Source of the DNA: Candidatus Anstonellales archaeon | GTDB lineage: Archaea; Micrarchaeota; Micrarchaeia; Anstonellales; CG1-02-47-40 | Direction: 5' to 3' | Assembly (NCBI GenBank): GCA_038869735.1 | Contig: JAWCQO010000007.1 | Coordinates: forward strand, 1 to 61,222 | Length of the DNA stretch: 61,222 nucleotides | In this document: positions 1-61,222 of the stretch, one piece after another | How the letters are laid out: each line of letters begins with the position of its first letter | Position numbering within the stretch: position 1 is the stretch's first letter | The notes under the pieces: model-generated | What the model was told of the DNA's origin: nothing | Seen by the model: only the letters and a program-made list of their open reading frames with translations | Databases searched by the model: none | Made by a program: the position numbers and the translations under genes

Positions 1-69
1 AGGAATGTTGAAAAAGTAGGAATTAAGAAGAACAGCATTTTGTTTGTTTTTCATAGTGTGAATGAGTAA
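1..69 (+). CDS. possible 3' end of an upstream gene (partial)
   Basis: Frame 1 is open from the window edge and ends at TAA 67-69, overlapping the rpoB2 start codon by 8 bases. The last residues read KKNSILFVFHSVNE. The usual archaeal neighbour here is rpoH, but this tail does not look like the RpoH C-terminus, and 22 codons are too few to identify a product. It may be chance open frame. Confidence 0.2.
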   Translation, partial: RNVEKVGIKKNSILFVFHSVNE

Positions 70-1546
70 AGTGATAGGTGAAGTGATGTATAGAAGCTTT
101 CTTGAAGCATATTTTAGAGAGAATAGCCTTGTGCGTCAACATCTTGAATCCTATAATAAATTTATTGAAAAAAAGATACAAGAGATAATTGAGAAAGCAG
201 GACCAATCCAGCCATCTGTAGAGGGTTTTGAGTTAAAATTTGGCTCAGTAAGACTTGAAAAACCGATGATAGTAGAGGCTGATGGCTCAAGAAGACCCGT
301 TTATCCCATGGAAGCTCGACTGAGAAATCTTACTTATTCTGCTCCTATCTTCCTTGAAATCATACCTGTCTTCAATGGAGTAGAGAAGAGGACTTATTCT
401 GAAGTGTTTATTGGTGAACTTCCAGTAATGGTGAAATCAAAACTGTGCCATCTCGACGGACTTTCTGATGAGGAACTCGTTGAAAAAGGAGAGGACTTGT
501 CTGATATGGGGGGTTACTTTATTATAAATGGAAGCGAACGCGTACTTGTTTCTATTGAAGATTTGGCACCCAACAGAGTTATGGTATCGCGTGAAAAGGA
601 TAATTCACTCATAACTGCAAAGGTTTTTTCAACAAGATTTGGATTTCGCGCTCGTTGCGTAGTTGAAAGAACTAATGAAGGACTTTTAAGAGTAGCTTTC
701 CCCGCTTCACCAAAGGATCTGCATTTCACTTCCGTTTTGAGAGCGCTTGGACTTTCTTCTCGTGATCAAATACTATCGGCGTTTTCTGATTCAGATGAAA
801 TACGCGCAGATATACTACTCAATCTTGAGGTTGATACGACCACCAACAAGGAAAATGCGTTCGAGTATCTTGGCAAACGCGCTGCACCGGGCCAGGCTGA
901 AGAGTATAGGCAAAAAAGGGCCGAAGTACTTTTGGATACGTATCTTCTTCCCCATTTGGGAACTGAACCGGAGCACAGAATAAAGAAAGCATATTACCTT
1001 ATTAAAATGGCAGAAAAGGCGATTAAAGTAGCTTATAAGAAAATACCGGCTGATGATAAGGACCACTATGCTAACAAGAGGATAAAGCTATCTGGAGATT
1101 TAATGGAAGAACTCTTTAGATATGCCTTCCAATTTCTTGTTAAGGATATTGCTTATCAGGCTGGACGTGCTGATGCTAGAGGAAGAAGACTTGCCGTTCA
1201 GACCCTAGTAAGACCAGACGCATTGAGTGATAGAATACGCTACTCTATGGCCACAGGTAATTGGATTGCTGGACAGACAGGTGTTTCGCAGCTTCTTGAT
1301 AGGACAAGTTTTCTCTCAACAATATCGCATCTTCGCAGAGTAATCTCCCCATTATCACGTAAACATCCTCACTTTAAGGCACGGGACTTACACGGAACGC
1401 ACTGGGGTAAACTCTGCCCAAATGAATCTCCAGAGGGACCTTCTTGTGCTCTTGTCAAAAATCTGGCGCTACTCTGTAATGTTTCAACTGGAGAAGAGGA
1501 AGAGCATGTGGAATCTCTTTTGAAGAATCTTGGAGTATTTTTGTGA
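62..1546 (+). CDS. rpoB2: DNA-directed RNA polymerase subunit B'' (N-terminal half of B)
   Basis: Encodes the upstream half of the second-largest RNA polymerase subunit (protrusion, lobe and the start of the fork), which forms one jaw of the DNA cleft. The 494-residue product ends just after the fork signature NESPEGPSCALVKN. The rest of subunit B is a separate downstream gene, as in methanogens and other euryarchaeal-type polymerases. The ATG at 62 matches the expected N-terminus (family members begin with a similar helix before RQHLESYNKFI). The stop overlaps the first possible start of rpoB1, so the two halves are translationally coupled. First complete gene of the operon. Confidence 0.97.
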   Translation: MSKVIGEVMYRSFLEAYFRENSLVRQHLESYNKFIEKKIQEIIEKAGPIQPSVEGFELKFGSVRLEKPMIVEADGSRRPVYPMEARLRNLTYSAPIFLEIIPVFNGVEKRTYSEVFIGELPVMVKSKLCHLDGLSDEELVEKGEDLSDMGGYFIINGSERVLVSIEDLAPNRVMVSREKDNSLITAKVFSTRFGFRARCVVERTNEGLLRVAFPASPKDLHFTSVLRALGLSSRDQILSAFSDSDEIRADILLNLEVDTTTNKENAFEYLGKRAAPGQAEEYRQKRAEVLLDTYLLPHLGTEPEHRIKKAYYLIKMAEKAIKVAYKKIPADDKDHYANKRIKLSGDLMEELFRYAFQFLVKDIAYQAGRADARGRRLAVQTLVRPDALSDRIRYSMATGNWIAGQTGVSQLLDRTSFLSTISHLRRVISPLSRKHPHFKARDLHGTHWGKLCPNESPEGPSCALVKNLALLCNVSTGEEEEHVESLLKNLGVFL

Positions 1547-1557
1547 GGGACGGAAAA

Positions 1558-3396
1558 ATGGCAAAGAAACAAAAGGAGGAGAAGGAAAAGAGGATAAGCG
1601 TATTTCTCAATGGACGGCTGGTGGGATTTCACGAAGATGGAGAAAGCTTGTATGTTGCATTGAAGGAACAGAGAAGGAAGGGTGTGTTGTCCCAGCAAGT
1701 AAACTTTTATTTGAACGCAAAGTTGGGAGAACTTTACATAAACACCGATAGTGGGCGGGCACGAAAACCTTATATAGTAGTTGAAAATGGAAAGAGCAAG
1801 CTCATTCCCTCAATTGTTGAACAGCTAAAAAGAGGGGAAATTACGTGGGAAAAATTGATAGAATTAGGGATAATAGAGTATTTGGACGCGGAAGAAGAGG
1901 AGGGAGCATACGTAGCTTTAAGCGAAAGTGAGCTTACGCCTGAGCATACACATCTGGAGATTGATCCTGTTTCAATTGTTGGGGTAACCGTGTCCATCCT
2001 TCCGTTCCAGGAACACAATTCTTCCCCTAGAATTACTATGGCTTGCGCAATGGCAAAGCAATCTCTTGGGACTTACACTACAAATTATAATATGAGAATG
2101 GATTCAAGGGCCCATATTCTTTATTATCCTCAGCAACCTCTTGTTCAGACACGACCCTATGCATTGCTGGGGTTTGCTGAGAGAGCGGCCGGACAAAATT
2201 TGGTTGTAGCTATTGCGTCTTATAGAGGTTATAATATGGGGGACGCAGTAGTAATGAACAAGAATGCTATTGACAGGGGAGTTGGGAGGAGTGTATTTTA
2301 CAAAACATACGAAACGGAAGAGAGAAGATATCCTGGAGGCCAAAAGGATAAATTTGAGATCCCCCCTTCCACTACAACCGGTTATAGAGAAGAAGAGGCT
2401 TATAGGTTTTTGGATACAGATGGACTAATTATTCCGGAAGTTGAAGTTTGTAATAAAGAAGTGCTTGTAGGGAAAACTTCTCCTCCACGTTTTCTTGAAG
2501 AAGTAACAGTATTTGGAGTTGTAGAAGAAAAGAAAAGAGAGAATTCGCTTGCAATAAAAGTGGGAGAAGAAGGGATCGTGGATTCGGTTATGATAACTGA
2601 TTCTCTTGCAGGAAATAGGATGGTAAAGGTTCGTATACGCTCAATTAAAGTTCCAGAGATAGGGGATAAGTTTGCTTCACGCCATGGACAAAAGGGTGTT
2701 ATAGGACTTCTTGTACCTCAACAGAATATGCCATTTAGCAAGGATGGGATTGTGCCGGACCTTATGATAAATCCACACGCAATACCATCGCGAATGACGG
2801 TAGGTCATCTTTTAGAAATGTTGGGCGGAAAAGTCGCAACAGTTACTGGCGAATTTGTAGATGGAACTCCTTTTAGCGGAATGCGCGAAGAGGAACTTCG
2901 TGAAGTGATGAAAAAGGCTGGATTTGATGAATACGGAGAAGAGATTCTCTATGATGGAATCACAGGCGAGCAGATAAAAGCAAAAATTTATATGGGCGTT
3001 ATTTATTATCAGAAACTTCACCATTTAGTTTCAAATAAGATGCACGTCCGCTCACGGGGACCGGTCCAGCTTCTTACACATCAACCAACGGAGGGGCGTG
3101 CGCGAGAAGGTGGCTTGAGATTTGGCGAGATGGAGAGGGACTGCCTTATTGGTTATGGTGCATCAATGCTTTTGCGCGAAAGAATGCTTGAGGAGTCCGA
3201 TAGAACGATTGAACTCGTTTGCACGAAGTGTGGCTCGATTGCAGTTCACGACCATGTAAAGAATCGCGATTATTGCCCCGTATGCGACTCTACAAGCCTG
3301 GAGTATGTAGAAATGAGTTATGCCTTTAAGCTGTTGCTTGACGAGATAAAATCAATTGGGATCTTTCCAAGACTTATACTAAAAGATAAATCATAA
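1558..3396 (+). CDS. rpoB1: DNA-directed RNA polymerase subunit B' (C-terminal half of B)
   Basis: Second half of polymerase subunit B, carrying the hybrid-binding, wall, anchor and clamp parts. Visible signatures are KFASRHGQKGV, NPHAIPSRMTVGHLLEM and SNKMHVRSRGP around the active-site side. Near the C-terminus is a zinc ribbon (CTKCG followed by CPVCD). The open frame begins at GTG 1543, overlapping the rpoB2 stop. ATG 1558 is preferred because GAGG at 1545-1548 sits nine bases upstream. Length (about 612 residues) is normal for B'. Confidence 0.96.
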   Translation: MAKKQKEEKEKRISVFLNGRLVGFHEDGESLYVALKEQRRKGVLSQQVNFYLNAKLGELYINTDSGRARKPYIVVENGKSKLIPSIVEQLKRGEITWEKLIELGIIEYLDAEEEEGAYVALSESELTPEHTHLEIDPVSIVGVTVSILPFQEHNSSPRITMACAMAKQSLGTYTTNYNMRMDSRAHILYYPQQPLVQTRPYALLGFAERAAGQNLVVAIASYRGYNMGDAVVMNKNAIDRGVGRSVFYKTYETEERRYPGGQKDKFEIPPSTTTGYREEEAYRFLDTDGLIIPEVEVCNKEVLVGKTSPPRFLEEVTVFGVVEEKKRENSLAIKVGEEGIVDSVMITDSLAGNRMVKVRIRSIKVPEIGDKFASRHGQKGVIGLLVPQQNMPFSKDGIVPDLMINPHAIPSRMTVGHLLEMLGGKVATVTGEFVDGTPFSGMREEELREVMKKAGFDEYGEEILYDGITGEQIKAKIYMGVIYYQKLHHLVSNKMHVRSRGPVQLLTHQPTEGRAREGGLRFGEMERDCLIGYGASMLLRERMLEESDRTIELVCTKCGSIAVHDHVKNRDYCPVCDSTSLEYVEMSYAFKLLLDEIKSIGIFPRLILKDKS

Positions 3397-3431
3397 ATGG
3401 ATGTAAAAGTGCTGTAATAAGAAGTGATGCT

Positions 3432-7021
<3,590 letters not shown>

Positions 7022-7047
7022 AACAAAAAAGAAAAGCGGTGTTTTGT

Positions 7048-7362
7048 GTGGCTGTAGATATAGCAAAACAAATAAGGATGTGCGTTGAAACTGGAAAGGT
7101 CGGATTCGGTGAGCGTGAAGCCATCAAGGCTTCTCTTCTTGGAAGTGCAAAGATGATTATAATATCAAAAAATATTAAACCACAAATAAAGAGTGATCTT
7201 GAACATAATGCAAAAATTTCAAATATTCCAATAGTTACCTTTGACGGAAATGGCTATGAGCTTGGTTCTGTGTGTGGGGTCCCGTATACGGTTTCAGCAA
7301 TATCTATTTTTGATGAGGGTAATTCAGAAATAGTTTCTACAATAAAAAAGAAGAAAGACTGA
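7048..7362 (+). CDS. rpl30e: ribosomal protein L30e
   Basis: Large-subunit ribosomal protein of the L7Ae/L30e RNA-binding fold. The sequence runs VDIAKQIRMCVETGKVGFG, then SAKMIIISKN, and ends with SVCGVPYTVSAISIFDEGNS, the usual L30e pattern. Its place between rpoA2 and nusA is the standard archaeal order. GTG 7048 is chosen over GTG 7039 because GGTG at 7038-7041 gives a usable ribosome site and the N-terminus then begins at the family position. Length is 104 residues. Confidence 0.93.
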   Translation: MAVDIAKQIRMCVETGKVGFGEREAIKASLLGSAKMIIISKNIKPQIKSDLEHNAKISNIPIVTFDGNGYELGSVCGVPYTVSAISIFDEGNSEIVSTIKKKKD

Positions 7363-7366
7363 TTAC

Positions 7367-7789
7367 ATGGTAGAACTTGATAATGATTCTTTGACATGCA
7401 TCTCCATATTTGAAGGGATAACTGGAGCTAGAGTAAAGGACTGTCTGATACTTGAAAATGGATTTGCATTCATAGTTGAAAAAGGAAATCTGGGACAGGC
7501 TATTGGAAAGAAAGGAAGTGCAATAAATAGAGTTAGAACAGCTTTTAGAAAACCGGTTTATGTGTTCGAGGATGCCAGTACAATTGAGGAGTTTGTAAAA
7601 AATCTATTTATAGGGGTACCCATTAGGAATATAAATATTCACGAGAAAATGACTGATAAGATAGTATATATAACTGTTTCTCAAGAACATAGAGGGCAGA
7701 TAATAGGAAAAGGTGGAAGTCGAATAAAGGTTGGGAGGGCACTTTTGAAAAGGCGCTTTGGCTGTGACATTCGTGTAAGCTCGAGGTAA
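7367..7789 (+). CDS. nusA: transcription factor NusA-like KH protein
   Basis: Short archaeal NusA of 140 residues made of two KH RNA-binding domains and lacking the bacterial N-terminal polymerase-binding and S1 regions. The two GxxG-type KH loops are visible as [11 protein letters not shown] (about residue 46) and [11 protein letters not shown] (about residue 112). It begins five bases after rpl30e and is followed six bases later by rps12, so it is part of the polymerase/ribosomal operon. It probably acts as an RNA-binding elongation/termination factor. Confidence 0.93.
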
Positions 7790-7794
7790 TCAAA

Positions 7795-8223
7795 ATGGGA
7801 AAGGGAGAATATTCAGCTTTGGATTTGCTACGAAAAAGAAAGAAATTTCGATGGAAAGAAAAGGCGTGGAAGAGAAAGGCGTTACACCTAAAAGAGAAAT
7901 ACGACCCTCTTGAGGGCGCGCCTCGAGCAAAGGGAATCGTTATTGCAAAGAAAGTAATGGAACAGAAACAGCCACATTCTGGACTTATAAAATGTGTCAA
8001 GGTCCAGCTTATAAAAAATGGGAAGGTAGTGACAGCATTTGCACCTAGGACCGGAGCAATAAATTACATAGATGAACACGATGAGGTTGAAATTGAGGGC
8101 CTCGGTGGTTCACAACGTGGGCAAATGGGCTCGATTCCGGGAGTTAGATATAAAGTCTCAAAAGTTAACGGAGTAGATTTACAAATGCTTGTTCAGAAAA
8201 GGAAGGAGAAACCAAAAAGATAG
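7795..8223 (+). CDS. rps12: ribosomal protein S12 (uS12)
   Basis: Small-subunit decoding-centre protein, archaeal form of 142 residues. The N-terminal basic helix ([16 protein letters not shown]) is followed by [11 protein letters not shown]. The loop near the decoding centre reads [20 protein letters not shown], with [13 protein letters not shown] near the C-terminus. A good ribosome site (GAGGT, 7784-7788) precedes ATG 7795 and overlaps the nusA stop. The order S12-S7-EF-2 downstream is the classical str operon. Confidence 0.96.
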
Positions 8224-8238
8224 TAGTAGTGATCTAGA

Positions 8239-8841
8239 ATGGATGAGAAGGTTTTTGGGAAATATGAAGTGGGGGGTATTGAGATTAACGATCCCTCTCT
8301 AAAAAATTATATTCGGATAACTCCGCGACTTCATACGCACGGAAAACACGCCAAACGTCCCTTTGCAAAGAAGGAAGTATCATTGATTGAAAGGCTTGCA
8401 AACAAACTTATGCGCGGGGGTACGGGGGAAAAAACAGGTGGCAAAATAATTCGAACGCATGGAAAGATGCAGGGAAAAAAAACAAAGGCACTTAAAGTTG
8501 TTGAGAAAGCATTTGACATCGTTGCAAAGAACACAGGAAAAAACCCGGTGCAACTTTTGGTTGATGCTTGCTTAAATTCGGCTCCACGAGAGGATGTAAC
8601 GCGTGTCTCTTTTGGAGGGGTATCTTATCAAGTCGCAGTTGATGTATCAGCATCAAGAAGGCTTGATATGGCCCTAAGGAATATTGCTATTGCTGCAATA
8701 ATTAAATCCTTTGACTCAAAAAAGACACTATCTGAAGCGCTTGCAGAAGAGATAGAGTATGCCAGTAAAGGCGATGCAACCAATTCGTACGCTATAAAGA
8801 AGCGAGATGAAACAGAGAGAATTGCGCGTTCCTCAAGATAG
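8239..8841 (+). CDS. rps7: ribosomal protein S7 (uS7)
   Basis: Primary 16S rRNA-binding protein of the small-subunit head, 200 residues as is usual for archaea. Recognisable segments are FAKKEVSLIERLANKLMRGG, NPVQLLVDACLNSAPREDVTR and the C-terminal SKGDATNSYAIKKRDETERIARSSR. It follows rps12 by 15 bases and precedes EF-2 in the same operon. Confidence 0.96.
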   Translation: MDEKVFGKYEVGGIEINDPSLKNYIRITPRLHTHGKHAKRPFAKKEVSLIERLANKLMRGGTGEKTGGKIIRTHGKMQGKKTKALKVVEKAFDIVAKNTGKNPVQLLVDACLNSAPREDVTRVSFGGVSYQVAVDVSASRRLDMALRNIAIAAIIKSFDSKKTLSEALAEEIEYASKGDATNSYAIKKRDETERIARSSR

Positions 8842-8884
8842 GTAGATGCTTGGTCTATTTTCTTGTTTTTTGAGTGGTGTTTTT

Positions 8885-11074
8885 GTGGTAAGAAAAGAAT
8901 ATGTTGTTGAAGAAGTTCAGCGTTTGATGCATAACATAGACAATGTAAGAAATGTGGCTATTGTGGCTCATGTGGACCATGGAAAGACTACGCTTACAGA
9001 TTCTCTCGTGGCTCGTGCCGGGCTCATATCAAAAGAACTTGCGGGTGAAATGAGGGTAATGGATTTTGATGAGCAGGAACAAGCCAGAGGGATAACTATA
9101 AAGTCAGCCAACATCTCTCTTGGTTTTGAAATGAATGGGCAGGATTACATGATCAACTTGATAGATACGCCTGGTCACGTGGATTTTGGAGGGCATGTCA
9201 CGCGTGCTATGAGAGCGGTTGATGGGATAGTGCTAGTGGTTGACGCAGTTGAGGGTATAATGCCGCAAACTGAAACAGTCTTGCGACAGTCCCTCAAAGA
9301 AAGAGCAAAACCTTGTTTATTCATTAACAAAATAGATAGACTCATAAACGAACTTCAGCTGACACCTGATGCTATGCAAGCGCGTCTTCTAAAAATAATA
9401 GCGGGTATTAACAAAATAATAAGCGATTTTGCTGACACTTCGTTTAAGAACGAGTGGCAGATAGACGTAACAAAAGGAAATGTTGCGTTTGGAAGCGCTT
9501 TTAACAAATGGGCAGTTTCGATTACAGCTATGAAGCGGTTTAACATAAACTTCAAAGACATATATAATTATTGTCAAAAAGGGGATCATAAAACACTAAT
9601 AGAAAAATCTCCGGTGGATGAAGTTATTTTAGAGATGGTTATTTCCCATCTTCCAAGCCCAAGAACTGCTCAGGTATATCGTATACCTGTTATATGGAAG
9701 GGAGATATTGAAAGCGAAGCAGGAAGAGCAATGCTTTCATGTGATATGAACGCCAAAACCATAGGCGTGGTGTTTGGAGTTGTAAACGATGAACACGCAG
9801 GAGAAGTAGCAGTGGCTAGATTGTTCGCTGGATCTGTTACAAAGGGAGATATGCTTTACTTAGCATCAAAGTACCGCTCTGAAAAGGTGCAGCAAGTTGC
9901 AATATATATGGGAAAAGACAGGATTCCTTGCGAAAAGGTCGTTGCTGGCAATATAGTTGCAATAGTTGGGCTACGAGACGTTTTTGTCGGCGAAACTATC
10001 TCCAGTGAGGAAATTTATCCTTTTGAGCAAATAAAACACTATTCTGAACCAGTTGTAACGAAATCGATAGAGGCTGCAGACTCAAAAGACCTTGCAAAGC
10101 TTATTGTTGCTTTGCGAGAGATATCAAAGGAGGACGCAACCCTTAGAGTTGAGATAAATCAAGAAACGGGGGAGCATCTTATCTCGGGGATGGGTGAGCT
10201 TCATCTGGAGATAATAGAATATAAAATTGTAAATGAAAAAGGCGTAAAGATAAAGACTTCCCCCCCAATTGTAGTTTATAGAGAGACTATCACAAACAGT
10301 GCAGGCCCAATTGAAGGAAAATCGCCCAATAAACACACAAAACTCAAAGTAATTGTAGAGCCTTTGGAAAAGAGAGTATATGAAATGATGGTTGAGGGGA
10401 AGATTCCAGACGGAAGACCCAAAGGAAAAACGATTGTCGAGCTATTAGTTGAGGGTGGGATGGACAGACAACAAGCAAAGAATGTTTGGGATATAAAAAA
10501 TCATTCTGTACTTATCAACGACACGCGTGGAATACAGTATATGAATGAAATCGAAGAGCTTTTGATTCAGGGATTTGAAGAGGCAATGCAAAAAGGACCC
10601 CTTGCAAAGGAGAAAGTGGTGGGGGTAAAGGTTCGAATTGTTGATGCCCTAATACATGAAGACCCCGTTCATCGAGGACCGGCTCAGATTATACCTACAA
10701 TAAAAAGGCCCGTATATGCTGCGATGCTAATGGCTGGTGTTACTCTTCAAGAGCCAAAACAAAAGGTCCTATTTCAGATACCCCAGGAGTATACCACAAA
10801 TATAATATCACTTATAGGGGCGCGAAGAGGCCAACTTTTAGACATTGTTCAGGAGGGAGAAACGACAACTATAACTGCAAAACTCGCTGTGTCTGAAATG
10901 TTTGGATTTTCAAATGATGTAAGGAGTGCAACGCAAGGAAGAGCAATATGGTATCAAGAATATGCTGGTTATGAACCCCTTCCAAAAGAACTCCTATCAA
11001 AAACCGTTTCTGAAATCCGCAAGAGAAAAGGGGATAAGCCGGAGGTTCCAAAACCAGAAGAATTTATGGATTAG
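8885..11074 (+). CDS. fusA: translation elongation factor 2 (EF-2)
   Basis: GTPase that drives ribosomal translocation, about 729 residues. G1 motif AHVDHGKTTL, G3 DTPGHVDFGG and G4 NKIDR are all present. Domain IV carries the loop HEDPVHRGPAQ, whose second His is the expected diphthamide site. The open frame extends upstream to 8846, but the extra hydrophobic residues (LGLFSCFLSG) are foreign to the family. GTG 8885 gives the standard N-terminus leading into NIDNVRNVAIVAHVDHGK. Last gene of the operon. Confidence 0.96.
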   Translation: MVRKEYVVEEVQRLMHNIDNVRNVAIVAHVDHGKTTLTDSLVARAGLISKELAGEMRVMDFDEQEQARGITIKSANISLGFEMNGQDYMINLIDTPGHVDFGGHVTRAMRAVDGIVLVVDAVEGIMPQTETVLRQSLKERAKPCLFINKIDRLINELQLTPDAMQARLLKIIAGINKIISDFADTSFKNEWQIDVTKGNVAFGSAFNKWAVSITAMKRFNINFKDIYNYCQKGDHKTLIEKSPVDEVILEMVISHLPSPRTAQVYRIPVIWKGDIESEAGRAMLSCDMNAKTIGVVFGVVNDEHAGEVAVARLFAGSVTKGDMLYLASKYRSEKVQQVAIYMGKDRIPCEKVVAGNIVAIVGLRDVFVGETISSEEIYPFEQIKHYSEPVVTKSIEAADSKDLAKLIVALREISKEDATLRVEINQETGEHLISGMGELHLEIIEYKIVNEKGVKIKTSPPIVVYRETITNSAGPIEGKSPNKHTKLKVIVEPLEKRVYEMMVEGKIPDGRPKGKTIVELLVEGGMDRQQAKNVWDIKNHSVLINDTRGIQYMNEIEELLIQGFEEAMQKGPLAKEKVVGVKVRIVDALIHEDPVHRGPAQIIPTIKRPVYAAMLMAGVTLQEPKQKVLFQIPQEYTTNIISLIGARRGQLLDIVQEGETTTITAKLAVSEMFGFSNDVRSATQGRAIWYQEYAGYEPLPKELLSKTVSEIRKRKGDKPEVPKPEEFMD

Positions 11075-11099
11075 AAACATGTTATGTAGTAAGGCCGAG

Positions 11100-11145
11100 A
11101 AGTATTATTTTATTTTTATTGTTTATTTTTATTGTTATATTTCCA
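11100..11145 (+). terminator. T-rich terminator after EF-2
   Basis: Directly after the EF-2 stop the plus strand has a long series of T runs (11107-11140) with no strong hairpin, the usual form of archaeal intrinsic terminators. It also separates the convergent pilin-like operon that ends at 11154. Confidence 0.5.
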
Positions 11146-11153
11146 AAGATGTT

Positions 11154-11663
11154 TTATTTCCAGAGATAGACAATCATTACCCCAGGTTGTATTTTTCCAT
11201 CATTTCCGTAGAGGTATACTGGTCTTCGTGCGATACCAATTTCTTCTACAGCTGGAGATGGTGAACGGCCAATTTCTATGTTATTGTTTCCATAAACGAT
11301 TTCTATTTTGTAGTTTCTGCTGATACCTAAAACATTTTTTCCCATCTCATAGTTGGAGAAAACAAAGGCTCGAAAAGCGCGCACTTTTGCCAAGTCAATA
11401 CGATTCTTTTTCTGAGCCACTCCAAATCCGATATATCTTATGTTTCTAACATTTTCGCCTTCGCTGAGTGCTGCCTCCCAATTATCTTCTCCTGGCGTAA
11501 GCAGAACTTCTGACAGCGATAATGCCTCTGCAAACAGGGAAATTTCTTCTTCTAAAACATCTTGTCGTAGAGGGAACCAATAAAAAAACAAGATAGAAAA
11601 AGAAAGAATTAGTATTAAAGTTGCAAGAATCGCATCAAAAGAGAAATACTGCCCCTTAACCAT
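11154..11663 (-). CDS. pilin-like membrane-anchored protein
   Basis: Unrecognised 169-residue protein, last of a six-gene minus-strand operon. The N-terminus has a short basic stretch (MVKGQ), then YFSFDAILATLILILSF, a single hydrophobic segment ending at about residue 30. This resembles type IV pilin or pseudopilin N-termini, with an acidic residue (Asp10) near the expected +5 position. The remainder (about 140 residues) is predicted extracellular. It starts 12 bases after its upstream neighbour. Role inferred only from architecture and neighbours: a minor subunit of a surface filament or secretion structure. Confidence 0.75.
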   Translation of the reverse strand: MVKGQYFSFDAILATLILILSFSILFFYWFPLRQDVLEEEISLFAEALSLSEVLLTPGEDNWEAALSEGENVRNIRYIGFGVAQKKNRIDLAKVRAFRAFVFSNYEMGKNVLGISRNYKIEIVYGNNNIEIGRSPSPAVEEIGIARRPVYLYGNDGKIQPGVMIVYLWK

Positions 11664-11675
11664 TATAGAGTCACC

Positions 11676-12203
11676 TTACCTACTACTCCTCTCCTCGCTT
11701 GGCAAAATTCTGCTAAACCTCTCATTTACATCCTTATAATTTTGGCTTATCTCAATAATCCCTTGCTTATTTTCAAGAGAGAAGTAGCCTTTGCTCGTAT
11801 CGATTGATATAAATCCTAAATTATCCACAACAACCCCATTTCCTTCCTTACCACTAATTGATTTCGTATAGAGTGGGAATAGATAATTAAAAGAATTCCT
11901 GTCTTCCCATTCGATCCTTACAAAACCATCAGGTCCAAAGGTTGCGTTATAGGGAACTCCAAGAATCGTGGGTTCGAATTCAAAAACTCCAAAAAAGCCA
12001 TTACCTGCACTCTGAGCAAATCGGATATTATCGGAAAACTGCATTGCGAGCTTCCCTGCTATGTTGCCTCTCCGCTGAGATGCTTCTTGAGTGTATCCGA
12101 AAAGAATGGAGGCCCCAACAACAGATAAAAGTAAGAAAAATAAGGAGACATAAACAAAAAGCTCCATTGAAGCCTGCCCTTGAAACTTGATTTTAGTTGG
12201 CAT
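11676..12203 (-). CDS. class III signal-peptide (pilin-like) protein
   Basis: 175-residue protein whose N-terminus KIKFQGQASMELFVYVSLFFLL fits the archaeal class III (QxSxEL-type) leader found on euryarchaeal pilins processed by EppA-like peptidases: a basic residue, GQ, a Glu five positions into the hydrophobic stretch, then about 20 apolar residues. The rest is extracellular in prediction. The start overlaps the end of the upstream gene by 11 bases. Family not otherwise recognised. Confidence 0.78.
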   Translation of the reverse strand: MPTKIKFQGQASMELFVYVSLFFLLLSVVGASILFGYTQEASQRRGNIAGKLAMQFSDNIRFAQSAGNGFFGVFEFEPTILGVPYNATFGPDGFVRIEWEDRNSFNYLFPLYTKSISGKEGNGVVVDNLGFISIDTSKGYFSLENKQGIIEISQNYKDVNERFSRILPSEERSSR

Positions 12204-12693
12204 GACCTATTCTCACCGAATTGTCTCTGCTGTCGAACTCAAATATGATTTTTTTAATTCCTCCAGTAAGGAATCTTCCGGTCCGCAACCCGCGCCCAAG
12301 CTCTCTTCCTTCCCAATCTTTTATTTTTGCTTCTGATTTAACTATTATTTCTTGTCCCACCCCGTTGTAATCAACAGTGAAGATGATTTCATTTGTTCTT
12401 TCATCTATATCGAACGAGAGAAGATTCTGTGGAAAATGGATTGAGATGGTTTTCCTAGACCCCTTTCCTGCTGCATAAACCTCAAAGGCGGTTTGAGATA
12501 TTCTTTCGGCACTCATATAAGTTTGGTTGAGTGATAGGTCATCTAAGCGCTTGTTTACTTCCAAAAAGAAAAGAAAAGCTATAGGCACAACAGAGATGAG
12601 AATAAAACCTAGAAGGATGAGCGTTTCAAGGGCGATCTGAGCTTTTATAGTGCTCCCAGAGATGTCGTCACTTAACATCTTCCTTCTCCACAC
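12193..12693 (-). CDS. class III signal-peptide (pilin-like) protein
   Basis: 166-residue protein with a pilin-type N-terminus: IKAQIALETLILLGFILISV has the KxQxxxET pattern and an uninterrupted hydrophobic helix. A short polar leader of about 15-20 residues precedes it (an internal ATG at 12678 would shorten this by five residues). The rest has extracellular beta-strand character. It overlaps the upstream gene by 22 bases, so translation is coupled. Probably a structural or minor pilin of the same machine as its neighbours (inference). Confidence 0.77.
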   Translation of the reverse strand: MWRRKMLSDDISGSTIKAQIALETLILLGFILISVVPIAFLFFLEVNKRLDDLSLNQTYMSAERISQTAFEVYAAGKGSRKTISIHFPQNLLSFDIDERTNEIIFTVDYNGVGQEIIVKSEAKIKDWEGRELGRGLRTGRFLTGGIKKIIFEFDSRDNSVRIGHAN

Positions 12694-14117
12694 ACCATGG
12701 TGTGTTGGTCAATTTCATAAAACTCAATGCTTTGGCGGTCTAAGCTAAAGTGTCCTATTGGGCTTTGTGCTTCTTCATCATTACACATTGAAGGTGTCTT
12801 ACACCCGCTCAGTCCTTTTATACGAAAACCTGATATTCCAGTAAGATATTTGTAGTCAACTCTGCTATATCTGTCGTGAGTTTCTTTCAGCTCATCGCGG
12901 AGTCCTCCAAAGGAGATTCCCACAAGGAAGGTTTCTATCCCATATCTACTAGAAAGATATTCTCCACCCTCCAAAAATCGCTGTAAAAACGATGGTGCGC
13001 CACTGTTTTGGACATAGAGCTGGCATAGAATGACTTGTCTGAGTTTTTCAATATCGTATATGTGATATTTGGCATTGCCGTGAACAACGTTTGTAGATAT
13101 CAGAACGTATGTATTTACAAAGTTTCTAAATGAGCCTGTTCCCGAGACGAATGGTTTTTCGCCGGTGTTTTCATTAAAGTTGCGTGTTTCTATTATTAGG
13201 GCATCGGCCCGAGATAGCTTTTCTTGAAATTCTCTTACCTCCTCTGCTCCTGCTCCAGGTGATATCCAATTCGTAAGCCATATCACATCTTCGTATCTTG
13301 GTTGTGCTCTTGGGTCTAATACAACTTTCCCGTAAAACCAACTTCTTCCATTATCCAATCTTCCCAACTCTCCTTCTTCCTCGCTAACAAGCTTTAATGG
13401 GCGTATCTCATCCAAACTATCAACATCGGGTTTATGTAATATTGGGCGGTATAGTTTCTTATCTTGTCCGGGATATAGCCTTTGATAAAGCCTTCCAATA
13501 AGAGGGTCAGGGGTCCCATCTATTGGCACAGACGCTTCAGAATGAACCGTTTTTGATAAAAACAGTTTGTTTTCAAAGTCAGTTATATTTATGTCAACAT
13601 CAAAGCGTATTTTTAATGTCCAGGCGTCTTGCTCGATTATTTCTAAATTTTTGAGGTTTCCAGATGAGAGTATAGCACCAAGTTGATTTGCACTTTTATT
13701 TAAGTTTGCAAACCAGCCGCTGAGAGTGGAGACTGATTTTTCTTCGGGTGTGTAAATAAATGATTCACCTTGAATTTCTAGACTGCCGTTTTCAAATAGC
13801 GATGCTATTGCTGCTTTTACAGAATCAACATTTCTCCCTTCAAGCCCCCTATTAGTTCTAATTTCATAGTCTGAGAGTCTACCAAAAGAGCGATAAAGTG
13901 CAACTGCTGAGAAATTGCTTATTGTTGAGTCAGATATCTGATGAAAAATAAATTCGATGGAGTCGGTTTTTAGTTTTGATGATAGTCGTCTTTCGTTTAG
14001 TTTATTCTCCTCTGCCCACAGCATAAGAGTCAATATCATGATTGAGATAAGGACTATAAATACTGAAGTGAAGAGTATTCCTTTTGAAGTGAGGGGCATT
14101 CTTTTTTTTCTCATCAT
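12672..14117 (-). CDS. large pilin-like/minor-pilin membrane protein
   Basis: 481-residue protein with basic MMRKKRMPLTSKG then one hydrophobic segment GILFTSVFIVLISIMILTLML (about residues 13-33). A long extracellular domain follows, with Cys near the C-terminus (SGCKTPSMC, VCGEGRC). The architecture, one N-terminal anchor and a large exported domain in a run of smaller pilin-like proteins, recalls tip or minor pilins. It overlaps the upstream gene by four bases (ATGA type). No family recognised. Confidence 0.75.
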   Translation of the reverse strand: MMRKKRMPLTSKGILFTSVFIVLISIMILTLMLWAEENKLNERRLSSKLKTDSIEFIFHQISDSTISNFSAVALYRSFGRLSDYEIRTNRGLEGRNVDSVKAAIASLFENGSLEIQGESFIYTPEEKSVSTLSGWFANLNKSANQLGAILSSGNLKNLEIIEQDAWTLKIRFDVDINITDFENKLFLSKTVHSEASVPIDGTPDPLIGRLYQRLYPGQDKKLYRPILHKPDVDSLDEIRPLKLVSEEEGELGRLDNGRSWFYGKVVLDPRAQPRYEDVIWLTNWISPGAGAEEVREFQEKLSRADALIIETRNFNENTGEKPFVSGTGSFRNFVNTYVLISTNVVHGNAKYHIYDIEKLRQVILCQLYVQNSGAPSFLQRFLEGGEYLSSRYGIETFLVGISFGGLRDELKETHDRYSRVDYKYLTGISGFRIKGLSGCKTPSMCNDEEAQSPIGHFSLDRQSIEFYEIDQHTMVCGEGRC

Positions 14118-14677
14118 ATATACACCGTTAATCTTATCAGCCCAACATATGTATTGCCTGGATTATAGCTTCCGGATGGTTCAAAACATATTGCTGCATC
14201 TTGTGCACAGCTTATTTGAACCTCTCCGGGAGGTTGGATAAAGCCACTCACCAGTGTTGTTGACGAGACTTCAAATTTTTTAGACACACGAACATGGTTA
14301 GATTGCAAGTCAGATGCAGTGTCATAGCAAGTTATCCAACTGTTAGAGACGGGATTGTAGAAATCGAACCTAAAACCGTATTGGGGGGGGATTATATCGT
14401 TTATTAGACTGATCGGTCCTCCTCCAATATTAAGATGAACGCAGTCACCGCGAAAGGCAAGCCTTCCTAGATAGTCTATACAGGAGATTGAGTTGCATTC
14501 TGCCGCAGTAAGTAGAGAGAGGGTGTCCCTTGAAAGGTAATACGCTTGCAGGTAAGCTGAGTAGTGAGTAGATGTTGTTGAGTGGACCATAAAAAGGATA
14601 TAGACAGCAATCAATACAATTATGAGTGCTACAAAAGAGTCGATGGTAAAAACAAATCCCCTCTTCAATCTGTCCAC
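14114..14677 (-). CDS. pilin-like membrane-anchored protein
   Basis: 187-residue protein: DRLKRGFVFTIDSFVALIIVLI shows a basic leader, an acidic residue at the start of the apolar helix and a single anchor segment to about residue 32. The exported part has several Cys residues (AAECNSISC, CYDTASD, ISCAQDAAICF) that may form disulfides. It starts one base after the sppA stop and overlaps the next gene by four bases. Confidence 0.76.
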   Translation of the reverse strand: MDRLKRGFVFTIDSFVALIIVLIAVYILFMVHSTTSTHYSAYLQAYYLSRDTLSLLTAAECNSISCIDYLGRLAFRGDCVHLNIGGGPISLINDIIPPQYGFRFDFYNPVSNSWITCYDTASDLQSNHVRVSKKFEVSSTTLVSGFIQPPGEVQISCAQDAAICFEPSGSYNPGNTYVGLIRLTVYI

Positions 14678-15604
14678 CTAAAAATATATTTCAATTTCTT
14701 GCTTTTGACTTAATAATAAAAGAATTTCTTTAATAAGCCCTCCAACCCATTTCTCTCCAAGCAGGCCGGTGAAAAAGCCGGTGCTGGGTTTTTCAATTTT
14801 ACATATGCGAGGGGATTCGCTTTTGATGTCGGCAAGTTGACTTGCGGTTTTTAGCGCATCGTCCTTTCCTCCCACCATATCCACAAGCCCTATATCGTAT
14901 GCCTGTTTTCCAGAGAGGATCCTGGCGTCAAAGGCCTTTTGGGGGTCTTTGAGCTTATTACTTCTCGCTTCTATTAAGTCATGTTTAAATCCTTCGAAAA
15001 CCTCGTCGACTATTGTTTGGAGAATTTCTTTTTCTTCATCTGTCAACTTTTTTGTTGGGTCTGCAATACCTTTGAACTTTCCACTTGTTATTAATGTTGA
15101 ATTAATTCCTATATTCCCAAAGAGATTTGTGACTTCCATTATTGTTGAACGCACACCTATACTCCCAGTTATTGCATCACGTTCTGCTACGATATAATCT
15201 GCACCCATTCCTGCATAATAACCTCCAGAAGTAGCAATTTCTCGGAAGTAAGCAACTGTTGGCTTTTTTGCACTTCTAAGCGCGTTGTAAATTTCTCTTG
15301 CTCCGACGGGTGAACCGCCGGGGGAGCTTATAGAAACAACTATGGCACCTACTGATGGATTCTCATCCGCCGTCTTGATTAATTTTGCTATTTCCTCTGA
15401 ACCCGCAACCCCTTCAAAAAAGAGGGTTGGGGGTATGCTCTCTGACTTGATCTCACCTTTTATTTCAATTAATCCTATACATTTTTCACTTAAGACATTG
15501 GATATCCCAACAAATGGGAGCAGAACAAGCAATAACAGTAGCAAAGCCACAATCAGAAGACCAAACGAGCCTCCGAACGTTATCTTATTTGGCTTGATTT
15601 TCAC
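14678..15604 (-). CDS. sppA: signal peptide peptidase SppA
   Basis: Membrane-bound serine protease that degrades cleaved signal peptides or membrane peptides. An N-terminal transmembrane helix (GLLIVALLLLLLVLLPFVG) precedes a ClpP-fold catalytic domain. SPGGSPVGAREIYNAL, the nucleophile motif ATSGGYYAG and the general-base Lys in SGKFKGIADP are all visible. The open frame continues to 15706, but GTG 15604 is preferred: it is directly preceded by AGGAGGAG, and starting there leaves a divergent promoter gap before carS. First gene of the pilin-like operon. Confidence 0.9.
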   Translation of the reverse strand: MKIKPNKITFGGSFGLLIVALLLLLLVLLPFVGISNVLSEKCIGLIEIKGEIKSESIPPTLFFEGVAGSEEIAKLIKTADENPSVGAIVVSISSPGGSPVGAREIYNALRSAKKPTVAYFREIATSGGYYAGMGADYIVAERDAITGSIGVRSTIMEVTNLFGNIGINSTLITSGKFKGIADPTKKLTDEEKEILQTIVDEVFEGFKHDLIEARSNKLKDPQKAFDARILSGKQAYDIGLVDMVGGKDDALKTASQLADIKSESPRICKIEKPSTGFFTGLLGEKWVGGLIKEILLLLSQKQEIEIYF

Positions 15605-15677
15605 ATAGATCTCCTCCTTCCTCTGATTAAGATTTAGGGTGATCCAATAAAAAGCTATTTGAGATATAAAAATCCAT

Positions 15678-16214
15678 ATGCAAGATTCATTTGAGAGCAT
15701 AATCAAATTAGTTTTATTTATTCTACCCGCCTACTTTGCAAATTCAACGCCAGTTTTATTTGGAGGTGGAAAACATCTTGATCTTGGAATAATGTTTATA
15801 GATGGAAGGAGGTTATTTGGAGATGGGAAAACTATAAGAGGATTTTTCTCTGGAATTTTGGCAGGCGGTATTGTTGGTGGGCTTTTGGGCATCATATTGC
15901 CTTTTACTTCTTTGTACCTCCTAAGGAACTTTTGGGAGTACTTGCTAGCAGGGTTTGCTTTAGGAACTGGAGCTATGTGTGGTGATGCCTTAGGTAGCTT
16001 CATAAAAAGGAGGTTGGCTATTCCGTCTGGTCAACCATCATTTCTTTTAGATCAGCTTACTTTTTTGATTGTAGCAATTGTCTTTGCTTATCCGTTCGCA
16101 GACGGTTTATATTCTGTCCCTTCGCTGCTATTTCTATTTATTCTTACCTATTTTCTTCATGTAGGATTCAACATCTTGGCAAATAAAATTGGTTTGAAGA
16201 AGGTGCCCTGGTAG
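15678..16214 (+). CDS. carS: CDP-archaeol synthase (CarS)
   Basis: Integral membrane CTP:digeranylgeranylglycerol-phosphate cytidylyltransferase of archaeal lipid synthesis. The family signatures are clear: LPAYFANSTPVLFGGG, FIDGRRLFGDGKTIRG, GDALGSFIKRRL and LDQLTFLIVAI, spread between about five hydrophobic segments in 178 residues. Divergent from sppA with about 73 bases between starts. Identification of the family is firm; the activity is known for homologues. Confidence 0.93.
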   Translation: MQDSFESIIKLVLFILPAYFANSTPVLFGGGKHLDLGIMFIDGRRLFGDGKTIRGFFSGILAGGIVGGLLGIILPFTSLYLLRNFWEYLLAGFALGTGAMCGDALGSFIKRRLAIPSGQPSFLLDQLTFLIVAIVFAYPFADGLYSVPSLLFLFILTYFLHVGFNILANKIGLKKVPW

Positions 16215-16223
16215 AAAAAGAGA

Positions 16224-17684
16224 CTATTTTTTCTTTTTGGATATTTTTTCCAACTTTTCTATTGCCTTTTTTATTGCAGCATGTTTTTTCTTTTTGAGCT
16301 CTTCCTTTTTTGCCTTGCTTTCTCTTTCATTTTCCTTTTTTTCCTTAATTTTTTGAACTTGTGGAGAGAGGATTATTCTGTCTTCGCTCTTAGTATCTTG
16401 GGTGTCGTAATCGTATGTTGAAGGTTTTATTTTTTCTTCCTCCTCCTGGAGGCGCCTAATAAATTCTTCGGTCATTTTTCTAATTTCCTCATCAGAGAGC
16501 TCCTCTTCTTCCTCATCCTCGGCAGGTGTTGGCGCCTCTTCAAGATGCGTGACGTCGCGCGTCTCGGAGCTTATACCTGTGCTTGTCTCTTGGGGCTGGA
16601 TTATTACTCCTTGCTCTCTTTTTTTTCTTCTATCCGCAAGTATTGATCTTGTTTGTTCTATTGCGCTGCTTTCGGCTACGTTCTCCTGTTCCGAATCTTG
16701 TGGTTGTATCTCCTTTTGTAGGGGTTGTTCTTTATCCATGGAGCTAGGAAGGGATTGGGGATATTGTGATTGGACCTCTTCCTCTTCTTCTTGTCTTAAA
16801 GACAAGAAAATTCCGATACCCAGCAGGATAGTTGCAATTATTATCAGGCCAGCTATTATTCCTGCAAAATCGCCAAGATTAAAATTAAAGAAGCTAGAGA
16901 CGTTTTCCTCCTTCTTTGGTGAAAGTTCTGCTGTTGTGAGATAGACAACTGGTTGATTTGCTTTTGTCTGGGGGGCATTAAGAAGACGTAGTTGAGGAAC
17001 ACGGTATGAATATATTCCTTCTTCACGAGCTACAAAATCAACAACTCCGTTCTCATTCGTTTTTATTTTAAGTGCTTTTCCCGTCGGACTTATTATGGTA
17101 ACGTCGATTCCAATATATGGGATGCCCTGTTCATTTTTAATGGAAACTAAGACGCGCTCCCCAACTAAAACATTGGATGGAGCAGTTATTATTGCCGTTA
17201 ATGGATCTATAGATATTTCGGGTTTTGGAAGGGTAGCCAATTCCTCTCTGCTAAGCTTAGCTGGTATTTGGATCACAATGACGAACTTCTCTCCGGGCAT
17301 AAGGCTTTTTTTGCTGTGTGCTATTTTTCCCCATTCAAAGGAGGTTGGCACCGGTTCCCACGTAATACCACTCATTTGTTGGAGATTTGAACCGCTCGAA
17401 AGAATCCTCGAGATATCCTGGCTTACATAAAGATTTTTGCGCTCCAGCGTTCCTGAGTTGTTAATAGAAAGAATTATGAATGTGTAGTATTGATGGATGG
17501 CTACGTTTAATGAATGGCTGATTGATGGTTTATCTACAACTAAGATTTGGCGTATTACTTCCAAGCCGCCAAAGTCTGAGTAAGTCTGATTGAAAGCAAG
17601 GATTGTCTGGTCTGGGGATTTGCTTATGACTAGGTTTGAAAATATAAACAGAAGGGATACGACCAAAATAATTATATTTTTCAT
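16224..17684 (-). CDS. secreted/membrane protein with Ig-like domain and charged cytoplasmic tail
   Basis: Unrecognised 486-residue protein. It has a signal peptide (residues 1-22), then an exported beta-rich domain. An Ig-like or carboxypeptidase-regulatory-like segment around residues 165-240 follows (NEQGIPYIGIDVTIISPTGKA, NENGVVDFVAREEGIYSYRV). A transmembrane helix (about 275-297) follows, then about 190 residues of highly charged tail ending in a Lys-rich coiled coil. The tail is presumably cytoplasmic and could anchor to internal partners. Sits alone between carS and the next minus-strand gene. Confidence 0.8.
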   Translation of the reverse strand: MKNIIILVVSLLFIFSNLVISKSPDQTILAFNQTYSDFGGLEVIRQILVVDKPSISHSLNVAIHQYYTFIILSINNSGTLERKNLYVSQDISRILSSGSNLQQMSGITWEPVPTSFEWGKIAHSKKSLMPGEKFVIVIQIPAKLSREELATLPKPEISIDPLTAIITAPSNVLVGERVLVSIKNEQGIPYIGIDVTIISPTGKALKIKTNENGVVDFVAREEGIYSYRVPQLRLLNAPQTKANQPVVYLTTAELSPKKEENVSSFFNFNLGDFAGIIAGLIIIATILLGIGIFLSLRQEEEEEVQSQYPQSLPSSMDKEQPLQKEIQPQDSEQENVAESSAIEQTRSILADRRKKREQGVIIQPQETSTGISSETRDVTHLEEAPTPAEDEEEEELSDEEIRKMTEEFIRRLQEEEEKIKPSTYDYDTQDTKSEDRIILSPQVQKIKEKKENERESKAKKEELKKKKHAAIKKAIEKLEKISKKKK

Positions 17685-17775
17685 TTATAGCCCCCTTGTT
17701 CTTATTCAACTTCTTCAACATAATTAAGATTAATGTCTTATTTAAATCTATCGTATTTAGTGGAATTTCGTGATA

Positions 17776-18870
17776 TTACTTAATCAGTAGGAGTCTTCCC
17801 TTTGACTCAAGAAACAGGGCCTGCCCAGTTCCATCTTCAGTATCTGCTACATATGCGCCTTCAACTATGAGGTGGTCTCCCACATTAATCCCCTTTCCGC
17901 GCAGCTCTGGAAGATATAAAGGGAATTTTCCGGTATTATCGAGAATGAGCAACTTCAGCAATTTTGTTTTTCTTTTCCCTTTTGTCAAATCCACTTCATT
18001 CACTTCAGCTACCGTAACCTCTGAGGTCTTTATTTTTCTCATGCCTGGTCTGAGAGATGAAAGAGGAGTAGGCGCATTCTTTGCTTTTTCTCTAGCTGCC
18101 TTAAATGCAGCCTTAACTGCAGAAGTCATTTCGGCAATCATCTTTTTCTCCTCTAGAAGAAGTGCTTTCTCATTAATCTCTCCTTCAGATGCAAGAAGAT
18201 ACGCTCTTCTAAAAGCCTCTTCATAAACCGAGGTCTTTTGTGTTTCTTCTAAGATACTTGTACTTGAAGCAGATTCGTGAATAGTTTCTTGTCTTTCTCT
18301 ACCTTCCGTAATTTCTTTTATATCCAAAAGAGGAGAGTGAGACGGCGAAGTAACGGTTTTTGGTGGAGCAATTTTTTCTTTGTCTTCAAACTCACCTATC
18401 GGCTCAATTGGGGAGAGGATTTCAATGTGGTCTTTTAAGACTGTTTGCTTGACATCAGAAGAAACGTCTTCGACTTTAGACTGTCGATGCTTCTTTTTCT
18501 CAGAGAAAAGCTTTTCAAGACTTGACATTAAACGGCGTTTTGTTTTTTTGTTTGTAAATAACTTTTCGATAGAAGGGAAGAGCTTTTCTTTAACATCGGT
18601 CTCTGTTTCGAGTCTTTCTGCTTCACTTTGAAGGAAAAGTTTTTCTATTGACATCACATCTTCTTTTTGCTTTATCCGTGAAAGTACTTCTTGGGCGGCT
18701 GCTCTAACTTTTTCATCTTTATCGGAAGCAAGTTCTAACAACGCAAAAACAGCACCGGGCTCTTCCAAGATAGTAGAAAGTTCTGAAACCACCCTCAAGC
18801 GCACATTTGGATTTGAATCGTAAGATTGAGAAATCAGTCTATCTACTCGTTTTAGACTCTCACTCCGCAT
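17776..18870 (-). CDS. HEAT-repeat / OB-fold protein, unknown function
   Basis: 364-residue protein not matched to a named family. The N-terminus (about 1-70) contains a HEAT-like pair (DSNPNVRLRVVSELSTIL, SDKDEKVRAAAQEVLSRIK). A long charged linker carries repeated SIEKLF motifs. The last 85 residues look like a nucleic-acid-binding OB fold (LRPGMRKIKTSEVTVAEVNEV ... GDHLIVEGAYVAD), as in RPA-like or tRNA-binding OB proteins. ATG 18870 has a GGGAG upstream, and a TATA-like TTTAAAAATA lies in the 5' region. Role could be in RNA or ssDNA metabolism (inference). Confidence 0.75.
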   Translation of the reverse strand: MRSESLKRVDRLISQSYDSNPNVRLRVVSELSTILEEPGAVFALLELASDKDEKVRAAAQEVLSRIKQKEDVMSIEKLFLQSEAERLETETDVKEKLFPSIEKLFTNKKTKRRLMSSLEKLFSEKKKHRQSKVEDVSSDVKQTVLKDHIEILSPIEPIGEFEDKEKIAPPKTVTSPSHSPLLDIKEITEGRERQETIHESASSTSILEETQKTSVYEEAFRRAYLLASEGEINEKALLLEEKKMIAEMTSAVKAAFKAAREKAKNAPTPLSSLRPGMRKIKTSEVTVAEVNEVDLTKGKRKTKLLKLLILDNTGKFPLYLPELRGKGINVGDHLIVEGAYVADTEDGTGQALFLESKGRLLLIK

Positions 18871-19071
18871 AATTCTCCCAACTACTTAACTAATGAGATA
18901 TTTTTAAAGTATTATATACATATTGTGGTTATTGTGGTATATAAGTCTGTTTATTGAGGTTTAGGCGTAAGTTTGCCCCAAGCCATTTTTTAGAGATTAA
19001 AAGAAGTGGGAGGTTGAAGTTTTCCAAAAAATAAAAAAGAAATTATTTAAAACTTATCATAGTTAATAATG

Positions 19072-19140
19072 TTTGCCTAAGAAATTAGGTGAGTGGGAGG
19101 CGGGATGGAGCCTATGGGTGTACCATCTCGCTTCTTTTTT
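19072..19140 (+). ncRNA. candidate small structured RNA with own promoter and terminator
   Basis: A GC-rich island in AT-rich surroundings. A TATA-like TTTAAAA lies at 19046-19052, about 25 bases before the first structured base. Hairpin 1: CCTAA 19076-19080 pairs TTAGG 19085-19089 around a GAAA tetraloop. Hairpin 2: GCGGGATGG 19100-19108 pairs CCATCTCGC 19123-19131 (nine pairs, one G-U). A T-rich run (19132-19140) follows at once. No family recognised; it could also be an upstream leader of psmB, but psmB has its own TATA-like box at 19174-19181. Confidence 0.5.
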
Positions 19141-19240
19141 ATCTAAAAAGCAACCAGTACCGGAACAAAAAAATTTTAAATGGAGTGGTAGAAAAAAGCA
19201 ATTGTTTGCTCTTTTTCTTTTTAGGGTTAGTGGTGATTTA

Positions 19241-19888
19241 ATGGAAAAAGGACTATATGATGAAAAAATGAGGCAACTTCGCACTGGTACTACCACTGTG
19301 GGGTTGACTTGTAGTGATGGTATAGTTATGGCCGCAGATAAGCGGGCATCGATGGGGTATTTTATTGCTTCAAGAGAAATTGAGAAAATATATCCAATAG
19401 ACGACCATTTATCAATGACTATTGCTGGCTCGGTAGCTGATGCGCAGACGCTTGTAAGAATAATGCAAGCCGAAGCAAAATTGTACAAGCTTAGAGAAGG
19501 GAGATTGATGAGTCCAAAGGCTGCAGGGCATGTCCTTGCTGCAATAATGTATCAGTATAAATTCTTTCCATTTATGGTGCAAATACTTATTGGGGGCATT
19601 GACAATAATAATAGTGCCCAAATTTATTCTCTTGACCCATTAGGTGGATTAACGGAAGAGGCTTACGTCTCTACGGGAAGCGGTTCGCCTATCGCATATG
19701 GCCTTCTTGAAGCCCATTACGAAAAGGGTAAAAGCGTAAAAGACAACCTTTCATTGGCTGCAAAGGCCGTGTCAATTGCAATGAAAAGAGATTGCGCTAC
19801 AGGCGAGGGTGTTGATTTGGTGAGCGTAACGAAAGCAGGCTTCAAAAGATACAAACCCGAAGAGATAGAAAAGCTTCTTTCACACTAA
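19241..19888 (+). CDS. psmB: proteasome beta subunit
   Basis: Catalytic subunit of the archaeal 20S proteasome. From ATG 19241 the protein is 215 residues with a 16-residue propeptide ending RTG before the mature N-terminal TTTVGL. The mature numbering gives the expected Thr1, Asp17 and Lys33 (in REIEKIYPI), and the SGSGSPIAYG-type segment is present as STGSGSPIAYGLLE. The open frame runs back to 19073, but that extension is unlike any propeptide and overlies a structured RNA-like region. GGTGAT at 19232-19237 is the ribosome site. Confidence 0.95.
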   Translation: MEKGLYDEKMRQLRTGTTTVGLTCSDGIVMAADKRASMGYFIASREIEKIYPIDDHLSMTIAGSVADAQTLVRIMQAEAKLYKLREGRLMSPKAAGHVLAAIMYQYKFFPFMVQILIGGIDNNNSAQIYSLDPLGGLTEEAYVSTGSGSPIAYGLLEAHYEKGKSVKDNLSLAAKAVSIAMKRDCATGEGVDLVSVTKAGFKRYKPEEIEKLLSH

Positions 19889-19919
19889 ATGAGCTCTCGA
19901 ATATATGATTAGCGACTAG

Positions 19920-20113
19920 ACGGAGAGGTTAAAGGGATACGCCTCTCCTAAAGACAAGTTGCAAAACCAACTTAAAAGAGACATAAATTTGACAGATAAG
20001 CAGAAAAGTGACAGACTTAGATAGACAATAGGATATACGGAAATCTGGAAGAAAGTCGAGAGTAAGAACAGTTGATTGTACAGGAAGTAAAAGAGGCCGC
20101 ATTTCCAATTTTT
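19920..20113 (+). ncRNA. structured intergenic region, candidate RNA
   Basis: The 312-base gap between psmB and fttA has no convincing ORF but several perfect stems. GGAGAGG 19922-19928 pairs CCTCTCC 19942-19948. AAGTTG 19956-19961 pairs CAACTT 19968-19973. GGAAAT 20039-20044 pairs ATTTCC 20101-20106, directly followed by a T6 run at 20109-20114. An AATATATG TATA-like box lies near 19900. Either one RNA of about 190 nt, or separate 3'-UTR/terminator and leader elements. No known family recognised. Confidence 0.3.
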
Positions 20114-20200
20114 TGACGGTAGATTAAAGTGGTAAATTATTTATCAGAACGTTTTTGTATATCACCCCTAATCAGAAGTAGATTTAAGAGGTAGGTAAAT

Positions 20201-22093
20201 TTGAATTTAAAAGAAATAGAGAAGAAGGTTGTGGAGCTTATTCCACCTGAATGTAATTTAGAAAGAGTTGAAGCTGAAGGGCTGGATATTGTTCTGTATC
20301 TGAAGAACATAGGACGGTTTTATGAGGAGGATCAGTTAATTAAAAAGATTGCTGGAGTTGTGAGAAAAAAAGTCCTTATAAGATCCGACTCTTCTATGTT
20401 GACAGAACCTGAGAAAGCAAAAAGAATTATTGAGGAACTTGTTCCGAAGGAAGCCGGTGTTTCATCAATTGTATTTGACCCTGTCTTTTCAGAAGTCAAT
20501 ATTGAGGCGTTAAAGCCAGGCCTAGTCATTGGGAAGGGCGGAGCGATGTTAAAAGAGATAATACAGAAAACTGGTTGGGCACCACAGATTTTGAGGATGC
20601 CAACGATCTCGTCATCTACAATCTCGGGAATAAGGAAGTCAATGCTAAAAGAAGCAACTGCAAGGAAAAAATTTCTCATTTCTCTTGGAAAGAAGATATG
20701 CTCTGACGTTCCAAAAAGCGATTGGCTAAAGGTCACGGCACTGGGAGGATATAGGGAAGTTGGACGTTCCTGTACTCTTCTTCAGACCACAAACAGCAGG
20801 ATATTAATTGATTGTGGTATAAATCCCGAAACTTCGGAGCCAACTAAAGCTTATCCTTACTTAAATGCTATGAATCTTTCTCCATCTCAAATCGATGCAG
20901 TTATAGTAACTCATGCCCACCTTGATCACACGGGATTTATACCCTATCTATTTGCTTATGGTTATGATGGGCCCGTATTCTGCACTCCTCCTACAAGAGA
21001 CTTGATGGTCCTCTTGCAAATGGATTATCTTGACCTAATGAGCAAGTATTCAAACTATCCTGTGCCTTATTCTGTTAAAGACATCCAAAAGCAACTTGCA
21101 CACACCGTTACTATAGATTATGGAGAAGTGATGGATGTTACTCCGGAAATAAAACTTACATTTTATAATGCAGGTCATATATTGGGTTCAGCACAAGCAC
21201 ACCTTCATATTGGACAAGGACTCCACAATACGATTTTTTCAGGTGATATAAAATACGGTTTTACTAAGCTTTTTGACCAAGCAAATACTGTCTTTCCGCG
21301 TGCAGAGACTTTCTTTCTAGAAAGCACTTACGGTGGGAGAAACGACGTAACTGCTAGCCGATTCGAAGCGGATAAAAATTTGATTTCCGAGATAAGCTCA
21401 ACCTTGCAAGAAAGGGGAAAAGTGCTGATACCGGTATTTTCTGTTGGAAGGTCACAGGAAATAATGCTTGTATTGGAAGAACACTTCTCAAATAACACAG
21501 ATTTTAATTTTCAGGTTTATCTAGACGGGATGATTTTGGAGGCATCTGCGATTCATACTGCTTATCCGCAATATCTACGACACAACCTCCAGAGAAGGAT
21601 TCTTTCTAATGATAGCCCATTTGAATCGGAGATATTTGAGATAGTAAAGAAAGAACGCAAGGAGATTGCTGAAGGAGAACCTTGCGTAATTCTTGCACCT
21701 TCGGGCATGCTATCTGGAGGGCCTGCTGTGGAGTTTCTTAAGTTGTTAGCAGATAATCCAAAAAACAAGCTAATATTTGTAGGTTATCAGAGCGCACTTT
21801 CGCTTGGAAGAAAACTCCAAAGGGGGTTGAAGGAAATTCCTCTAAATGATGGAAACGGAAAGACAGATACACTTCAAGTAAATATGCAAATTTCGACTGT
21901 GGAGGGATATTCTGGACACTCGGATAGGCACCAGCTTTTGTCATTTGCAAGAAATCTGAGGCCTACGCCTGAGAGGATATTTACCCTTCATGGGGATGAG
22001 AATAAGGCAGATGACTTGGCAGGTACTTTGAGCAGGATGATGAGAATCGAAGCTAGAGCACCGATGAATCTTGACGCCATTAGGCTCAAATAA
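20201..22093 (+). CDS. fttA: KH/beta-CASP ribonuclease aCPSF1 (FttA), transcription termination factor
   Basis: Archaeal CPSF-type nuclease that cleaves nascent RNA and releases polymerase. The N-terminal KH region (about residues 1-170) has GKGGAMLKEIIQKTGWAPQI. The metallo-beta-lactamase core has HAHLDH (His238, His240, Asp242, His243) and later FSGDIKYG and ESTYGGRN. The beta-CASP part has LAPSGMLSGGPAVEFLK, YSGHSDR and LHGDENKADDL. Length 630 is typical. Start is TTG 20201 with AGAGGT at 20187-20192. Identification is firm. The T-rich ends seen after several genes here fit the known preference of this factor. Confidence 0.95.
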   Translation: MNLKEIEKKVVELIPPECNLERVEAEGLDIVLYLKNIGRFYEEDQLIKKIAGVVRKKVLIRSDSSMLTEPEKAKRIIEELVPKEAGVSSIVFDPVFSEVNIEALKPGLVIGKGGAMLKEIIQKTGWAPQILRMPTISSSTISGIRKSMLKEATARKKFLISLGKKICSDVPKSDWLKVTALGGYREVGRSCTLLQTTNSRILIDCGINPETSEPTKAYPYLNAMNLSPSQIDAVIVTHAHLDHTGFIPYLFAYGYDGPVFCTPPTRDLMVLLQMDYLDLMSKYSNYPVPYSVKDIQKQLAHTVTIDYGEVMDVTPEIKLTFYNAGHILGSAQAHLHIGQGLHNTIFSGDIKYGFTKLFDQANTVFPRAETFFLESTYGGRNDVTASRFEADKNLISEISSTLQERGKVLIPVFSVGRSQEIMLVLEEHFSNNTDFNFQVYLDGMILEASAIHTAYPQYLRHNLQRRILSNDSPFESEIFEIVKKERKEIAEGEPCVILAPSGMLSGGPAVEFLKLLADNPKNKLIFVGYQSALSLGRKLQRGLKEIPLNDGNGKTDTLQVNMQISTVEGYSGHSDRHQLLSFARNLRPTPERIFTLHGDENKADDLAGTLSRMMRIEARAPMNLDAIRLK

Positions 22094-22882
22094 TCACCGC
22101 ATCTTATCTGCAAAGAATATTCCACCAGCCATTCCAAAAAACGAATAGAGGAGAAGATTCAAAAAGAACTTCTCGGCTATTATGCTTGTAGAAAGACGCC
22201 TCTCAAGCCCTATTGTGCTCATTGTCTGTTCTATCTCATCTGTCTTCATCGCTGGCTTGGTGGCTTTTATAAATGAAAAGACGCTCTCTGCAAAAAGAGT
22301 TGAAAACGTTATAAGTAGAACGATGGAGACAAAAGTAGCTGCTATGCCTACGAGTATACCAACTTTTGCTCCCTCTGTCTCACTTATTCTATATTGAAAA
22401 AAGCCTTCCATTCTCAAAAATGCAATAGCTGTTGCGGATCCTAATGGGAGAGTTATAAAGAAAAGTAGATTTATAACAGGGATACTTGATAGTAGTCCAG
22501 CAACAAGACCACCTAAAAGCATAGGCATTATCATATCCGCACCATGTTCCTTCATTATTGGTAAAGAGCTGTCATGCGGAAAAAGAAGTCGCATAAGCCT
22601 TGAAAGCTCGTTCCAAAGTACTATAAGGTCTAATCTCCCTCCGTCTTTTATTTCTTTTTTTGTGGTCGTTGAGGAGTGGAGTTCTTCCCATTTGCGATAT
22701 TCTTCCAAAAGCTGTTTGCTAATTATTCTGTCAGAAACGAAACCTTCATAATCAACCTTGTTTGCACACCTAAAGCAAACTAGCTTTCCATGCTTTTCTC
22801 TTGCGCAGTCTAGACAGATGGCTTTTCCGCAATTTACACATATACCTACTGCTTCGGCTTCTTGATGTCTGTAACATCTCAT
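22094..22882 (-). CDS. B-box-type zinc finger membrane protein
   Basis: 262 residues. The N-terminal 45 residues hold a B-box-like zinc-binding pattern (CYRH, CVNCGKAICLDCAREKHGKLVCFRC). After a linker, the C-terminal 150 residues have four or five hydrophobic helices, recalling Yip1-type membrane domains. It overlaps the upstream DUF2085-like gene by four bases and is convergent with fttA, ending right at its stop. Function unknown. Confidence 0.82.
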   Translation of the reverse strand: MRCYRHQEAEAVGICVNCGKAICLDCAREKHGKLVCFRCANKVDYEGFVSDRIISKQLLEEYRKWEELHSSTTTKKEIKDGGRLDLIVLWNELSRLMRLLFPHDSSLPIMKEHGADMIMPMLLGGLVAGLLSSIPVINLLFFITLPLGSATAIAFLRMEGFFQYRISETEGAKVGILVGIAATFVSIVLLITFSTLFAESVFSFIKATKPAMKTDEIEQTMSTIGLERRLSTSIIAEKFFLNLLLYSFFGMAGGIFFADKMR

Positions 22883-23448
22883 GCTTTTCTGACCTCAAAG
22901 AACGCTGTGTAAAATTCATTTAGTATCGGAATCAAATAAAAAGGCACTACGACGCCAGCAGTTAAACCCGTGAGTATCCTAACGATGTTGGAACTTTCAT
23001 ACAGAGTTAGGAGTTGAGAAGTCCCATCTATTGCCATCGGCATAAGTAGGATAACAAACAACCAAGGAGGAGGAATTTCTTTTCTCTCAACTCGCCCGAA
23101 GAGAGGAAAAAGAAGGCCACCAACAAGTAGTCCCGTATAAATACCAACATCTCTTGCGCATACTGGCAATTTATACCCTATTGCATCATCTTTTTCTACT
23201 GTTGGAGTCATCCTCCAATCAAGGACAGAGGAATCTTTTGTGCAATCTTCAAGAGAATAAGTGCCTCCACGGAGGAAGATGCAAAGAGACCGAGAATTTA
23301 TTTGATGGCAACCCAAGTGATAAAGAGGGTAAGCCTTGGCTGCAAGTGGATTATTCCCCATCTGCAAAAAAGGCACTAATATTATAGAAATCAAAAAAAG
23401 GGCTGTAGACGCTATGTAGAGGATGTATGGAAGTTTGTTTCGTTGCAT
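22879..23448 (-). CDS. DUF2085 family membrane protein
   Basis: 189-residue protein with about five membrane segments. The family pattern is clear: a CHQINSRSLCIF motif, the LPVCARDVGIYTGLLVGGLLFPL segment and LMPMAIDGTSQLLTLYESSNIVRILTG. Function of the family is not known to me. It forms a two-gene operon with the zinc-finger membrane protein (ATGA overlap), which suggests they work together in the membrane. Confidence 0.85.
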   Translation of the reverse strand: MQRNKLPYILYIASTALFLISIILVPFLQMGNNPLAAKAYPLYHLGCHQINSRSLCIFLRGGTYSLEDCTKDSSVLDWRMTPTVEKDDAIGYKLPVCARDVGIYTGLLVGGLLFPLFGRVERKEIPPPWLFVILLMPMAIDGTSQLLTLYESSNIVRILTGLTAGVVVPFYLIPILNEFYTAFFEVRKA

Positions 23449-23511
23449 ACTTCTTTATATCTCTCTTACTTTTATAAAGAATTCCTACCAAAATAGAGAC
23501 GACATCTAACA

Positions 23512-23586
23512 GGGCCCGTAACTCAGCTTGGCTAGAGTGTCTGGCTTTTAACCAGAAAGTCATGGGTTCAAATCCCATCGGGCCCG
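23512..23586 (+). tRNA. tRNA-Lys (TTT)
   Basis: Full cloverleaf: acceptor GGGCCCG pairs CGGGCCC, D-arm ACTC/GAGT, anticodon stem TCTGG/CCAGA around loop CTTTTAA (anticodon TTT), and T-arm ATGGG/CCCAT around TTCAAAT. Discriminator G; CCA is not encoded. No intron. Confidence 0.95.
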
Positions 23587-23623
23587 CATCCGCATTTAAG
23601 ATTATAGATAAAGGAGATAAAGT

Positions 23624-24280
23624 ATGAAGAGATTATTTGACGGCATATTTTTGGTTGGAGGAAGAATTGCTACAAAAAACCTTGTCCCTGGAAAAGGGGT
23701 CTATGGAGAGAAGCTTATTCTGGAGGGAGGTATTGAGTATCGGGTATGGGATATATTTAGAAGCAAGCTTGCAGCTGCAATAAAAAAAGGGTTGAAGGGG
23801 ATGCCAATTAGATCGGGGTCAAGAGTTCTTTATCTTGGAGCAGCAAGTGGCACTACGGCTTCTCATATTTCAGATATAGTAGGAAGAGAGGGAGTTGTAT
23901 TTTGTATAGAATTTGCGCAACGCCCTATGCGAGAGTTAATTCATGTTTGCGAGGCAAGAGAGAACATGATTCCCATCCTTGCAGATGCAAACCATCCTGA
24001 AAGATACAGTGAAATTGAAAACGTTGACGTCATTTATGAAGATGTAGCACAGGCAAATCAAGATGAAATATTAATTAAAAATTCCCAAGCCTTCTTGAAG
24101 GAAGGAGGTTATGCCATGATTGCTATAAAATCCCAGAGCATTGATGTAACTCAAGATCCTCACAGAACTTATGAGAAAGTGAAAAAAAGTCTCTTAAGCA
24201 AGTTTACTATTTTGGAAGAGATCGAATTGTCGCCTTATGATAAGGACCATCTCTTTTTGCTTTTAGAGGCAAAAAAGTAA
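23624..24280 (+). CDS. flpA: fibrillarin, rRNA/tRNA 2'-O-methyltransferase
   Basis: SAM-dependent methyltransferase of the archaeal C/D-box sRNP. 218 residues with the family start (GKGVYGEKLI, EYRVWDIFRSKLAAAI) and SAM-binding motif I VLYLGAASGTTASHISDIVG. CIEFAQRPMRELI and DVIYEDVAQANQ follow. The partner Nop5 gene, often adjacent, is not in the window. A candidate C/D guide RNA is noted at 35.7 kb. Its 3' end stops about 12 bases short of the convergent asparagine-synthase-like gene. Confidence 0.95.
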   Translation: MKRLFDGIFLVGGRIATKNLVPGKGVYGEKLILEGGIEYRVWDIFRSKLAAAIKKGLKGMPIRSGSRVLYLGAASGTTASHISDIVGREGVVFCIEFAQRPMRELIHVCEARENMIPILADANHPERYSEIENVDVIYEDVAQANQDEILIKNSQAFLKEGGYAMIAIKSQSIDVTQDPHRTYEKVKKSLLSKFTILEEIELSPYDKDHLFLLLEAKK

Positions 24281-24292
24281 GAATGATAATTG

Positions 24293-25045
24293 CTAATTCT
24301 TCTTTCCAAATTCCTTTAAGAGAATTCGATGAATGCCACTTCCGTATTGCATTGCCTTTTTTGGACGCATACGTGCAGAATCAGGGACTCCAAGAAGCAT
24401 TGCGGATTCTCTCAAAAGCGGTTTTTTGTTTTCTTTTGTTCCGATTCGCTGAGAGAGAGGTAGCGAAAGGACAAACTCTATTAGGGGAGAGTAAAGGAAC
24501 GGGTATATGGTTATAAGGTTAAAGTAGTTTGCCGTTGCATCTATTCTTTTGCAGTCTCCGTATGGTAGGTATCGTATCTCCTCCTGTAAGATTCTTTCCA
24601 GATCCACTCCTTCTTTGAGGTAAGTAAAATATCGATCATAACCTACGAATAGCTCTTCTGAACCGCTCCCAAAAATTATGTGTGAAAAATTCTTCTCCTT
24701 TGCTTTTTTGCATGCAAAGTAAACGGGGACCATAAGCTCAACTTTGAGAAATTCTCCGGGCATTATTTTTTGGCACAGAGAATATGCAGATATAACTTCA
24801 GCATAAGTAGGGCAAACTTTTTCGTGCGGTAAACCTAAATCTTTAGCAACAATGATAGAATTTTTAATGTCTGAACTGTTTTCCATGCCTACGGTTATGA
24901 GGAGTACGTCAAAACCCATATCTCTAGCAGCTTTTGCCAAAACTGAACTGTCAAGGCCCCCTGAAAATGATATTGCAACCTTGGTTGGGCATAGACTCTT
25001 CATTGCTTCGATTATGAGGTTGGAAATCTTTCTTGCATACAACAT
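24293..25045 (-). CDS. asparagine-synthetase-like PP-loop ATPase
   Basis: 250-residue ATP-pyrophosphatase of the asparagine synthase C-domain type, without the N-terminal glutamine amidotransferase domain. PP-loop SFSGGLDSSVLAKA is at about residue 26. Also visible are IIFGSGSEELFVGYDRY and a C-terminal Arg/Lys-rich MRPKKAMQYGSGI typical of AsnB C-termini. Standalone proteins of this kind occur in archaea; the acceptor (aspartate or a tRNA/cofactor substrate) cannot be read from sequence. Convergent with fibrillarin. Confidence 0.82.
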   Translation of the reverse strand: MLYARKISNLIIEAMKSLCPTKVAISFSGGLDSSVLAKAARDMGFDVLLITVGMENSSDIKNSIIVAKDLGLPHEKVCPTYAEVISAYSLCQKIMPGEFLKVELMVPVYFACKKAKEKNFSHIIFGSGSEELFVGYDRYFTYLKEGVDLERILQEEIRYLPYGDCKRIDATANYFNLITIYPFLYSPLIEFVLSLPLSQRIGTKENKKPLLRESAMLLGVPDSARMRPKKAMQYGSGIHRILLKEFGKKN

Positions 25046-25060
25046 AAACCACCGATAAGG

Positions 25061-25184
25061 CGGGCCCGGAGAGATTTGAACTCTCGACCTTCACCTTTCT
25101 CCCTGTGCATTTGTGGTGCACTGCTTGGAATGTTTTGTAGATTGGTAGGAGAGTGCCGCTCTATCCAAACTGAGCTACGGGCCC
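25061..25184 (-). tRNA. tRNA-Arg (CCT) with 49-nt intron
   Basis: On the minus strand, exon 1 is 25184-25146, intron 25145-25097, exon 2 25096-25061; mature length 75. Acceptor GGGCCCG/CGGGCCC, D-arm GCTC/GAGC, T-arm GAGAG/CTCTC. The mature anticodon loop is CTCCTAA (anticodon CCT). The intron sits at the canonical 37/38 site. CTCC of the anticodon loop pairs GGAG of the intron between two three-base bulges (TAC and AAA), a standard bulge-helix-bulge. The anticodon stem is weak (one mismatch, one G-U). Confidence 0.9.
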
Positions 25185-25260
25185 ATGAATAGCTAATGGA
25201 TGTTAGGGATTTGAGATTTTTAAGCGTATTTTTAAAAAATTTCTTTGGGTTTACTAAATC

Positions 25261-25833
25261 ATGAAAAAGATCGAAGGAGTATTGAAACAGCCACTATCCT
25301 TGCCGGGAATACCAGAAGTCGTCTTATTTATAATTATACTTGTTGCAATGCTGATAACAATTTCTGCGTATTTTCCAATTGCAAAGAAAGATGAGATAAG
25401 CTTTAGAATTGGCGATTATATAATACTTAACACGACTTATAAGTATAACAACTTGTTTCCTCAAAATTCGATTGAAGTTTTTAAAGGTGCAAGACTTTTT
25501 TATTTCTATTTTCCACCAAATTCTATTCAGTATAATACGCGGCCATTGTATCTACTCTCCGATGCTTCATTTATTAGAGACAATATTGGAATCTTGCAGG
25601 AAGGAGAACCGCTTGAGATTTATCCAATGGCCTGCTCAAAAATAGAAGAGGGATATGTGCCCGTAAACTATTTTAACACTAAAAGTGTGCTTGAAGTTAA
25701 AGAGAAACAGATTGTGTGTGTGAAGTCACTTTTTGGGCGCCAAAAGCAAATTGAATTTGGTGTAGCGTCTGTTTCAGAAAACGCGATAAGATTGCAGGTT
25801 TTGTCAGTAAGGTATGCGGATTATAGCAGGTAA
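25261..25833 (+). CDS. membrane-anchored protein, unknown
   Basis: 190 residues: a short cytoplasmic start, one membrane helix (VVLFIIILVAMLITISAYF, about residues 20-38), then an exported domain of about 150 residues with two Cys (MACSKIEEG, IVCVKS). No family recognised. A TATA-like TTTTTAAAAA about 27 bases upstream of the ATG and the absence of a ribosome site suggest a leaderless transcript. Confidence 0.75.
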   Translation: MKKIEGVLKQPLSLPGIPEVVLFIIILVAMLITISAYFPIAKKDEISFRIGDYIILNTTYKYNNLFPQNSIEVFKGARLFYFYFPPNSIQYNTRPLYLLSDASFIRDNIGILQEGEPLEIYPMACSKIEEGYVPVNYFNTKSVLEVKEKQIVCVKSLFGRQKQIEFGVASVSENAIRLQVLSVRYADYSR

Positions 25834-25844
25834 GCCTTAAAAAG

Positions 25845-27455
25845 TCATAAAAAGAGTTCCCTTACTTTTTGTTCTCCAAGCATTTTTACGAAGGGGACAA
25901 GACGGGGACCTCTTCTTTTGGAAAGGATAACCGTATAAGCAGCCTCAAAAAAGTCCTCTATTTTTAAATTTCGTTCTTTGCATATACGCCTTATTTTGGC
26001 GTGTAATTCCTCTTCAGGAAGGTCTAATGAGGTGGCAAAATCGAACAAAGCTTGTTTGACGTTTTCTTCTAATTTGTTAATCTCTTCCTTTGCTTGAGTC
26101 GGAGAATTTATTTTTATTCTCATTTCCGGGGGGGCATATGTACTTATCCAGAAACGCGCTAATTTTAATCTTTGACGTGCAAGTCGTTCATTTTGTTCTT
26201 GCTCGTCTAAATGGCCAAGCGTTCTAAGCTTGAGGATTGCTACATCCTCGCTATATAGTTGAGCAAGAGTTCCTGCAAAGGCATAATTGATCCGTTTAGG
26301 GCACTGTGCTGGGAGTTTTAATGCTGAGAGTTCATACATGCGCTTTGTATTCTCGACGCGATTTTCTGTTCTTTCCTCTGCTTTTCCAAAATAAACTTTT
26401 TCGGCAAAGTCAAACTCATCAACGAGTCTAAATATCTCTTTTAGATCCAAGTCTCTCTGCTTCTCCGGCCTCTTTGCATAGAAAAACATAAAGACCTCAG
26501 GTTCTATTAGCTTTAAGATATCCTGAACAACGTATACGTTTCCCTTGCTTGCACTCATTTTTTCTCCATTTACAAGGAAGAATTCATAAACAAATGGGAT
26601 GGGAGGTTTGGCATCAAAGACTTTTTCCATTATTTCTTTTCCACTCTTCCAGCTCCCCTCTGCATGGTCCTTTCCAAATGGCTCATGGGTGGTGTGCCAT
26701 ATACACCACTGCGCTGGCCATTCAAATCTCCATTGCAGCTTTCCTTCACTCCACGGAACTTCGCCAGAGAAACCGCAACCGAGCGCTTTTTTATTTTTTA
26801 TTGATTTTCCACCGCAAGTAAATTTAACGGTTTTTCTTTCTATGTCGAATCCGCTTATGTTTGTTAGAACTCCACATTTTGGGCATATGGCGTCAAAAGG
26901 AATATAGCCAGTTTCCTTACTTCCTTGGTACTTTTTTATAATTTCCGAAACAAGGTCGTGTTTTTGGAAGACAAGTTCAATATATTTATCAAATTTCCCT
27001 TTTTTGTAAAGCTCGTCTGCTGTATAATAAATGGGATGGACATCGAGCATTCTTATGCCTTCTGCCCATATCTTGTTAAAGTGCTCACTCCAGCTTTTAC
27101 AGCAGTCAAATGGATCCGGAACTCTACAGAGGGGATGGCCAAGATATTTTCTTATCTCTGAAAATTCGCTGCTTAAGTGCCAGTTTCCATCAAGATCCAT
27201 TAGTCTCATAGGGATATCTTTTAGTGGATCCCTATCATCTGAGCCGTGAACAAACTCGCACTTTTCTCCACTTAAAATGATTGATTTGTAAACAAAATAA
27301 GCCCTCAAAACATCATTGAGATTTCCTATATGTTTTCCCCCTGAGGGGGTCTGTTGGCATTTTATATTTGGTATTCTACCTTCTCGCCTTGCCCGTTCGA
27401 TAGTTTTTGAAGCCAACTTGTCTGCCCAAAAAAGCGAAGTGGATGTTGAGATCAT
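25845..27455 (-). CDS. lysK: lysyl-tRNA synthetase, class I
   Basis: Class I LysRS, the archaeal-type enzyme with a Rossmann catalytic domain, 536 residues. The HIGH-equivalent is GGKHIGN near residue 40; the KMSKS-equivalent is KMSASKGN near residue 303. A zinc-type insertion (CPKCGVLTN, FTCGGKS) lies between them. HSDD-like VHGSDDRDPLKDIP is also typical. A tRNA-Lys gene lies about 4 kb upstream. Divergent from the repeat protein at 27.6 kb. Confidence 0.96.
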   Translation of the reverse strand: MISTSTSLFWADKLASKTIERARREGRIPNIKCQQTPSGGKHIGNLNDVLRAYFVYKSIILSGEKCEFVHGSDDRDPLKDIPMRLMDLDGNWHLSSEFSEIRKYLGHPLCRVPDPFDCCKSWSEHFNKIWAEGIRMLDVHPIYYTADELYKKGKFDKYIELVFQKHDLVSEIIKKYQGSKETGYIPFDAICPKCGVLTNISGFDIERKTVKFTCGGKSIKNKKALGCGFSGEVPWSEGKLQWRFEWPAQWCIWHTTHEPFGKDHAEGSWKSGKEIMEKVFDAKPPIPFVYEFFLVNGEKMSASKGNVYVVQDILKLIEPEVFMFFYAKRPEKQRDLDLKEIFRLVDEFDFAEKVYFGKAEERTENRVENTKRMYELSALKLPAQCPKRINYAFAGTLAQLYSEDVAILKLRTLGHLDEQEQNERLARQRLKLARFWISTYAPPEMRIKINSPTQAKEEINKLEENVKQALFDFATSLDLPEEELHAKIRRICKERNLKIEDFFEAAYTVILSKRRGPRLVPFVKMLGEQKVRELFL

Positions 27456-27609
27456 ATATGTGTTTCACCGTTAGATGTTTATAAAGGATCTTTGTTTAGT
27501 TTGAAAACACAGATTAAATAAAACCAAAACAATTATAAATCTATATATATAGACTTTTAACCACAACAATTAAAAAGAAGATAAGGCATAAGTATATCTG
27601 GTGACGCAT

Positions 27610-28719
27610 ATGAATTTACTGAAGAAAAAAGAGGTGGGAAAATACCCCGTATATGAAAATAAGCGTGATTCTTTTATTAGACGTTTCTATTATAAACATA
27701 TAGACTCTCAAGGAGAATTAGGCTCTCAAGCTAACGCTTTTGAGAAAGGAATCATTAAGCGCTTATACGATAACCCTAAGGTAGTAAAGGTTCTTTTAAA
27801 GGTTGCCAAAAGGGTGGGAAATAACACGCTTTTAAAAGTTCTTTATAAACCGGATATTAGTGAAATGTTTATAAATAATCCTGAAAAGGTAAGTAAAATC
27901 CTTTTAAAGATTGCCAAAAATGCAGGAGAGCATGCGATCAAGGCAATCGATTTACTTGGGGATGATGTCAGGAGCCCTATATTTGTTAAGAATCCTAGAG
28001 TATTTGTTGAAATAGCCAAAATAGCTCGTAAAAGAACACCACTTGCTTTTGAGGCTCTTTCCACAAAAGAGATTGCAAATATATGTTCATATCCTTCTAG
28101 TAATTTAGAATTATTCTTAGAGTTTTTAAAAGTAGTCACAAAGCCAGGAATTTTTGGAGAGAGTAGGAGAAAGGAAGAGAATAGGGAATATCTCTTGAAA
28201 GTTATTTCTAGTGAGGGGGCGGCTCGATTGTATGAGAACTATCTCTGGGCGCTCCTAGAAATTGCAAAAGTTTCTGCACGTAGAATATATAGCGGTGATT
28301 CTATTCTCGGTGGTATTAACTATGAAGATGTGAGTCAATTGGTTGAGAGGTTTCCGTGGGCGGTTGTGGAAATTGAAAAAGTAATTAAGAAAAAGATTTA
28401 CAAACAGATTTACTGGTATATTATATATGGTAAATGTGGTTCAAAAATGCGTTCGATATTTGAGAAGCACCCGAAGCCATTTGTTGAAATTTTAAAAGCA
28501 ACTGGGGGGAGGCTAGAAGGGGTGCGTGCTTTAGACCTTCTTTATGAGAAGCCTTTGGCTCCGTTGTTTGATGAGTATCCGTGGGCGTTTGTGGAAATAG
28601 CCAGAATAGCTCGTAAAAAAACAGAAGTTGCTTTTAGATATCTTGCAAGTGAATCTCTTTCCGATTCAGAAAGAGTTGACCTAATTGAAAATCCCAACGA
28701 ACTAATGCGCCGCGTTTAA
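27610..28719 (+). CDS. helical-repeat protein without protease domain
   Basis: 369-residue protein built of degenerate 33-36-residue helical repeats, e.g. NPRVFVEIAKIARKRTPLAF and YPWAFVEIARIARKKTEVAF. These share the pattern xFVEIAxxAxxxxxxAFxxL with the two larger repeat proteins at 32.8-35.4 and 58.4-60.6 kb, but are much more diverged. It lacks their C-terminal RGHS/GSCG domain. No signal peptide or membrane segment. GTG 27601 also opens the frame; ATG 27610 is preferred, with GGTGA five bases upstream. AT-rich promoter region (27540-27560). Function unknown; the repeats suggest protein binding. Confidence 0.8.
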   Translation: MNLLKKKEVGKYPVYENKRDSFIRRFYYKHIDSQGELGSQANAFEKGIIKRLYDNPKVVKVLLKVAKRVGNNTLLKVLYKPDISEMFINNPEKVSKILLKIAKNAGEHAIKAIDLLGDDVRSPIFVKNPRVFVEIAKIARKRTPLAFEALSTKEIANICSYPSSNLELFLEFLKVVTKPGIFGESRRKEENREYLLKVISSEGAARLYENYLWALLEIAKVSARRIYSGDSILGGINYEDVSQLVERFPWAVVEIEKVIKKKIYKQIYWYIIYGKCGSKMRSIFEKHPKPFVEILKATGGRLEGVRALDLLYEKPLAPLFDEYPWAFVEIARIARKKTEVAFRYLASESLSDSERVDLIENPNELMRRV

Positions 28720-29065
28720 AGAATTTGAAAAAGGGTTGTAAATGACCATTAAACGATATTACTTTAATCACCCAAGTAGTGGAAGCGGGAGGCTTTTTGA
28801 AGAGACGTCTACACCTGCTGAACAGTGAACGATATAGAAGAGGGAGAACAAAATTAGTCACTTATAATAGTAATGGTTATTCGTTTGTTTAAGATAAATT
28901 TTACTTGCTTAAATGGGCAAATAGCTGGAAAACGGGACACTAATGGCTTTAATGCTCTTTTTAATCAACACTTATAAGATTCATTAATAAGATTCGTCAT
29001 TTTCTTATTTGCTGCTTTTATACTTTGGAGTTTGTTGTGAATAAGCCGTAAAAAACTCTTGGTTG
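28720..29065. other. gene-free interval of about 345 bases
   Basis: AT-rich spacer between the convergent repeat protein and the MsrQ-like gene. Several short open frames exist, but none has a ribosome site or recognisable product. No strong hairpin or tRNA-like element seen. Confidence 0.5.
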
Positions 29066-29653
29066 CTATATCTTTAATATCTTGCATGTCAAGCACAACC
29101 TTGAAAGGATCACTAAGAGGGATATTGCTACAACCCCAAATGCCAAGACGGGTTCTTTTGCAAATATCTTTCCGACATTCAAAAAGTGAATTAGTATAAG
29201 CACCAGTGCGATAAAGATAACACGATGGAGGCTCTTCCATTTTGCGCCAAGAAGCTTAACTGAAAAATCATTTGAGGTTATGGCCATAAGGAAGAGCAAA
29301 CAGAAAGCTACAAACCCGAGTGTAAGGAAAATATAGTTTGGGTTTGTAAACAGCGGAAGAACATCCCACTTAAGGATAAAGTTTAGTACAAGTACTACAT
29401 GAATGAGTGCAAAAAGGAATGTCCAGATTCCTATAAGGCGCCTATTCTTATAAGCAGATAGAATAATCTTATGTTGCAAAGCTTTGGAAAGATAGGGAAG
29501 CGAGAGGATTAGTAACAGGCATAAGAGGGCAATAAAACCGTAGGTGCTTATGTAAGTTAGGCTCTGCCTTGATGGCTGTACTAACTGGCCAGCTAACAAA
29601 ACAAAAAGTATTATTCCGACAGCAACAGCGTTAATCACCAATTTTTCGTTCAT
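29066..29653 (-). CDS. ferric-reductase-like heme membrane protein (MsrQ/YedZ type)
   Basis: 195 residues with about six hydrophobic helices. RRLIGIWTFLFALIHVVLVL and GAKWKSLHRVIFIALVLILIHF carry the paired His expected to ligate heme b in the ferric-reductase-like domain. In bacteria such proteins pass electrons to the periplasmic MsrP; no MsrP gene is in the window. The start has a strong ribosome site (AGGAGGGGGG). Confidence 0.82.
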   Translation of the reverse strand: MNEKLVINAVAVGIILFVLLAGQLVQPSRQSLTYISTYGFIALLCLLLILSLPYLSKALQHKIILSAYKNRRLIGIWTFLFALIHVVLVLNFILKWDVLPLFTNPNYIFLTLGFVAFCLLFLMAITSNDFSVKLLGAKWKSLHRVIFIALVLILIHFLNVGKIFAKEPVLAFGVVAISLLVILSRLCLTCKILKI

Positions 29654-29716
29654 AAATTCCCCCCTCCTGTCTTGCTATCAAGTCAGCGACGCTTTTTACT
29701 GGGGTTGAATTAGATA

Positions 29717-30697
29717 TTAATTAAGTTTAATAAAGATTTCTGCTTCTTTTAGCTGTATTGAGGATATTATTATTATGTAGAAGAGATAAACAATGAGAAG
29801 AGAGATGCCTTCGGTTTTTGCCAACTTATATCTCTCATGGACAAAATAGTAAAAAACGATATTTGCAATTATTGCAAAGAGCAGTGCAACCGAGAAGATT
29901 TTGAGATTTACAGAGATGGGACTTATTGCTGCTGCACTCCCAAGAACAAGGGTTAAATTAACAACATTGCTACCCAACGCATCTCCAATAGCAAGTTTGT
30001 ATTGCCTTCTTTTTATTGATTGGAGGTCTATGGACAACTCAGGAAGGGAGGTTCCAACAGCTATTATAGTCGAACCTATAAAACTTTTAGCGAGCCCCAA
30101 TATGTTAGAGAGGTTTACTGCGGAGTCAACAACAAAACCTGAGCTTATTATAACTGCGATAATCACAATCATAAAAAATAAAAACGACTTTATTCCTTCG
30201 TACATGTGCACTCTTTTTGTAGGAATGGGTTTCATCCTCTTGTCTTTAAGTAGATTATGCAAAAACCACAATCCTATCAGCAATAAGAAAATGCCCTCAT
30301 AGAATCCCAGAGCAGAATCGGTGAAATAAGAGTGAATAAGAATGTACGCTGATATGGTAGTAGTAAGCAAAAGAGAATAAGTTAGAGATGGGAGGGAGTC
30401 TTTATCAATACGAAAACTGTATAAAAATGCTCCAAGGCCGAGCACGAGCAGTATATTTGCTATGTTAGAGCCAAAAACGTTTCCTGCAGCAATGGAGCCT
30501 TCATGAATAACAGAGGATAGGACGGATACGGAGAGCTCTGGCAATGATGTGGAGACAGCTATGAGAATCATTCCTATTGTAAGCTGGCTTATTCCAAAGA
30601 ATTTAGCAAGTCTTGCAGCATTCTCAACTACTAATTCTGACGACTTTGCAAGAAAGATTGTAGACCCTATAAGTAGAAAAAGCTCTTCGACCGCCAT
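29717..30697 (-). CDS. calcium/sodium antiporter (CaCA family, YrbG-like)
   Basis: 326-residue exchanger with two inverted alpha-repeats. The first has AVSTSLPELSVSV with GNVFGSNIANILLVLG. The second has AVGTSLPELSIDL with GDALGSNVVNLTLVLG. About ten membrane segments. The Glu residues in both SLPEL motifs are the family's ion ligands. Likely exports Ca2+ against Na+ or H+; the ion is inferred from the family. Confidence 0.93.
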   Translation of the reverse strand: MAVEELFLLIGSTIFLAKSSELVVENAARLAKFFGISQLTIGMILIAVSTSLPELSVSVLSSVIHEGSIAAGNVFGSNIANILLVLGLGAFLYSFRIDKDSLPSLTYSLLLTTTISAYILIHSYFTDSALGFYEGIFLLLIGLWFLHNLLKDKRMKPIPTKRVHMYEGIKSFLFFMIVIIAVIISSGFVVDSAVNLSNILGLAKSFIGSTIIAVGTSLPELSIDLQSIKRRQYKLAIGDALGSNVVNLTLVLGSAAAISPISVNLKIFSVALLFAIIANIVFYYFVHERYKLAKTEGISLLIVYLFYIIIISSIQLKEAEIFIKLN

Positions 30698-30787
30698 GCC
30701 TAGAACATGGAGGAGTTATTTTTTAATGATTTTGTTAGTTATTAAAGAAAACTTAGTAGTTAAGATCACGGCCTAGCCACGGCATGA

Positions 30788-31549
30788 CTAGTAGAAACTG
30801 GAAAGCTTTTGTGTGTTTTTGTTATTGGCATCGTTTATTGCGTCCATATTTATTTTCGTATATTTTTTAAGTCTAGAAGCTTGGGCTGGCGTAATTTTCA
30901 TAACTGCGACTCCCCAATGGGACGCAACAAGATTACCTATTTCTAATTTCGGTAAAAGGTTTATTCTAGCACACACCCGAGAAAGTTTTTTTATGCAGGG
31001 CAGAAAATAAAAACGGTTATTGCGACGTACAAGCCTTTGGCTTTTAACAGTAAGGTAATCTCTGCTTATGCGGATTACCCTACCCCATGATGGAAGACAC
31101 AAATCTAAATTGCGAGTTGTAGGGACTACTGCACCGGTTACTGTATGAATATGAAGAACATGAAAAGAATGATGCGCAACGAACGTGAATGGCATTTTTG
31201 CTACAAGATTATTGGCATTTTTTTGTGCTAATAAACCTCTTCCACAAAATCTTTTTTTTATAAGACGGATTACCTCCTCTCGGCTCACGTTTTTGAGAAG
31301 GTTATTTCCGATCCAGAACGCTTCTGCAACGCTCTTATCAAAGGGGTTTAGTTGATTAGCTTTTGCGATTAGAGATAGATAGGAGTAATGTACATAAAAA
31401 CGGGATAGTGCCTTTGAAAGTGCAGTTGCATTCTCATTATTCCTATTAGTTAAATATTTCAAAAGGATTTCTGGAAATCCCGCTTTTCCGCAATAGGATT
31501 TGGAGTTAGGAGGCAATGCGAACCTTCCAGCTAATTCGCAACCCAGCAT
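30788..31549 (-). CDS. DUF6390-like protein
   Basis: 253 residues, soluble, basic. N-terminal segment GRFALPPNSKSYCGKAGFPEILLKYL and DKSVAEAFWIGNNLL resemble what I recall of DUF6390. HHSFHVLHIHTVTGAV has clustered His that could bind a metal. Function unknown. Ends one base before the small membrane protein that precedes it in the operon. Confidence 0.75.
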   Translation of the reverse strand: MLGCELAGRFALPPNSKSYCGKAGFPEILLKYLTNRNNENATALSKALSRFYVHYSYLSLIAKANQLNPFDKSVAEAFWIGNNLLKNVSREEVIRLIKKRFCGRGLLAQKNANNLVAKMPFTFVAHHSFHVLHIHTVTGAVVPTTRNLDLCLPSWGRVIRISRDYLTVKSQRLVRRNNRFYFLPCIKKLSRVCARINLLPKLEIGNLVASHWGVAVMKITPAQASRLKKYTKINMDAINDANNKNTQKLSSFY

Positions 31550-31843
31550 CTAATCCCTTGCCAAAACGTTTGTACGTTTATTTATATCTATTTTAGAATA
31601 TAATGTTATTATGAACCAGCATACGTATAGTGAGAGGGTTATTAGAACTCCTAAAGATAAATCAGAAATGAGGTTCGAAGAATAAAACAATTCTCCATTC
31701 CAGATGTGGTCAATAATCCCAAATATTGAACCTCCCAAAAGAAGAAGATTAAGATATTTGCCCTCCTTATCCGTTCTTTTTTGTATGCGTCTTTGAAGAT
31801 AAACAGCGATAGCTGTTAGCGTCGGAATCACATAACAAACCAT
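31550..31843 (-). CDS. small membrane protein
   Basis: 97 residues with three hydrophobic segments and a conserved-looking loop GGSIFGIIDHIWNGELFYSS. It lies exactly between the DMT transporter and the DUF6390-like gene with no spacing, so the three form one operon. No assigned function. Confidence 0.75.
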   Translation of the reverse strand: MVCYVIPTLTAIAVYLQRRIQKRTDKEGKYLNLLLLGGSIFGIIDHIWNGELFYSSNLISDLSLGVLITLSLYVCWFIITLYSKIDINKRTNVLARD

Positions 31844-32779
31844 TTACTTCACCTCAAAATTTTTTAGAAGTTGAAGCGACTTTGACCTTATGGAATTAAG
31901 AGTCGAGATAGTCTCCGCCAATCCGGTGACGAAGATTGCTCCGACTCCAAGAAGCAAAAAGCCCAAGGCTTGTAACGGGATGATTGCCTTTCCCGCAAAT
32001 AAAAAGGAGAGGATGGCGGATATCGGACCTCCAAGTGTTAGAATTGCAGTTGCAGGTAATAGAGAGGAATATTTCAAAGCTGAGTACCAGAGTGTTACAA
32101 AAAGGACTAAGAATCCGGTAGCGATTGCAATCCAGATAAGAGATTGGGGCGGGATATTCAAGAGTACATCTCCTTTGCCTTGGTATAGAACAATTGCCAA
32201 TAAAACAAGCGAACCAATACCCATTCTAGCAGAAGCAACTGTAATAGGGGAAAGGCGTTCTAAAGCCTTTTTTGATACTGCATATTCTGTTGCCCATAGA
32301 ACTGTTGCAAGAAGAACGAGAAAACTACTTGTGTTGAGGGAGATCGAAGAGTTTCCAAGGAGCAGTAAATTGCCTCCAAGGATTGCGACGGCACCCAGGA
32401 CAACGCGCGGTTTTAGCCTTTCCCTAAAAATAAGAACTGCTAACGGAATTGAGAAAATAAATAAAAGGCGGTAGAGAAATGACCCTTCAGAGCCCGATAG
32501 GCCGGCAAGGCCAGCAAAAAAGAGCGCAAATGCTATCCCTCCACCACTAATTCCAACGAAAAGGAGGTATACGATGTGTTTTTTATCTAGAGACAGGATT
32601 TCTGTGCGCTTTTTAAAAAAAATCAAAAAACCTGCTAAGATCAGAGTCACAAGCACATTCTTTATGAGGGTATAAACCGTTGAGTCAATGGTCACTACTC
32701 CAAAACTATTTGCAAAGACAGCCATACCGCTTACAGCTGCGGTTAAATATGAAAGAGCTGTTCCCTTTTCGTTGCTCAT
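31844..32779 (-). CDS. EamA/DMT-family transporter
   Basis: 311-residue permease with ten predicted membrane helices in two EamA repeats (SGGGIAFALFFAGLAGLSG ... YRLLFIFSIPLAVLIFRERLKPR; WYSALKYSSLLPATAILTLGGPISAILSFLF). Substrate cannot be told from sequence; the family moves metabolites and drugs. The first 33 codons have a near-identical copy at 58.26-58.36 kb, part of a larger duplication. Confidence 0.88.
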   Translation of the reverse strand: MSNEKGTALSYLTAAVSGMAVFANSFGVVTIDSTVYTLIKNVLVTLILAGFLIFFKKRTEILSLDKKHIVYLLFVGISGGGIAFALFFAGLAGLSGSEGSFLYRLLFIFSIPLAVLIFRERLKPRVVLGAVAILGGNLLLLGNSSISLNTSSFLVLLATVLWATEYAVSKKALERLSPITVASARMGIGSLVLLAIVLYQGKGDVLLNIPPQSLIWIAIATGFLVLFVTLWYSALKYSSLLPATAILTLGGPISAILSFLFAGKAIIPLQALGFLLLGVGAIFVTGLAETISTLNSIRSKSLQLLKNFEVK

Positions 32780-32846
32780 AAAAGAATTGTTTTAGCTCTA
32801 GGTTTTTAAATAATACGCAAACGCATTGATTATTAAATTTTGATTA

Positions 32847-34304
32847 TTATGGATTTGTCTGACCGCTTTGCAGGTTTACATATCGAAGCAGGAGCTCCCC
32901 CACACTTACGAAGGTGAGCGTTTGGGGATTTCCTCCATATTTTAAAATAAAACTTGCGTTATTCTCTTTTATCTTTTGAAAGTTTATAGGCTGATCTTGC
33001 TCAAGAAGTATTTTGACAAGTGCATTTGTAACTTGTCCTCTCCCGGTAGAAGTGTTTGCAATGAATAAAAGATTAGTATTCGGGTTACTCATAATGTACA
33101 TTGCGGTTGATCCTGCACTGCCGCAGCTGCCCGGTATGAAAAGAATGTTTGCATTTTTATTTTCAAATATTGTAGGAGGAAAGACTCCTTGCAAACTGAA
33201 TGAATGCCCTCTAAATGTGATTATTAAGTTTCCAAGTTCATCAATTTTGCGTTTAATAAAATCTTGGCTTTTATCATCGGATTCGCCCATGTAAAGGATT
33301 ACTCTTCTTTTTATTTGATTTTTACCCGTAGTGCCTTCATAAATCAGCTCTCCATCGCTTCCTTTGCTGGGATTACCAAAAATCTCACGAAAAAAATCCT
33401 GGCTCATAGGCCAATGGTCTCTGCCAACATCCTCCTTCTTGAATACCTGCACGCAGGTTATGTAACCGTCTTTACCTTTGTATTGGTTAGGATTATAGGT
33501 GGTAAGCTTCTTGAGATTAGTTATTTTGCCCTTATTATCCTCTGAGACGTGCTTTGTATCTGGATCAACCATTACAAGCAGATATTCATGAGCAGATATA
33601 AGAGATTTGTTGTCGTTTTTTCGTGCCTCTTCAAGTGTCCCTGCAAGATGTTTGATGATTTGGTCTTTAGAGATGAGAGAAGATCTTAGAAGGACTTCGA
33701 TGCCGTTTGCAAGCATAAAGAGATAGGTGTCATCAAATTTGTTTCCGTCAAGAGGAGATAGGATAGCTTTTCTGGCATCGTCAACTTCACTATCTTGCAG
33801 TATTGAATTTTCTGCACCATAGAGTCTATCGTAAGTGATTGCTCTGAAAAGTAAGTTTCTCCCAATAGTAGAATCAAAACTTACTCCTCCAAATTCATTT
33901 AGAAGATCTGAAACTGATTTATTATTCAAGTCTTTCTTCAGTTTATCAAAAAGAAGATGATTTGTTGAAGTGTAGAAAAGTTGTGGGTCTGAGCATAGTA
34001 AGGAGAGGATGGTTTCTGTAGTTTGACGGTTAATTAGATTCATCCTTTGTGTTTCTCTATCATGTAGATCATCAATACTCCTACCTAATTCTATGGTCTC
34101 AGATAAAATAGTTTTTAGGTGAAATATCAGTTGGTTAATGGTTATTTTTTCATTGAAGAAGAGGAGGGTAGCATCTTTCAAATATTGTACTGTGTATGGT
34201 GCATCATCTGGAAGGCTCATGAAAATCAGATCTGCGTTTTTACCTGCGGCTTGGGCTATCTCCTTGAAGTTTCTTATAACTTGCTCTGGATCTTTGGAAA
34301 ACAT
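32847..34304 (-). CDS. 3' part of an interrupted helical-repeat/protease-like gene
   Basis: 485-residue open frame holding the last repeat and the whole C-terminal domain of the family. The putative catalytic motifs are intact: TFRGHSFSL and IPGSCGSAGS, then IANTSTGRGQVTNALVKILL. The frame continues upstream without a stop to about 34498, coding three further repeat units in frame (ending GWAFTALSNSTIAG before Met1), but it has no start codon there. So this is the C-terminal half of a gene whose N-terminal half is 34517-35371. Whether it is expressed from the internal ATG 34304 is unknown. Confidence 0.75.
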   Translation of the reverse strand: MFSKDPEQVIRNFKEIAQAAGKNADLIFMSLPDDAPYTVQYLKDATLLFFNEKITINQLIFHLKTILSETIELGRSIDDLHDRETQRMNLINRQTTETILSLLCSDPQLFYTSTNHLLFDKLKKDLNNKSVSDLLNEFGGVSFDSTIGRNLLFRAITYDRLYGAENSILQDSEVDDARKAILSPLDGNKFDDTYLFMLANGIEVLLRSSLISKDQIIKHLAGTLEEARKNDNKSLISAHEYLLVMVDPDTKHVSEDNKGKITNLKKLTTYNPNQYKGKDGYITCVQVFKKEDVGRDHWPMSQDFFREIFGNPSKGSDGELIYEGTTGKNQIKRRVILYMGESDDKSQDFIKRKIDELGNLIITFRGHSFSLQGVFPPTIFENKNANILFIPGSCGSAGSTAMYIMSNPNTNLLFIANTSTGRGQVTNALVKILLEQDQPINFQKIKENNASFILKYGGNPQTLTFVSVGELLLRYVNLQSGQTNP

Positions 34305-34516
34305 CCCTGCGATAGTGGAATTGGAAAGGGCTGTGAAGGCCCAACCTGCGTTTTCACCTGTGGCTTGGGCTATTTGGACAAATTCACCTGTGTATTTTTC
34401 AAAAAGGGAAGCGACTTTGTCATCTGAAAGGGCTTCGAAGGCCGCCCATACGTTTTTACCTGGGGATTTGACTAATATCTCTCCTTTAAATAATCTTTTA
34501 TAATTTGATTAAATCT

Positions 34517-35371
34517 TTATTTGATTAAATATTTTATAATTTGATCTGGAATAATTTGATCTGGATCTGTGGAAAACACCCCTACGATAGTGGGATTGGG
34601 AAGGGCTTTGAAGGCCCAATCTGCGTAGATACATGCGGCTTTGGCTATTCGGATAAATACATCTGGGTCTTGTGCAAAAAAGAAAGCAACTTCGTCATTT
34701 GAAAGGGATCTGAAGGCCGAAACTGCGTCTTTACCTGTGGCTTGGGCTATTTGGACAAATTCACCTGTGTATTTTTCAAAAAGGGAAGCGACTTTGTAAT
34801 TTGAAATGGCTCCGAAGGCCAACCATGCGTATTCACCTGTGGCTTGGGCTATTTGGACAAATTCACCTGTGTATTTTTCAAAAAGGGAAGCGACGGTGTT
34901 ATTTGAAAGGGCTCCGAAGGCCGCCCATGCGTATTCACCTGTGGCTTGGGCTATTTTGACAACTGCATCTGGGTGTTGTGCAAAAAGGGAAGCGACGGTG
35001 TTATTTGAAAGGGCTCCGAAGGCCAACCATGCGTTTTCACCTGTGGCGTAGGCTATCTCCTTGAATTTTCTTATAACTCGCTCTGGATCTTTGGAAAACA
35101 TCTCTGCGATAGTGGGATTGGAAAGGGCTTTGAAGGCCGAACCTGCGTTTTTACCTGCGGCTTGGGCTATCTCATCTAAACTTTTTTTCATTGTCTTCCA
35201 AGTTGTGCCGCGAGATTCATTTATATTTGGAAGTAATGCTTTTGCCATTGCTTTGGCCTCATCTTTTTTCAGGCTGTGGCGTCTAAAATAGTTGTAGCGT
35301 CTAGAATAGTTCGAACTATTAATAAACTTTGTTTTGACTCTCTCGATGAACCGGTTGAGAGGTATTGACAT
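34517..35371 (-). CDS. 5' part of an interrupted helical-repeat gene
   Basis: 284-residue open frame with six 34-residue repeats (consensus FVQIAQATGEYAWxAFGALSNNTVASLFEKYTGE). The frame ends at TAA 34517 in a patch of short tandem duplications (DPDQIIPDQIIKYLIK). Just downstream, the sequence DQIIKDYLKE reappears in another frame, and an extra AG in AAGGAGAG shifts frame again into the 3' part. The intact paralogue at 58.4 kb is one continuous frame, so this is a disrupted gene that could still make a repeat-only protein. Confidence 0.75.
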   Translation of the reverse strand: MSIPLNRFIERVKTKFINSSNYSRRYNYFRRHSLKKDEAKAMAKALLPNINESRGTTWKTMKKSLDEIAQAAGKNAGSAFKALSNPTIAEMFSKDPERVIRKFKEIAYATGENAWLAFGALSNNTVASLFAQHPDAVVKIAQATGEYAWAAFGALSNNTVASLFEKYTGEFVQIAQATGEYAWLAFGAISNYKVASLFEKYTGEFVQIAQATGKDAVSAFRSLSNDEVAFFFAQDPDVFIRIAKAACIYADWAFKALPNPTIVGVFSTDPDQIIPDQIIKYLIK

Positions 35372-35448
35372 AGCATCAACTTTTAGTAATTATTTGTAAA
35401 ATACTCATGTATTTTATTTATGGTAGGAAATGTTTATTATTATGGTAG

Positions 35449-35525
35449 GAAATGTTTAAAATACTAACGGAATCGTGCTCTGAACTGCGCCTGAAGGCGC
35501 CAAGAAGAAAGCTCTGTGGGAAAAA
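35449..35525. promoter_or_regulatory. conserved upstream element with GC hairpin
   Basis: About 70 bases upstream of the repeat gene are conserved with 60689-60761. They contain the perfect hairpin GCGCC (35487-35491) TGAA GGCGC (35496-35500), next to a TATA-like TTTTAAAC when read on the minus strand. The rest of the neighbourhood is AT-rich. Candidate operator, promoter element or small structured RNA. A 17-base ATGGTAGGAAATGTTTA is tandemly duplicated just below it in this copy. Confidence 0.45.
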
Positions 35526-35691
35526 GAAGGTTTTTAGACATGAAAGCTTAACGTTATTGATATTTAACAAATTGGTCTTGCTGGTATATACCACACTCTA
35601 AGGATACCAAATTATGAGTTGGTGATTGACGGAGTTTTGAGCTGGAGCTTGGCATTTGGCCTAATTCTTTTGTTGGTCAGGCTAGTGAATT

Positions 35692-35755
35692 AAGGTCAGT
35701 CCGTCCGTCTTTCATCATCGGCAGAGCCTCGGTGATCACCTTCTTCATCAACCTC
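35692..35755 (-). ncRNA. candidate C/D-box guide sRNA
   Basis: Minus strand: box C TTGATGA (35751-35745), a weak box D' CTGC (35724-35721), box C' ATGATGA (35718-35712), and box D CTGA (35699-35696), flanked by GG and CC. Spacer between C' and D is 12 bases (guide AAGACGGACGGA). Length about 62 is typical for archaeal guides of the fibrillarin sRNP. Box C has U in place of the first purine and D' is degenerate, so confidence is limited. The surrounding 35526-36043 has no other gene. Confidence 0.4.
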
Positions 35756-36001
35756 TTCTGTTTAATGATGGCTAAGTTTATTAAAATGATTTTTGTCGCC
35801 GTTTTTGAATGGATCAATGATAAGGAAGGAGGGGGGATTTACTAAAAAATTGAAAGAAGTGGACTCAAAAGATAAACTCGCTTAGAAGGTTTATGTCTGT
35901 GCGGGAACGTTGCAACAAGTCGAATTCTCCAATATCCCAAAGTATTTATTTTTATAGTTCAATTCGCTGCTGCGATGCTACTTTCCTTCACAGTTGGCGT
36001 G

Positions 36002-36038
36002 AAATCTTTAAATGTTTAAGCTCAAAAGGAAGGATGAG
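36002..36038 (+). promoter_or_regulatory. hydrogenase operon promoter and ribosome site
   Basis: TATA-like CTTTAAATG at 36006-36014 lies about 30-35 bases before the small-subunit ATG, and GGATGAGG at 36032-36039 serves as ribosome site. Inferred from position and sequence only. Confidence 0.4.
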
Positions 36039-36043
36039 GACAT

Positions 36044-36544
36044 ATGGGCTTGCCGTTTGCAAAAAAGGACAAGATTTCAGTTGCATGGGTTACGTTTGCA
36101 TGCAGTGAGGATTCTTCAATTCTATTTCTTGAACTCCTCAACCAGCATTTTTTTGAGTGGATAAAAAAATTAGAATTTCGCCATTGTAGGATGCTCAAAG
36201 AAAAAGGAAACTCACTTGATGACATTGATGTGGCATTTATAGAGGGAGCCATCGCCACAGAAGAAGATGCTAAAAAGGCAAAGATGATAAGAGAAAATGC
36301 AAAACTTGTTGTTTCTGTTGGAGCATGTGCATGCACGGGAATGCCTTCTGCCCAGAGAAATGTCTTTGATGAAAAAACCAAAGAAGAGATAAGATTAGTT
36401 ATCGAGCGTTTTGGGCACATGGAAAAGGTTCATCCGATAAAAGACATAATAAAAGTAGATTATGAAGTTCCTGGTTGCCCCATGGATGAAAAAATTTTTT
36501 TGGAGACTCTTGAAAGGTGCTTTAAGGAGTTTGGGGTGAAATAA
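36044..36544 (+). CDS. [NiFe] hydrogenase small subunit (cytosolic type)
   Basis: 166-residue iron-sulfur subunit of the NuoB/20-kDa superfamily that passes electrons from the NiFe site. The expected proximal-cluster elements are there (VEGA-like EGAIATEED, VGACACTGMPSAQRN, VPGCPMDE). The first motif, however, reads FACSEDSS, with Asp23 where most families have the second Cys of CxxC. No Tat signal and no C-terminal ferredoxin domain, so it is cytosolic and minimal. Starts at ATG 36044 and is followed three bases later by the large subunit. Confidence 0.88.
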   Translation: MGLPFAKKDKISVAWVTFACSEDSSILFLELLNQHFFEWIKKLEFRHCRMLKEKGNSLDDIDVAFIEGAIATEEDAKKAKMIRENAKLVVSVGACACTGMPSAQRNVFDEKTKEEIRLVIERFGHMEKVHPIKDIIKVDYEVPGCPMDEKIFLETLERCFKEFGVK

Positions 36545-36547
36545 GCA

Positions 36548-37861
36548 GTGCATAAAGAAGGCGACTTTGAAATAAAGGTTGATAGCCTCTCAAAAATAGA
36601 GGGGCATGCTGACCTTGAAGTGAAGGTTAAAAACAGAAAGGTAGAATATGCTCATCTTAAAATATCTGAATCAAAAAGATTCTTTACGCAGGCAGTTAGG
36701 GGGAAATCGGCTTTAAACGTAGCACAAGTAGTCTCAAGGATATGCGGTACCTGCTCCATTGCTCATTTGCTCTGTTGCATTGAAGCTGTTGAAAATGCTT
36801 CAGGCATAATTCCATCTGATCAAACAATGGTTCTTAGGAACTTAACAATGGATGGACTTATGATTAGAGACCACGCTATGCATCTGTATCTCTTTTGTCT
36901 TCCCGACGTTATGAATGCTGATTCTATTTTGGAGATAGCAGAAAATGATAGAGAACTGGTTGAGAAGGCTTTTGAGGTAAAAAGTGCAGGAAACGAGCTT
37001 TCAAAAATTATAGCTGGGAGAGCGGTTCATCCGCCTTACCCTATAGTAGGGGGATTTAGCAGAGTACCGCCAAATGATGAAGCACGCAAAATAGCGCATC
37101 TCTTAAAAGACGCGCGTGACCACGCACTTGAATTTGCAGATATATTCAGAGATGCAATGCCCTTGTTTGAAAGAAAAACACATTTTGTAGCTTTAAAAAA
37201 CCAAAATTACGAGTTTATCGGTGGAGAACTCTGTTCGTCAGAGGGCTATTGCATCTCACGCAAAAACTTTCTTGAACACCTAAATAGGGTAGTCAAACCC
37301 TACTCTCAGGCGACAGGGTTTGAATTTGAGGGAAGGGAGTATATGGTAGGTGCGCTTGCAAGAATGAATTTAAACAGGGAGGCCCTGCATCCAGATACAA
37401 AAAGAGACCTCTCATCTATGCTGGCTTATTTTCCATCAAATAATATATATATGAATAATCTTGCTCAGGCTATAGAGATAGTAAATTGCATTGACCACGC
37501 AATTGAAAAGCTTGAAACGTCGGATTTTAAAAAAGAGCAGATAAGCCTTCCAAAGTTGGCTGCCGGAGAAGGGGTAGGAGTCATAGAAGCTCCACGGGGG
37601 ACACTCTATTATAACCTCAAAATTAACAATGGGGGTCTTATTGATTATATAAATCTGGTGATACCAACAGCTCAGAATATGGTTAATATGGAAAAGGACA
37701 TGGAGAAAATAGTGCAAGACAACTTAGACGTTGGAAGAAGTAAGGAAAGGATCAGAGTCGAACTTGAAAGAATAATTAGAGCCTATGACCCGTGTATGAG
37801 TTGTGCTACTCATTTTTTGAAAGTAAGATGGATAGAGGAGGGTTCAAGAAAGAGAACGTAG
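36548..37861 (+). CDS. [NiFe] hydrogenase large subunit
   Basis: Catalytic subunit binding the NiFe(CN)2CO site. The N-terminal Cys pair is RICGTCSIAH and the C-terminal pair DPCMSCATH, so all four nickel ligands are present. The tail after His (FLKVRWIEEGSRKRT, 15 residues) is what a maturation endopeptidase would remove. N-terminal motif DSLSKIEGHADLEV is typical of cytosolic group 3-like large subunits. Start GTG 36548 with GGTGA at 36534-36538. No diaphorase or F420 subunits are adjacent, so the electron partner is unclear. Confidence 0.92.
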   Translation: MHKEGDFEIKVDSLSKIEGHADLEVKVKNRKVEYAHLKISESKRFFTQAVRGKSALNVAQVVSRICGTCSIAHLLCCIEAVENASGIIPSDQTMVLRNLTMDGLMIRDHAMHLYLFCLPDVMNADSILEIAENDRELVEKAFEVKSAGNELSKIIAGRAVHPPYPIVGGFSRVPPNDEARKIAHLLKDARDHALEFADIFRDAMPLFERKTHFVALKNQNYEFIGGELCSSEGYCISRKNFLEHLNRVVKPYSQATGFEFEGREYMVGALARMNLNREALHPDTKRDLSSMLAYFPSNNIYMNNLAQAIEIVNCIDHAIEKLETSDFKKEQISLPKLAAGEGVGVIEAPRGTLYYNLKINNGGLIDYINLVIPTAQNMVNMEKDMEKIVQDNLDVGRSKERIRVELERIIRAYDPCMSCATHFLKVRWIEEGSRKRT

Positions 37862-38251
37862 GAGCTTTATTATTTGCTGGTATGTTTTTTTTGTTGGAGG
37901 TCGCGCTGGTAGGCCTATTATGGTTGCTTTTTCTAATTTTTTGAGTTTTTTAAGTAAGAGAAGAGTCCAGGCAAGGTCAAAATCATGGAGTGAATAAGGC
38001 TTTTTTAAGGACAGCTCGTCAAGACTTACTAATCTGGGGCTTCGTATTCCAATTACTGTATCCAGGATTAATAGGTCCTTTCCTTCCTTTTCCAAATCTT
38101 CGCTTGTATCAAAGGGAACAAAGTGAAATTCAGGCAGCTTTTTCTGTAGAAAGCGAGCCGTTTGAATGGCAATTGAATCATCTTTAAAAAGAGGATTTCC
38201 AAAAACCAGAATACGGCGGGGCTTGTGCATCGTCAAAACCGGTTGATTCAA
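37844..38251 (-). CDS. hydrogenase maturation protease (HycI/HyaD family)
   Basis: 135-residue nickel-dependent endopeptidase predicted to trim the large-subunit C-terminus. Motif VFGNPLFKDDSIAI holds the usual Asp metal ligand; ILDTVIG and SLHDFDL (second-site acidic and His) follow. It is the last gene of the trp operon on the minus strand, overlapping trpA by four bases (ATGA). Its 3' end overlaps the large-subunit gene it serves by 18 bases, convergently. A Met at 38230 is an alternative start. A 5' fragment of this gene is duplicated at 60.8-60.9 kb. Confidence 0.87.
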   Translation of the reverse strand: MNQPVLTMHKPRRILVFGNPLFKDDSIAIQTARFLQKKLPEFHFVPFDTSEDLEKEGKDLLILDTVIGIRSPRLVSLDELSLKKPYSLHDFDLAWTLLLLKKLKKLEKATIIGLPARPPTKKTYQQIIKLLRSLS

Positions 38252-39027
38252 ATCTCTGCGAAAGATCTGGAAAAGCTTACAAGTTTCCTGATAGCTAAAT
38301 CTTCGGAGCCGCTATTTAAATATTTCGTGTAGAGACTGATTAGTTTGCTTCCAACAATCACACCACTAGCTCCATGTTTTAAGAACTCCAATGCATGTGA
38401 AGGCGAAGAAACACCAAAGCCAACAAAGAGCTCTTTTTTCTTTCCGGCAACAGAGCGTATTTTTTTTACAAACAGTAAACTGTCCTTTAAAATCGACTTT
38501 CGCTCGCCAGTAGTCCCGCTCACTGACACGATGTAAGTGAATGGGTGGCTTGAATTGATAATTTTCTTTGCGCGCCGGACGTAAGTTGAAAGGGAAACCA
38601 TACCAATCAAGCCCATATTGCTCTTTTTGAGGGCATCAGAAAACGAAGGGTCTTCTCCAAATGGTAGGTCCGGAACGATGAGGGCAGATATACCACATTT
38701 TTTTGAATCTGAAATAAACTTTTCTTTTCCATAAGAAAAGATGGGGTTGTAATACGTCATGAAGGCGAGAGGCACGTTTGTGCATGACGATATTTTGTGA
38801 GCTATTTGCATAGCTTGTCTTATTCCTCCACCGTTTGAAAGGGCTCGCTGACTTGCCTCCTGAATTGCAGGGCCGTCTGCGATTGGGTCAGAGAAAGGGA
38901 TGCCAAGCTCTATAAGGTAGGAGTAGGGAGCAAGCGCTATAGCTGCTTTTATTGTAAATGAAGCGGATGGGTCTCCACAACATAGATATGGAATGAATTT
39001 CATATAATCACTGAAGGCTACGTACAT
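38248..39027 (-). CDS. trpA: tryptophan synthase alpha subunit
   Basis: TIM-barrel enzyme cleaving indole-3-glycerol phosphate to indole. Visible signatures are [23 protein letters not shown] (catalytic Glu and Asp), [24 protein letters not shown] and [11 protein letters not shown]. 259 residues. Overlaps trpB by 20 bases. Together with trpB it forms the synthase complex; the enzyme for its substrate (trpC) is not in this operon. Confidence 0.95.
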
Positions 39028-40156
39028 ATTCTAAGTCTTTGTCTCCCCTTCCTGAGAGATTTACTATTACGCAGCTTTCTTTTGGTAAGTAGTGAAGGTA
39101 AGCGAGGGCGTGTGCAGATTCTAAGGCAGGGATTATCCCTTCAAGCCTTGAGAGAGTGTAGAACGCAGAAAGTGCCTTTGCATCTGAGATATGGACGTAT
39201 CGGACTCTTCCGATGCTATGTAGATATGAGTGTTGGGGACCAACAGCAGGATAGTCCAGGCCTGCTGAAACAGAATGTGTTTCTCTTATTTGGCCATCTT
39301 GAGTCTGAAGTACATATGTAAGACAGCCGTGTAATATTCCTTTTTGTCCATCACCGCTTAAGCGAGCAGCATGCTTTTTTGTGGAGATTCCCTTCCCTCC
39401 GGCTTCTACTCCAATCATAGAGACGTTGTCATTAAGAAAAGCCAAAAAAAGTCCTATGGCATTGCTTCCGCCACCAACACAGGCTACCAAATAATTTGGC
39501 AGTTGTTTTTCTAATTGTAGAATCTGTTTTCTTGCTTCCTTACCGATTATTGATTGAAAATAGGCTACTATTGACGGGTAGGGATGGGGCCCAAGTGCAG
39601 AGCCTAAGAGATAGTGAGTCGTATGATAGGAAGAGGAATAGTCGCGTAAAGCTTCGTTTATTGCATCTTTGAGTGTTTGGGAGCCAGAGCATACCGGAAT
39701 CACCCTTGCACCGAGAAGCTCCATCTTATAGACGTTTGGTTTTTGCCGCTCCATGTCTTTTTTTCCCATATATATGTCACAGGATAGTCCGAGGAGGGCA
39801 GCTGCAGTGGCAGTGGCTAAGCCGTGCTGCCCTGCTCCGGTTTCCGCGATAATTCTTTTTTTTCCCATTCTTTTTGCAAGCAAAGCTTGTCCAAGAGTGT
39901 TATTTATTTTGTGAGCTCCTGTGTGAAGTAGGTCTTCACGTTTGAGATATATCCTCATATTAAGCTTTTTGCTCAATCTCTCTGCAAAGTAAAGTGGAGT
40001 TGGTCTGCCTGCGTATTGAGAAAGAAGGGAAGCAAGTTCCCTTCTAAATTCGCCATTGCGGATTGCAGATAGGAATGAGGATTCAAGCTCTGAGAGGGGC
40101 GCAATCAAAGTTTCTGGTACGAATTGACCCCCAAAAATTCCAAAGTTCTTTTGCAT
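39008..40156 (-). CDS. trpB: tryptophan synthase beta subunit
   Basis: PLP enzyme joining indole and serine, 382 residues, TrpB1 type (short form that pairs with TrpA). PLP Lys lies in [10 protein letters not shown] (GAHKINN); the alpha/beta interface motif [12 protein letters not shown] and the phosphate-binding GGGSNAIG are present. Starts three bases after trpD. Confidence 0.96.
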
Positions 40157-40159
40157 GAG

Positions 40160-41161
40160 TTAACACCTATTGGTAAAGGAAATGAACTGTTTCAGTTTTT
40201 CATAAGCAAGTTCTGAGGATAGCGATTTTTCTGCCAACATGACTCCCTGCTTTAGGGATGTTGCTTTTCCTCCAACATATATTGCGGCGGCAGCATTCAG
40301 AATCGCACAATCCCGCCCTGGCCCTTCTTCTTTCCCTGATAGAATGTGAAGCATTATATTAGCTGCATCTTTCCTGTCGCTTGGATGCGGGAGAGGCGCC
40401 TTTGAAAACCCAAAGGATGATGCTTCAAAATCATATTTTTTTATTTTACCTCCTTTAATCTCGCAAATATTTGTTTTGCCAAGGCCTATCTCATCCATTC
40501 CTTCTGAGTGGACGACCATGGCGCTCTCTGAACCAAGATGAAGAAGAACCGAAGCGAATTTTTCCAGGAGTGCGGGAGAAAATACCCCTAATACTTGTGC
40601 AGTTGCTCCTGCTGGATTCGTAAGAGGACCAAGGAGATTAAAGAATGTCCTGAACCCAAGCTCTTTTCTTATAGGCATCACATTTTTCATTGCAGGATGA
40701 AAAAATGGAGCGAACATAAAACCCACACCGATTTTTGATATGCATTCCTCAACTTTTTTAGGTTCAAGCATTTTTGCACCTAGGGCTTCAAGCACGTCCG
40801 CAGAGCCGCAAAAACTGGAAACTGCGCGATTACCATGCTTTGCTATTGGAACTCCTGCACCGGCAGCTATGAAGGCCGCGATTGTAGAAATGTTAAAGGT
40901 TCCTGAATTATCTCCTCCAGTACCGCAGGTATCCACGAGTTTTCTGCTTACTCTAGGATATATGCGTGTTGCGTTTTGACGCATCACTAGTGCAAAGGAA
41001 GCAAGCTCCTCTTCTGTTTCTCCTTTCATTCTCATTGCAGTTAAGAAGGAAGCAGTAAGGACTGGACTTAGAGAGCCGCCAATAATAAGGCGCATTGCCT
41101 GTGCGGCTTGGTCAGAATTAAGATTTTTGCCATCAACAACTCTTTTTAGGAGTTTTAGCAT
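40160..41161 (-). CDS. trpD: anthranilate phosphoribosyltransferase
   Basis: Second step of tryptophan synthesis: transfers phosphoribose from PRPP to anthranilate. 333 residues with the PRPP motif DTCGTGGDNSGTFNIST and KHGNRAVSSFCGSADVLEALG, then GFMFAPFFHPAMK and FNLLGPLTNPA. Overlaps trpG by 29 bases, so translation is coupled. Confidence 0.95.
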   Translation of the reverse strand: MLKLLKRVVDGKNLNSDQAAQAMRLIIGGSLSPVLTASFLTAMRMKGETEEELASFALVMRQNATRIYPRVSRKLVDTCGTGGDNSGTFNISTIAAFIAAGAGVPIAKHGNRAVSSFCGSADVLEALGAKMLEPKKVEECISKIGVGFMFAPFFHPAMKNVMPIRKELGFRTFFNLLGPLTNPAGATAQVLGVFSPALLEKFASVLLHLGSESAMVVHSEGMDEIGLGKTNICEIKGGKIKKYDFEASSFGFSKAPLPHPSDRKDAANIMLHILSGKEEGPGRDCAILNAAAAIYVGGKATSLKQGVMLAEKSLSSELAYEKLKQFISFTNRC

Positions 41162-41747
41162 AATCGGAAACCTCCAAGAAGTTTTTTAGTATGAGCTTAC
41201 CCTGTTGAGTCATTATAGATTCGGGATGAAACTGAACACCGAAAATAGGAAGAGTTATGTGTGAGACGGCCATGATAGCTTGATCGGAAGTGCTGCGCGC
41301 AGTAACTTTGAGGCAGGATGGAAGAGTGGTCTCTTCGGCGATAAGCGAGTGATAGCGCATTACCTGCAACGGGCTTTTAACTCCATTAAATATCCCTTCT
41401 TCACTGTGAGTTATAATGTCAGTTTTTCCATGCATAGGTTTTCTTGCGCGGATTATTCTCCCACCAAAAACTGAAATTATACCCTGATGGCCAAGACAGA
41501 CGCCCAATATTGGAGTGTTGGTCCCAAGTACTGAGATAACCTTGCGGCATATTCCAAAGTCCTTTTCGTTTTCAGGGTTTCCGGGACCTGGTGAAATCAC
41601 TATGTGGGAATAATGTTTATTGATTATCTCCTCAATCCCAACAGCGTTGTTGCGCACAACTTCTGTTAGGCATCCCAACTCTGAAAGATACTGATACAGA
41701 TTATAAGTAAATGAATCAAAGTTGTCAATCAACAAAACGCGTTTCAT
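41133..41747 (-). CDS. trpG: anthranilate synthase glutamine amidotransferase component
   Basis: Class I glutaminase supplying ammonia to TrpE. 204 residues: IDNFDSFTYNLYQYL, SPGPGNPE, the nucleophile Cys in ILGVCLGHQGI and the catalytic His in FGVQFHPESIMT. Starts 14 bases after trpE. Confidence 0.95.
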   Translation of the reverse strand: MKRVLLIDNFDSFTYNLYQYLSELGCLTEVVRNNAVGIEEIINKHYSHIVISPGPGNPENEKDFGICRKVISVLGTNTPILGVCLGHQGIISVFGGRIIRARKPMHGKTDIITHSEEGIFNGVKSPLQVMRYHSLIAEETTLPSCLKVTARSTSDQAIMAVSHITLPIFGVQFHPESIMTQQGKLILKNFLEVSDYAKTPKKSC

Positions 41748-41761
41748 ATGTTACACCTCTT

Positions 41762-43123
41762 CTATTGTCCGATTGCCGCTAGGTATCTATCTTCGCCCAA
41801 CGCATGCAAAAGGGAGCGCGACTTGTTCTCAATTTCTTCAAATTCCTTTTCAGGTATGCTATCATAGACTATTCCTGCACCTGCCTGCACGTATGCCCTG
41901 TTTTTGGAAGCAAAGAGTGTTCTAATTGCTATTGCAAAATCTGCGTTTCCGTTGGGAGAAAAGTAGCCTACAGCTCCCGCGTACGGTCCTCGTGATGTGC
42001 CTTCAAGCTCATCTATTATTTCTATTGCCCGTATTTTTGGAGCTCCGGATACGGTGCCTGCGGGAAAGATTGAATTAAAGATGTCATAACTATCCTTCCC
42101 TTTTGAAATTTTTGCTTTAACAAGTGAAACAAGATGCTGGACGTGAGAATATTTGTGGATTGACATGATCTCCGGAACCGAGATACTTCCTATTTTAGCT
42201 ACTCTCCCTATATCATTTCGCGTTAGGTCGACAAGCATCAGGTGTTCGGCTCGCTCTTTTTCATCTGAAAGAAGCTCCCTTTCGAGGAATTCGTCTTCTT
42301 CTTTAGTTTTTCCGCGTGGGCGGGTGCCTGCAATTGTAGCGTAACTTGTAATTTCTTTTCCTTCTAACCGAAAAAGATTTTCAGGGCTTGACCCTATTAA
42401 CTGCCTGTCTCCAAATTTTAGGTAATATAGGTACGGGGAAGGATTTATTGCTTTGAGTTTTTTGTAAAATGGGACAAGGCTTCCAACGAATTTTATTTCG
42501 TAGCGGTTTGAGAGAACAACCTGAAAGATTTCTCCAGCTTTTATATACTCTTTAGCTGTGTTTACCATAGATAGAAATTTTTCTTTTCCCACTTTGCACT
42601 TTTGGTTATACATCTGCATCGCGTCGTTAGAGAAAGAGGCATCTTTTATATACGAGAGAAGAAGTTCAAGCCTGTTTTCGTTAGAGTAGATGTATTTTAT
42701 AGTTCCTTTTCGATGGTCAAATACAACTGCATCGCTAAACATCCCAAACTCAAAATCTGGAAAATTTACCTCATCATTAGGTGAGGACTGGAAGTTTTCT
42801 ATATAGCGTACATAATCAAATGAAAAATATCCCACTGCGCCTCCAAGAAAGCCCTGTCCTTTAAATGAAGACTTACCGACCTCGTTTTTTAAGTGTAGCA
42901 GAGGATTTTTAGTGTCAGTTTCCTCTCCATCAATTTTGAGGCATCCGTTTTTTAGGGACATATGGCTGTAAGGTAGAAAGCCGATGAACGAAAAGCGTGC
43001 GAGTTTTTTTGGACCTTCGCTACTTTCAAGAAGAAATGCGTCTTGGCTGTTTTCTAAAATAGCTGAGAAGAGGTCTGGTGGGGATATGTGTAAATCTAAG
43101 AGTATTTCTTTTGGAGGATTCAT
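41762..43123 (-). CDS. trpE: anthranilate synthase component I
   Basis: Converts chorismate to anthranilate, 453 residues. The N-terminal [19 protein letters not shown] is the inhibitor-binding LLES-type motif, which suggests tryptophan feedback and favours TrpE over PabB. Catalytic region: [55 protein letters not shown] and [12 protein letters not shown]. First gene of the trpEGDBA-protease operon, with a TATA-like TTAAATAG inside the box region upstream. Confidence 0.95.
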
Positions 43124-43143
43124 AAGGGAAAATTAAAAAATAA

Positions 43144-43179
43144 TGTACTATTTAATACTTTTGCGTACAAAAAAGTACA
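43144..43179. promoter_or_regulatory. phased TGTACA-like boxes, candidate trp operator
   Basis: Three related hexamers, TGTACT (43144-43149), CGTACA (43164-43169) and AGTACA (43174-43179), lie 20 and 10 bp apart, hence on one helix face. They overlap the TATA-like TTAAATAG of the minus-strand trp promoter. TGTACA TRP boxes are the operator of the TrpY regulator in Methanothermobacter, which is also encoded divergently from trpE. The similarity is suggestive, not proof. Confidence 0.5.
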
Positions 43180-43224
43180 TAAAGAAAATAAAGGGTTTGA
43201 GGAGCGCTCTCTGGGTGATGCAGT

Positions 43225-43728
43225 ATGTGGAAATGGGTTTTGGAGGCTTTTTCTGATTCTCCTGCAAAGTTAGCTGTAGCAAGAAAAATGATTGAAAATG
43301 GACTCTGTTTGAACAAAGATGGAAAAGTCTGCTGCGGGGATATTGAAATAAAGGAAATTAGCCTTGCAAAAGCTTGTGGCGTTGATAGGAGAGTAGTGTC
43401 TGCAACTATAAAAAGGATACTGGCAGATGAGAGGCTTTCAGTCATTTTCTTGAAAATAAGGCCTGCAGGAGCTATGCTCAAAGATATTGCCCAAGAGTTC
43501 GGGTTTGGTGTTGTTGAACTCGAGGCTGATGCAAAGAGACCTGCGATTATTGCAAATGCAACGCGCTTTTTGGGAAATGCAGGTATAAGTATAAGACAGA
43601 TATATGCAAAAGACCCGGATCTTTTCGAGAATCCAACTCTAATAATAATAGCTGAAAAGAGGATACCGGGTAACCTCTTAAATAGTTTTAGGCGGATTCC
43701 GGGGGTGAGGAAAGTCAGTATACTATAA
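43225..43728 (+). CDS. HTH/ACT-domain regulator (TrpY-like, COG2150 type)
   Basis: 167-residue predicted regulator of amino-acid metabolism. The N-terminal half has a helix-turn-helix (EISLAKACGVDRRVVSATIK, about 50-70). The C-terminal half is an ACT-like ligand-binding domain (RPAIIANATRFLGNAGISIRQIYA ... LIIIAEKRIPGNLL). It is divergent from trpE across 101 bases containing repeated TGTACA-like boxes, so it probably represses trp genes in response to tryptophan (inference). ATG 43225 has GGTGAT at 43214-43219. Confidence 0.85.
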   Translation: MWKWVLEAFSDSPAKLAVARKMIENGLCLNKDGKVCCGDIEIKEISLAKACGVDRRVVSATIKRILADERLSVIFLKIRPAGAMLKDIAQEFGFGVVELEADAKRPAIIANATRFLGNAGISIRQIYAKDPDLFENPTLIIIAEKRIPGNLLNSFRRIPGVRKVSIL

Positions 43729-43855
43729 TTATAAAGGAGTAGGTTGAAAATATTCAGATAGTGCAAGGATGTGCTGCTTCTTTTTTGTAGCTGTTAGTAA
43801 AATAGCTGGGTGGCGGCTTTTCTTGCAGATAAATAGAATGTAGGTGAGAAAAGAA

Positions 43856-44017
43856 ATGAATGAAGAACGTGAAGGAAGAGGAAGATTCGGAGCAGGACGG
43901 GAGATGTACAATGTAACTTGTTCTGACTGTGGGCAAGGAGCTCAAGTTCCCTTTAAGCCTACCGAAGGAAGGCCCGTATATTGCCGCGAGTGTTATAGAA
44001 AACATAGGAAATTCTAA
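43856..44017 (+). CDS. small CxxC zinc-ribbon protein
   Basis: 53-residue protein with an RG-rich N-terminus (EGRGRFGAGREM) and a zinc ribbon: Cys22/Cys25 (CSDCG) and Cys43/Cys46 (CRECY), with VPFKPTEGRPVYC between. This matches the known CxxC-x17-CxxC small zinc protein family. ATG 43856 has AGGTGA eight bases upstream. A T-rich run (44071-44087) follows the gene. Probably RNA- or protein-binding; function unknown. Confidence 0.85.
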   Translation: MNEEREGRGRFGAGREMYNVTCSDCGQGAQVPFKPTEGRPVYCRECYRKHRKF

Positions 44018-44065
44018 GACTAAGAACAGAATAGTTGAATGGCTATGTTAGAGAGAACATTAGAA

Positions 44066-44088
44066 TTTCCCTTTTTTTCTTTTTTTAA
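44066..44088 (+). terminator. T-rich terminator
   Basis: T7 and T7 runs at 44072-44086, separated by one C, follow the zinc-ribbon gene by about 50 bases and precede the TATA box of the next gene. Confidence 0.5.
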
Positions 44089-44149
44089 CACAAGAAAAAG
44101 AATTTAAAGTTTATATAAGTTATGAATGAAACTAGGAGGTGATATTTTA

Positions 44150-44506
44150 ATGGGAAAGGAAACCGGCATATTGGGTATTGTAGGGCCGTATTCTTATATA
44201 GTTGGTGTCATAGTTGCCCTACTTGCTGGGATAGTATCGCCTGGCAATGGAGTAATCATGTGGGTATTGGGAGTGCTAGGGTTGCTCGTTGGGTTGTTGA
44301 ATGTTACTGACAAAGAAGTTCAGTTGTTTCTTACAGCAGCAATTGCATTTTTACTATCAGCCAACTCGCTCGTAGGATTGTCAGCAGTACTTCCAACACT
44401 CGGAGAGTGGATGCCAAAGGTTCTTTCTTATTTGGTTGTCTTCACGGCTCCGGCTGCTGCGATAGTTGCAATCAAGGCACTCTATGAAGTATCAAGGGAT
44501 AGATAA
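44150..44506 (+). CDS. small polytopic membrane protein, probably highly expressed
   Basis: 118 residues with four hydrophobic segments and little else (GPYSYIVGVIVALLAGIV, MWVLGVLGLLVGLLNV, FLTAAIAFLLSAN, YLVVFTAPAAAIVAIKALY). No family name recognised. The signals are unusually strong: TATA-like TTTATATAAG at 44111-44120, a perfect GGAGGTGAT at 44133-44141 and ATG at 44150, then a hairpin-plus-T terminator. ATG 44126 in the same frame overlaps the ribosome site and is unlikely. Confidence 0.8.
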   Translation: MGKETGILGIVGPYSYIVGVIVALLAGIVSPGNGVIMWVLGVLGLLVGLLNVTDKEVQLFLTAAIAFLLSANSLVGLSAVLPTLGEWMPKVLSYLVVFTAPAAAIVAIKALYEVSRDR

Positions 44507-44509
44507 AAC

Positions 44510-44575
44510 AAGAGATGGTTGAAAGAAAGGAGAGATAATGGGCTTCTCCCATCTCTTTGTTGTATTTTTTTCTAT
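44510..44575 (+). terminator. hairpin and T-run terminator
   Basis: AAGAGATGG (44510-44518) pairs perfectly with CCATCTCTT (44549-44557), followed by T-rich sequence from 44558 (TTGTTGTATTTTTTTC). Ends the transcript of the small membrane protein. Confidence 0.6.
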
Positions 44576-44730
44576 TTTTTTGTTTTTTATCATTGGCCTT
44601 ACGAAAAGCTATTGGAAACTAGAAAGAATATTGCGGCTGCGGTCTACAAGGAGCTTCATTTTTATGCAGTAGCTTTCTTTCGGCTTATAGGGATTTTATG
44701 ATTTTAAAGTAAAAGAATTAAAAGATTAAA

Positions 44731-45021
44731 TTATGATTCGACACTTTCTATGACTATCTTTCCTTCTTTTATAATTTTTAGCTGGCAAGCAAGTCTCTGG
44801 TTTTCGCGAGCAGAAGCCCCTTCAAGAGTCATCTTTTCATTATCTTCTTTTTCGGATAGGCATTCGGCCCCTTCCAGAACGTTACAGAGACAGGTAGTGC
44901 AAACACCTGCTCGACAGGTAAAAGGATAAAAGATTTTGTTTTTATCGGAGATTTCTGGAATCGTTGAACCTACAGCGGCTTCAACTTCCTTTTTCTGGGT
45001 TTTAAAGATTATTTTTGCCAT
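44731..45021 (-). CDS. [2Fe-2S] ferredoxin, plant/adrenodoxin fold
   Basis: 96-residue electron carrier. The cluster motif is CRAGVCTTCLC (C-x4-C-x2-C) with the fourth Cys in RLACQLKII, the classical [2Fe-2S] pattern. Monocistronic by spacing. Its partner is unknown; the hydrogenase or the Suf system in the same region are possible but unproven. Confidence 0.92.
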   Translation of the reverse strand: MAKIIFKTQKKEVEAAVGSTIPEISDKNKIFYPFTCRAGVCTTCLCNVLEGAECLSEKEDNEKMTLEGASARENQRLACQLKIIKEGKIVIESVES

Positions 45022-45078
45022 GGAACTTTTTTAGAGCCGATTAGTTTTTATGAATTGATACTATTTTGTTGGTTAAAT

Positions 45079-46752
45079 CTATTCTGGCCACCATACAGAC
45101 CCTCTTGCGCTGTTTGAAAGGTCGCTTCCAACAATTGCCATTGGGTCCTCTTTGTTTTTGCGAAGTATTGCCTTTAAGGTATCATTTGCAAGCACAATGC
45201 CCTGCTTTGTAATATAAAAATAAAGTTTTTCTAAAAGACCGAATACTTTCTGTGGTAATGTATTGCTCTCCCTCTCTTTTGATATTTTGAGAATTCCGTC
45301 TTGCATTTGTGAGTAGATTATAGCGTCTAACCTTGCATTTGTTTCTTTTCCATCTTTTAAATCGTGGAATAGAGCAACGAGCTCTTGAGGGGAAAGTCTC
45401 TTATTAGAGTTGGGAGGAAGCCAAAGGCGAGTGTGTCCTTTCCCAAAATCGTTTATCTGTTTTAGCCAGTAGAATATTTTGCCATTAGCCAAAAAAAAGT
45501 AGAGGCGAGGTTGGCTGTGAGAGTCTGATTCGTATATCTTCTGTGTTCTAAAACGCTCTGCCATCTCCTGACAAAAGGCAAGGTTTAGTGTAGTCTTTGA
45601 AAGCTTTGTGCCATATTTGGCGCTCCATTTGTTTAATATGAGATTAACGAAGGATTCGGCTTCATTTATGTTGCTCATGCGCCGATAAAGCTCTGCATTG
45701 TTGCGACCCTCAAATGTGGATTTTACCTTGCTTTTTATCTTTTCAAAATCGACAAAATCGTAAGGATCAACTGTGGAATTAAAGAAAGCAACGGCCTGGG
45801 CGTATTTTCTCACAAGATCAAGTCCTTTTTCAACAGATATCTCGCCATAGAGAATTCTCTCCAGAAGTCCCACTTCTGGAAGTTTTGAGTCGCAGGCTGG
45901 ATGGGCAACAACTATAAGAAGCCGCTTCCCATAGTTTTGGGTAAGTTCAGATAGGATTTTTTCTGCATCTTTTGTTACGTGGGTGCTTGGAGCATAATCA
46001 TAGTAGCCGCCAATAAAGTATTTTTCATAGATCTCCCTTTCAAGTTGGGGAGAATTTCCAATGAGGAGTATGTGTGGCCCGTTGGGGTTGGGGTTTGGCC
46101 CGGTATGCTTTGAAGGAAGCCAAGGTTCACGAAAATAGAGAGGTAGAGTTGCTTCTATGCCTGGAAGTGCAGTTATGTTGGCTTGAGAAAGGGTTTTTTC
46201 CATCTTCAGGAATAGGATATATTTGAAGTTGTTGTGCATCGTTTGGATAAAGTAATCAGTGTGAGCAAATGCAGCATTGATTGCACAGGAACCAAATGAA
46301 GAAACGCCATCATCAAGCATCATTTTGGTGGTATTTAATAGCACTTTATCTATCTTGCCAAGATGAAAGTGCATCTGAATAAAATAAACATTTTTGGGTT
46401 TTTTTGAGCTTTCCCGCTGTACTGCTTCTACGAGGGTATCAATGAATTTTGTGCCTTTGAGGCCCATCTTCTCAGACAAAGAAATTACAGTATGTTTATA
46501 TGCGAGAGCTGCAGCTTCTCTACTCTCATCTGGATTTAGAAAAAACGCCCTGAACTTATCTCCTGCCGTTTCAAGAAGTACAAAGAAATTGGAGCCGCCT
46601 TCAAGCCCTCGATTAAACATAAATCTTGCGTTGCTTGTGAAGGGTTCACCATCTACAAGCGGAAATCCTATGCGTTTCATTTCTGCTATTACGTCTCGTG
46701 TTCGAGTCGGGACTACGCTCTTTTTTATTATTGACATACGCACGGCAGACAT
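45079..46752 (-). CDS. 557-residue protein, possible PHP-like phosphoesterase
   Basis: Large soluble protein without a firm family. The middle (about 190-330) has features reminiscent of PHP metal-dependent phosphoesterases: an ALPGIEATLPLYF strand, GPHILLIG and LLIVVAHPACDSKLPEVG. The N-terminal 150 residues and C-terminal 150 residues are unassigned; the latter looks helical and basic. No membrane segment. Internal ATG six codons in is an alternative start. Assignment is tentative. Confidence 0.6.
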   Translation of the reverse strand: MSAVRMSIIKKSVVPTRTRDVIAEMKRIGFPLVDGEPFTSNARFMFNRGLEGGSNFFVLLETAGDKFRAFFLNPDESREAAALAYKHTVISLSEKMGLKGTKFIDTLVEAVQRESSKKPKNVYFIQMHFHLGKIDKVLLNTTKMMLDDGVSSFGSCAINAAFAHTDYFIQTMHNNFKYILFLKMEKTLSQANITALPGIEATLPLYFREPWLPSKHTGPNPNPNGPHILLIGNSPQLEREIYEKYFIGGYYDYAPSTHVTKDAEKILSELTQNYGKRLLIVVAHPACDSKLPEVGLLERILYGEISVEKGLDLVRKYAQAVAFFNSTVDPYDFVDFEKIKSKVKSTFEGRNNAELYRRMSNINEAESFVNLILNKWSAKYGTKLSKTTLNLAFCQEMAERFRTQKIYESDSHSQPRLYFFLANGKIFYWLKQINDFGKGHTRLWLPPNSNKRLSPQELVALFHDLKDGKETNARLDAIIYSQMQDGILKISKERESNTLPQKVFGLLEKLYFYITKQGIVLANDTLKAILRKNKEDPMAIVGSDLSNSARGSVWWPE

Positions 46753-46892
46753 GTTTATTTTATTGGAAAGAAATGGATATAAAGGTTTATGTTTTGATTG
46801 CTGGTAGGTTAAAGCTTTAAAGGCATGGAAGGGACTAATAAAAGAAAGTTCCTAAGCTAGCTAATAATGATTAATAAGACAATTTGATTAAG

Positions 46893-47651
46893 ATGAAATG
46901 TATGAACCGGATAGTCTTATTACGACATGGGGAAAGTATCTGGAATAAGGAGAACAGATTTACAGGGTGGGTTGATGTTCCTCTCTCCAAAAAAGGGAGG
47001 AGAGAGGCTAGAGAGGCAGGCAGAATATTGAAAGAGAAAGGATATACGTTTGATGTTGCTTATTGTTCCGTTCTCAAGCGCGCAATAGAGACTTTGGAGA
47101 TAGTGCTTGATGAATTGGGGATAGCGCCCCAGATAAAATACTCATGGAGACTAAATGAGAGACACTATGGCTCGCTGCAAGGCTTAAACAAAGCTGAGAT
47201 GGCAAAAAAATTCGGAGAGGAACAAGTAATGGCTTGGAGAAGGAGTTATTCTATAAGGCCGCCTCCGCTTAGCAGGACGGAAGCTGAGAAACTCGTGAAG
47301 GCACCTCTATATGCAGGAATAAAAATGTCAGAAATACCGCGATGCGAATCTTTAAGAGACACGGTTGCAAGACTTCTCCCTTATTGGAAAAAAGAGATTG
47401 CGCCTATGATAAGAGCTGGAAAGCGGGTGTTGATTTCGGCACACGGAAACAGCATTCGAGCAGTTGTGAAATATCTTGACAGGATATCTGATAGTGAGAT
47501 TGTCTCGCTTAACATACCAACAGGTATCCCTCTTGTTTATGAGCTAGACTCCAACCTAATGCCTATTAGGCATTATTACTTGGGAGATGAAGAAAAAATC
47601 AAAAAGATGATTGAAAAAATAGCCAATGCAGGGAGAGTTAAAGCCATCTGA
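46893..47651 (+). CDS. gpmA: 2,3-bisphosphoglycerate-dependent phosphoglycerate mutase
   Basis: Glycolytic/gluconeogenic mutase of the histidine phosphatase fold, about 250 residues. [24 protein letters not shown] holds the phosphorylated His; [25 protein letters not shown] and [15 protein letters not shown] complete the dPGM pattern. TTG 46884 and ATG 46902 are in-frame alternatives; no ribosome site is clear. Most archaea use the cofactor-independent enzyme, so this copy may be horizontally gained. Confidence 0.92.
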
Positions 47652-47762
47652 AAAAGTAGTAGGACTGCTTAAAAAACTTTATGAAGAAAACAACATAGCA
47701 GATAAACTGAGATAACTCGCAAATAGATAGATAGCTTCAAATAATAAAAGGAGGTGTTTTTT

Positions 47763-47969
47763 GTGAGTAGGGTAGTAAGAAAAGAAGAATATGGTCCAAT
47801 AGAAATCAAAGTTGGAGGAGAGTCAAGATGGATTTGTATGTGTGGACTGTCAAAAAATGGACCGTTCTGTGATGGGTCACACCAAAAAACCAAAGGCGAA
47901 GAGGAAGGGGTGTTGTACGAGTATATGCCTGATGGTAGGAGAAGGAAAGTAAAGATACAGCCTATTTGA
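47763..47969 (+). CDS. CDGSH-type iron-sulfur protein
   Basis: 68-residue protein with one CDGSH [2Fe-2S] motif, CMCGLSKNGPFCDGSHQKT (three Cys, one His ligand). GTG 47763 is chosen because AGGAGGTG at 47748-47755 gives an ideal ribosome site; an upstream in-frame GTG 47754 lies inside it. A TATA-like TTAAAAAAC is near 47670. Redox or cluster-transfer role by family. Confidence 0.9.
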   Translation: MSRVVRKEEYGPIEIKVGGESRWICMCGLSKNGPFCDGSHQKTKGEEEGVLYEYMPDGRRRKVKIQPI

Positions 47970-48136
47970 TGTTCTATTTGAATTTGATTATTACTGACTT
48001 AATTTATCTCTCAAATTTACGGCTCTTTGAGGCCAGTTCAAAACCTTGTTTGTGGTAGAACCAAAAACGCTATGAGCGGAAACGGCCCAAAAATGAAAAG
48101 AGGGAAATAGAAGGGTCGGCTTGTTGGCTTGTTTTT

Positions 48137-48952
48137 TCATGACCCCAGACTTTCTTTTATGGCAGAGTCAAATGTTTCGTAAGGATAAGCTCCACTTATT
48201 ATTTTACCATTTATAATAAAGCCTGGAGTGCCAAAGATGCCTAAGCTTTGACCTAATGCTGCATTTTCGTTTATATAAGAGTCATATTTGTTTGAGGAAA
48301 AACAGCTATTGAAGGCAGAGACGTTTAGGCCCGGAAGTTTTGAAATCCATTCCTTTAGTTGCTCTTCACTATATTGCACGGTTGAGCCGCCTGTTCCTTG
48401 TCCAGTGAAAATTGCATCATGCGCTTCCCAGTACTTTCCTTGTTCTCCTGCACACCTAGCTGCCTTTGCGGATGGAAAAGCTGCTGGATGGAATGATAAG
48501 GGATAATCAAAAAATGCTAAAAGAACCTTTCCTGTATCGATATAATTTTTCTTTATATCAGGATAAACAAAGTTGAAGTGTCTTCTGCAAAATGGACACT
48601 GATAATCTGAAAACTCAAACATTATGACTTTTGCGTCTTTGCTGCCAAGTGTTGCTGCTGCCTTTGGAAGAAGAGATTTCATTGCGTCATAGGTTAAAAC
48701 AACCCCCTGTCCTGAAGGGGGGGTAGAGTCAGTTGGTTGTTGAGGAACTTTTGGTAAATTGTCAGACGGGCTTGGAGCCTGTTTTGAATCTGATGGGGGT
48801 GGGCTACTTGCAGAACTTATACGTATTTTTGCAAGCTCGTTTGATATGTTTGTTCCTGAATAAACAAGTGAAAGAGATATTAAGATAGCTCCAAGGACGA
48901 TAGAGGCAGCAAGAATTGCGTGTGCTCCTTGGAGGATGTTTGATTCGGTCAA
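48137..48952 (-). CDS. membrane-anchored DsbA-like thiol oxidoreductase
   Basis: 271 residues: one N-terminal membrane helix (about 10-33), a Pro/Ser-rich linker (about 45-85), then a thioredoxin-fold domain of the DsbA/DsbG type. Active site YQCPFCRRHF at about residue 118-121; cis-Pro loop IFGTPGFIINGKIISGAYP near the C-terminus. Predicted to form or shuffle disulfides outside the membrane, consistent with Cys-containing exported proteins in this window. Confidence 0.9.
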   Translation of the reverse strand: MTESNILQGAHAILAASIVLGAILISLSLVYSGTNISNELAKIRISSASSPPPSDSKQAPSPSDNLPKVPQQPTDSTPPSGQGVVLTYDAMKSLLPKAAATLGSKDAKVIMFEFSDYQCPFCRRHFNFVYPDIKKNYIDTGKVLLAFFDYPLSFHPAAFPSAKAARCAGEQGKYWEAHDAIFTGQGTGGSTVQYSEEQLKEWISKLPGLNVSAFNSCFSSNKYDSYINENAALGQSLGIFGTPGFIINGKIISGAYPYETFDSAIKESLGS

Positions 48953-49113
48953 GATATCACCCCTCTATGAATGCGATACGGGAATTTTATATGCAAACAA
49001 ATAAAAACCTTTTAACAAAAGGGCAACATACGTTGCTTATTATACCCTTATTATACCATTAATTAAGTATAAAATTGGAGAGAAAAAGAGGTCTCCATCT
49101 AAAGATTTTCTTC

Positions 49114-49684
49114 TTAAGAAATGAAGAGGTACTGTGTGCGTGAAAGCTTTTGAGCAAGCTCGAGTTGCCTTTTAGTTTTCTTTCCTCCATAGAAAAGTCT
49201 CTCAAGCCCTACCCAAACTGAAAACCATCCAAACGGAATAAGAAGTACTTCAACCACTTCTGAAAATTCTGAAGATGGAGGAACCTTTTTTAAAATCGAG
49301 CTGGAGTAATATCACCAAAAGTCCGCATAGAATGAGGAGAAAGCCGGTTTGTTTTTGCTTTTTATCTTCGCGAAAGAGTTTGAGCATCCTAAGACGAAAG
49401 TATCCTTGCAGTCTTTTTATTATCTGCTCCTCAAATTTTTCTTTTAGTCTCTCTTTTGGAAGGTAGAACCTTACCTCTATTTTACCTCCTGCACCCTCAA
49501 AGATTCTTCTTTCAAGCTCTTTTAGAAAATCTGCAGATATTTGGCGTCCAGGAAAAAGATGGGGATCAAAATCCAAGAGGGTGTCATCATAACTATTAAG
49601 AGCTATACGTATATCTCGGACTTCGACTACAGATTCATATGGTCTTTGTTCCTGAAGCTTCTCTTTTTTTCTCCAATCATACAA
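49114..49684 (-). CDS. membrane protein gene with frameshift
   Basis: The first frame (49684 down to 49250, 144 residues) has a soluble part (VRFYLPKERLKEKFEEQIIKR) and one membrane helix (TGFLLILCGLLVILLQL), then stops at once after the A6 run at about 49288-49293. In the next frame the sequence continues coherently as PPSSEFSEVVEVLLIPFGWF, SVWVGLERLFYGGKK and a basic helical tail to TAA 49114. The intact product would be about 189 residues with a second membrane segment. Homopolymer error, true mutation or slippage are all possible. Family unknown. Confidence 0.65.
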
Positions 49685-49753
49685 TTTTTCTTAACTCATA
49701 CAGTAACATTTATAGAAAGAAAATTTAAATAGCTAAAAACCACAGATTAGCTT

Positions 49754-50167
49754 GTGAAGTCTTACACGAAATACCTCTGGATGGATACACGCAAGAGGAT
49801 AGAATTCGTAAATATACATCGAGACGTAGAGGAGGCCATAACCGAATCTGGAGTAAAAGAAGGTCTTGTTCTTGTAAATGCGATGCATATAACAGCTTCA
49901 GTTTATATCAACGATGCAGAGCATGGCCTACTTCATGATTATGAGGAATGGCTTAAGAGACTTGTACCAATGGATATTGAATATAGGCATAACCTCACTG
50001 GGGAGGATAATGCGTATGCTCATTTGATGAGAACAATAATGGGAAGGGAAGTTGTTGTTGCAATCACAAATGGAAAGATGGACCTTGGGCCATGGGAACG
50101 GATTTATTATGCTGAATTTGATGGGCAGAGAAAAAAGCGAGTAATGATAAAGATTATTGGTGAATGA
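49754..50167 (+). CDS. YjbQ/UPF0047 family protein
   Basis: 137-residue small beta-barrel-like enzyme family linked to secondary thiamine-phosphate synthase activity. Signature segments are [44 protein letters not shown] and [21 protein letters not shown] 49754 lies about 27 bases after a TATA-like ATTTAAATA with no ribosome site, which suggests a leaderless mRNA. Confidence 0.92.
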
Positions 50168-50331
50168 GTGGTTGAGGATTATCAGGGATAGAGTTGGAGA
50201 ACGCATTTTCTGTATGACGGTAAGTGAATGAATGACCTCTAAGTTTTGGTATAGGATAAGAGTAGCGTAGGATGTTTAACAAAGAGGCACATGACTAAAA
50301 GTCGCTATATCGGCTTAGCTTGGGAGCATAA

Positions 50332-50769
50332 TTAACCAGGTTGGGATTTCTTGGGGCAACTTTCACTATAGTCTTGAAGGAGTTCTTTATATCTGAGACA
50401 ATCATCTGCGACCGTTATTGTATCATAGAGACACTGGGCTTTTTGAGGACCGTAAACTATGTTGATACAAATGGCAGGAGAGTTTAGTTCTGTTGCTTTT
50501 AAGTAATAGCACGTATCCCTCTTATCTGAAATTTCGCACTCTTCGATTTTGGATGGAGAGGGAAGCTGCAGTTCCTCAGTTTGGGTGCTTTTAGGCTCGC
50601 CGCTAATATCACTACTCTGGGAAGTGGACGAAGTTTGTGAGGGGGGATTGTTGCTTGGCCCTCCTTCAGTTGCCGTCGACTGCGTCTGGAGCGATGTTTG
50701 TTGATTTATGCACCCAATGATTAGTAAAAGGAAAAAGGTGGAAAAAACAAAAAGTTCACCGTTCTTCAT
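50332..50769 (-). CDS. lipoprotein, unknown
   Basis: 145 residues with a lipobox-like signal (FFLLLIIGCIN, Cys20), a long Ser/Thr/Gln-rich low-complexity linker, and a small Cys-containing domain (EECEISDKRDTCYYLK, ICINIV, AQCLYD, DDCLRY, ESCPKK). The six Cys probably form disulfides outside the cell. No family recognised. Confidence 0.75.
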   Translation of the reverse strand: MKNGELFVFSTFFLLLIIGCINQQTSLQTQSTATEGGPSNNPPSQTSSTSQSSDISGEPKSTQTEELQLPSPSKIEECEISDKRDTCYYLKATELNSPAICINIVYGPQKAQCLYDTITVADDCLRYKELLQDYSESCPKKSQPG

Positions 50770-50856
50770 TGTAGGCTACCCCTGTAAAGGACTTCATCGT
50801 ATTAATGTTTGAGACGGTTGCTTTAATAAGCTTTTTCGTTGTAGCTTTGGGATGTT

Positions 50857-51618
50857 ATGGAAAGCTTCCTTTATGCTGTTGCATCTGCTCTTTTAATTAG
50901 TGTGCTTTCGTTTTTAGGGGCGTTTTTTTTGCTTTCAAAAAAACGGAGAGATAAAGGGCTTATATTGATGATGGTAGCTTTTGCGTCTGGCTCAATGCTT
51001 GGTGCATCTTTTTTTGACCTCATACCTGAAGCTTTTGAGGAAGTAGGAACTTTCTCGACCTATTTCATTTTTTTTGGCATAATTATTTTTTTGCTACTTG
51101 AGTCGTATGTTCATTGGCATCACTGCACAATTGAAGAATGCGGTATTTACAGTAAAAAATCAATGGGATATATGAATTTAATAGCTGACGGCATACACAA
51201 TTTTATTGATGGAGTTATTATTGCATCTGCTTATCAAATAGATATTGGAAGCGGAATAGTTGCAACTATAGCGATTGCATTGCATGAGATACCACAGGAA
51301 GCAGGCGATTTTGCCGTGTTGATCCATGCGGGCTTTGGGAGATCGCAGGCTTTGATTTACAATTTTGTATCTGCAATACTTGCATTGGTAGGAACTTTTT
51401 TTGGATTTTTGTTTTTATCTTTGTTTGAATACCTTATTCCTTATTTTGCATCAGTTGCGGCAGGAGGATTCATTTATATCGCAACGGCTGATTTGTTTCC
51501 TGAAATTTCAAAGCATATTTCAAAGCATCGAAACATAAAGCGGCTCTCGTTACAGATTATATCCCTTTTTCTTGGGTCTGGGATTATTTTTATGGTAGTT
51601 AATTTTGTTGGCAGGTAA
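50857..51618 (+). CDS. ZIP-family metal transporter
   Basis: 253-residue transporter with eight predicted helices. The metal-binding helices are clear: NLIADGIHNFIDGVIIASAY (helix IV) and IAIALHEIPQEAGDFAVLIHAGF (helix V). A His-containing loop (YVHWHHCTIEECG) may be a metal sensor. Likely imports Zn2+ or another divalent metal. Confidence 0.93.
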   Translation: MESFLYAVASALLISVLSFLGAFFLLSKKRRDKGLILMMVAFASGSMLGASFFDLIPEAFEEVGTFSTYFIFFGIIIFLLLESYVHWHHCTIEECGIYSKKSMGYMNLIADGIHNFIDGVIIASAYQIDIGSGIVATIAIALHEIPQEAGDFAVLIHAGFGRSQALIYNFVSAILALVGTFFGFLFLSLFEYLIPYFASVAAGGFIYIATADLFPEISKHISKHRNIKRLSLQIISLFLGSGIIFMVVNFVGR

Positions 51619-51671
51619 GTATGAATAAGATTAAAGAAGCTGGCTTGTAGAAGGAAGGGAGGTATAATTGG

Positions 51672-51752
51672 ATGGCTGCTCTGGGGAGCGATACTCTACT
51701 CATGTTCAACATGCATCCTCGGAAACGGACTTCTTGTTTTGGATGGGATTAA
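51672..51752 (+). CDS. possible 26-residue peptide
   Basis: ATG 51672 has GGGAGGTATAATTGG before it, a good ribosome site, and opens 26 codons rich in Met, Arg and Cys. No similarity recognised; it may be fortuitous. The rest of 51619-51888 holds only AT-rich spacer leading to the ThyX-like gene. Confidence 0.15.
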   Translation: MAALGSDTLLMFNMHPRKRTSCFGWD

Positions 51753-51888
51753 AGAGAAGCTTAAATAAAAACATGAAACAAAAAGAAAACTAGTTTTAGG
51801 ACTCAGTATTAAAAGGGATAAGATCTTTATCTGAGTATGTAAGTTTTATTATGAAGCTGATAAGTCGATTTGAGAGGTAGTTTAGTAC

Positions 51889-53517
51889 ATGGAAAGATTC
51901 AGCGAAGAAGAAATGGAGCTTCTGTCTAGGTATTGTACTAACATTGATGGAAATATTTTCGCACTGATTAATCTCCCTCAAACAGTGTGCGGTGCTTTGT
52001 TTTCAAGGTATTCGCGCTCGCCAAAATCTCTTCGCCGAGTACTCCTAGAAGAGTTTATTCAAAAACCAGAAAGCGAATTTAAGGAGATAGTTGGCGATGT
52101 AAACGCAACAGATAATCAGATTATTGCAACAAAGAAAGCAGAAGAGTTTTATGAGAGAGTGCTGGTAGGGTATGGAGACGATTCTGTGGCTGAATTAGGA
52201 GGAGCTCATATCGCATGCGAAAATATTTCAAATATCGCAACAAAGTTTTTGCAGGATTCGAGAATTGGAATATCCCCTCTTGAAAAATCGACCAGATATG
52301 TGTATTTTGACCACAAGGACGAGAATGGACAATACGGCTTTTATAGGGATAAAAAAATAATGGAAAGCCGATTTGCTGATGAGTACGTTCAAGTTTGCAA
52401 TAATTTGTTTGAGTTATATTCGTCCCTCATTGAGCCGATGAGTAAATATATTATGGAAAAACACCCTCCTCCGGAGGGATTAAGCGAAAGAGCTTATGCT
52501 TCAACTGTACGAGCAAAAGTGTGTGATGTTTTGAGAGGGATCCTACCTGCTTCTACGCTCACGAATGTAGGCCTATATGGAAATGGAAGGGCATTTGAGT
52601 ATCTACTTACAAAAGCTTACTCAAGCCCACTTGGGGAAATAAGAGAAATCGGAGCAAAGATGTATGAGGAACTTAGAAAGGTTATTCCTTCTTTTGTAAA
52701 GAGAGCGACCGACAAGTATGGGGTTGCTTATCAGGAATATCTCAAAGAAAGTGCCAATGATACTGCAAAGGAGGTTTTGTCCTTATTAAAAAGATATGAA
52801 GGAAAGTTTGGAAGCGAAGCCGAAAAAGATGATGTAGTCTTGGTTGACTATGATAGGGATGCAGAAGACAAGATAATCACAGCAATAATTTTTCCTCACG
52901 CTAATAGCGGACTTGATAGGATAATGGAGAAAGTTAAGAAACTAAGTCCTGATGAAAAAAGAAGGATAATAGAAGCTTATGTAGGAAAAAGAAAAAATCG
53001 TAGGCATAAACCTGGAAGGGCATTTGAACACGTGTATTATACATTTTCGCTTCTTGGAAATTTTGGGATGTACAGAGACCTCCACAGACATAGAATTCTT
53101 ACGCAAGAACGCCAACTTCTAACTACAAAACATGGCTTTGATATGCCGCCTGAGATAGTTGAGATTGGGCGGGAGAAGGAAGTAAGCGAGGCTATTGGAT
53201 TGGCATCTGAACTTTTTGAAAAAATGGAGAAAAGCAACCCTCTCGAAGCTCAATATGTCGTGCCTCTCGGCTGTAGGGTTCGCTGGTATATAAAGATGAA
53301 TCTTAGAGAAGCATTCCATTTTGTTGAGTTGCGGTCAATGATGCAGGGGCATCGAGACTATCGGCGTGTAGCACAAAAAATCTACTTAAAGATAGGCGAA
53401 GTACACCCTTATCTTGCATCATATATGAGGTTTGTGGATATGGAAGAGCACCCCCTTGAAAGGCTTGAAGCTGAAAAAAGGATAGATAAGAAGATGGAGA
53501 AGCTAAAAGGGAATTAA
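51889..53517 (+). CDS. double-length ThyX-like flavin-dependent thymidylate synthase
   Basis: 542 residues, twice the usual ThyX length. The N-terminal half (to about 270) carries SPLEKSTRYVYFD and ASTLTNVGLYGNGRAFEYLL, resembling one ThyX unit. The C-terminal half carries LHRHRILTQERQLLT, the counterpart of the RHRxxS flavin/dUMP motif, and SMMQGHRDYRRVAQKIY. Neither half shows the complete standard motif set, so the two may form a pseudo-dimer. Likely makes dTMP from dUMP, but activity is not certain. GAGAGGT lies at 51870-51876. Convergent with sufU, overlapping by four bases. Confidence 0.82.
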   Translation: MERFSEEEMELLSRYCTNIDGNIFALINLPQTVCGALFSRYSRSPKSLRRVLLEEFIQKPESEFKEIVGDVNATDNQIIATKKAEEFYERVLVGYGDDSVAELGGAHIACENISNIATKFLQDSRIGISPLEKSTRYVYFDHKDENGQYGFYRDKKIMESRFADEYVQVCNNLFELYSSLIEPMSKYIMEKHPPPEGLSERAYASTVRAKVCDVLRGILPASTLTNVGLYGNGRAFEYLLTKAYSSPLGEIREIGAKMYEELRKVIPSFVKRATDKYGVAYQEYLKESANDTAKEVLSLLKRYEGKFGSEAEKDDVVLVDYDRDAEDKIITAIIFPHANSGLDRIMEKVKKLSPDEKRRIIEAYVGKRKNRRHKPGRAFEHVYYTFSLLGNFGMYRDLHRHRILTQERQLLTTKHGFDMPPEIVEIGREKEVSEAIGLASELFEKMEKSNPLEAQYVVPLGCRVRWYIKMNLREAFHFVELRSMMQGHRDYRRVAQKIYLKIGEVHPYLASYMRFVDMEEHPLERLEAEKRIDKKMEKLKGN

Positions 53518-53888
53518 TTCTTCCTTTTGACTGCTCGTTTAAGGGTGTCGAGTGCAAGTAACGCGCATTTTAAACGGGCAGCGGTTGGTACAAATCCTAT
53601 GTTTTTAAAGAGGTCATCCCCACTAAATGATATAATCTCGTCTATTGTCTTGCCAATAGCAATGGAGCAAAGGATATCAGCACATGCTATAGAAATTGCA
53701 CATCCGCCGCCTTCAAACTTTATATCTTTTACTTTACCTTTACTTAATTTAGCACTTATTTCTATATAGTCTCCACAGAGATAGTTGGAACTTGCAGATC
53801 TGGCATTTGCATCTTTCATCTTTCCCCTGTATTTTGGGTTTTTATAGTGTTCAAGGATTATATCTTTGTATATGTGAGTGTGAGTCAC
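53514..53888 (-). CDS. sufU: SufU/IscU-like iron-sulfur scaffold protein
   Basis: 124-residue NifU-N-type protein that accepts sulfur from SufS. The three conserved Cys sites are visible: NYLCGDYIEI, GGGCAISIACADI and RLKCALLAL. Last gene of the suf operon, overlapping sufS by four bases. Confidence 0.92.
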   Translation of the reverse strand: MTHTHIYKDIILEHYKNPKYRGKMKDANARSASSNYLCGDYIEISAKLSKGKVKDIKFEGGGCAISIACADILCSIAIGKTIDEIISFSGDDLFKNIGFVPTAARLKCALLALDTLKRAVKRKN

Positions 53889-55111
53889 TTGAAAACCTCC
53901 TTTGCTTTTTCTAACCCATCAATAAGAGCAGTTACATCGCTTTTGGTATTATATAGATAGAAACTTATGCGCGCTGTGGAGGTGAGACCTAGAGACTCGT
54001 GAAGTGGCATTGCACAGTGATGACCTGCACGAATGCAGATATTTTGGTCATTTAAAAAAGTGGCTAGATCGTGTGGATGGATACCCTCAACGTTAAAGGG
54101 GATTACTCCGACTCTATGGTGTAATTTACTGCCATAAAGATGCACATTATTTATTTCTTCTAATCGTTTAATTGCGTATTTAACAAGTTCTAGTTCATGT
54201 TTATGCACTCGATCCATACCTATTTTTTTGAGGTATTCCACTGCGACTCCAAAGGATATTGCTTCACCTATTGGAGGGGTTCCTGCTTCAAATTTTGCAG
54301 GAGGGGAAGCAAATTGTGTAAATGAAAGCCTCACTTCGTTTATTGCTCCTCCACCTCCAAACACGGGCTTTAAGAAATCAAGATGTTCTTTTTTGATGTA
54401 GAGGATCCCTAATCCGGTTGGGCCAAGCATTTTGTGAGCAGAAAACGCTAGAAAATCGGGGTCTATGTCACGTACGTTTATTTTGATATGTGGAGCTGAC
54501 TGAGCGGCATCAATAATTGTTACAGCTCCAACTTCTTTAGCCATTTTCACCATCTGTTTAGCAGGGTTGATAGTTCCAAGGACATTGGATGCTTGAGTAA
54601 ATGATACAATTGAGGGATTTTTTGCAATAAGTTCTGAATAGTGATTAAGGTCTAGCGCTCCATCGATATTTATATTGACCCAATCAAAAAGGATATTTTT
54701 TCCTTCCAGCTTTAATAGATGCCAGGGAACTATAGAGCTGTGATGTTCCATTTTTGTGAGGAGAACCCTTACTCTTTTTGATTTAATAAGTTGAAGAGAT
54801 AGCCTTGAAGCTATATTTAGTGATTCGGTGGCATTCTTTGTAAATATTATTTCTTCAGTATCTGCATTTAGCATTTGTGCGACTTTGAATCTTGCTTTTT
54901 CGTATTCTTCGGTAGCTTTCTCACTTATTGAGTAGATTCCCCGATGGATATTTGCGTTATATGACGAGTAGTACTCGTTTAATTTTGAGATAACTTCTTT
55001 GGGCTTCTGGGTTGTTGCTGCATTATCCAGATAGACCAGGGGCTTTCCGTTAATCTTCTTCGTCAGAAGAGGGAAGTCTTTTTTAATTTGAGCACTGTCA
55101 AGAAGGACCAT
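53885..55111 (-). CDS. sufS: cysteine desulfurase SufS
   Basis: PLP enzyme delivering sulfur from cysteine, 408 residues, group II. PLP Lys in FSAHKMLGPTG; catalytic Cys in IRAGHHCAMPLH; N-terminal YLDNAATTQKP and NIHRGIYSISEKAT. Overlaps sufD by one base. Works with SufU and the SufBCD scaffold. Confidence 0.96.
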   Translation of the reverse strand: MVLLDSAQIKKDFPLLTKKINGKPLVYLDNAATTQKPKEVISKLNEYYSSYNANIHRGIYSISEKATEEYEKARFKVAQMLNADTEEIIFTKNATESLNIASRLSLQLIKSKRVRVLLTKMEHHSSIVPWHLLKLEGKNILFDWVNINIDGALDLNHYSELIAKNPSIVSFTQASNVLGTINPAKQMVKMAKEVGAVTIIDAAQSAPHIKINVRDIDPDFLAFSAHKMLGPTGLGILYIKKEHLDFLKPVFGGGGAINEVRLSFTQFASPPAKFEAGTPPIGEAISFGVAVEYLKKIGMDRVHKHELELVKYAIKRLEEINNVHLYGSKLHHRVGVIPFNVEGIHPHDLATFLNDQNICIRAGHHCAMPLHESLGLTSTARISFYLYNTKSDVTALIDGLEKAKEVFK

Positions 55112-55986
55112 TAGAACACCTTATAAAGGATTTCTTTGTGCACACCTATAACTTCACTTATGAAGCCATTAAGTAAGATTTTTTTTGCTTTTTGGAGAGG
55201 GATACCGCGGCTTTGAAGATAAAAAAGCTCCTCTTTTTCTATTTCCTTTACAACTGCTCCATGCGCTGCCACAACTTGATTATTGTAGACTTCAAGAATC
55301 GGTTTTACTTCAGCGTAACAGTCATGTCCTTCTTTTAGGACTTTTGCTCTTATTGCCATGTCGCTTCCTGAAGCTTCTTCTTTTATCTTTGCATTTACAG
55401 TGCAAAAAGACTTAGATGTTGAAAAAACAACATTTCTACTTTCAAAATAGAACCTTCCCCCTTCTTTACATATGACACCCATAGTTTTCTCAGAATAGGT
55501 ACTTCCTGGTGATGCTGCAGATAGCTGATTAAGAGAAAGTTCCGCGCCTTTATTTATTGAACATTCTGTACTTACATTAACATCCTTACCTCCGAAACTC
55601 CCCTGCATGCAAGTTATTTTGGCTAGGTCAGAAATTAGAAAGTGACGATTAATGGATGCCTTCGCTGAAGTCTCAAACAGGATAAATGCTGAAAAATCCA
55701 TCTTAGCGCCCTCTTCCGCAATTATTATTGTTTTTTCAGAATAACTTTCAAGTTTGCTTGCTTCTAGACCCCCTTCAAGATAAAGTCTTGCACTTGCATC
55801 TTTTTTTAGCAATATTAGGTTCTGACTTTGATTATTTAAATTGAGCTTGATTTCTTTTTCTAGCTTAAAATTTGGAGGAACTTCAAGAAATATGCCCTTT
55901 CCTCCACCAGCCAAACCATACTTTTCTAATAGGCTATATGGGGCTGCGGAGAGAGGAAGAAAGGCTATGCCTTTTTCTTGAGCCAT
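55111..55986 (-). CDS. sufD: FeS assembly protein SufD
   Basis: 291-residue beta-helix protein pairing with SufB. SufBD core pattern: FSAFILFETSAKASINRHFLI, RAKVLKEGHDCYAEVKPIL, and a C-terminal FYLQSRGIPLQKAKKILLNGF as in SufB. Shorter than bacterial SufD, lacking much of its N-terminal domain. Overlaps sufC by 22 bases. Confidence 0.9.
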   Translation of the reverse strand: MAQEKGIAFLPLSAAPYSLLEKYGLAGGGKGIFLEVPPNFKLEKEIKLNLNNQSQNLILLKKDASARLYLEGGLEASKLESYSEKTIIIAEEGAKMDFSAFILFETSAKASINRHFLISDLAKITCMQGSFGGKDVNVSTECSINKGAELSLNQLSAASPGSTYSEKTMGVICKEGGRFYFESRNVVFSTSKSFCTVNAKIKEEASGSDMAIRAKVLKEGHDCYAEVKPILEVYNNQVVAAHGAVVKEIEKEELFYLQSRGIPLQKAKKILLNGFISEVIGVHKEILYKVF

Positions 55987-56699
55987 GTATAGCCCTCCCG
56001 TTGTATCTTTTTTATCAGCGGCTTGGTTCCTTCTGCTACTATTTTTCCGTCAATCATAACATAAACTTTGTCTGGAAGAAGAAGATCTATAATTTTTTCA
56101 TGGTGAGTAATTACAAGCAGACCTGTTCCTTTTTTCCTTTGAAGATGAAGTATTTTACTTATTGTTCTTACACCGTCAACATCCAGGCCTGAATCAGGCT
56201 CATCCAAGATTGCGATTTTTGGGTTTCGTATTATAAGTTGCAATATTTCTGACTTTTTTCTCTCACCGCCTGAGAAGCCTTGGTTTAGGTATCTCTCGGC
56301 GAAGTTCCGTTCCAAACCAAGCGAAATTAGGAGGCGTTCAACTTTACTTTTGAAATCTAGAAAACTTCCGCTTTCCCCCGAGATTTCTTTTAGATAAGAA
56401 AGAAGTGAAACTCCGCTTATTTCTGGAGGTGACTGAAAGCCAAGAAAGATTCCAAGATTCGCCCGTTTGTCAGCATCCATAGAGACTATGTTTTTGCCAT
56501 CAAAAAGAATCTTTCCTCTTCTCACTATATAAGACGGATGTCCCGCTATCGCATACGCAAGAGAGGATTTACCGCTTCCATTTGGACCGGCGAGGACCAC
56601 TATATTATTTGAACGTATTTCTAAGTTTGCATCAATCACTACTTTTTTATTTTCTATCTCCACGGTTAGATCCTTAACTGTTAGTTGCAATTTACTCAC
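55965..56699 (-). CDS. sufC: FeS assembly ATPase SufC
   Basis: ABC-type ATPase of the SufBCD complex, 244 residues. Walker A AGPNGSGKSSLAYAI, ABC signature FSGGERKKSEIL, Walker B AILDEPDSGLDVD and switch His in VITHHEKII. Fourteen bases separate it from sufB. Confidence 0.96.
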   Translation of the reverse strand: MSKLQLTVKDLTVEIENKKVVIDANLEIRSNNIVVLAGPNGSGKSSLAYAIAGHPSYIVRRGKILFDGKNIVSMDADKRANLGIFLGFQSPPEISGVSLLSYLKEISGESGSFLDFKSKVERLLISLGLERNFAERYLNQGFSGGERKKSEILQLIIRNPKIAILDEPDSGLDVDGVRTISKILHLQRKKGTGLLVITHHEKIIDLLLPDKVYVMIDGKIVAEGTKPLIKKIQREGYTWLKKKA

Positions 56700-56713
56700 C
56701 TAAAAAGGATGCT

Positions 56714-58141
56714 TCACCCAATACTGCTTTTCATTTCCAGAGATATGAGGCGGTTTAGCTCAACTGCGTATTCAAGAGGTAGCTCTTTGAGGACTGGTTC
56801 TACAAATCCCATAACAAGCATTTCACGAGCTCGCTCTTTAGATATTCCTCGTGACTGTAAGTAGAAGAGCCTGATCTCATCTAATCTACCTGCTGTTGCT
56901 TCGTGAACTATCTTTGCCCCCTGTGTTTCATCTTTGATGGTTGGGTATGTTGAGGATTTGGAGATATCATCAAGGATGATGGCATCACATTTAACATCTA
57001 CTCGTGAGTTGTGTGCATTCTTGCCTATCTTTACAAGACCTCTATATATGCTATGCCCTCCATTGAGTGAAATGCTCTTTGCATCTATCTTGGAAGAGGT
57101 ATTTTTACCAATGTGAATAACCTTTGCTCCGCCCTCTTTTATGGTTCCTTCTCCTGCAAGTGCTATGTTAAGATGTTCTGCTCTGGAGTTATCTCCAACT
57201 AACACCGAACAAGGATACAGCATTGTCGCCTTGCTTCCCATGGAACCCCCAACCCAAGTGATGCGACCGTTTTTTTGAACGATTGCACGTTTTGTGTTGA
57301 GGTTGTAAACATTTTTACTCCAGTTTTGAACGGTCGTATAGCGTACATTTGAGTTTTCACCGACAAAAATCTCTACAACAGCACTGTGGAGTGAGTCCTT
57401 ATCGTAGATAGGTGCCGTGCAACCTTCAACATAGTGTACGTTTGTATCTTTTTCAGCAATGATGAGGGTATGTTCAAATTGGCCTTCTCTGATTTCATTC
57501 ATCCTAAAATATGTTTGAAGGGGCATATCTATTTTAACTCCACTTGGTATGTATGCAAAGCTGCCGCCACTCCAAACAGCATAATGAAGTGAGCTAAATT
57601 TGTTGTCATTAAGGGGGACACACTTTCCAAAATATTTTTGTAAAAGATTAGGATATTTTTGAACTGCAGTATCCATATCGCAAAAAATTACACCTTTCTC
57701 TTCAAGTTCTTTGCGTAAGTGTGAGTAAATTCCTTCGCTTTCAAATTGAGCTACTGAACCGGCAAGATATTTTCTTTCGGCTTCTGGAACACCTATTTTT
57801 TCAAAAGTCTCCTTTATTTCTGGAGGCACCTCATCCCATGAAGTAGCTTTTTTATCTTCGGGACGAATGTAATAGCGTATGTTTTCAAATTCCAGTTGCG
57901 TAAGGTCAACGAGGCTCCAGTGGGGAAGAGGTCTTGAAATGAAGCTTCGATATGCTTCGAGACGTATCTGAAGCATCCACGAAGGTTCATTTTTTATATT
58001 TGAAATTTGTTTAACTATCTCTTCACTTAACCCTAGATCTGCTTCAAATTTTGGTTTTATTTTTGTCGAGAATCGGTGTAGGCGCTCCAGAGAAGAGTGA
58101 ACTGAATGCACAACTTCTGATTCATTGTTTTCTGTTTTCAT
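56714..58141 (-). CDS. sufB: FeS assembly protein SufB
   Basis: 475-residue scaffold on which the cluster is built. YAVWSGGSFAYIPSGVKIDMPLQ, YVEGCTAPIYDKDSLHSAVVEI, YTTVQNWSKNVYNLNTKRAI and FYLQSRGISKERAREMLVMGF are characteristic. First gene of the sufBCDSU operon. Confidence 0.96.
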   Translation of the reverse strand: MKTENNESEVVHSVHSSLERLHRFSTKIKPKFEADLGLSEEIVKQISNIKNEPSWMLQIRLEAYRSFISRPLPHWSLVDLTQLEFENIRYYIRPEDKKATSWDEVPPEIKETFEKIGVPEAERKYLAGSVAQFESEGIYSHLRKELEEKGVIFCDMDTAVQKYPNLLQKYFGKCVPLNDNKFSSLHYAVWSGGSFAYIPSGVKIDMPLQTYFRMNEIREGQFEHTLIIAEKDTNVHYVEGCTAPIYDKDSLHSAVVEIFVGENSNVRYTTVQNWSKNVYNLNTKRAIVQKNGRITWVGGSMGSKATMLYPCSVLVGDNSRAEHLNIALAGEGTIKEGGAKVIHIGKNTSSKIDAKSISLNGGHSIYRGLVKIGKNAHNSRVDVKCDAIILDDISKSSTYPTIKDETQGAKIVHEATAGRLDEIRLFYLQSRGISKERAREMLVMGFVEPVLKELPLEYAVELNRLISLEMKSSIG

Positions 58142-58229
58142 TTGTATTATGAAACGTAGTTCATAATTAAAAACTAATCGGTATCATAAATGAGAAAGGG
58201 AGGGGACCTACCCCATGGATGTTAATGGC

Positions 58230-58355
58230 TTATTTTGTCTCCTTGATGCGGTTTATAGGATCAATGGTCACTACTCCAAAACTATTTGCAAAGACAGCCA
58301 TGCCGCTTACGATTGCAGTTAAATAGGCAAGAGCTGTTCCTTTTTCGTTGCTCAT
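58230..58355 (-). pseudogene. 5' fragment of the DMT transporter gene
   Basis: Codons 1-32 match the start of the transporter at 32779 (MSNEKGTALAYLTA, then MAVFANSFGVVTID) and then run into unrelated PINRIKETK and a stop. It is the truncated left end of the copied block and cannot make a transporter. Confidence 0.8.
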
Positions 58356-58408
58356 CTTAATGTATTTTGGAACTAGATTTTTAAATAATATGCAAGATGC
58401 ATCGATTG

Positions 58409-60628
58409 TTATGGCCTTGTTTGGGCGTTCTGCAAGTTTACATACCGAAGTAAGAGTTCCCCCTCGCTTGAGAAGGTGAGTGTATGGACATCTCCTCCAT
58501 ACTTTGAAATTTTGCTTTCATTGTCTGTTTTTATCTTTTGAAATTCGGTGGGTTTGTCTATTCCAAGGAATATTTCAACAAGAGCATTTGTAACTTGCCC
58601 TCTTCCTGTTGAAGTATTTGCAACAAATGAAAGATTGGTGTTTTGATTGCTCATGATATATTCTGCAGTTGAACCTGCGCTGCCACAGCTACCAGGAATG
58701 AAAAGAATGTTTACTTGTTTATTTCCAAAGATGTTGTAAGGGAAGCTTTCAAGCAAGCTGAATGAATGCCCTCTAAATGTTAGTATGAGGTTATCCAGTT
58801 CATCAATTTTGCGTTTGATAAAGTCTTGATTGTTTTGAGGGGATTCGCCCATATATAGGATTACTCTTTTTTTATTCTTTTCATAAATCAATTCTCCCTC
58901 ATTTCCTTTCTTTGGCCTGCCAAAAAGATTTTCGAAAAAGGTTTGGCTTAAAGGCCAATGGTCCTTTCCAACGTCCTCATTCTTAAAGATCTGCACACAG
59001 GTTATGTATCCATCTTTACCCTTGTATTGTTCCGGATAATAGGTAGTAAGCTTCTGGAGACTAGTTATTTTACCTTTATTTTCATCTGATACGTGTTTTG
59101 TAGATGGATCAACCATTACAAGCAGATATTCAATGGAAGATATAAGAGATTTGGAATCGTTTCTTCGTGCATTTTCAAGTGTCCGTGTAAGATGTCTGAC
59201 GGTTTCGTCTTTAGAGATTAGAGAGGAGCGCAGAAGGACGTTGATGGCGTTTGCAAGCACAAAGAAATAGATGCTATCAAACTCGTTTCTGTCAAGAGGG
59301 GATAGGAGAGCTTTTCTGGCCTCATCAACCTCCTTATCTTGAAGTATTGAATTTTCTCTGCCATAGATTCTATCGTAAGTGATTGCTCTGAAAAGTAAGT
59401 TTCTTCCAATAGCAGAATCAAGACCAATTCCTCCAAATTCATTTAGAAGAACTGAAACTGGTTTGTTATTCAAGTCCTTCTTCAGCCTATCAAAAAGGAG
59501 ATGATTTGTTGAAGTGTAGAAAAGTTGTGGGTCTGAGCATAGTAGAGAGAGGATGGTTTCTGTGCTTTGAGAGTTAATTAGGTTCATTCTCTCTCTTTCT
59601 CTGTCATGTAGGTCATCAATACGTCTGCCTAATTCTATAGTTTCAGGTAAAAAAGTTTTTAGTTGAAATACCAATTGGTTGAGGAGTATTTTGTCACTCA
59701 AAAAGAGGAGAGTAGCGTCTTTCAAATATTTTGGTAGGGATGGTTCATCTGAAAGGCTCATGAAAATTAAAACTGCGCTTTTACCTGTGGCTTGGGCTAT
59801 TGAGACAAATTTATCAGGGTATTTTGCAAAAAGGGTTGCAACTGTGGGATTTGAGAGTACTTCGAAGGCCCAAGCTCCGTATTTACCTGTGGCTTGGGCT
59901 ATTGAGACAAATTTATCAGGGTATTTTTCAAAAAGGGTTGCAACTTTGTCATTTAAGAGTGCTTCGAAGGCTCTATATGCGTCTTCACCTGTGGCTTGGG
60001 CTATTGAGACAAATTTATCAGGGTATTTTGCAAAAAGGGTGGCAACTTTGTCATTTAAGAGTGCTTCGAAGGCGCTATATGCGTATTTACCTGTAACTTT
60101 GGTTATCTCTTTGAACTTTTCTATGATTAGATTTGGATTTTGGGAAAACATCTCTGCAAGAGTGGGATTTGAGAGTGCTTCGAAGGCCCAACCTCCGTAT
60201 TCACCTGTGGCTTGGGCTATTGAGACAAATTTATCAGGGTATTTTGCAAAAAGGGTTGCAACTTTGTCATTTAAGAGTGCTTTGAAGGCTTTAAATGCGT
60301 ATACATCTGTGGCTTGGGCTATTGAGACAAATTTATCAGGGTATTTTGCAAAAAGGGTTGCAACTGTGGGATTTGAGAGTGCTTTGAAGGCTTTAAATGC
60401 GTATACATCTGTGGCTTGGGCTATCTTATCTAAGTCTTCTTTTATTTTCTTCCATGTTATGCCACGAAATTCATTAATGTTTGGAAGTAATGCTTCTGCC
60501 ACTGCTTTGGCCTCATCTTCTCTCAGGCCATGGCCTCTAAAATAGTTGAACATTTCATCATAAACCTTGTTTTGACTCTCTTGATGAACCGGTTGGAGGG
60601 TATGAATGGATATTTGGAATATGAACAT
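58409..60628 (-). CDS. helical-repeat protein with C-terminal protease-like (RGHS/GSCG) domain
   Basis: 739 residues (715 from Met26, ATG 60553, the likelier start because residues 1-24 are frame-shifted against the paralogue). Residues about 60-300 are seven 34-residue helical repeats (consensus KFVSIAQATGxYAxxAFEALLNDKVATLFAKYPD). About 300-540 is a helical middle (ATETILSLLCSDPQLFYTSTNHLLFD-like, family-specific). The C-terminal 200 residues alternate strands and helices, with ILTFRGHSFSL (His621) and NILFIPGSCGSAGS (Cys648), then NTSTGRGQVTNALVEIFL. A His strand followed by a Cys strand is the clan CD (caspase, CHAT, gingipain-like) order. No signal peptide, so probably cytosolic. Protease function is inference. 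Confidence 0.82.
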   Translation of the reverse strand: MFIFQISIHTLQPVHQESQNKVYDEMFNYFRGHGLREDEAKAVAEALLPNINEFRGITWKKIKEDLDKIAQATDVYAFKAFKALSNPTVATLFAKYPDKFVSIAQATDVYAFKAFKALLNDKVATLFAKYPDKFVSIAQATGEYGGWAFEALSNPTLAEMFSQNPNLIIEKFKEITKVTGKYAYSAFEALLNDKVATLFAKYPDKFVSIAQATGEDAYRAFEALLNDKVATLFEKYPDKFVSIAQATGKYGAWAFEVLSNPTVATLFAKYPDKFVSIAQATGKSAVLIFMSLSDEPSLPKYLKDATLLFLSDKILLNQLVFQLKTFLPETIELGRRIDDLHDRERERMNLINSQSTETILSLLCSDPQLFYTSTNHLLFDRLKKDLNNKPVSVLLNEFGGIGLDSAIGRNLLFRAITYDRIYGRENSILQDKEVDEARKALLSPLDRNEFDSIYFFVLANAINVLLRSSLISKDETVRHLTRTLENARRNDSKSLISSIEYLLVMVDPSTKHVSDENKGKITSLQKLTTYYPEQYKGKDGYITCVQIFKNEDVGKDHWPLSQTFFENLFGRPKKGNEGELIYEKNKKRVILYMGESPQNNQDFIKRKIDELDNLILTFRGHSFSLLESFPYNIFGNKQVNILFIPGSCGSAGSTAEYIMSNQNTNLSFVANTSTGRGQVTNALVEIFLGIDKPTEFQKIKTDNESKISKYGGDVHTLTFSSEGELLLRYVNLQNAQTRP
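59790..60430 (-). repeat. tandem 102-bp coding repeats
   Basis: The word CTTGGGCTATTGAGACAAAT recurs with starts at 59791, 59893, 59995, 60211, 60313 and 60415, i.e. every 102 bp (34 codons) with one diverged unit between. Units are nearly identical at DNA level. A related 102-bp array (starts 34741, 34843, 34945) is in the paralogue at 34.3-35.2 kb. Confidence 0.9.
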
Positions 60629-60688
60629 CGCATCAGCTTTTAGTAATTATTTGTAAAATACTTATGTATTTTCATTAGGTTAAGAATA

Positions 60689-60761
60689 GAAAATGTTTAA
60701 AATGCTAAAGAAATCGTGCTCTGAACTGCGCCTGAAGGCGCCGAGAAGAAAGCTCTGCAGG
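60689..60761. promoter_or_regulatory. conserved upstream element with GC hairpin, second copy
   Basis: Matches 35449-35520. Hairpin GCGCC (60728-60732) TGAA GGCGC (60737-60741) is unchanged. It lies about 100 bases upstream of the intact repeat/protease gene, suggesting it belongs to that gene's control region. Confidence 0.45.
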
Positions 60762-60796
60762 GAACACTTTATTATAACCGTAAGATGGATAGCGAT

Positions 60797-60927
60797 GAGC
60801 TTTTTCTGTAGGAAGCGAACTGTTTTGGAGGGAAATTGAATCATCTTTAAAAAGAGGATTTCCAAAAACCAAGATACGGCGTGGTTTGTGCATCGTCAAA
60901 ACAGGCTGATTCAAATCTCTGCGAAAG
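60797..60927 (-). pseudogene. duplicated fragment of the trpA/hydrogenase-protease junction
   Basis: About 130 bases match 38136-38264: the last codons of trpA and the first 40 or so codons of the maturation protease (MHKPRRILVFGNPLFKDDSI, ATG 60893). It then leaves homology and runs into the GC-hairpin element. Too short to encode a protease. Confidence 0.8.
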
Positions 60928-61222
60928 TGGAAAGGGCTTTGAAGGCCGCCCATGCGTTTTTACCTGTGGCTTGGGGCTGGGGCTAGCTCCTTGAAGTTTC
61001 TTATAGCTTGCTCTGGATCTTTGGAAAACATCTCTGCGATAGTGGGATTGGAAAGGGAACTGAAGGCCCAACCTGCGTTTTCACCTGTGGCTTGGGCTAT
61101 TTGGACAAATTCACCTGTGTATTTTTCAAAAAGGGAAGCGACTTTGTCATCTGAAAGGGCTTTGAAGGCCGCCCATGCGTTTTTACCTGCGGCTTGGGCT
61201 ATTTTGACAAATGCATCTGGGT
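60911..61222 (-). pseudogene. broken 3' end of another helical-repeat gene (enters from window edge)
   Basis: Reading from the window edge on the minus strand: PDAFVKIAQAAGKNAWAAFK, then FEKYTGEFVQIAQATGENAG, then MFSKDPEQAIRNFKELAPAP and a stop at 60962-60960. An insertion in GAGCTAGCCCCAGCCCCAAG causes that stop; the next frame resumes KNAWAAFKAL and then joins the trpA tail (TFAEI, stop at 60911). It lacks the protease-like domain. The 34.3-34.45 kb region is nearly identical. Confidence 0.75.

Follow-up and report, generated by a model that had tools for sequence, protein, structure and literature searches.

Position and layout of the gene

The window, meaning here the whole 61,222-nt stretch of DNA that was analysed, is contig C7 of a Candidatus Anstonellales genome of 884 kb, which is in 15 contigs and is 97% complete. 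The phylum to which it belongs, Micrarchaeota, is now also named Microcaldota (PMC11329633). Close to the end of the window lies a gene that the preliminary description had given as an open reading frame at 58409–60628, and whilst the single open frame of 739 aa stands, its strand needs correcting, as the gene is on the minus strand and a plus-strand reading of the same positions contains 43 stops. The gene and its parts are as follows:

58409..60628, minus strand: whole gene, 739 aa, from the ORF list (full-length AlphaFold2 model with pLDDT 88 and pTM 0.81)
60614..60628, minus strand: N-terminal leader MFIFQ, residues 1–5, of low model confidence and common to other Micrarchaeota proteins
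59723..60448, minus strand: seven alpha-solenoid repeats, residues 61–302, from DNA repeats and the full-length AlphaFold2 model
59057..59722, minus strand: conserved helical middle, residues 303–524, with many invariant residues in alignment A2 and all-helical in the model
59483..59515, minus strand: motif TSTNHLLFDRL, part of the helical middle and almost invariant across the core family
58412..59056, minus strand: C-terminal alpha/beta domain, residues 525–739, a putative divergent clan CD peptidase, from AlphaFold2 and a C14 profile match
58763..58774, minus strand: RGHS with candidate catalytic His621, right after the strand at residues 614–619, invariant in 22 aligned homologues
58679..58693, minus strand: GSCGS with candidate nucleophile Cys648, after the strand at residues 640–644, from the homologue alignment and AlphaFold2
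58580..58615, minus strand: TSTGRGQVTNAL, after the strand at residues 665–670, paired by hhalign with GAFTxAL in the C14 caspase homologues

The helical middle proposed earlier between the repeats and the C-terminal domain is borne out, being all-helical in the full-length model and strongly conserved. The genes neighbouring this one, as judged by eye from their translations, are SUF iron-sulphur, thymidylate-synthase-like, lysyl-tRNA-synthetase-like and tryptophan biosynthesis genes.

The repeat array

Seven repeats of 34 residues had been reported, and seven units were indeed found, starting at residues 61, 95, 129, 167, 201, 235 and 269, although it is six of these that have 34 residues, with the remaining one having 38. 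Each 34-residue unit is predicted by the full-length AlphaFold2 model to consist of a long helix of ∼21 residues and a short helix of ∼9. At the DNA level the copies are spaced 102 or 114 nt apart and share up to ∼90% identity, which is far beyond chance, and this near-identity, together with the unequal lengths of the arrays, of which the genome has at least three, shows recent expansion and shuffling. Across 19 units from the source genome, positions 7, 9–12, 20, 21, 30 and 33 are invariant, and the variation falls mostly at positions 16, 18, 19, 22, 27 and 31, a pattern that, as we infer, would suit a recognition surface. In the homologues the repeats, though broadly similar in kind, are different or fewer in number, and the family is therefore defined by the C-terminal 450 residues and not by the repeats. 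Elsewhere in the window, a 372-aa protein (27601–28719, plus strand) contains diverged copies of this repeat unit and lacks a protease domain.

The repeats have no TPR match in Pfam. TAL effectors were the top Foldseek matches of the full-length model (TMt 0.25), and a weak NCBIfam TALE match (E 1.9e-5) was given by the window protein only, the other arrays giving none. Homology of the repeats to TAL effectors was rejected, given that a repeat-profile search of the PDB did not find TALE and that the other arrays had no NCBIfam match. The single NCBIfam match is discounted because unrelated models (KefG, PstA, HP1451_C and XPC-binding) score equally and tandem repeats inflate summed scores. Furthermore, positions 12–13 are nearly fixed in the 19 repeats, being A and then T or A, and are not a hypervariable base-reading pair.

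Related copies in the window

Three further features on the minus strand are related to the gene:

32847..34304, minus strand: paralogue, 485 aa from the first ATG, with FRGHS and GSCGS intact and the frame open back to 34508
34517..35371, minus strand: ORF of 284 aa with repeats only, adjoining the paralogue on its upstream side
60960..61220, minus strand: terminal part of a further repeat array, still open where the contig stops and without a protease domain

Over the C-terminal 450 residues, the paralogue (32850–34217) shows 76% identity to the gene product. RGHS and GSCGS had been described as conserved between two paralogues, which agrees with FRGHS and GSCGS being intact in both, and this is not an artefact of the pair being paralogues, since neither residue varies among 22 homologues, the most distant of which have 21% identity. 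The repeat-only ORF is probably the former N-terminal part of the paralogue, now separated from it by a stop. At 34508–34520 a stop ends the repeat ORF just ahead of the protease frame of the paralogue, giving the look of a split gene.

The array at 60960–61220 shares 95% DNA identity with 34245–34462. Between it and the gene lies a 130-bp copy (60798–60927) that is 90% identical to 38136–38264, where a hydrogenase-maturation-protease-like gene starts and trpA ends; judging by its sequence, this copy is recombination debris. The end of the window at 61222 and positions 1–1404 of contig C11 both stop inside repeat arrays, with matching strands. The two ends may join, with the assembly having been broken by the repeats.

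Distribution of the family and conservation of the dyad

Residues 290–739 of the protein were searched against 147 related genomes, with homologues found in 22, and a profile search across the phylum (301 genomes) also gave 22 with matches, 20 of these clear and 2 at threshold. A wider set of 395 genomes contained no further members. Scanning the contigs of 84,980 species revealed 17 loci, every one of them from a record with the label Micrarchaeota, uncultured archaeon or ainarchaeum, using strict patterns that distant relatives could escape and that were taken from a subset of alignment A1, as A1 itself was too diverse. All 27 members that cover the His/Cys site belong to the Micrarchaeota/Microcaldota. 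No relatives were present among 2.9 million viral contigs, phages and plasmids, and a viral, plasmid or phage origin was rejected on these grounds.

The earlier view that the protein is not tied to a named family holds, as the protease domain has no name in Pfam, NCBIfam, PHROGs or PADLOC, and is thus missed by current annotation. None of the 22 members searched matched C14 or CHAT in Pfam. Literature searches for Micrarchaeota with CHAT or cysteine protease, and for DPANN with metacaspase or caspase, found nothing on the family.

The invariant columns in 22 aligned homologues are F259, F329, R330, G331, H332, S333, G357, C359, S361 and Y368, where the numbering is that of the C-terminal piece and 289 is added for the whole protein (H332 is His621 and C359 is Cys648). 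A survey of homologues for these two residues had been proposed, and it found both His and Cys kept in 23 of the 27 members, at identities down to 21%, so they are not lost in most. The window protein has a His-Cys spacing of 27, which had been remarked upon as short, but which is a constant of the family, with 27–30 observed among members.

Four paralogues are without one or both residues, and the domain tree requires three separate losses to account for them. In L054, Glu replaces His and Phe replaces Cys, a joint loss that is as expected if the two residues work as a pair. L035 possesses LRADV and GVCG at the motif sites, and L081 and L082 possess YRGDI at the His motif with the Cys kept. 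The latter three are each encoded directly beside an intact copy, forming the tandem pairs L031 with L035 (G079:C47), L025 with L081 (G002:C10) and L026 with L082 (G006:C10). The dyad-lacking partners in these pairs look exported, having a hydrophobic N-terminal segment.

Predicted fold of the C-terminal domain

Residues 525–739 were modelled with AlphaFold2 from an 18-row alignment (pLDDT 88, pTM 0.87). In domain numbering, the model runs from a strand at 18–25 through a helix, a strand pair at 56–60/63–70 and a second helix to a strand at 90–95 and the His (97), followed by a short helix, a strand at 116–120, the Cys (124), a helix, a strand at 141–147 and further helices. His621 and Cys648 had both been described as following a strand, and in the AlphaFold2 models each does follow a core strand (614–619 and 640–644), these strands being successive. 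In the clan CD core, the sheet has the order 2-1-3-4, with His at the end of strand 3 and Cys at that of strand 4 (PMC4357240), and the order of elements in the model fits a caspase-like one provided that one edge strand is an addition, which is also seen in some other clan members.

The order of His621 and then Cys648 is that of the clan CD dyad, and their catalytic role is predicted. Gly620 before His621 and Ser622 after it are both invariant, where clan CD usually has His-Gly. Two loops, 648–650 and 673–676, have pLDDT <50 in the full-length model, which is compatible with active-site loops that would become ordered on activation.

Profile comparisons

Single-sequence hhalign failed to separate C14 from unrelated window proteins, and for this reason only profile scores were used. 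The comparison sets were 13 bacterial C14 domains and 8 CHAT domains from plasmids, fetched with consensus strings as seeds; three of the C14 sequences were then confirmed with Pfam (E 1e-15 to 1e-27). The family profile aligned to the 13 C14 domains with a score of 30.1 (E 0.0011, probability 21%), which was not reached in 300 column shuffles (maximum 23.5) or 200 block shuffles (maximum 20.0). The alignment is in register, with FRGHS placed on FSGHG, PGSCGS on LDxCHS and GQVTNAL on GAFTxAL. Alternative query and C14 alignments scored 22.7 to 27.7, the score fell to 23.2 to 25.6 once two archaeal C14 proteins had been added, and a separate comparison with eight sequences gave E 0.014 and a probability of 3%, with only the GQVTNAL segment aligned. 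The HHalign probability for C14 is low throughout, at 4–21% across alignments and 3% in the eight-sequence comparison, and PF00656 had no match in the protein's own genome. Taken together, the match is real but weak evidence of C14 descent, or at least of a shared fold.

Of 295 genomes from the phylum, just 2 have true C14 proteins and 12 have C25 proteins. L147 (G043:C51) and L146 (G111:C16) are true C14 caspase homologues from Micrarchaeota, in one of which the domain comes after an apparent FHA domain and in the other after WD40-like repeats, as seen by eye. For a gingipain-like C25 domain there was no profile signal, with scores of 12.4–18.6 against a small set of five archaeal C25 sequences, which were unevenly complete. 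A glutamine amidotransferase profile, at 14.7, was also at noise.

Foldseek against the PDB returned weak matches, mostly to small GTPases with Arf-type ones best, and while their E-values go down to 6.7e-5 with a probability near 1, their TM is just 0.35–0.40. The top 50 contained no clan CD structure, and a structure search of BFVD gave nothing significant. These matches could be taken to mean that the domain has an alpha/beta fold of Rossmann-like or GTPase-like type with no relation to clan CD, and that its His and Cys have a structural or binding role. The sheet order of GTPases, 2-3-1-4-5-6, includes the 2-1-3-4 order of caspases plus one antiparallel strand, so such matches are expected under either fold and are neutral, not contrary, to clan CD. 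The GTPase profile scored 17.6, which is noise, and aligned the wrong region to the P-loop, and alignment A1 of the family has no conserved P-loop (GxxxxGK[ST]); a GTPase domain was rejected on these two points, and an unrelated fold of this kind is unlikely. On the earlier question of whether the predicted fold is unrelated to clan CD, the model is compatible with that clan, but Foldseek did not retrieve a structure from it.

The preliminary description had also likened the domain to CHAT peptidases and suggested a link to CRISPR or defence, neither of which is supported here. The CHAT profile scored 18.9, a score at noise that was equalled in 9 of 250 shuffles, and a Pfam CHAT match was absent from the protein's own genome and from all members searched. 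A repeat-sensing effector of the CHAT family, acting in phage defence or linked to CRISPR, would have the same plan of an alpha-solenoid followed by a C-terminal His-Cys domain, but besides these scores, no match was found in PADLOC, no neighbour is shared across the 17 loci compared, and the 2.9 million viral contigs, phages and plasmids hold no relative, making an effector of this kind very unlikely.

With a probability of roughly 0.6, we conclude that the C-terminal domain is a very divergent clan CD cysteine peptidase, with His621 as the base and Cys648 as the nucleophile, and with C14 the nearest among the profiles tested. The family is new and is probably a variant within clan CD.

Export signals and the N-terminal leader

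A signal peptide or N-terminal membrane segment was detected by hydropathy in 5 of the 27 members (L012, L015, L035, L081 and L082), and the window protein has neither. In one Microcaldota co-culture, a protein tube connects the cytoplasms of symbiont and host (PMC11329633), so that a missing signal would still allow action in the host.

The export signals also bear on an alternative in which the fold is that of clan CD but the reaction is another acyl transfer, for example the ligation or transamidation of surface proteins, which some legumain-type (C13) enzymes carry out. The conservation and fold evidence is the same for such an enzyme as for a protease, and the signal or membrane segments of the five members would suit work on surface proteins. 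Nothing specific indicates a ligase, however, and most members have no export signal, and so we consider this reading, too, to be unlikely.

In 8 genomes, the leader M[FL]IFQ has four exact 17-nt matches, all four in this gene family, and its 15-nt form opens at least 12 ORFs of 150–500+ aa that are mostly unrelated to each other (families f1/f5). The seven leader-bearing ORFs that were checked have no Pfam domain. Around 35 leader sites were counted from the table (L164–L198) in f1/f5 genomes, as opposed to 1 for the reversed pattern, with the leader matches of family f8 being mostly chance. As far as its sequence can tell, the leader is a possible sorting or docking tag.

Proposed function

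The best explanation for these observations is a single-chain sensor protease, belonging to a family so far found only in Micrarchaeota/Microcaldota. In such a protein, the repeat array would act as a solenoid sensor and bind a ligand, the helical middle would relay the change that the ligand induces, and the flexible active-site loops would become ordered, switching on a self-contained protease that would cleave a target, or the enzyme itself, to a limited extent. The inactive paralogues encoded beside active ones may serve as partners or regulators. A relay from solenoid to protease has a solved precedent in the TPR-CHAT protein Csx29 (PMC10028731).

A role in cell-surface or host interaction is somewhat more likely than one in phage defence, given that some members have export signals and that the group lives symbiotically. 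Taken further, this would be a clan CD family restricted to Micrarchaeota, with sensor arrays diversified by recombination, pairs of active and inactive copies for control, and sorting through the hitherto undescribed M[FL]IFQ leader, acting on the host archaeon or on the symbiont's surface; in this full form the proposal is quite unlikely. If the reading as a sensor protease is right, the family would be a lineage-specific branch of the caspase fold with a His-Cys spacing shorter than in any C14 or CHAT domain compared, its inactive copies would be the first pseudo-caspase-like partners for Archaea, and it would offer a testable handle on the interaction between Micrarchaeota and their hosts, the molecular basis of which is so far poorly characterized.

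Comparison with known systems

With regard to the repeats, TAL effector repeats are alike in their length of 34 residues and in having two helices per repeat, but here the long helix passes through the site of the TALE base-reading loop. In overall plan the protein resembles Csx29 of the CRISPR type III-E system Craspase, which has a helical-repeat N-terminus, a C-terminal His-Cys protease and allosteric control, a change in the repeat domain repositioning His615 and Cys658 (PMC10028731). It differs in having 34-residue repeats of a long and a short helix, no conserved neighbour, a CHAT profile score at noise and a His-Cys spacing of 27–30, compared with 42–51 in 8 CHAT domains (H615/C658 in Csx29).

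The C14 peptidases (caspases, metacaspases and orthocaspases; PF00656) share the placing of His and then Cys after successive strands, as well as local similarity at three sites, FRGHS against FSGHG, GSCGS against DCCHS, and, after the next strand, GxVTxAL against GAFTxAL. The spacing, however, is 48–64 in 13 C14 domains, and the family described here has Ser where C14 has Gly following the His, lacks both a Pfam match and an Asp at the second position ahead of the Cys, and is fused to its own repeat solenoid and helical middle. Caspase-like paralogues without the His-Cys dyad are known as pseudo-orthocaspases in bacteria, with none in Archaea among 93 archaeal p20 proteins (PMC6426788), whereas here four archaeal members are without one or both residues and three of them lie beside an intact copy.

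A short His-Cys spacing sets the family apart from both the C14 and the CHAT domains compared. In the clan CD gingipain RgpB, the catalytic His is His211. RgpB has a short His-Cys spacing as well, with the residues printed as His221 and Cys244 (PMC4357240).
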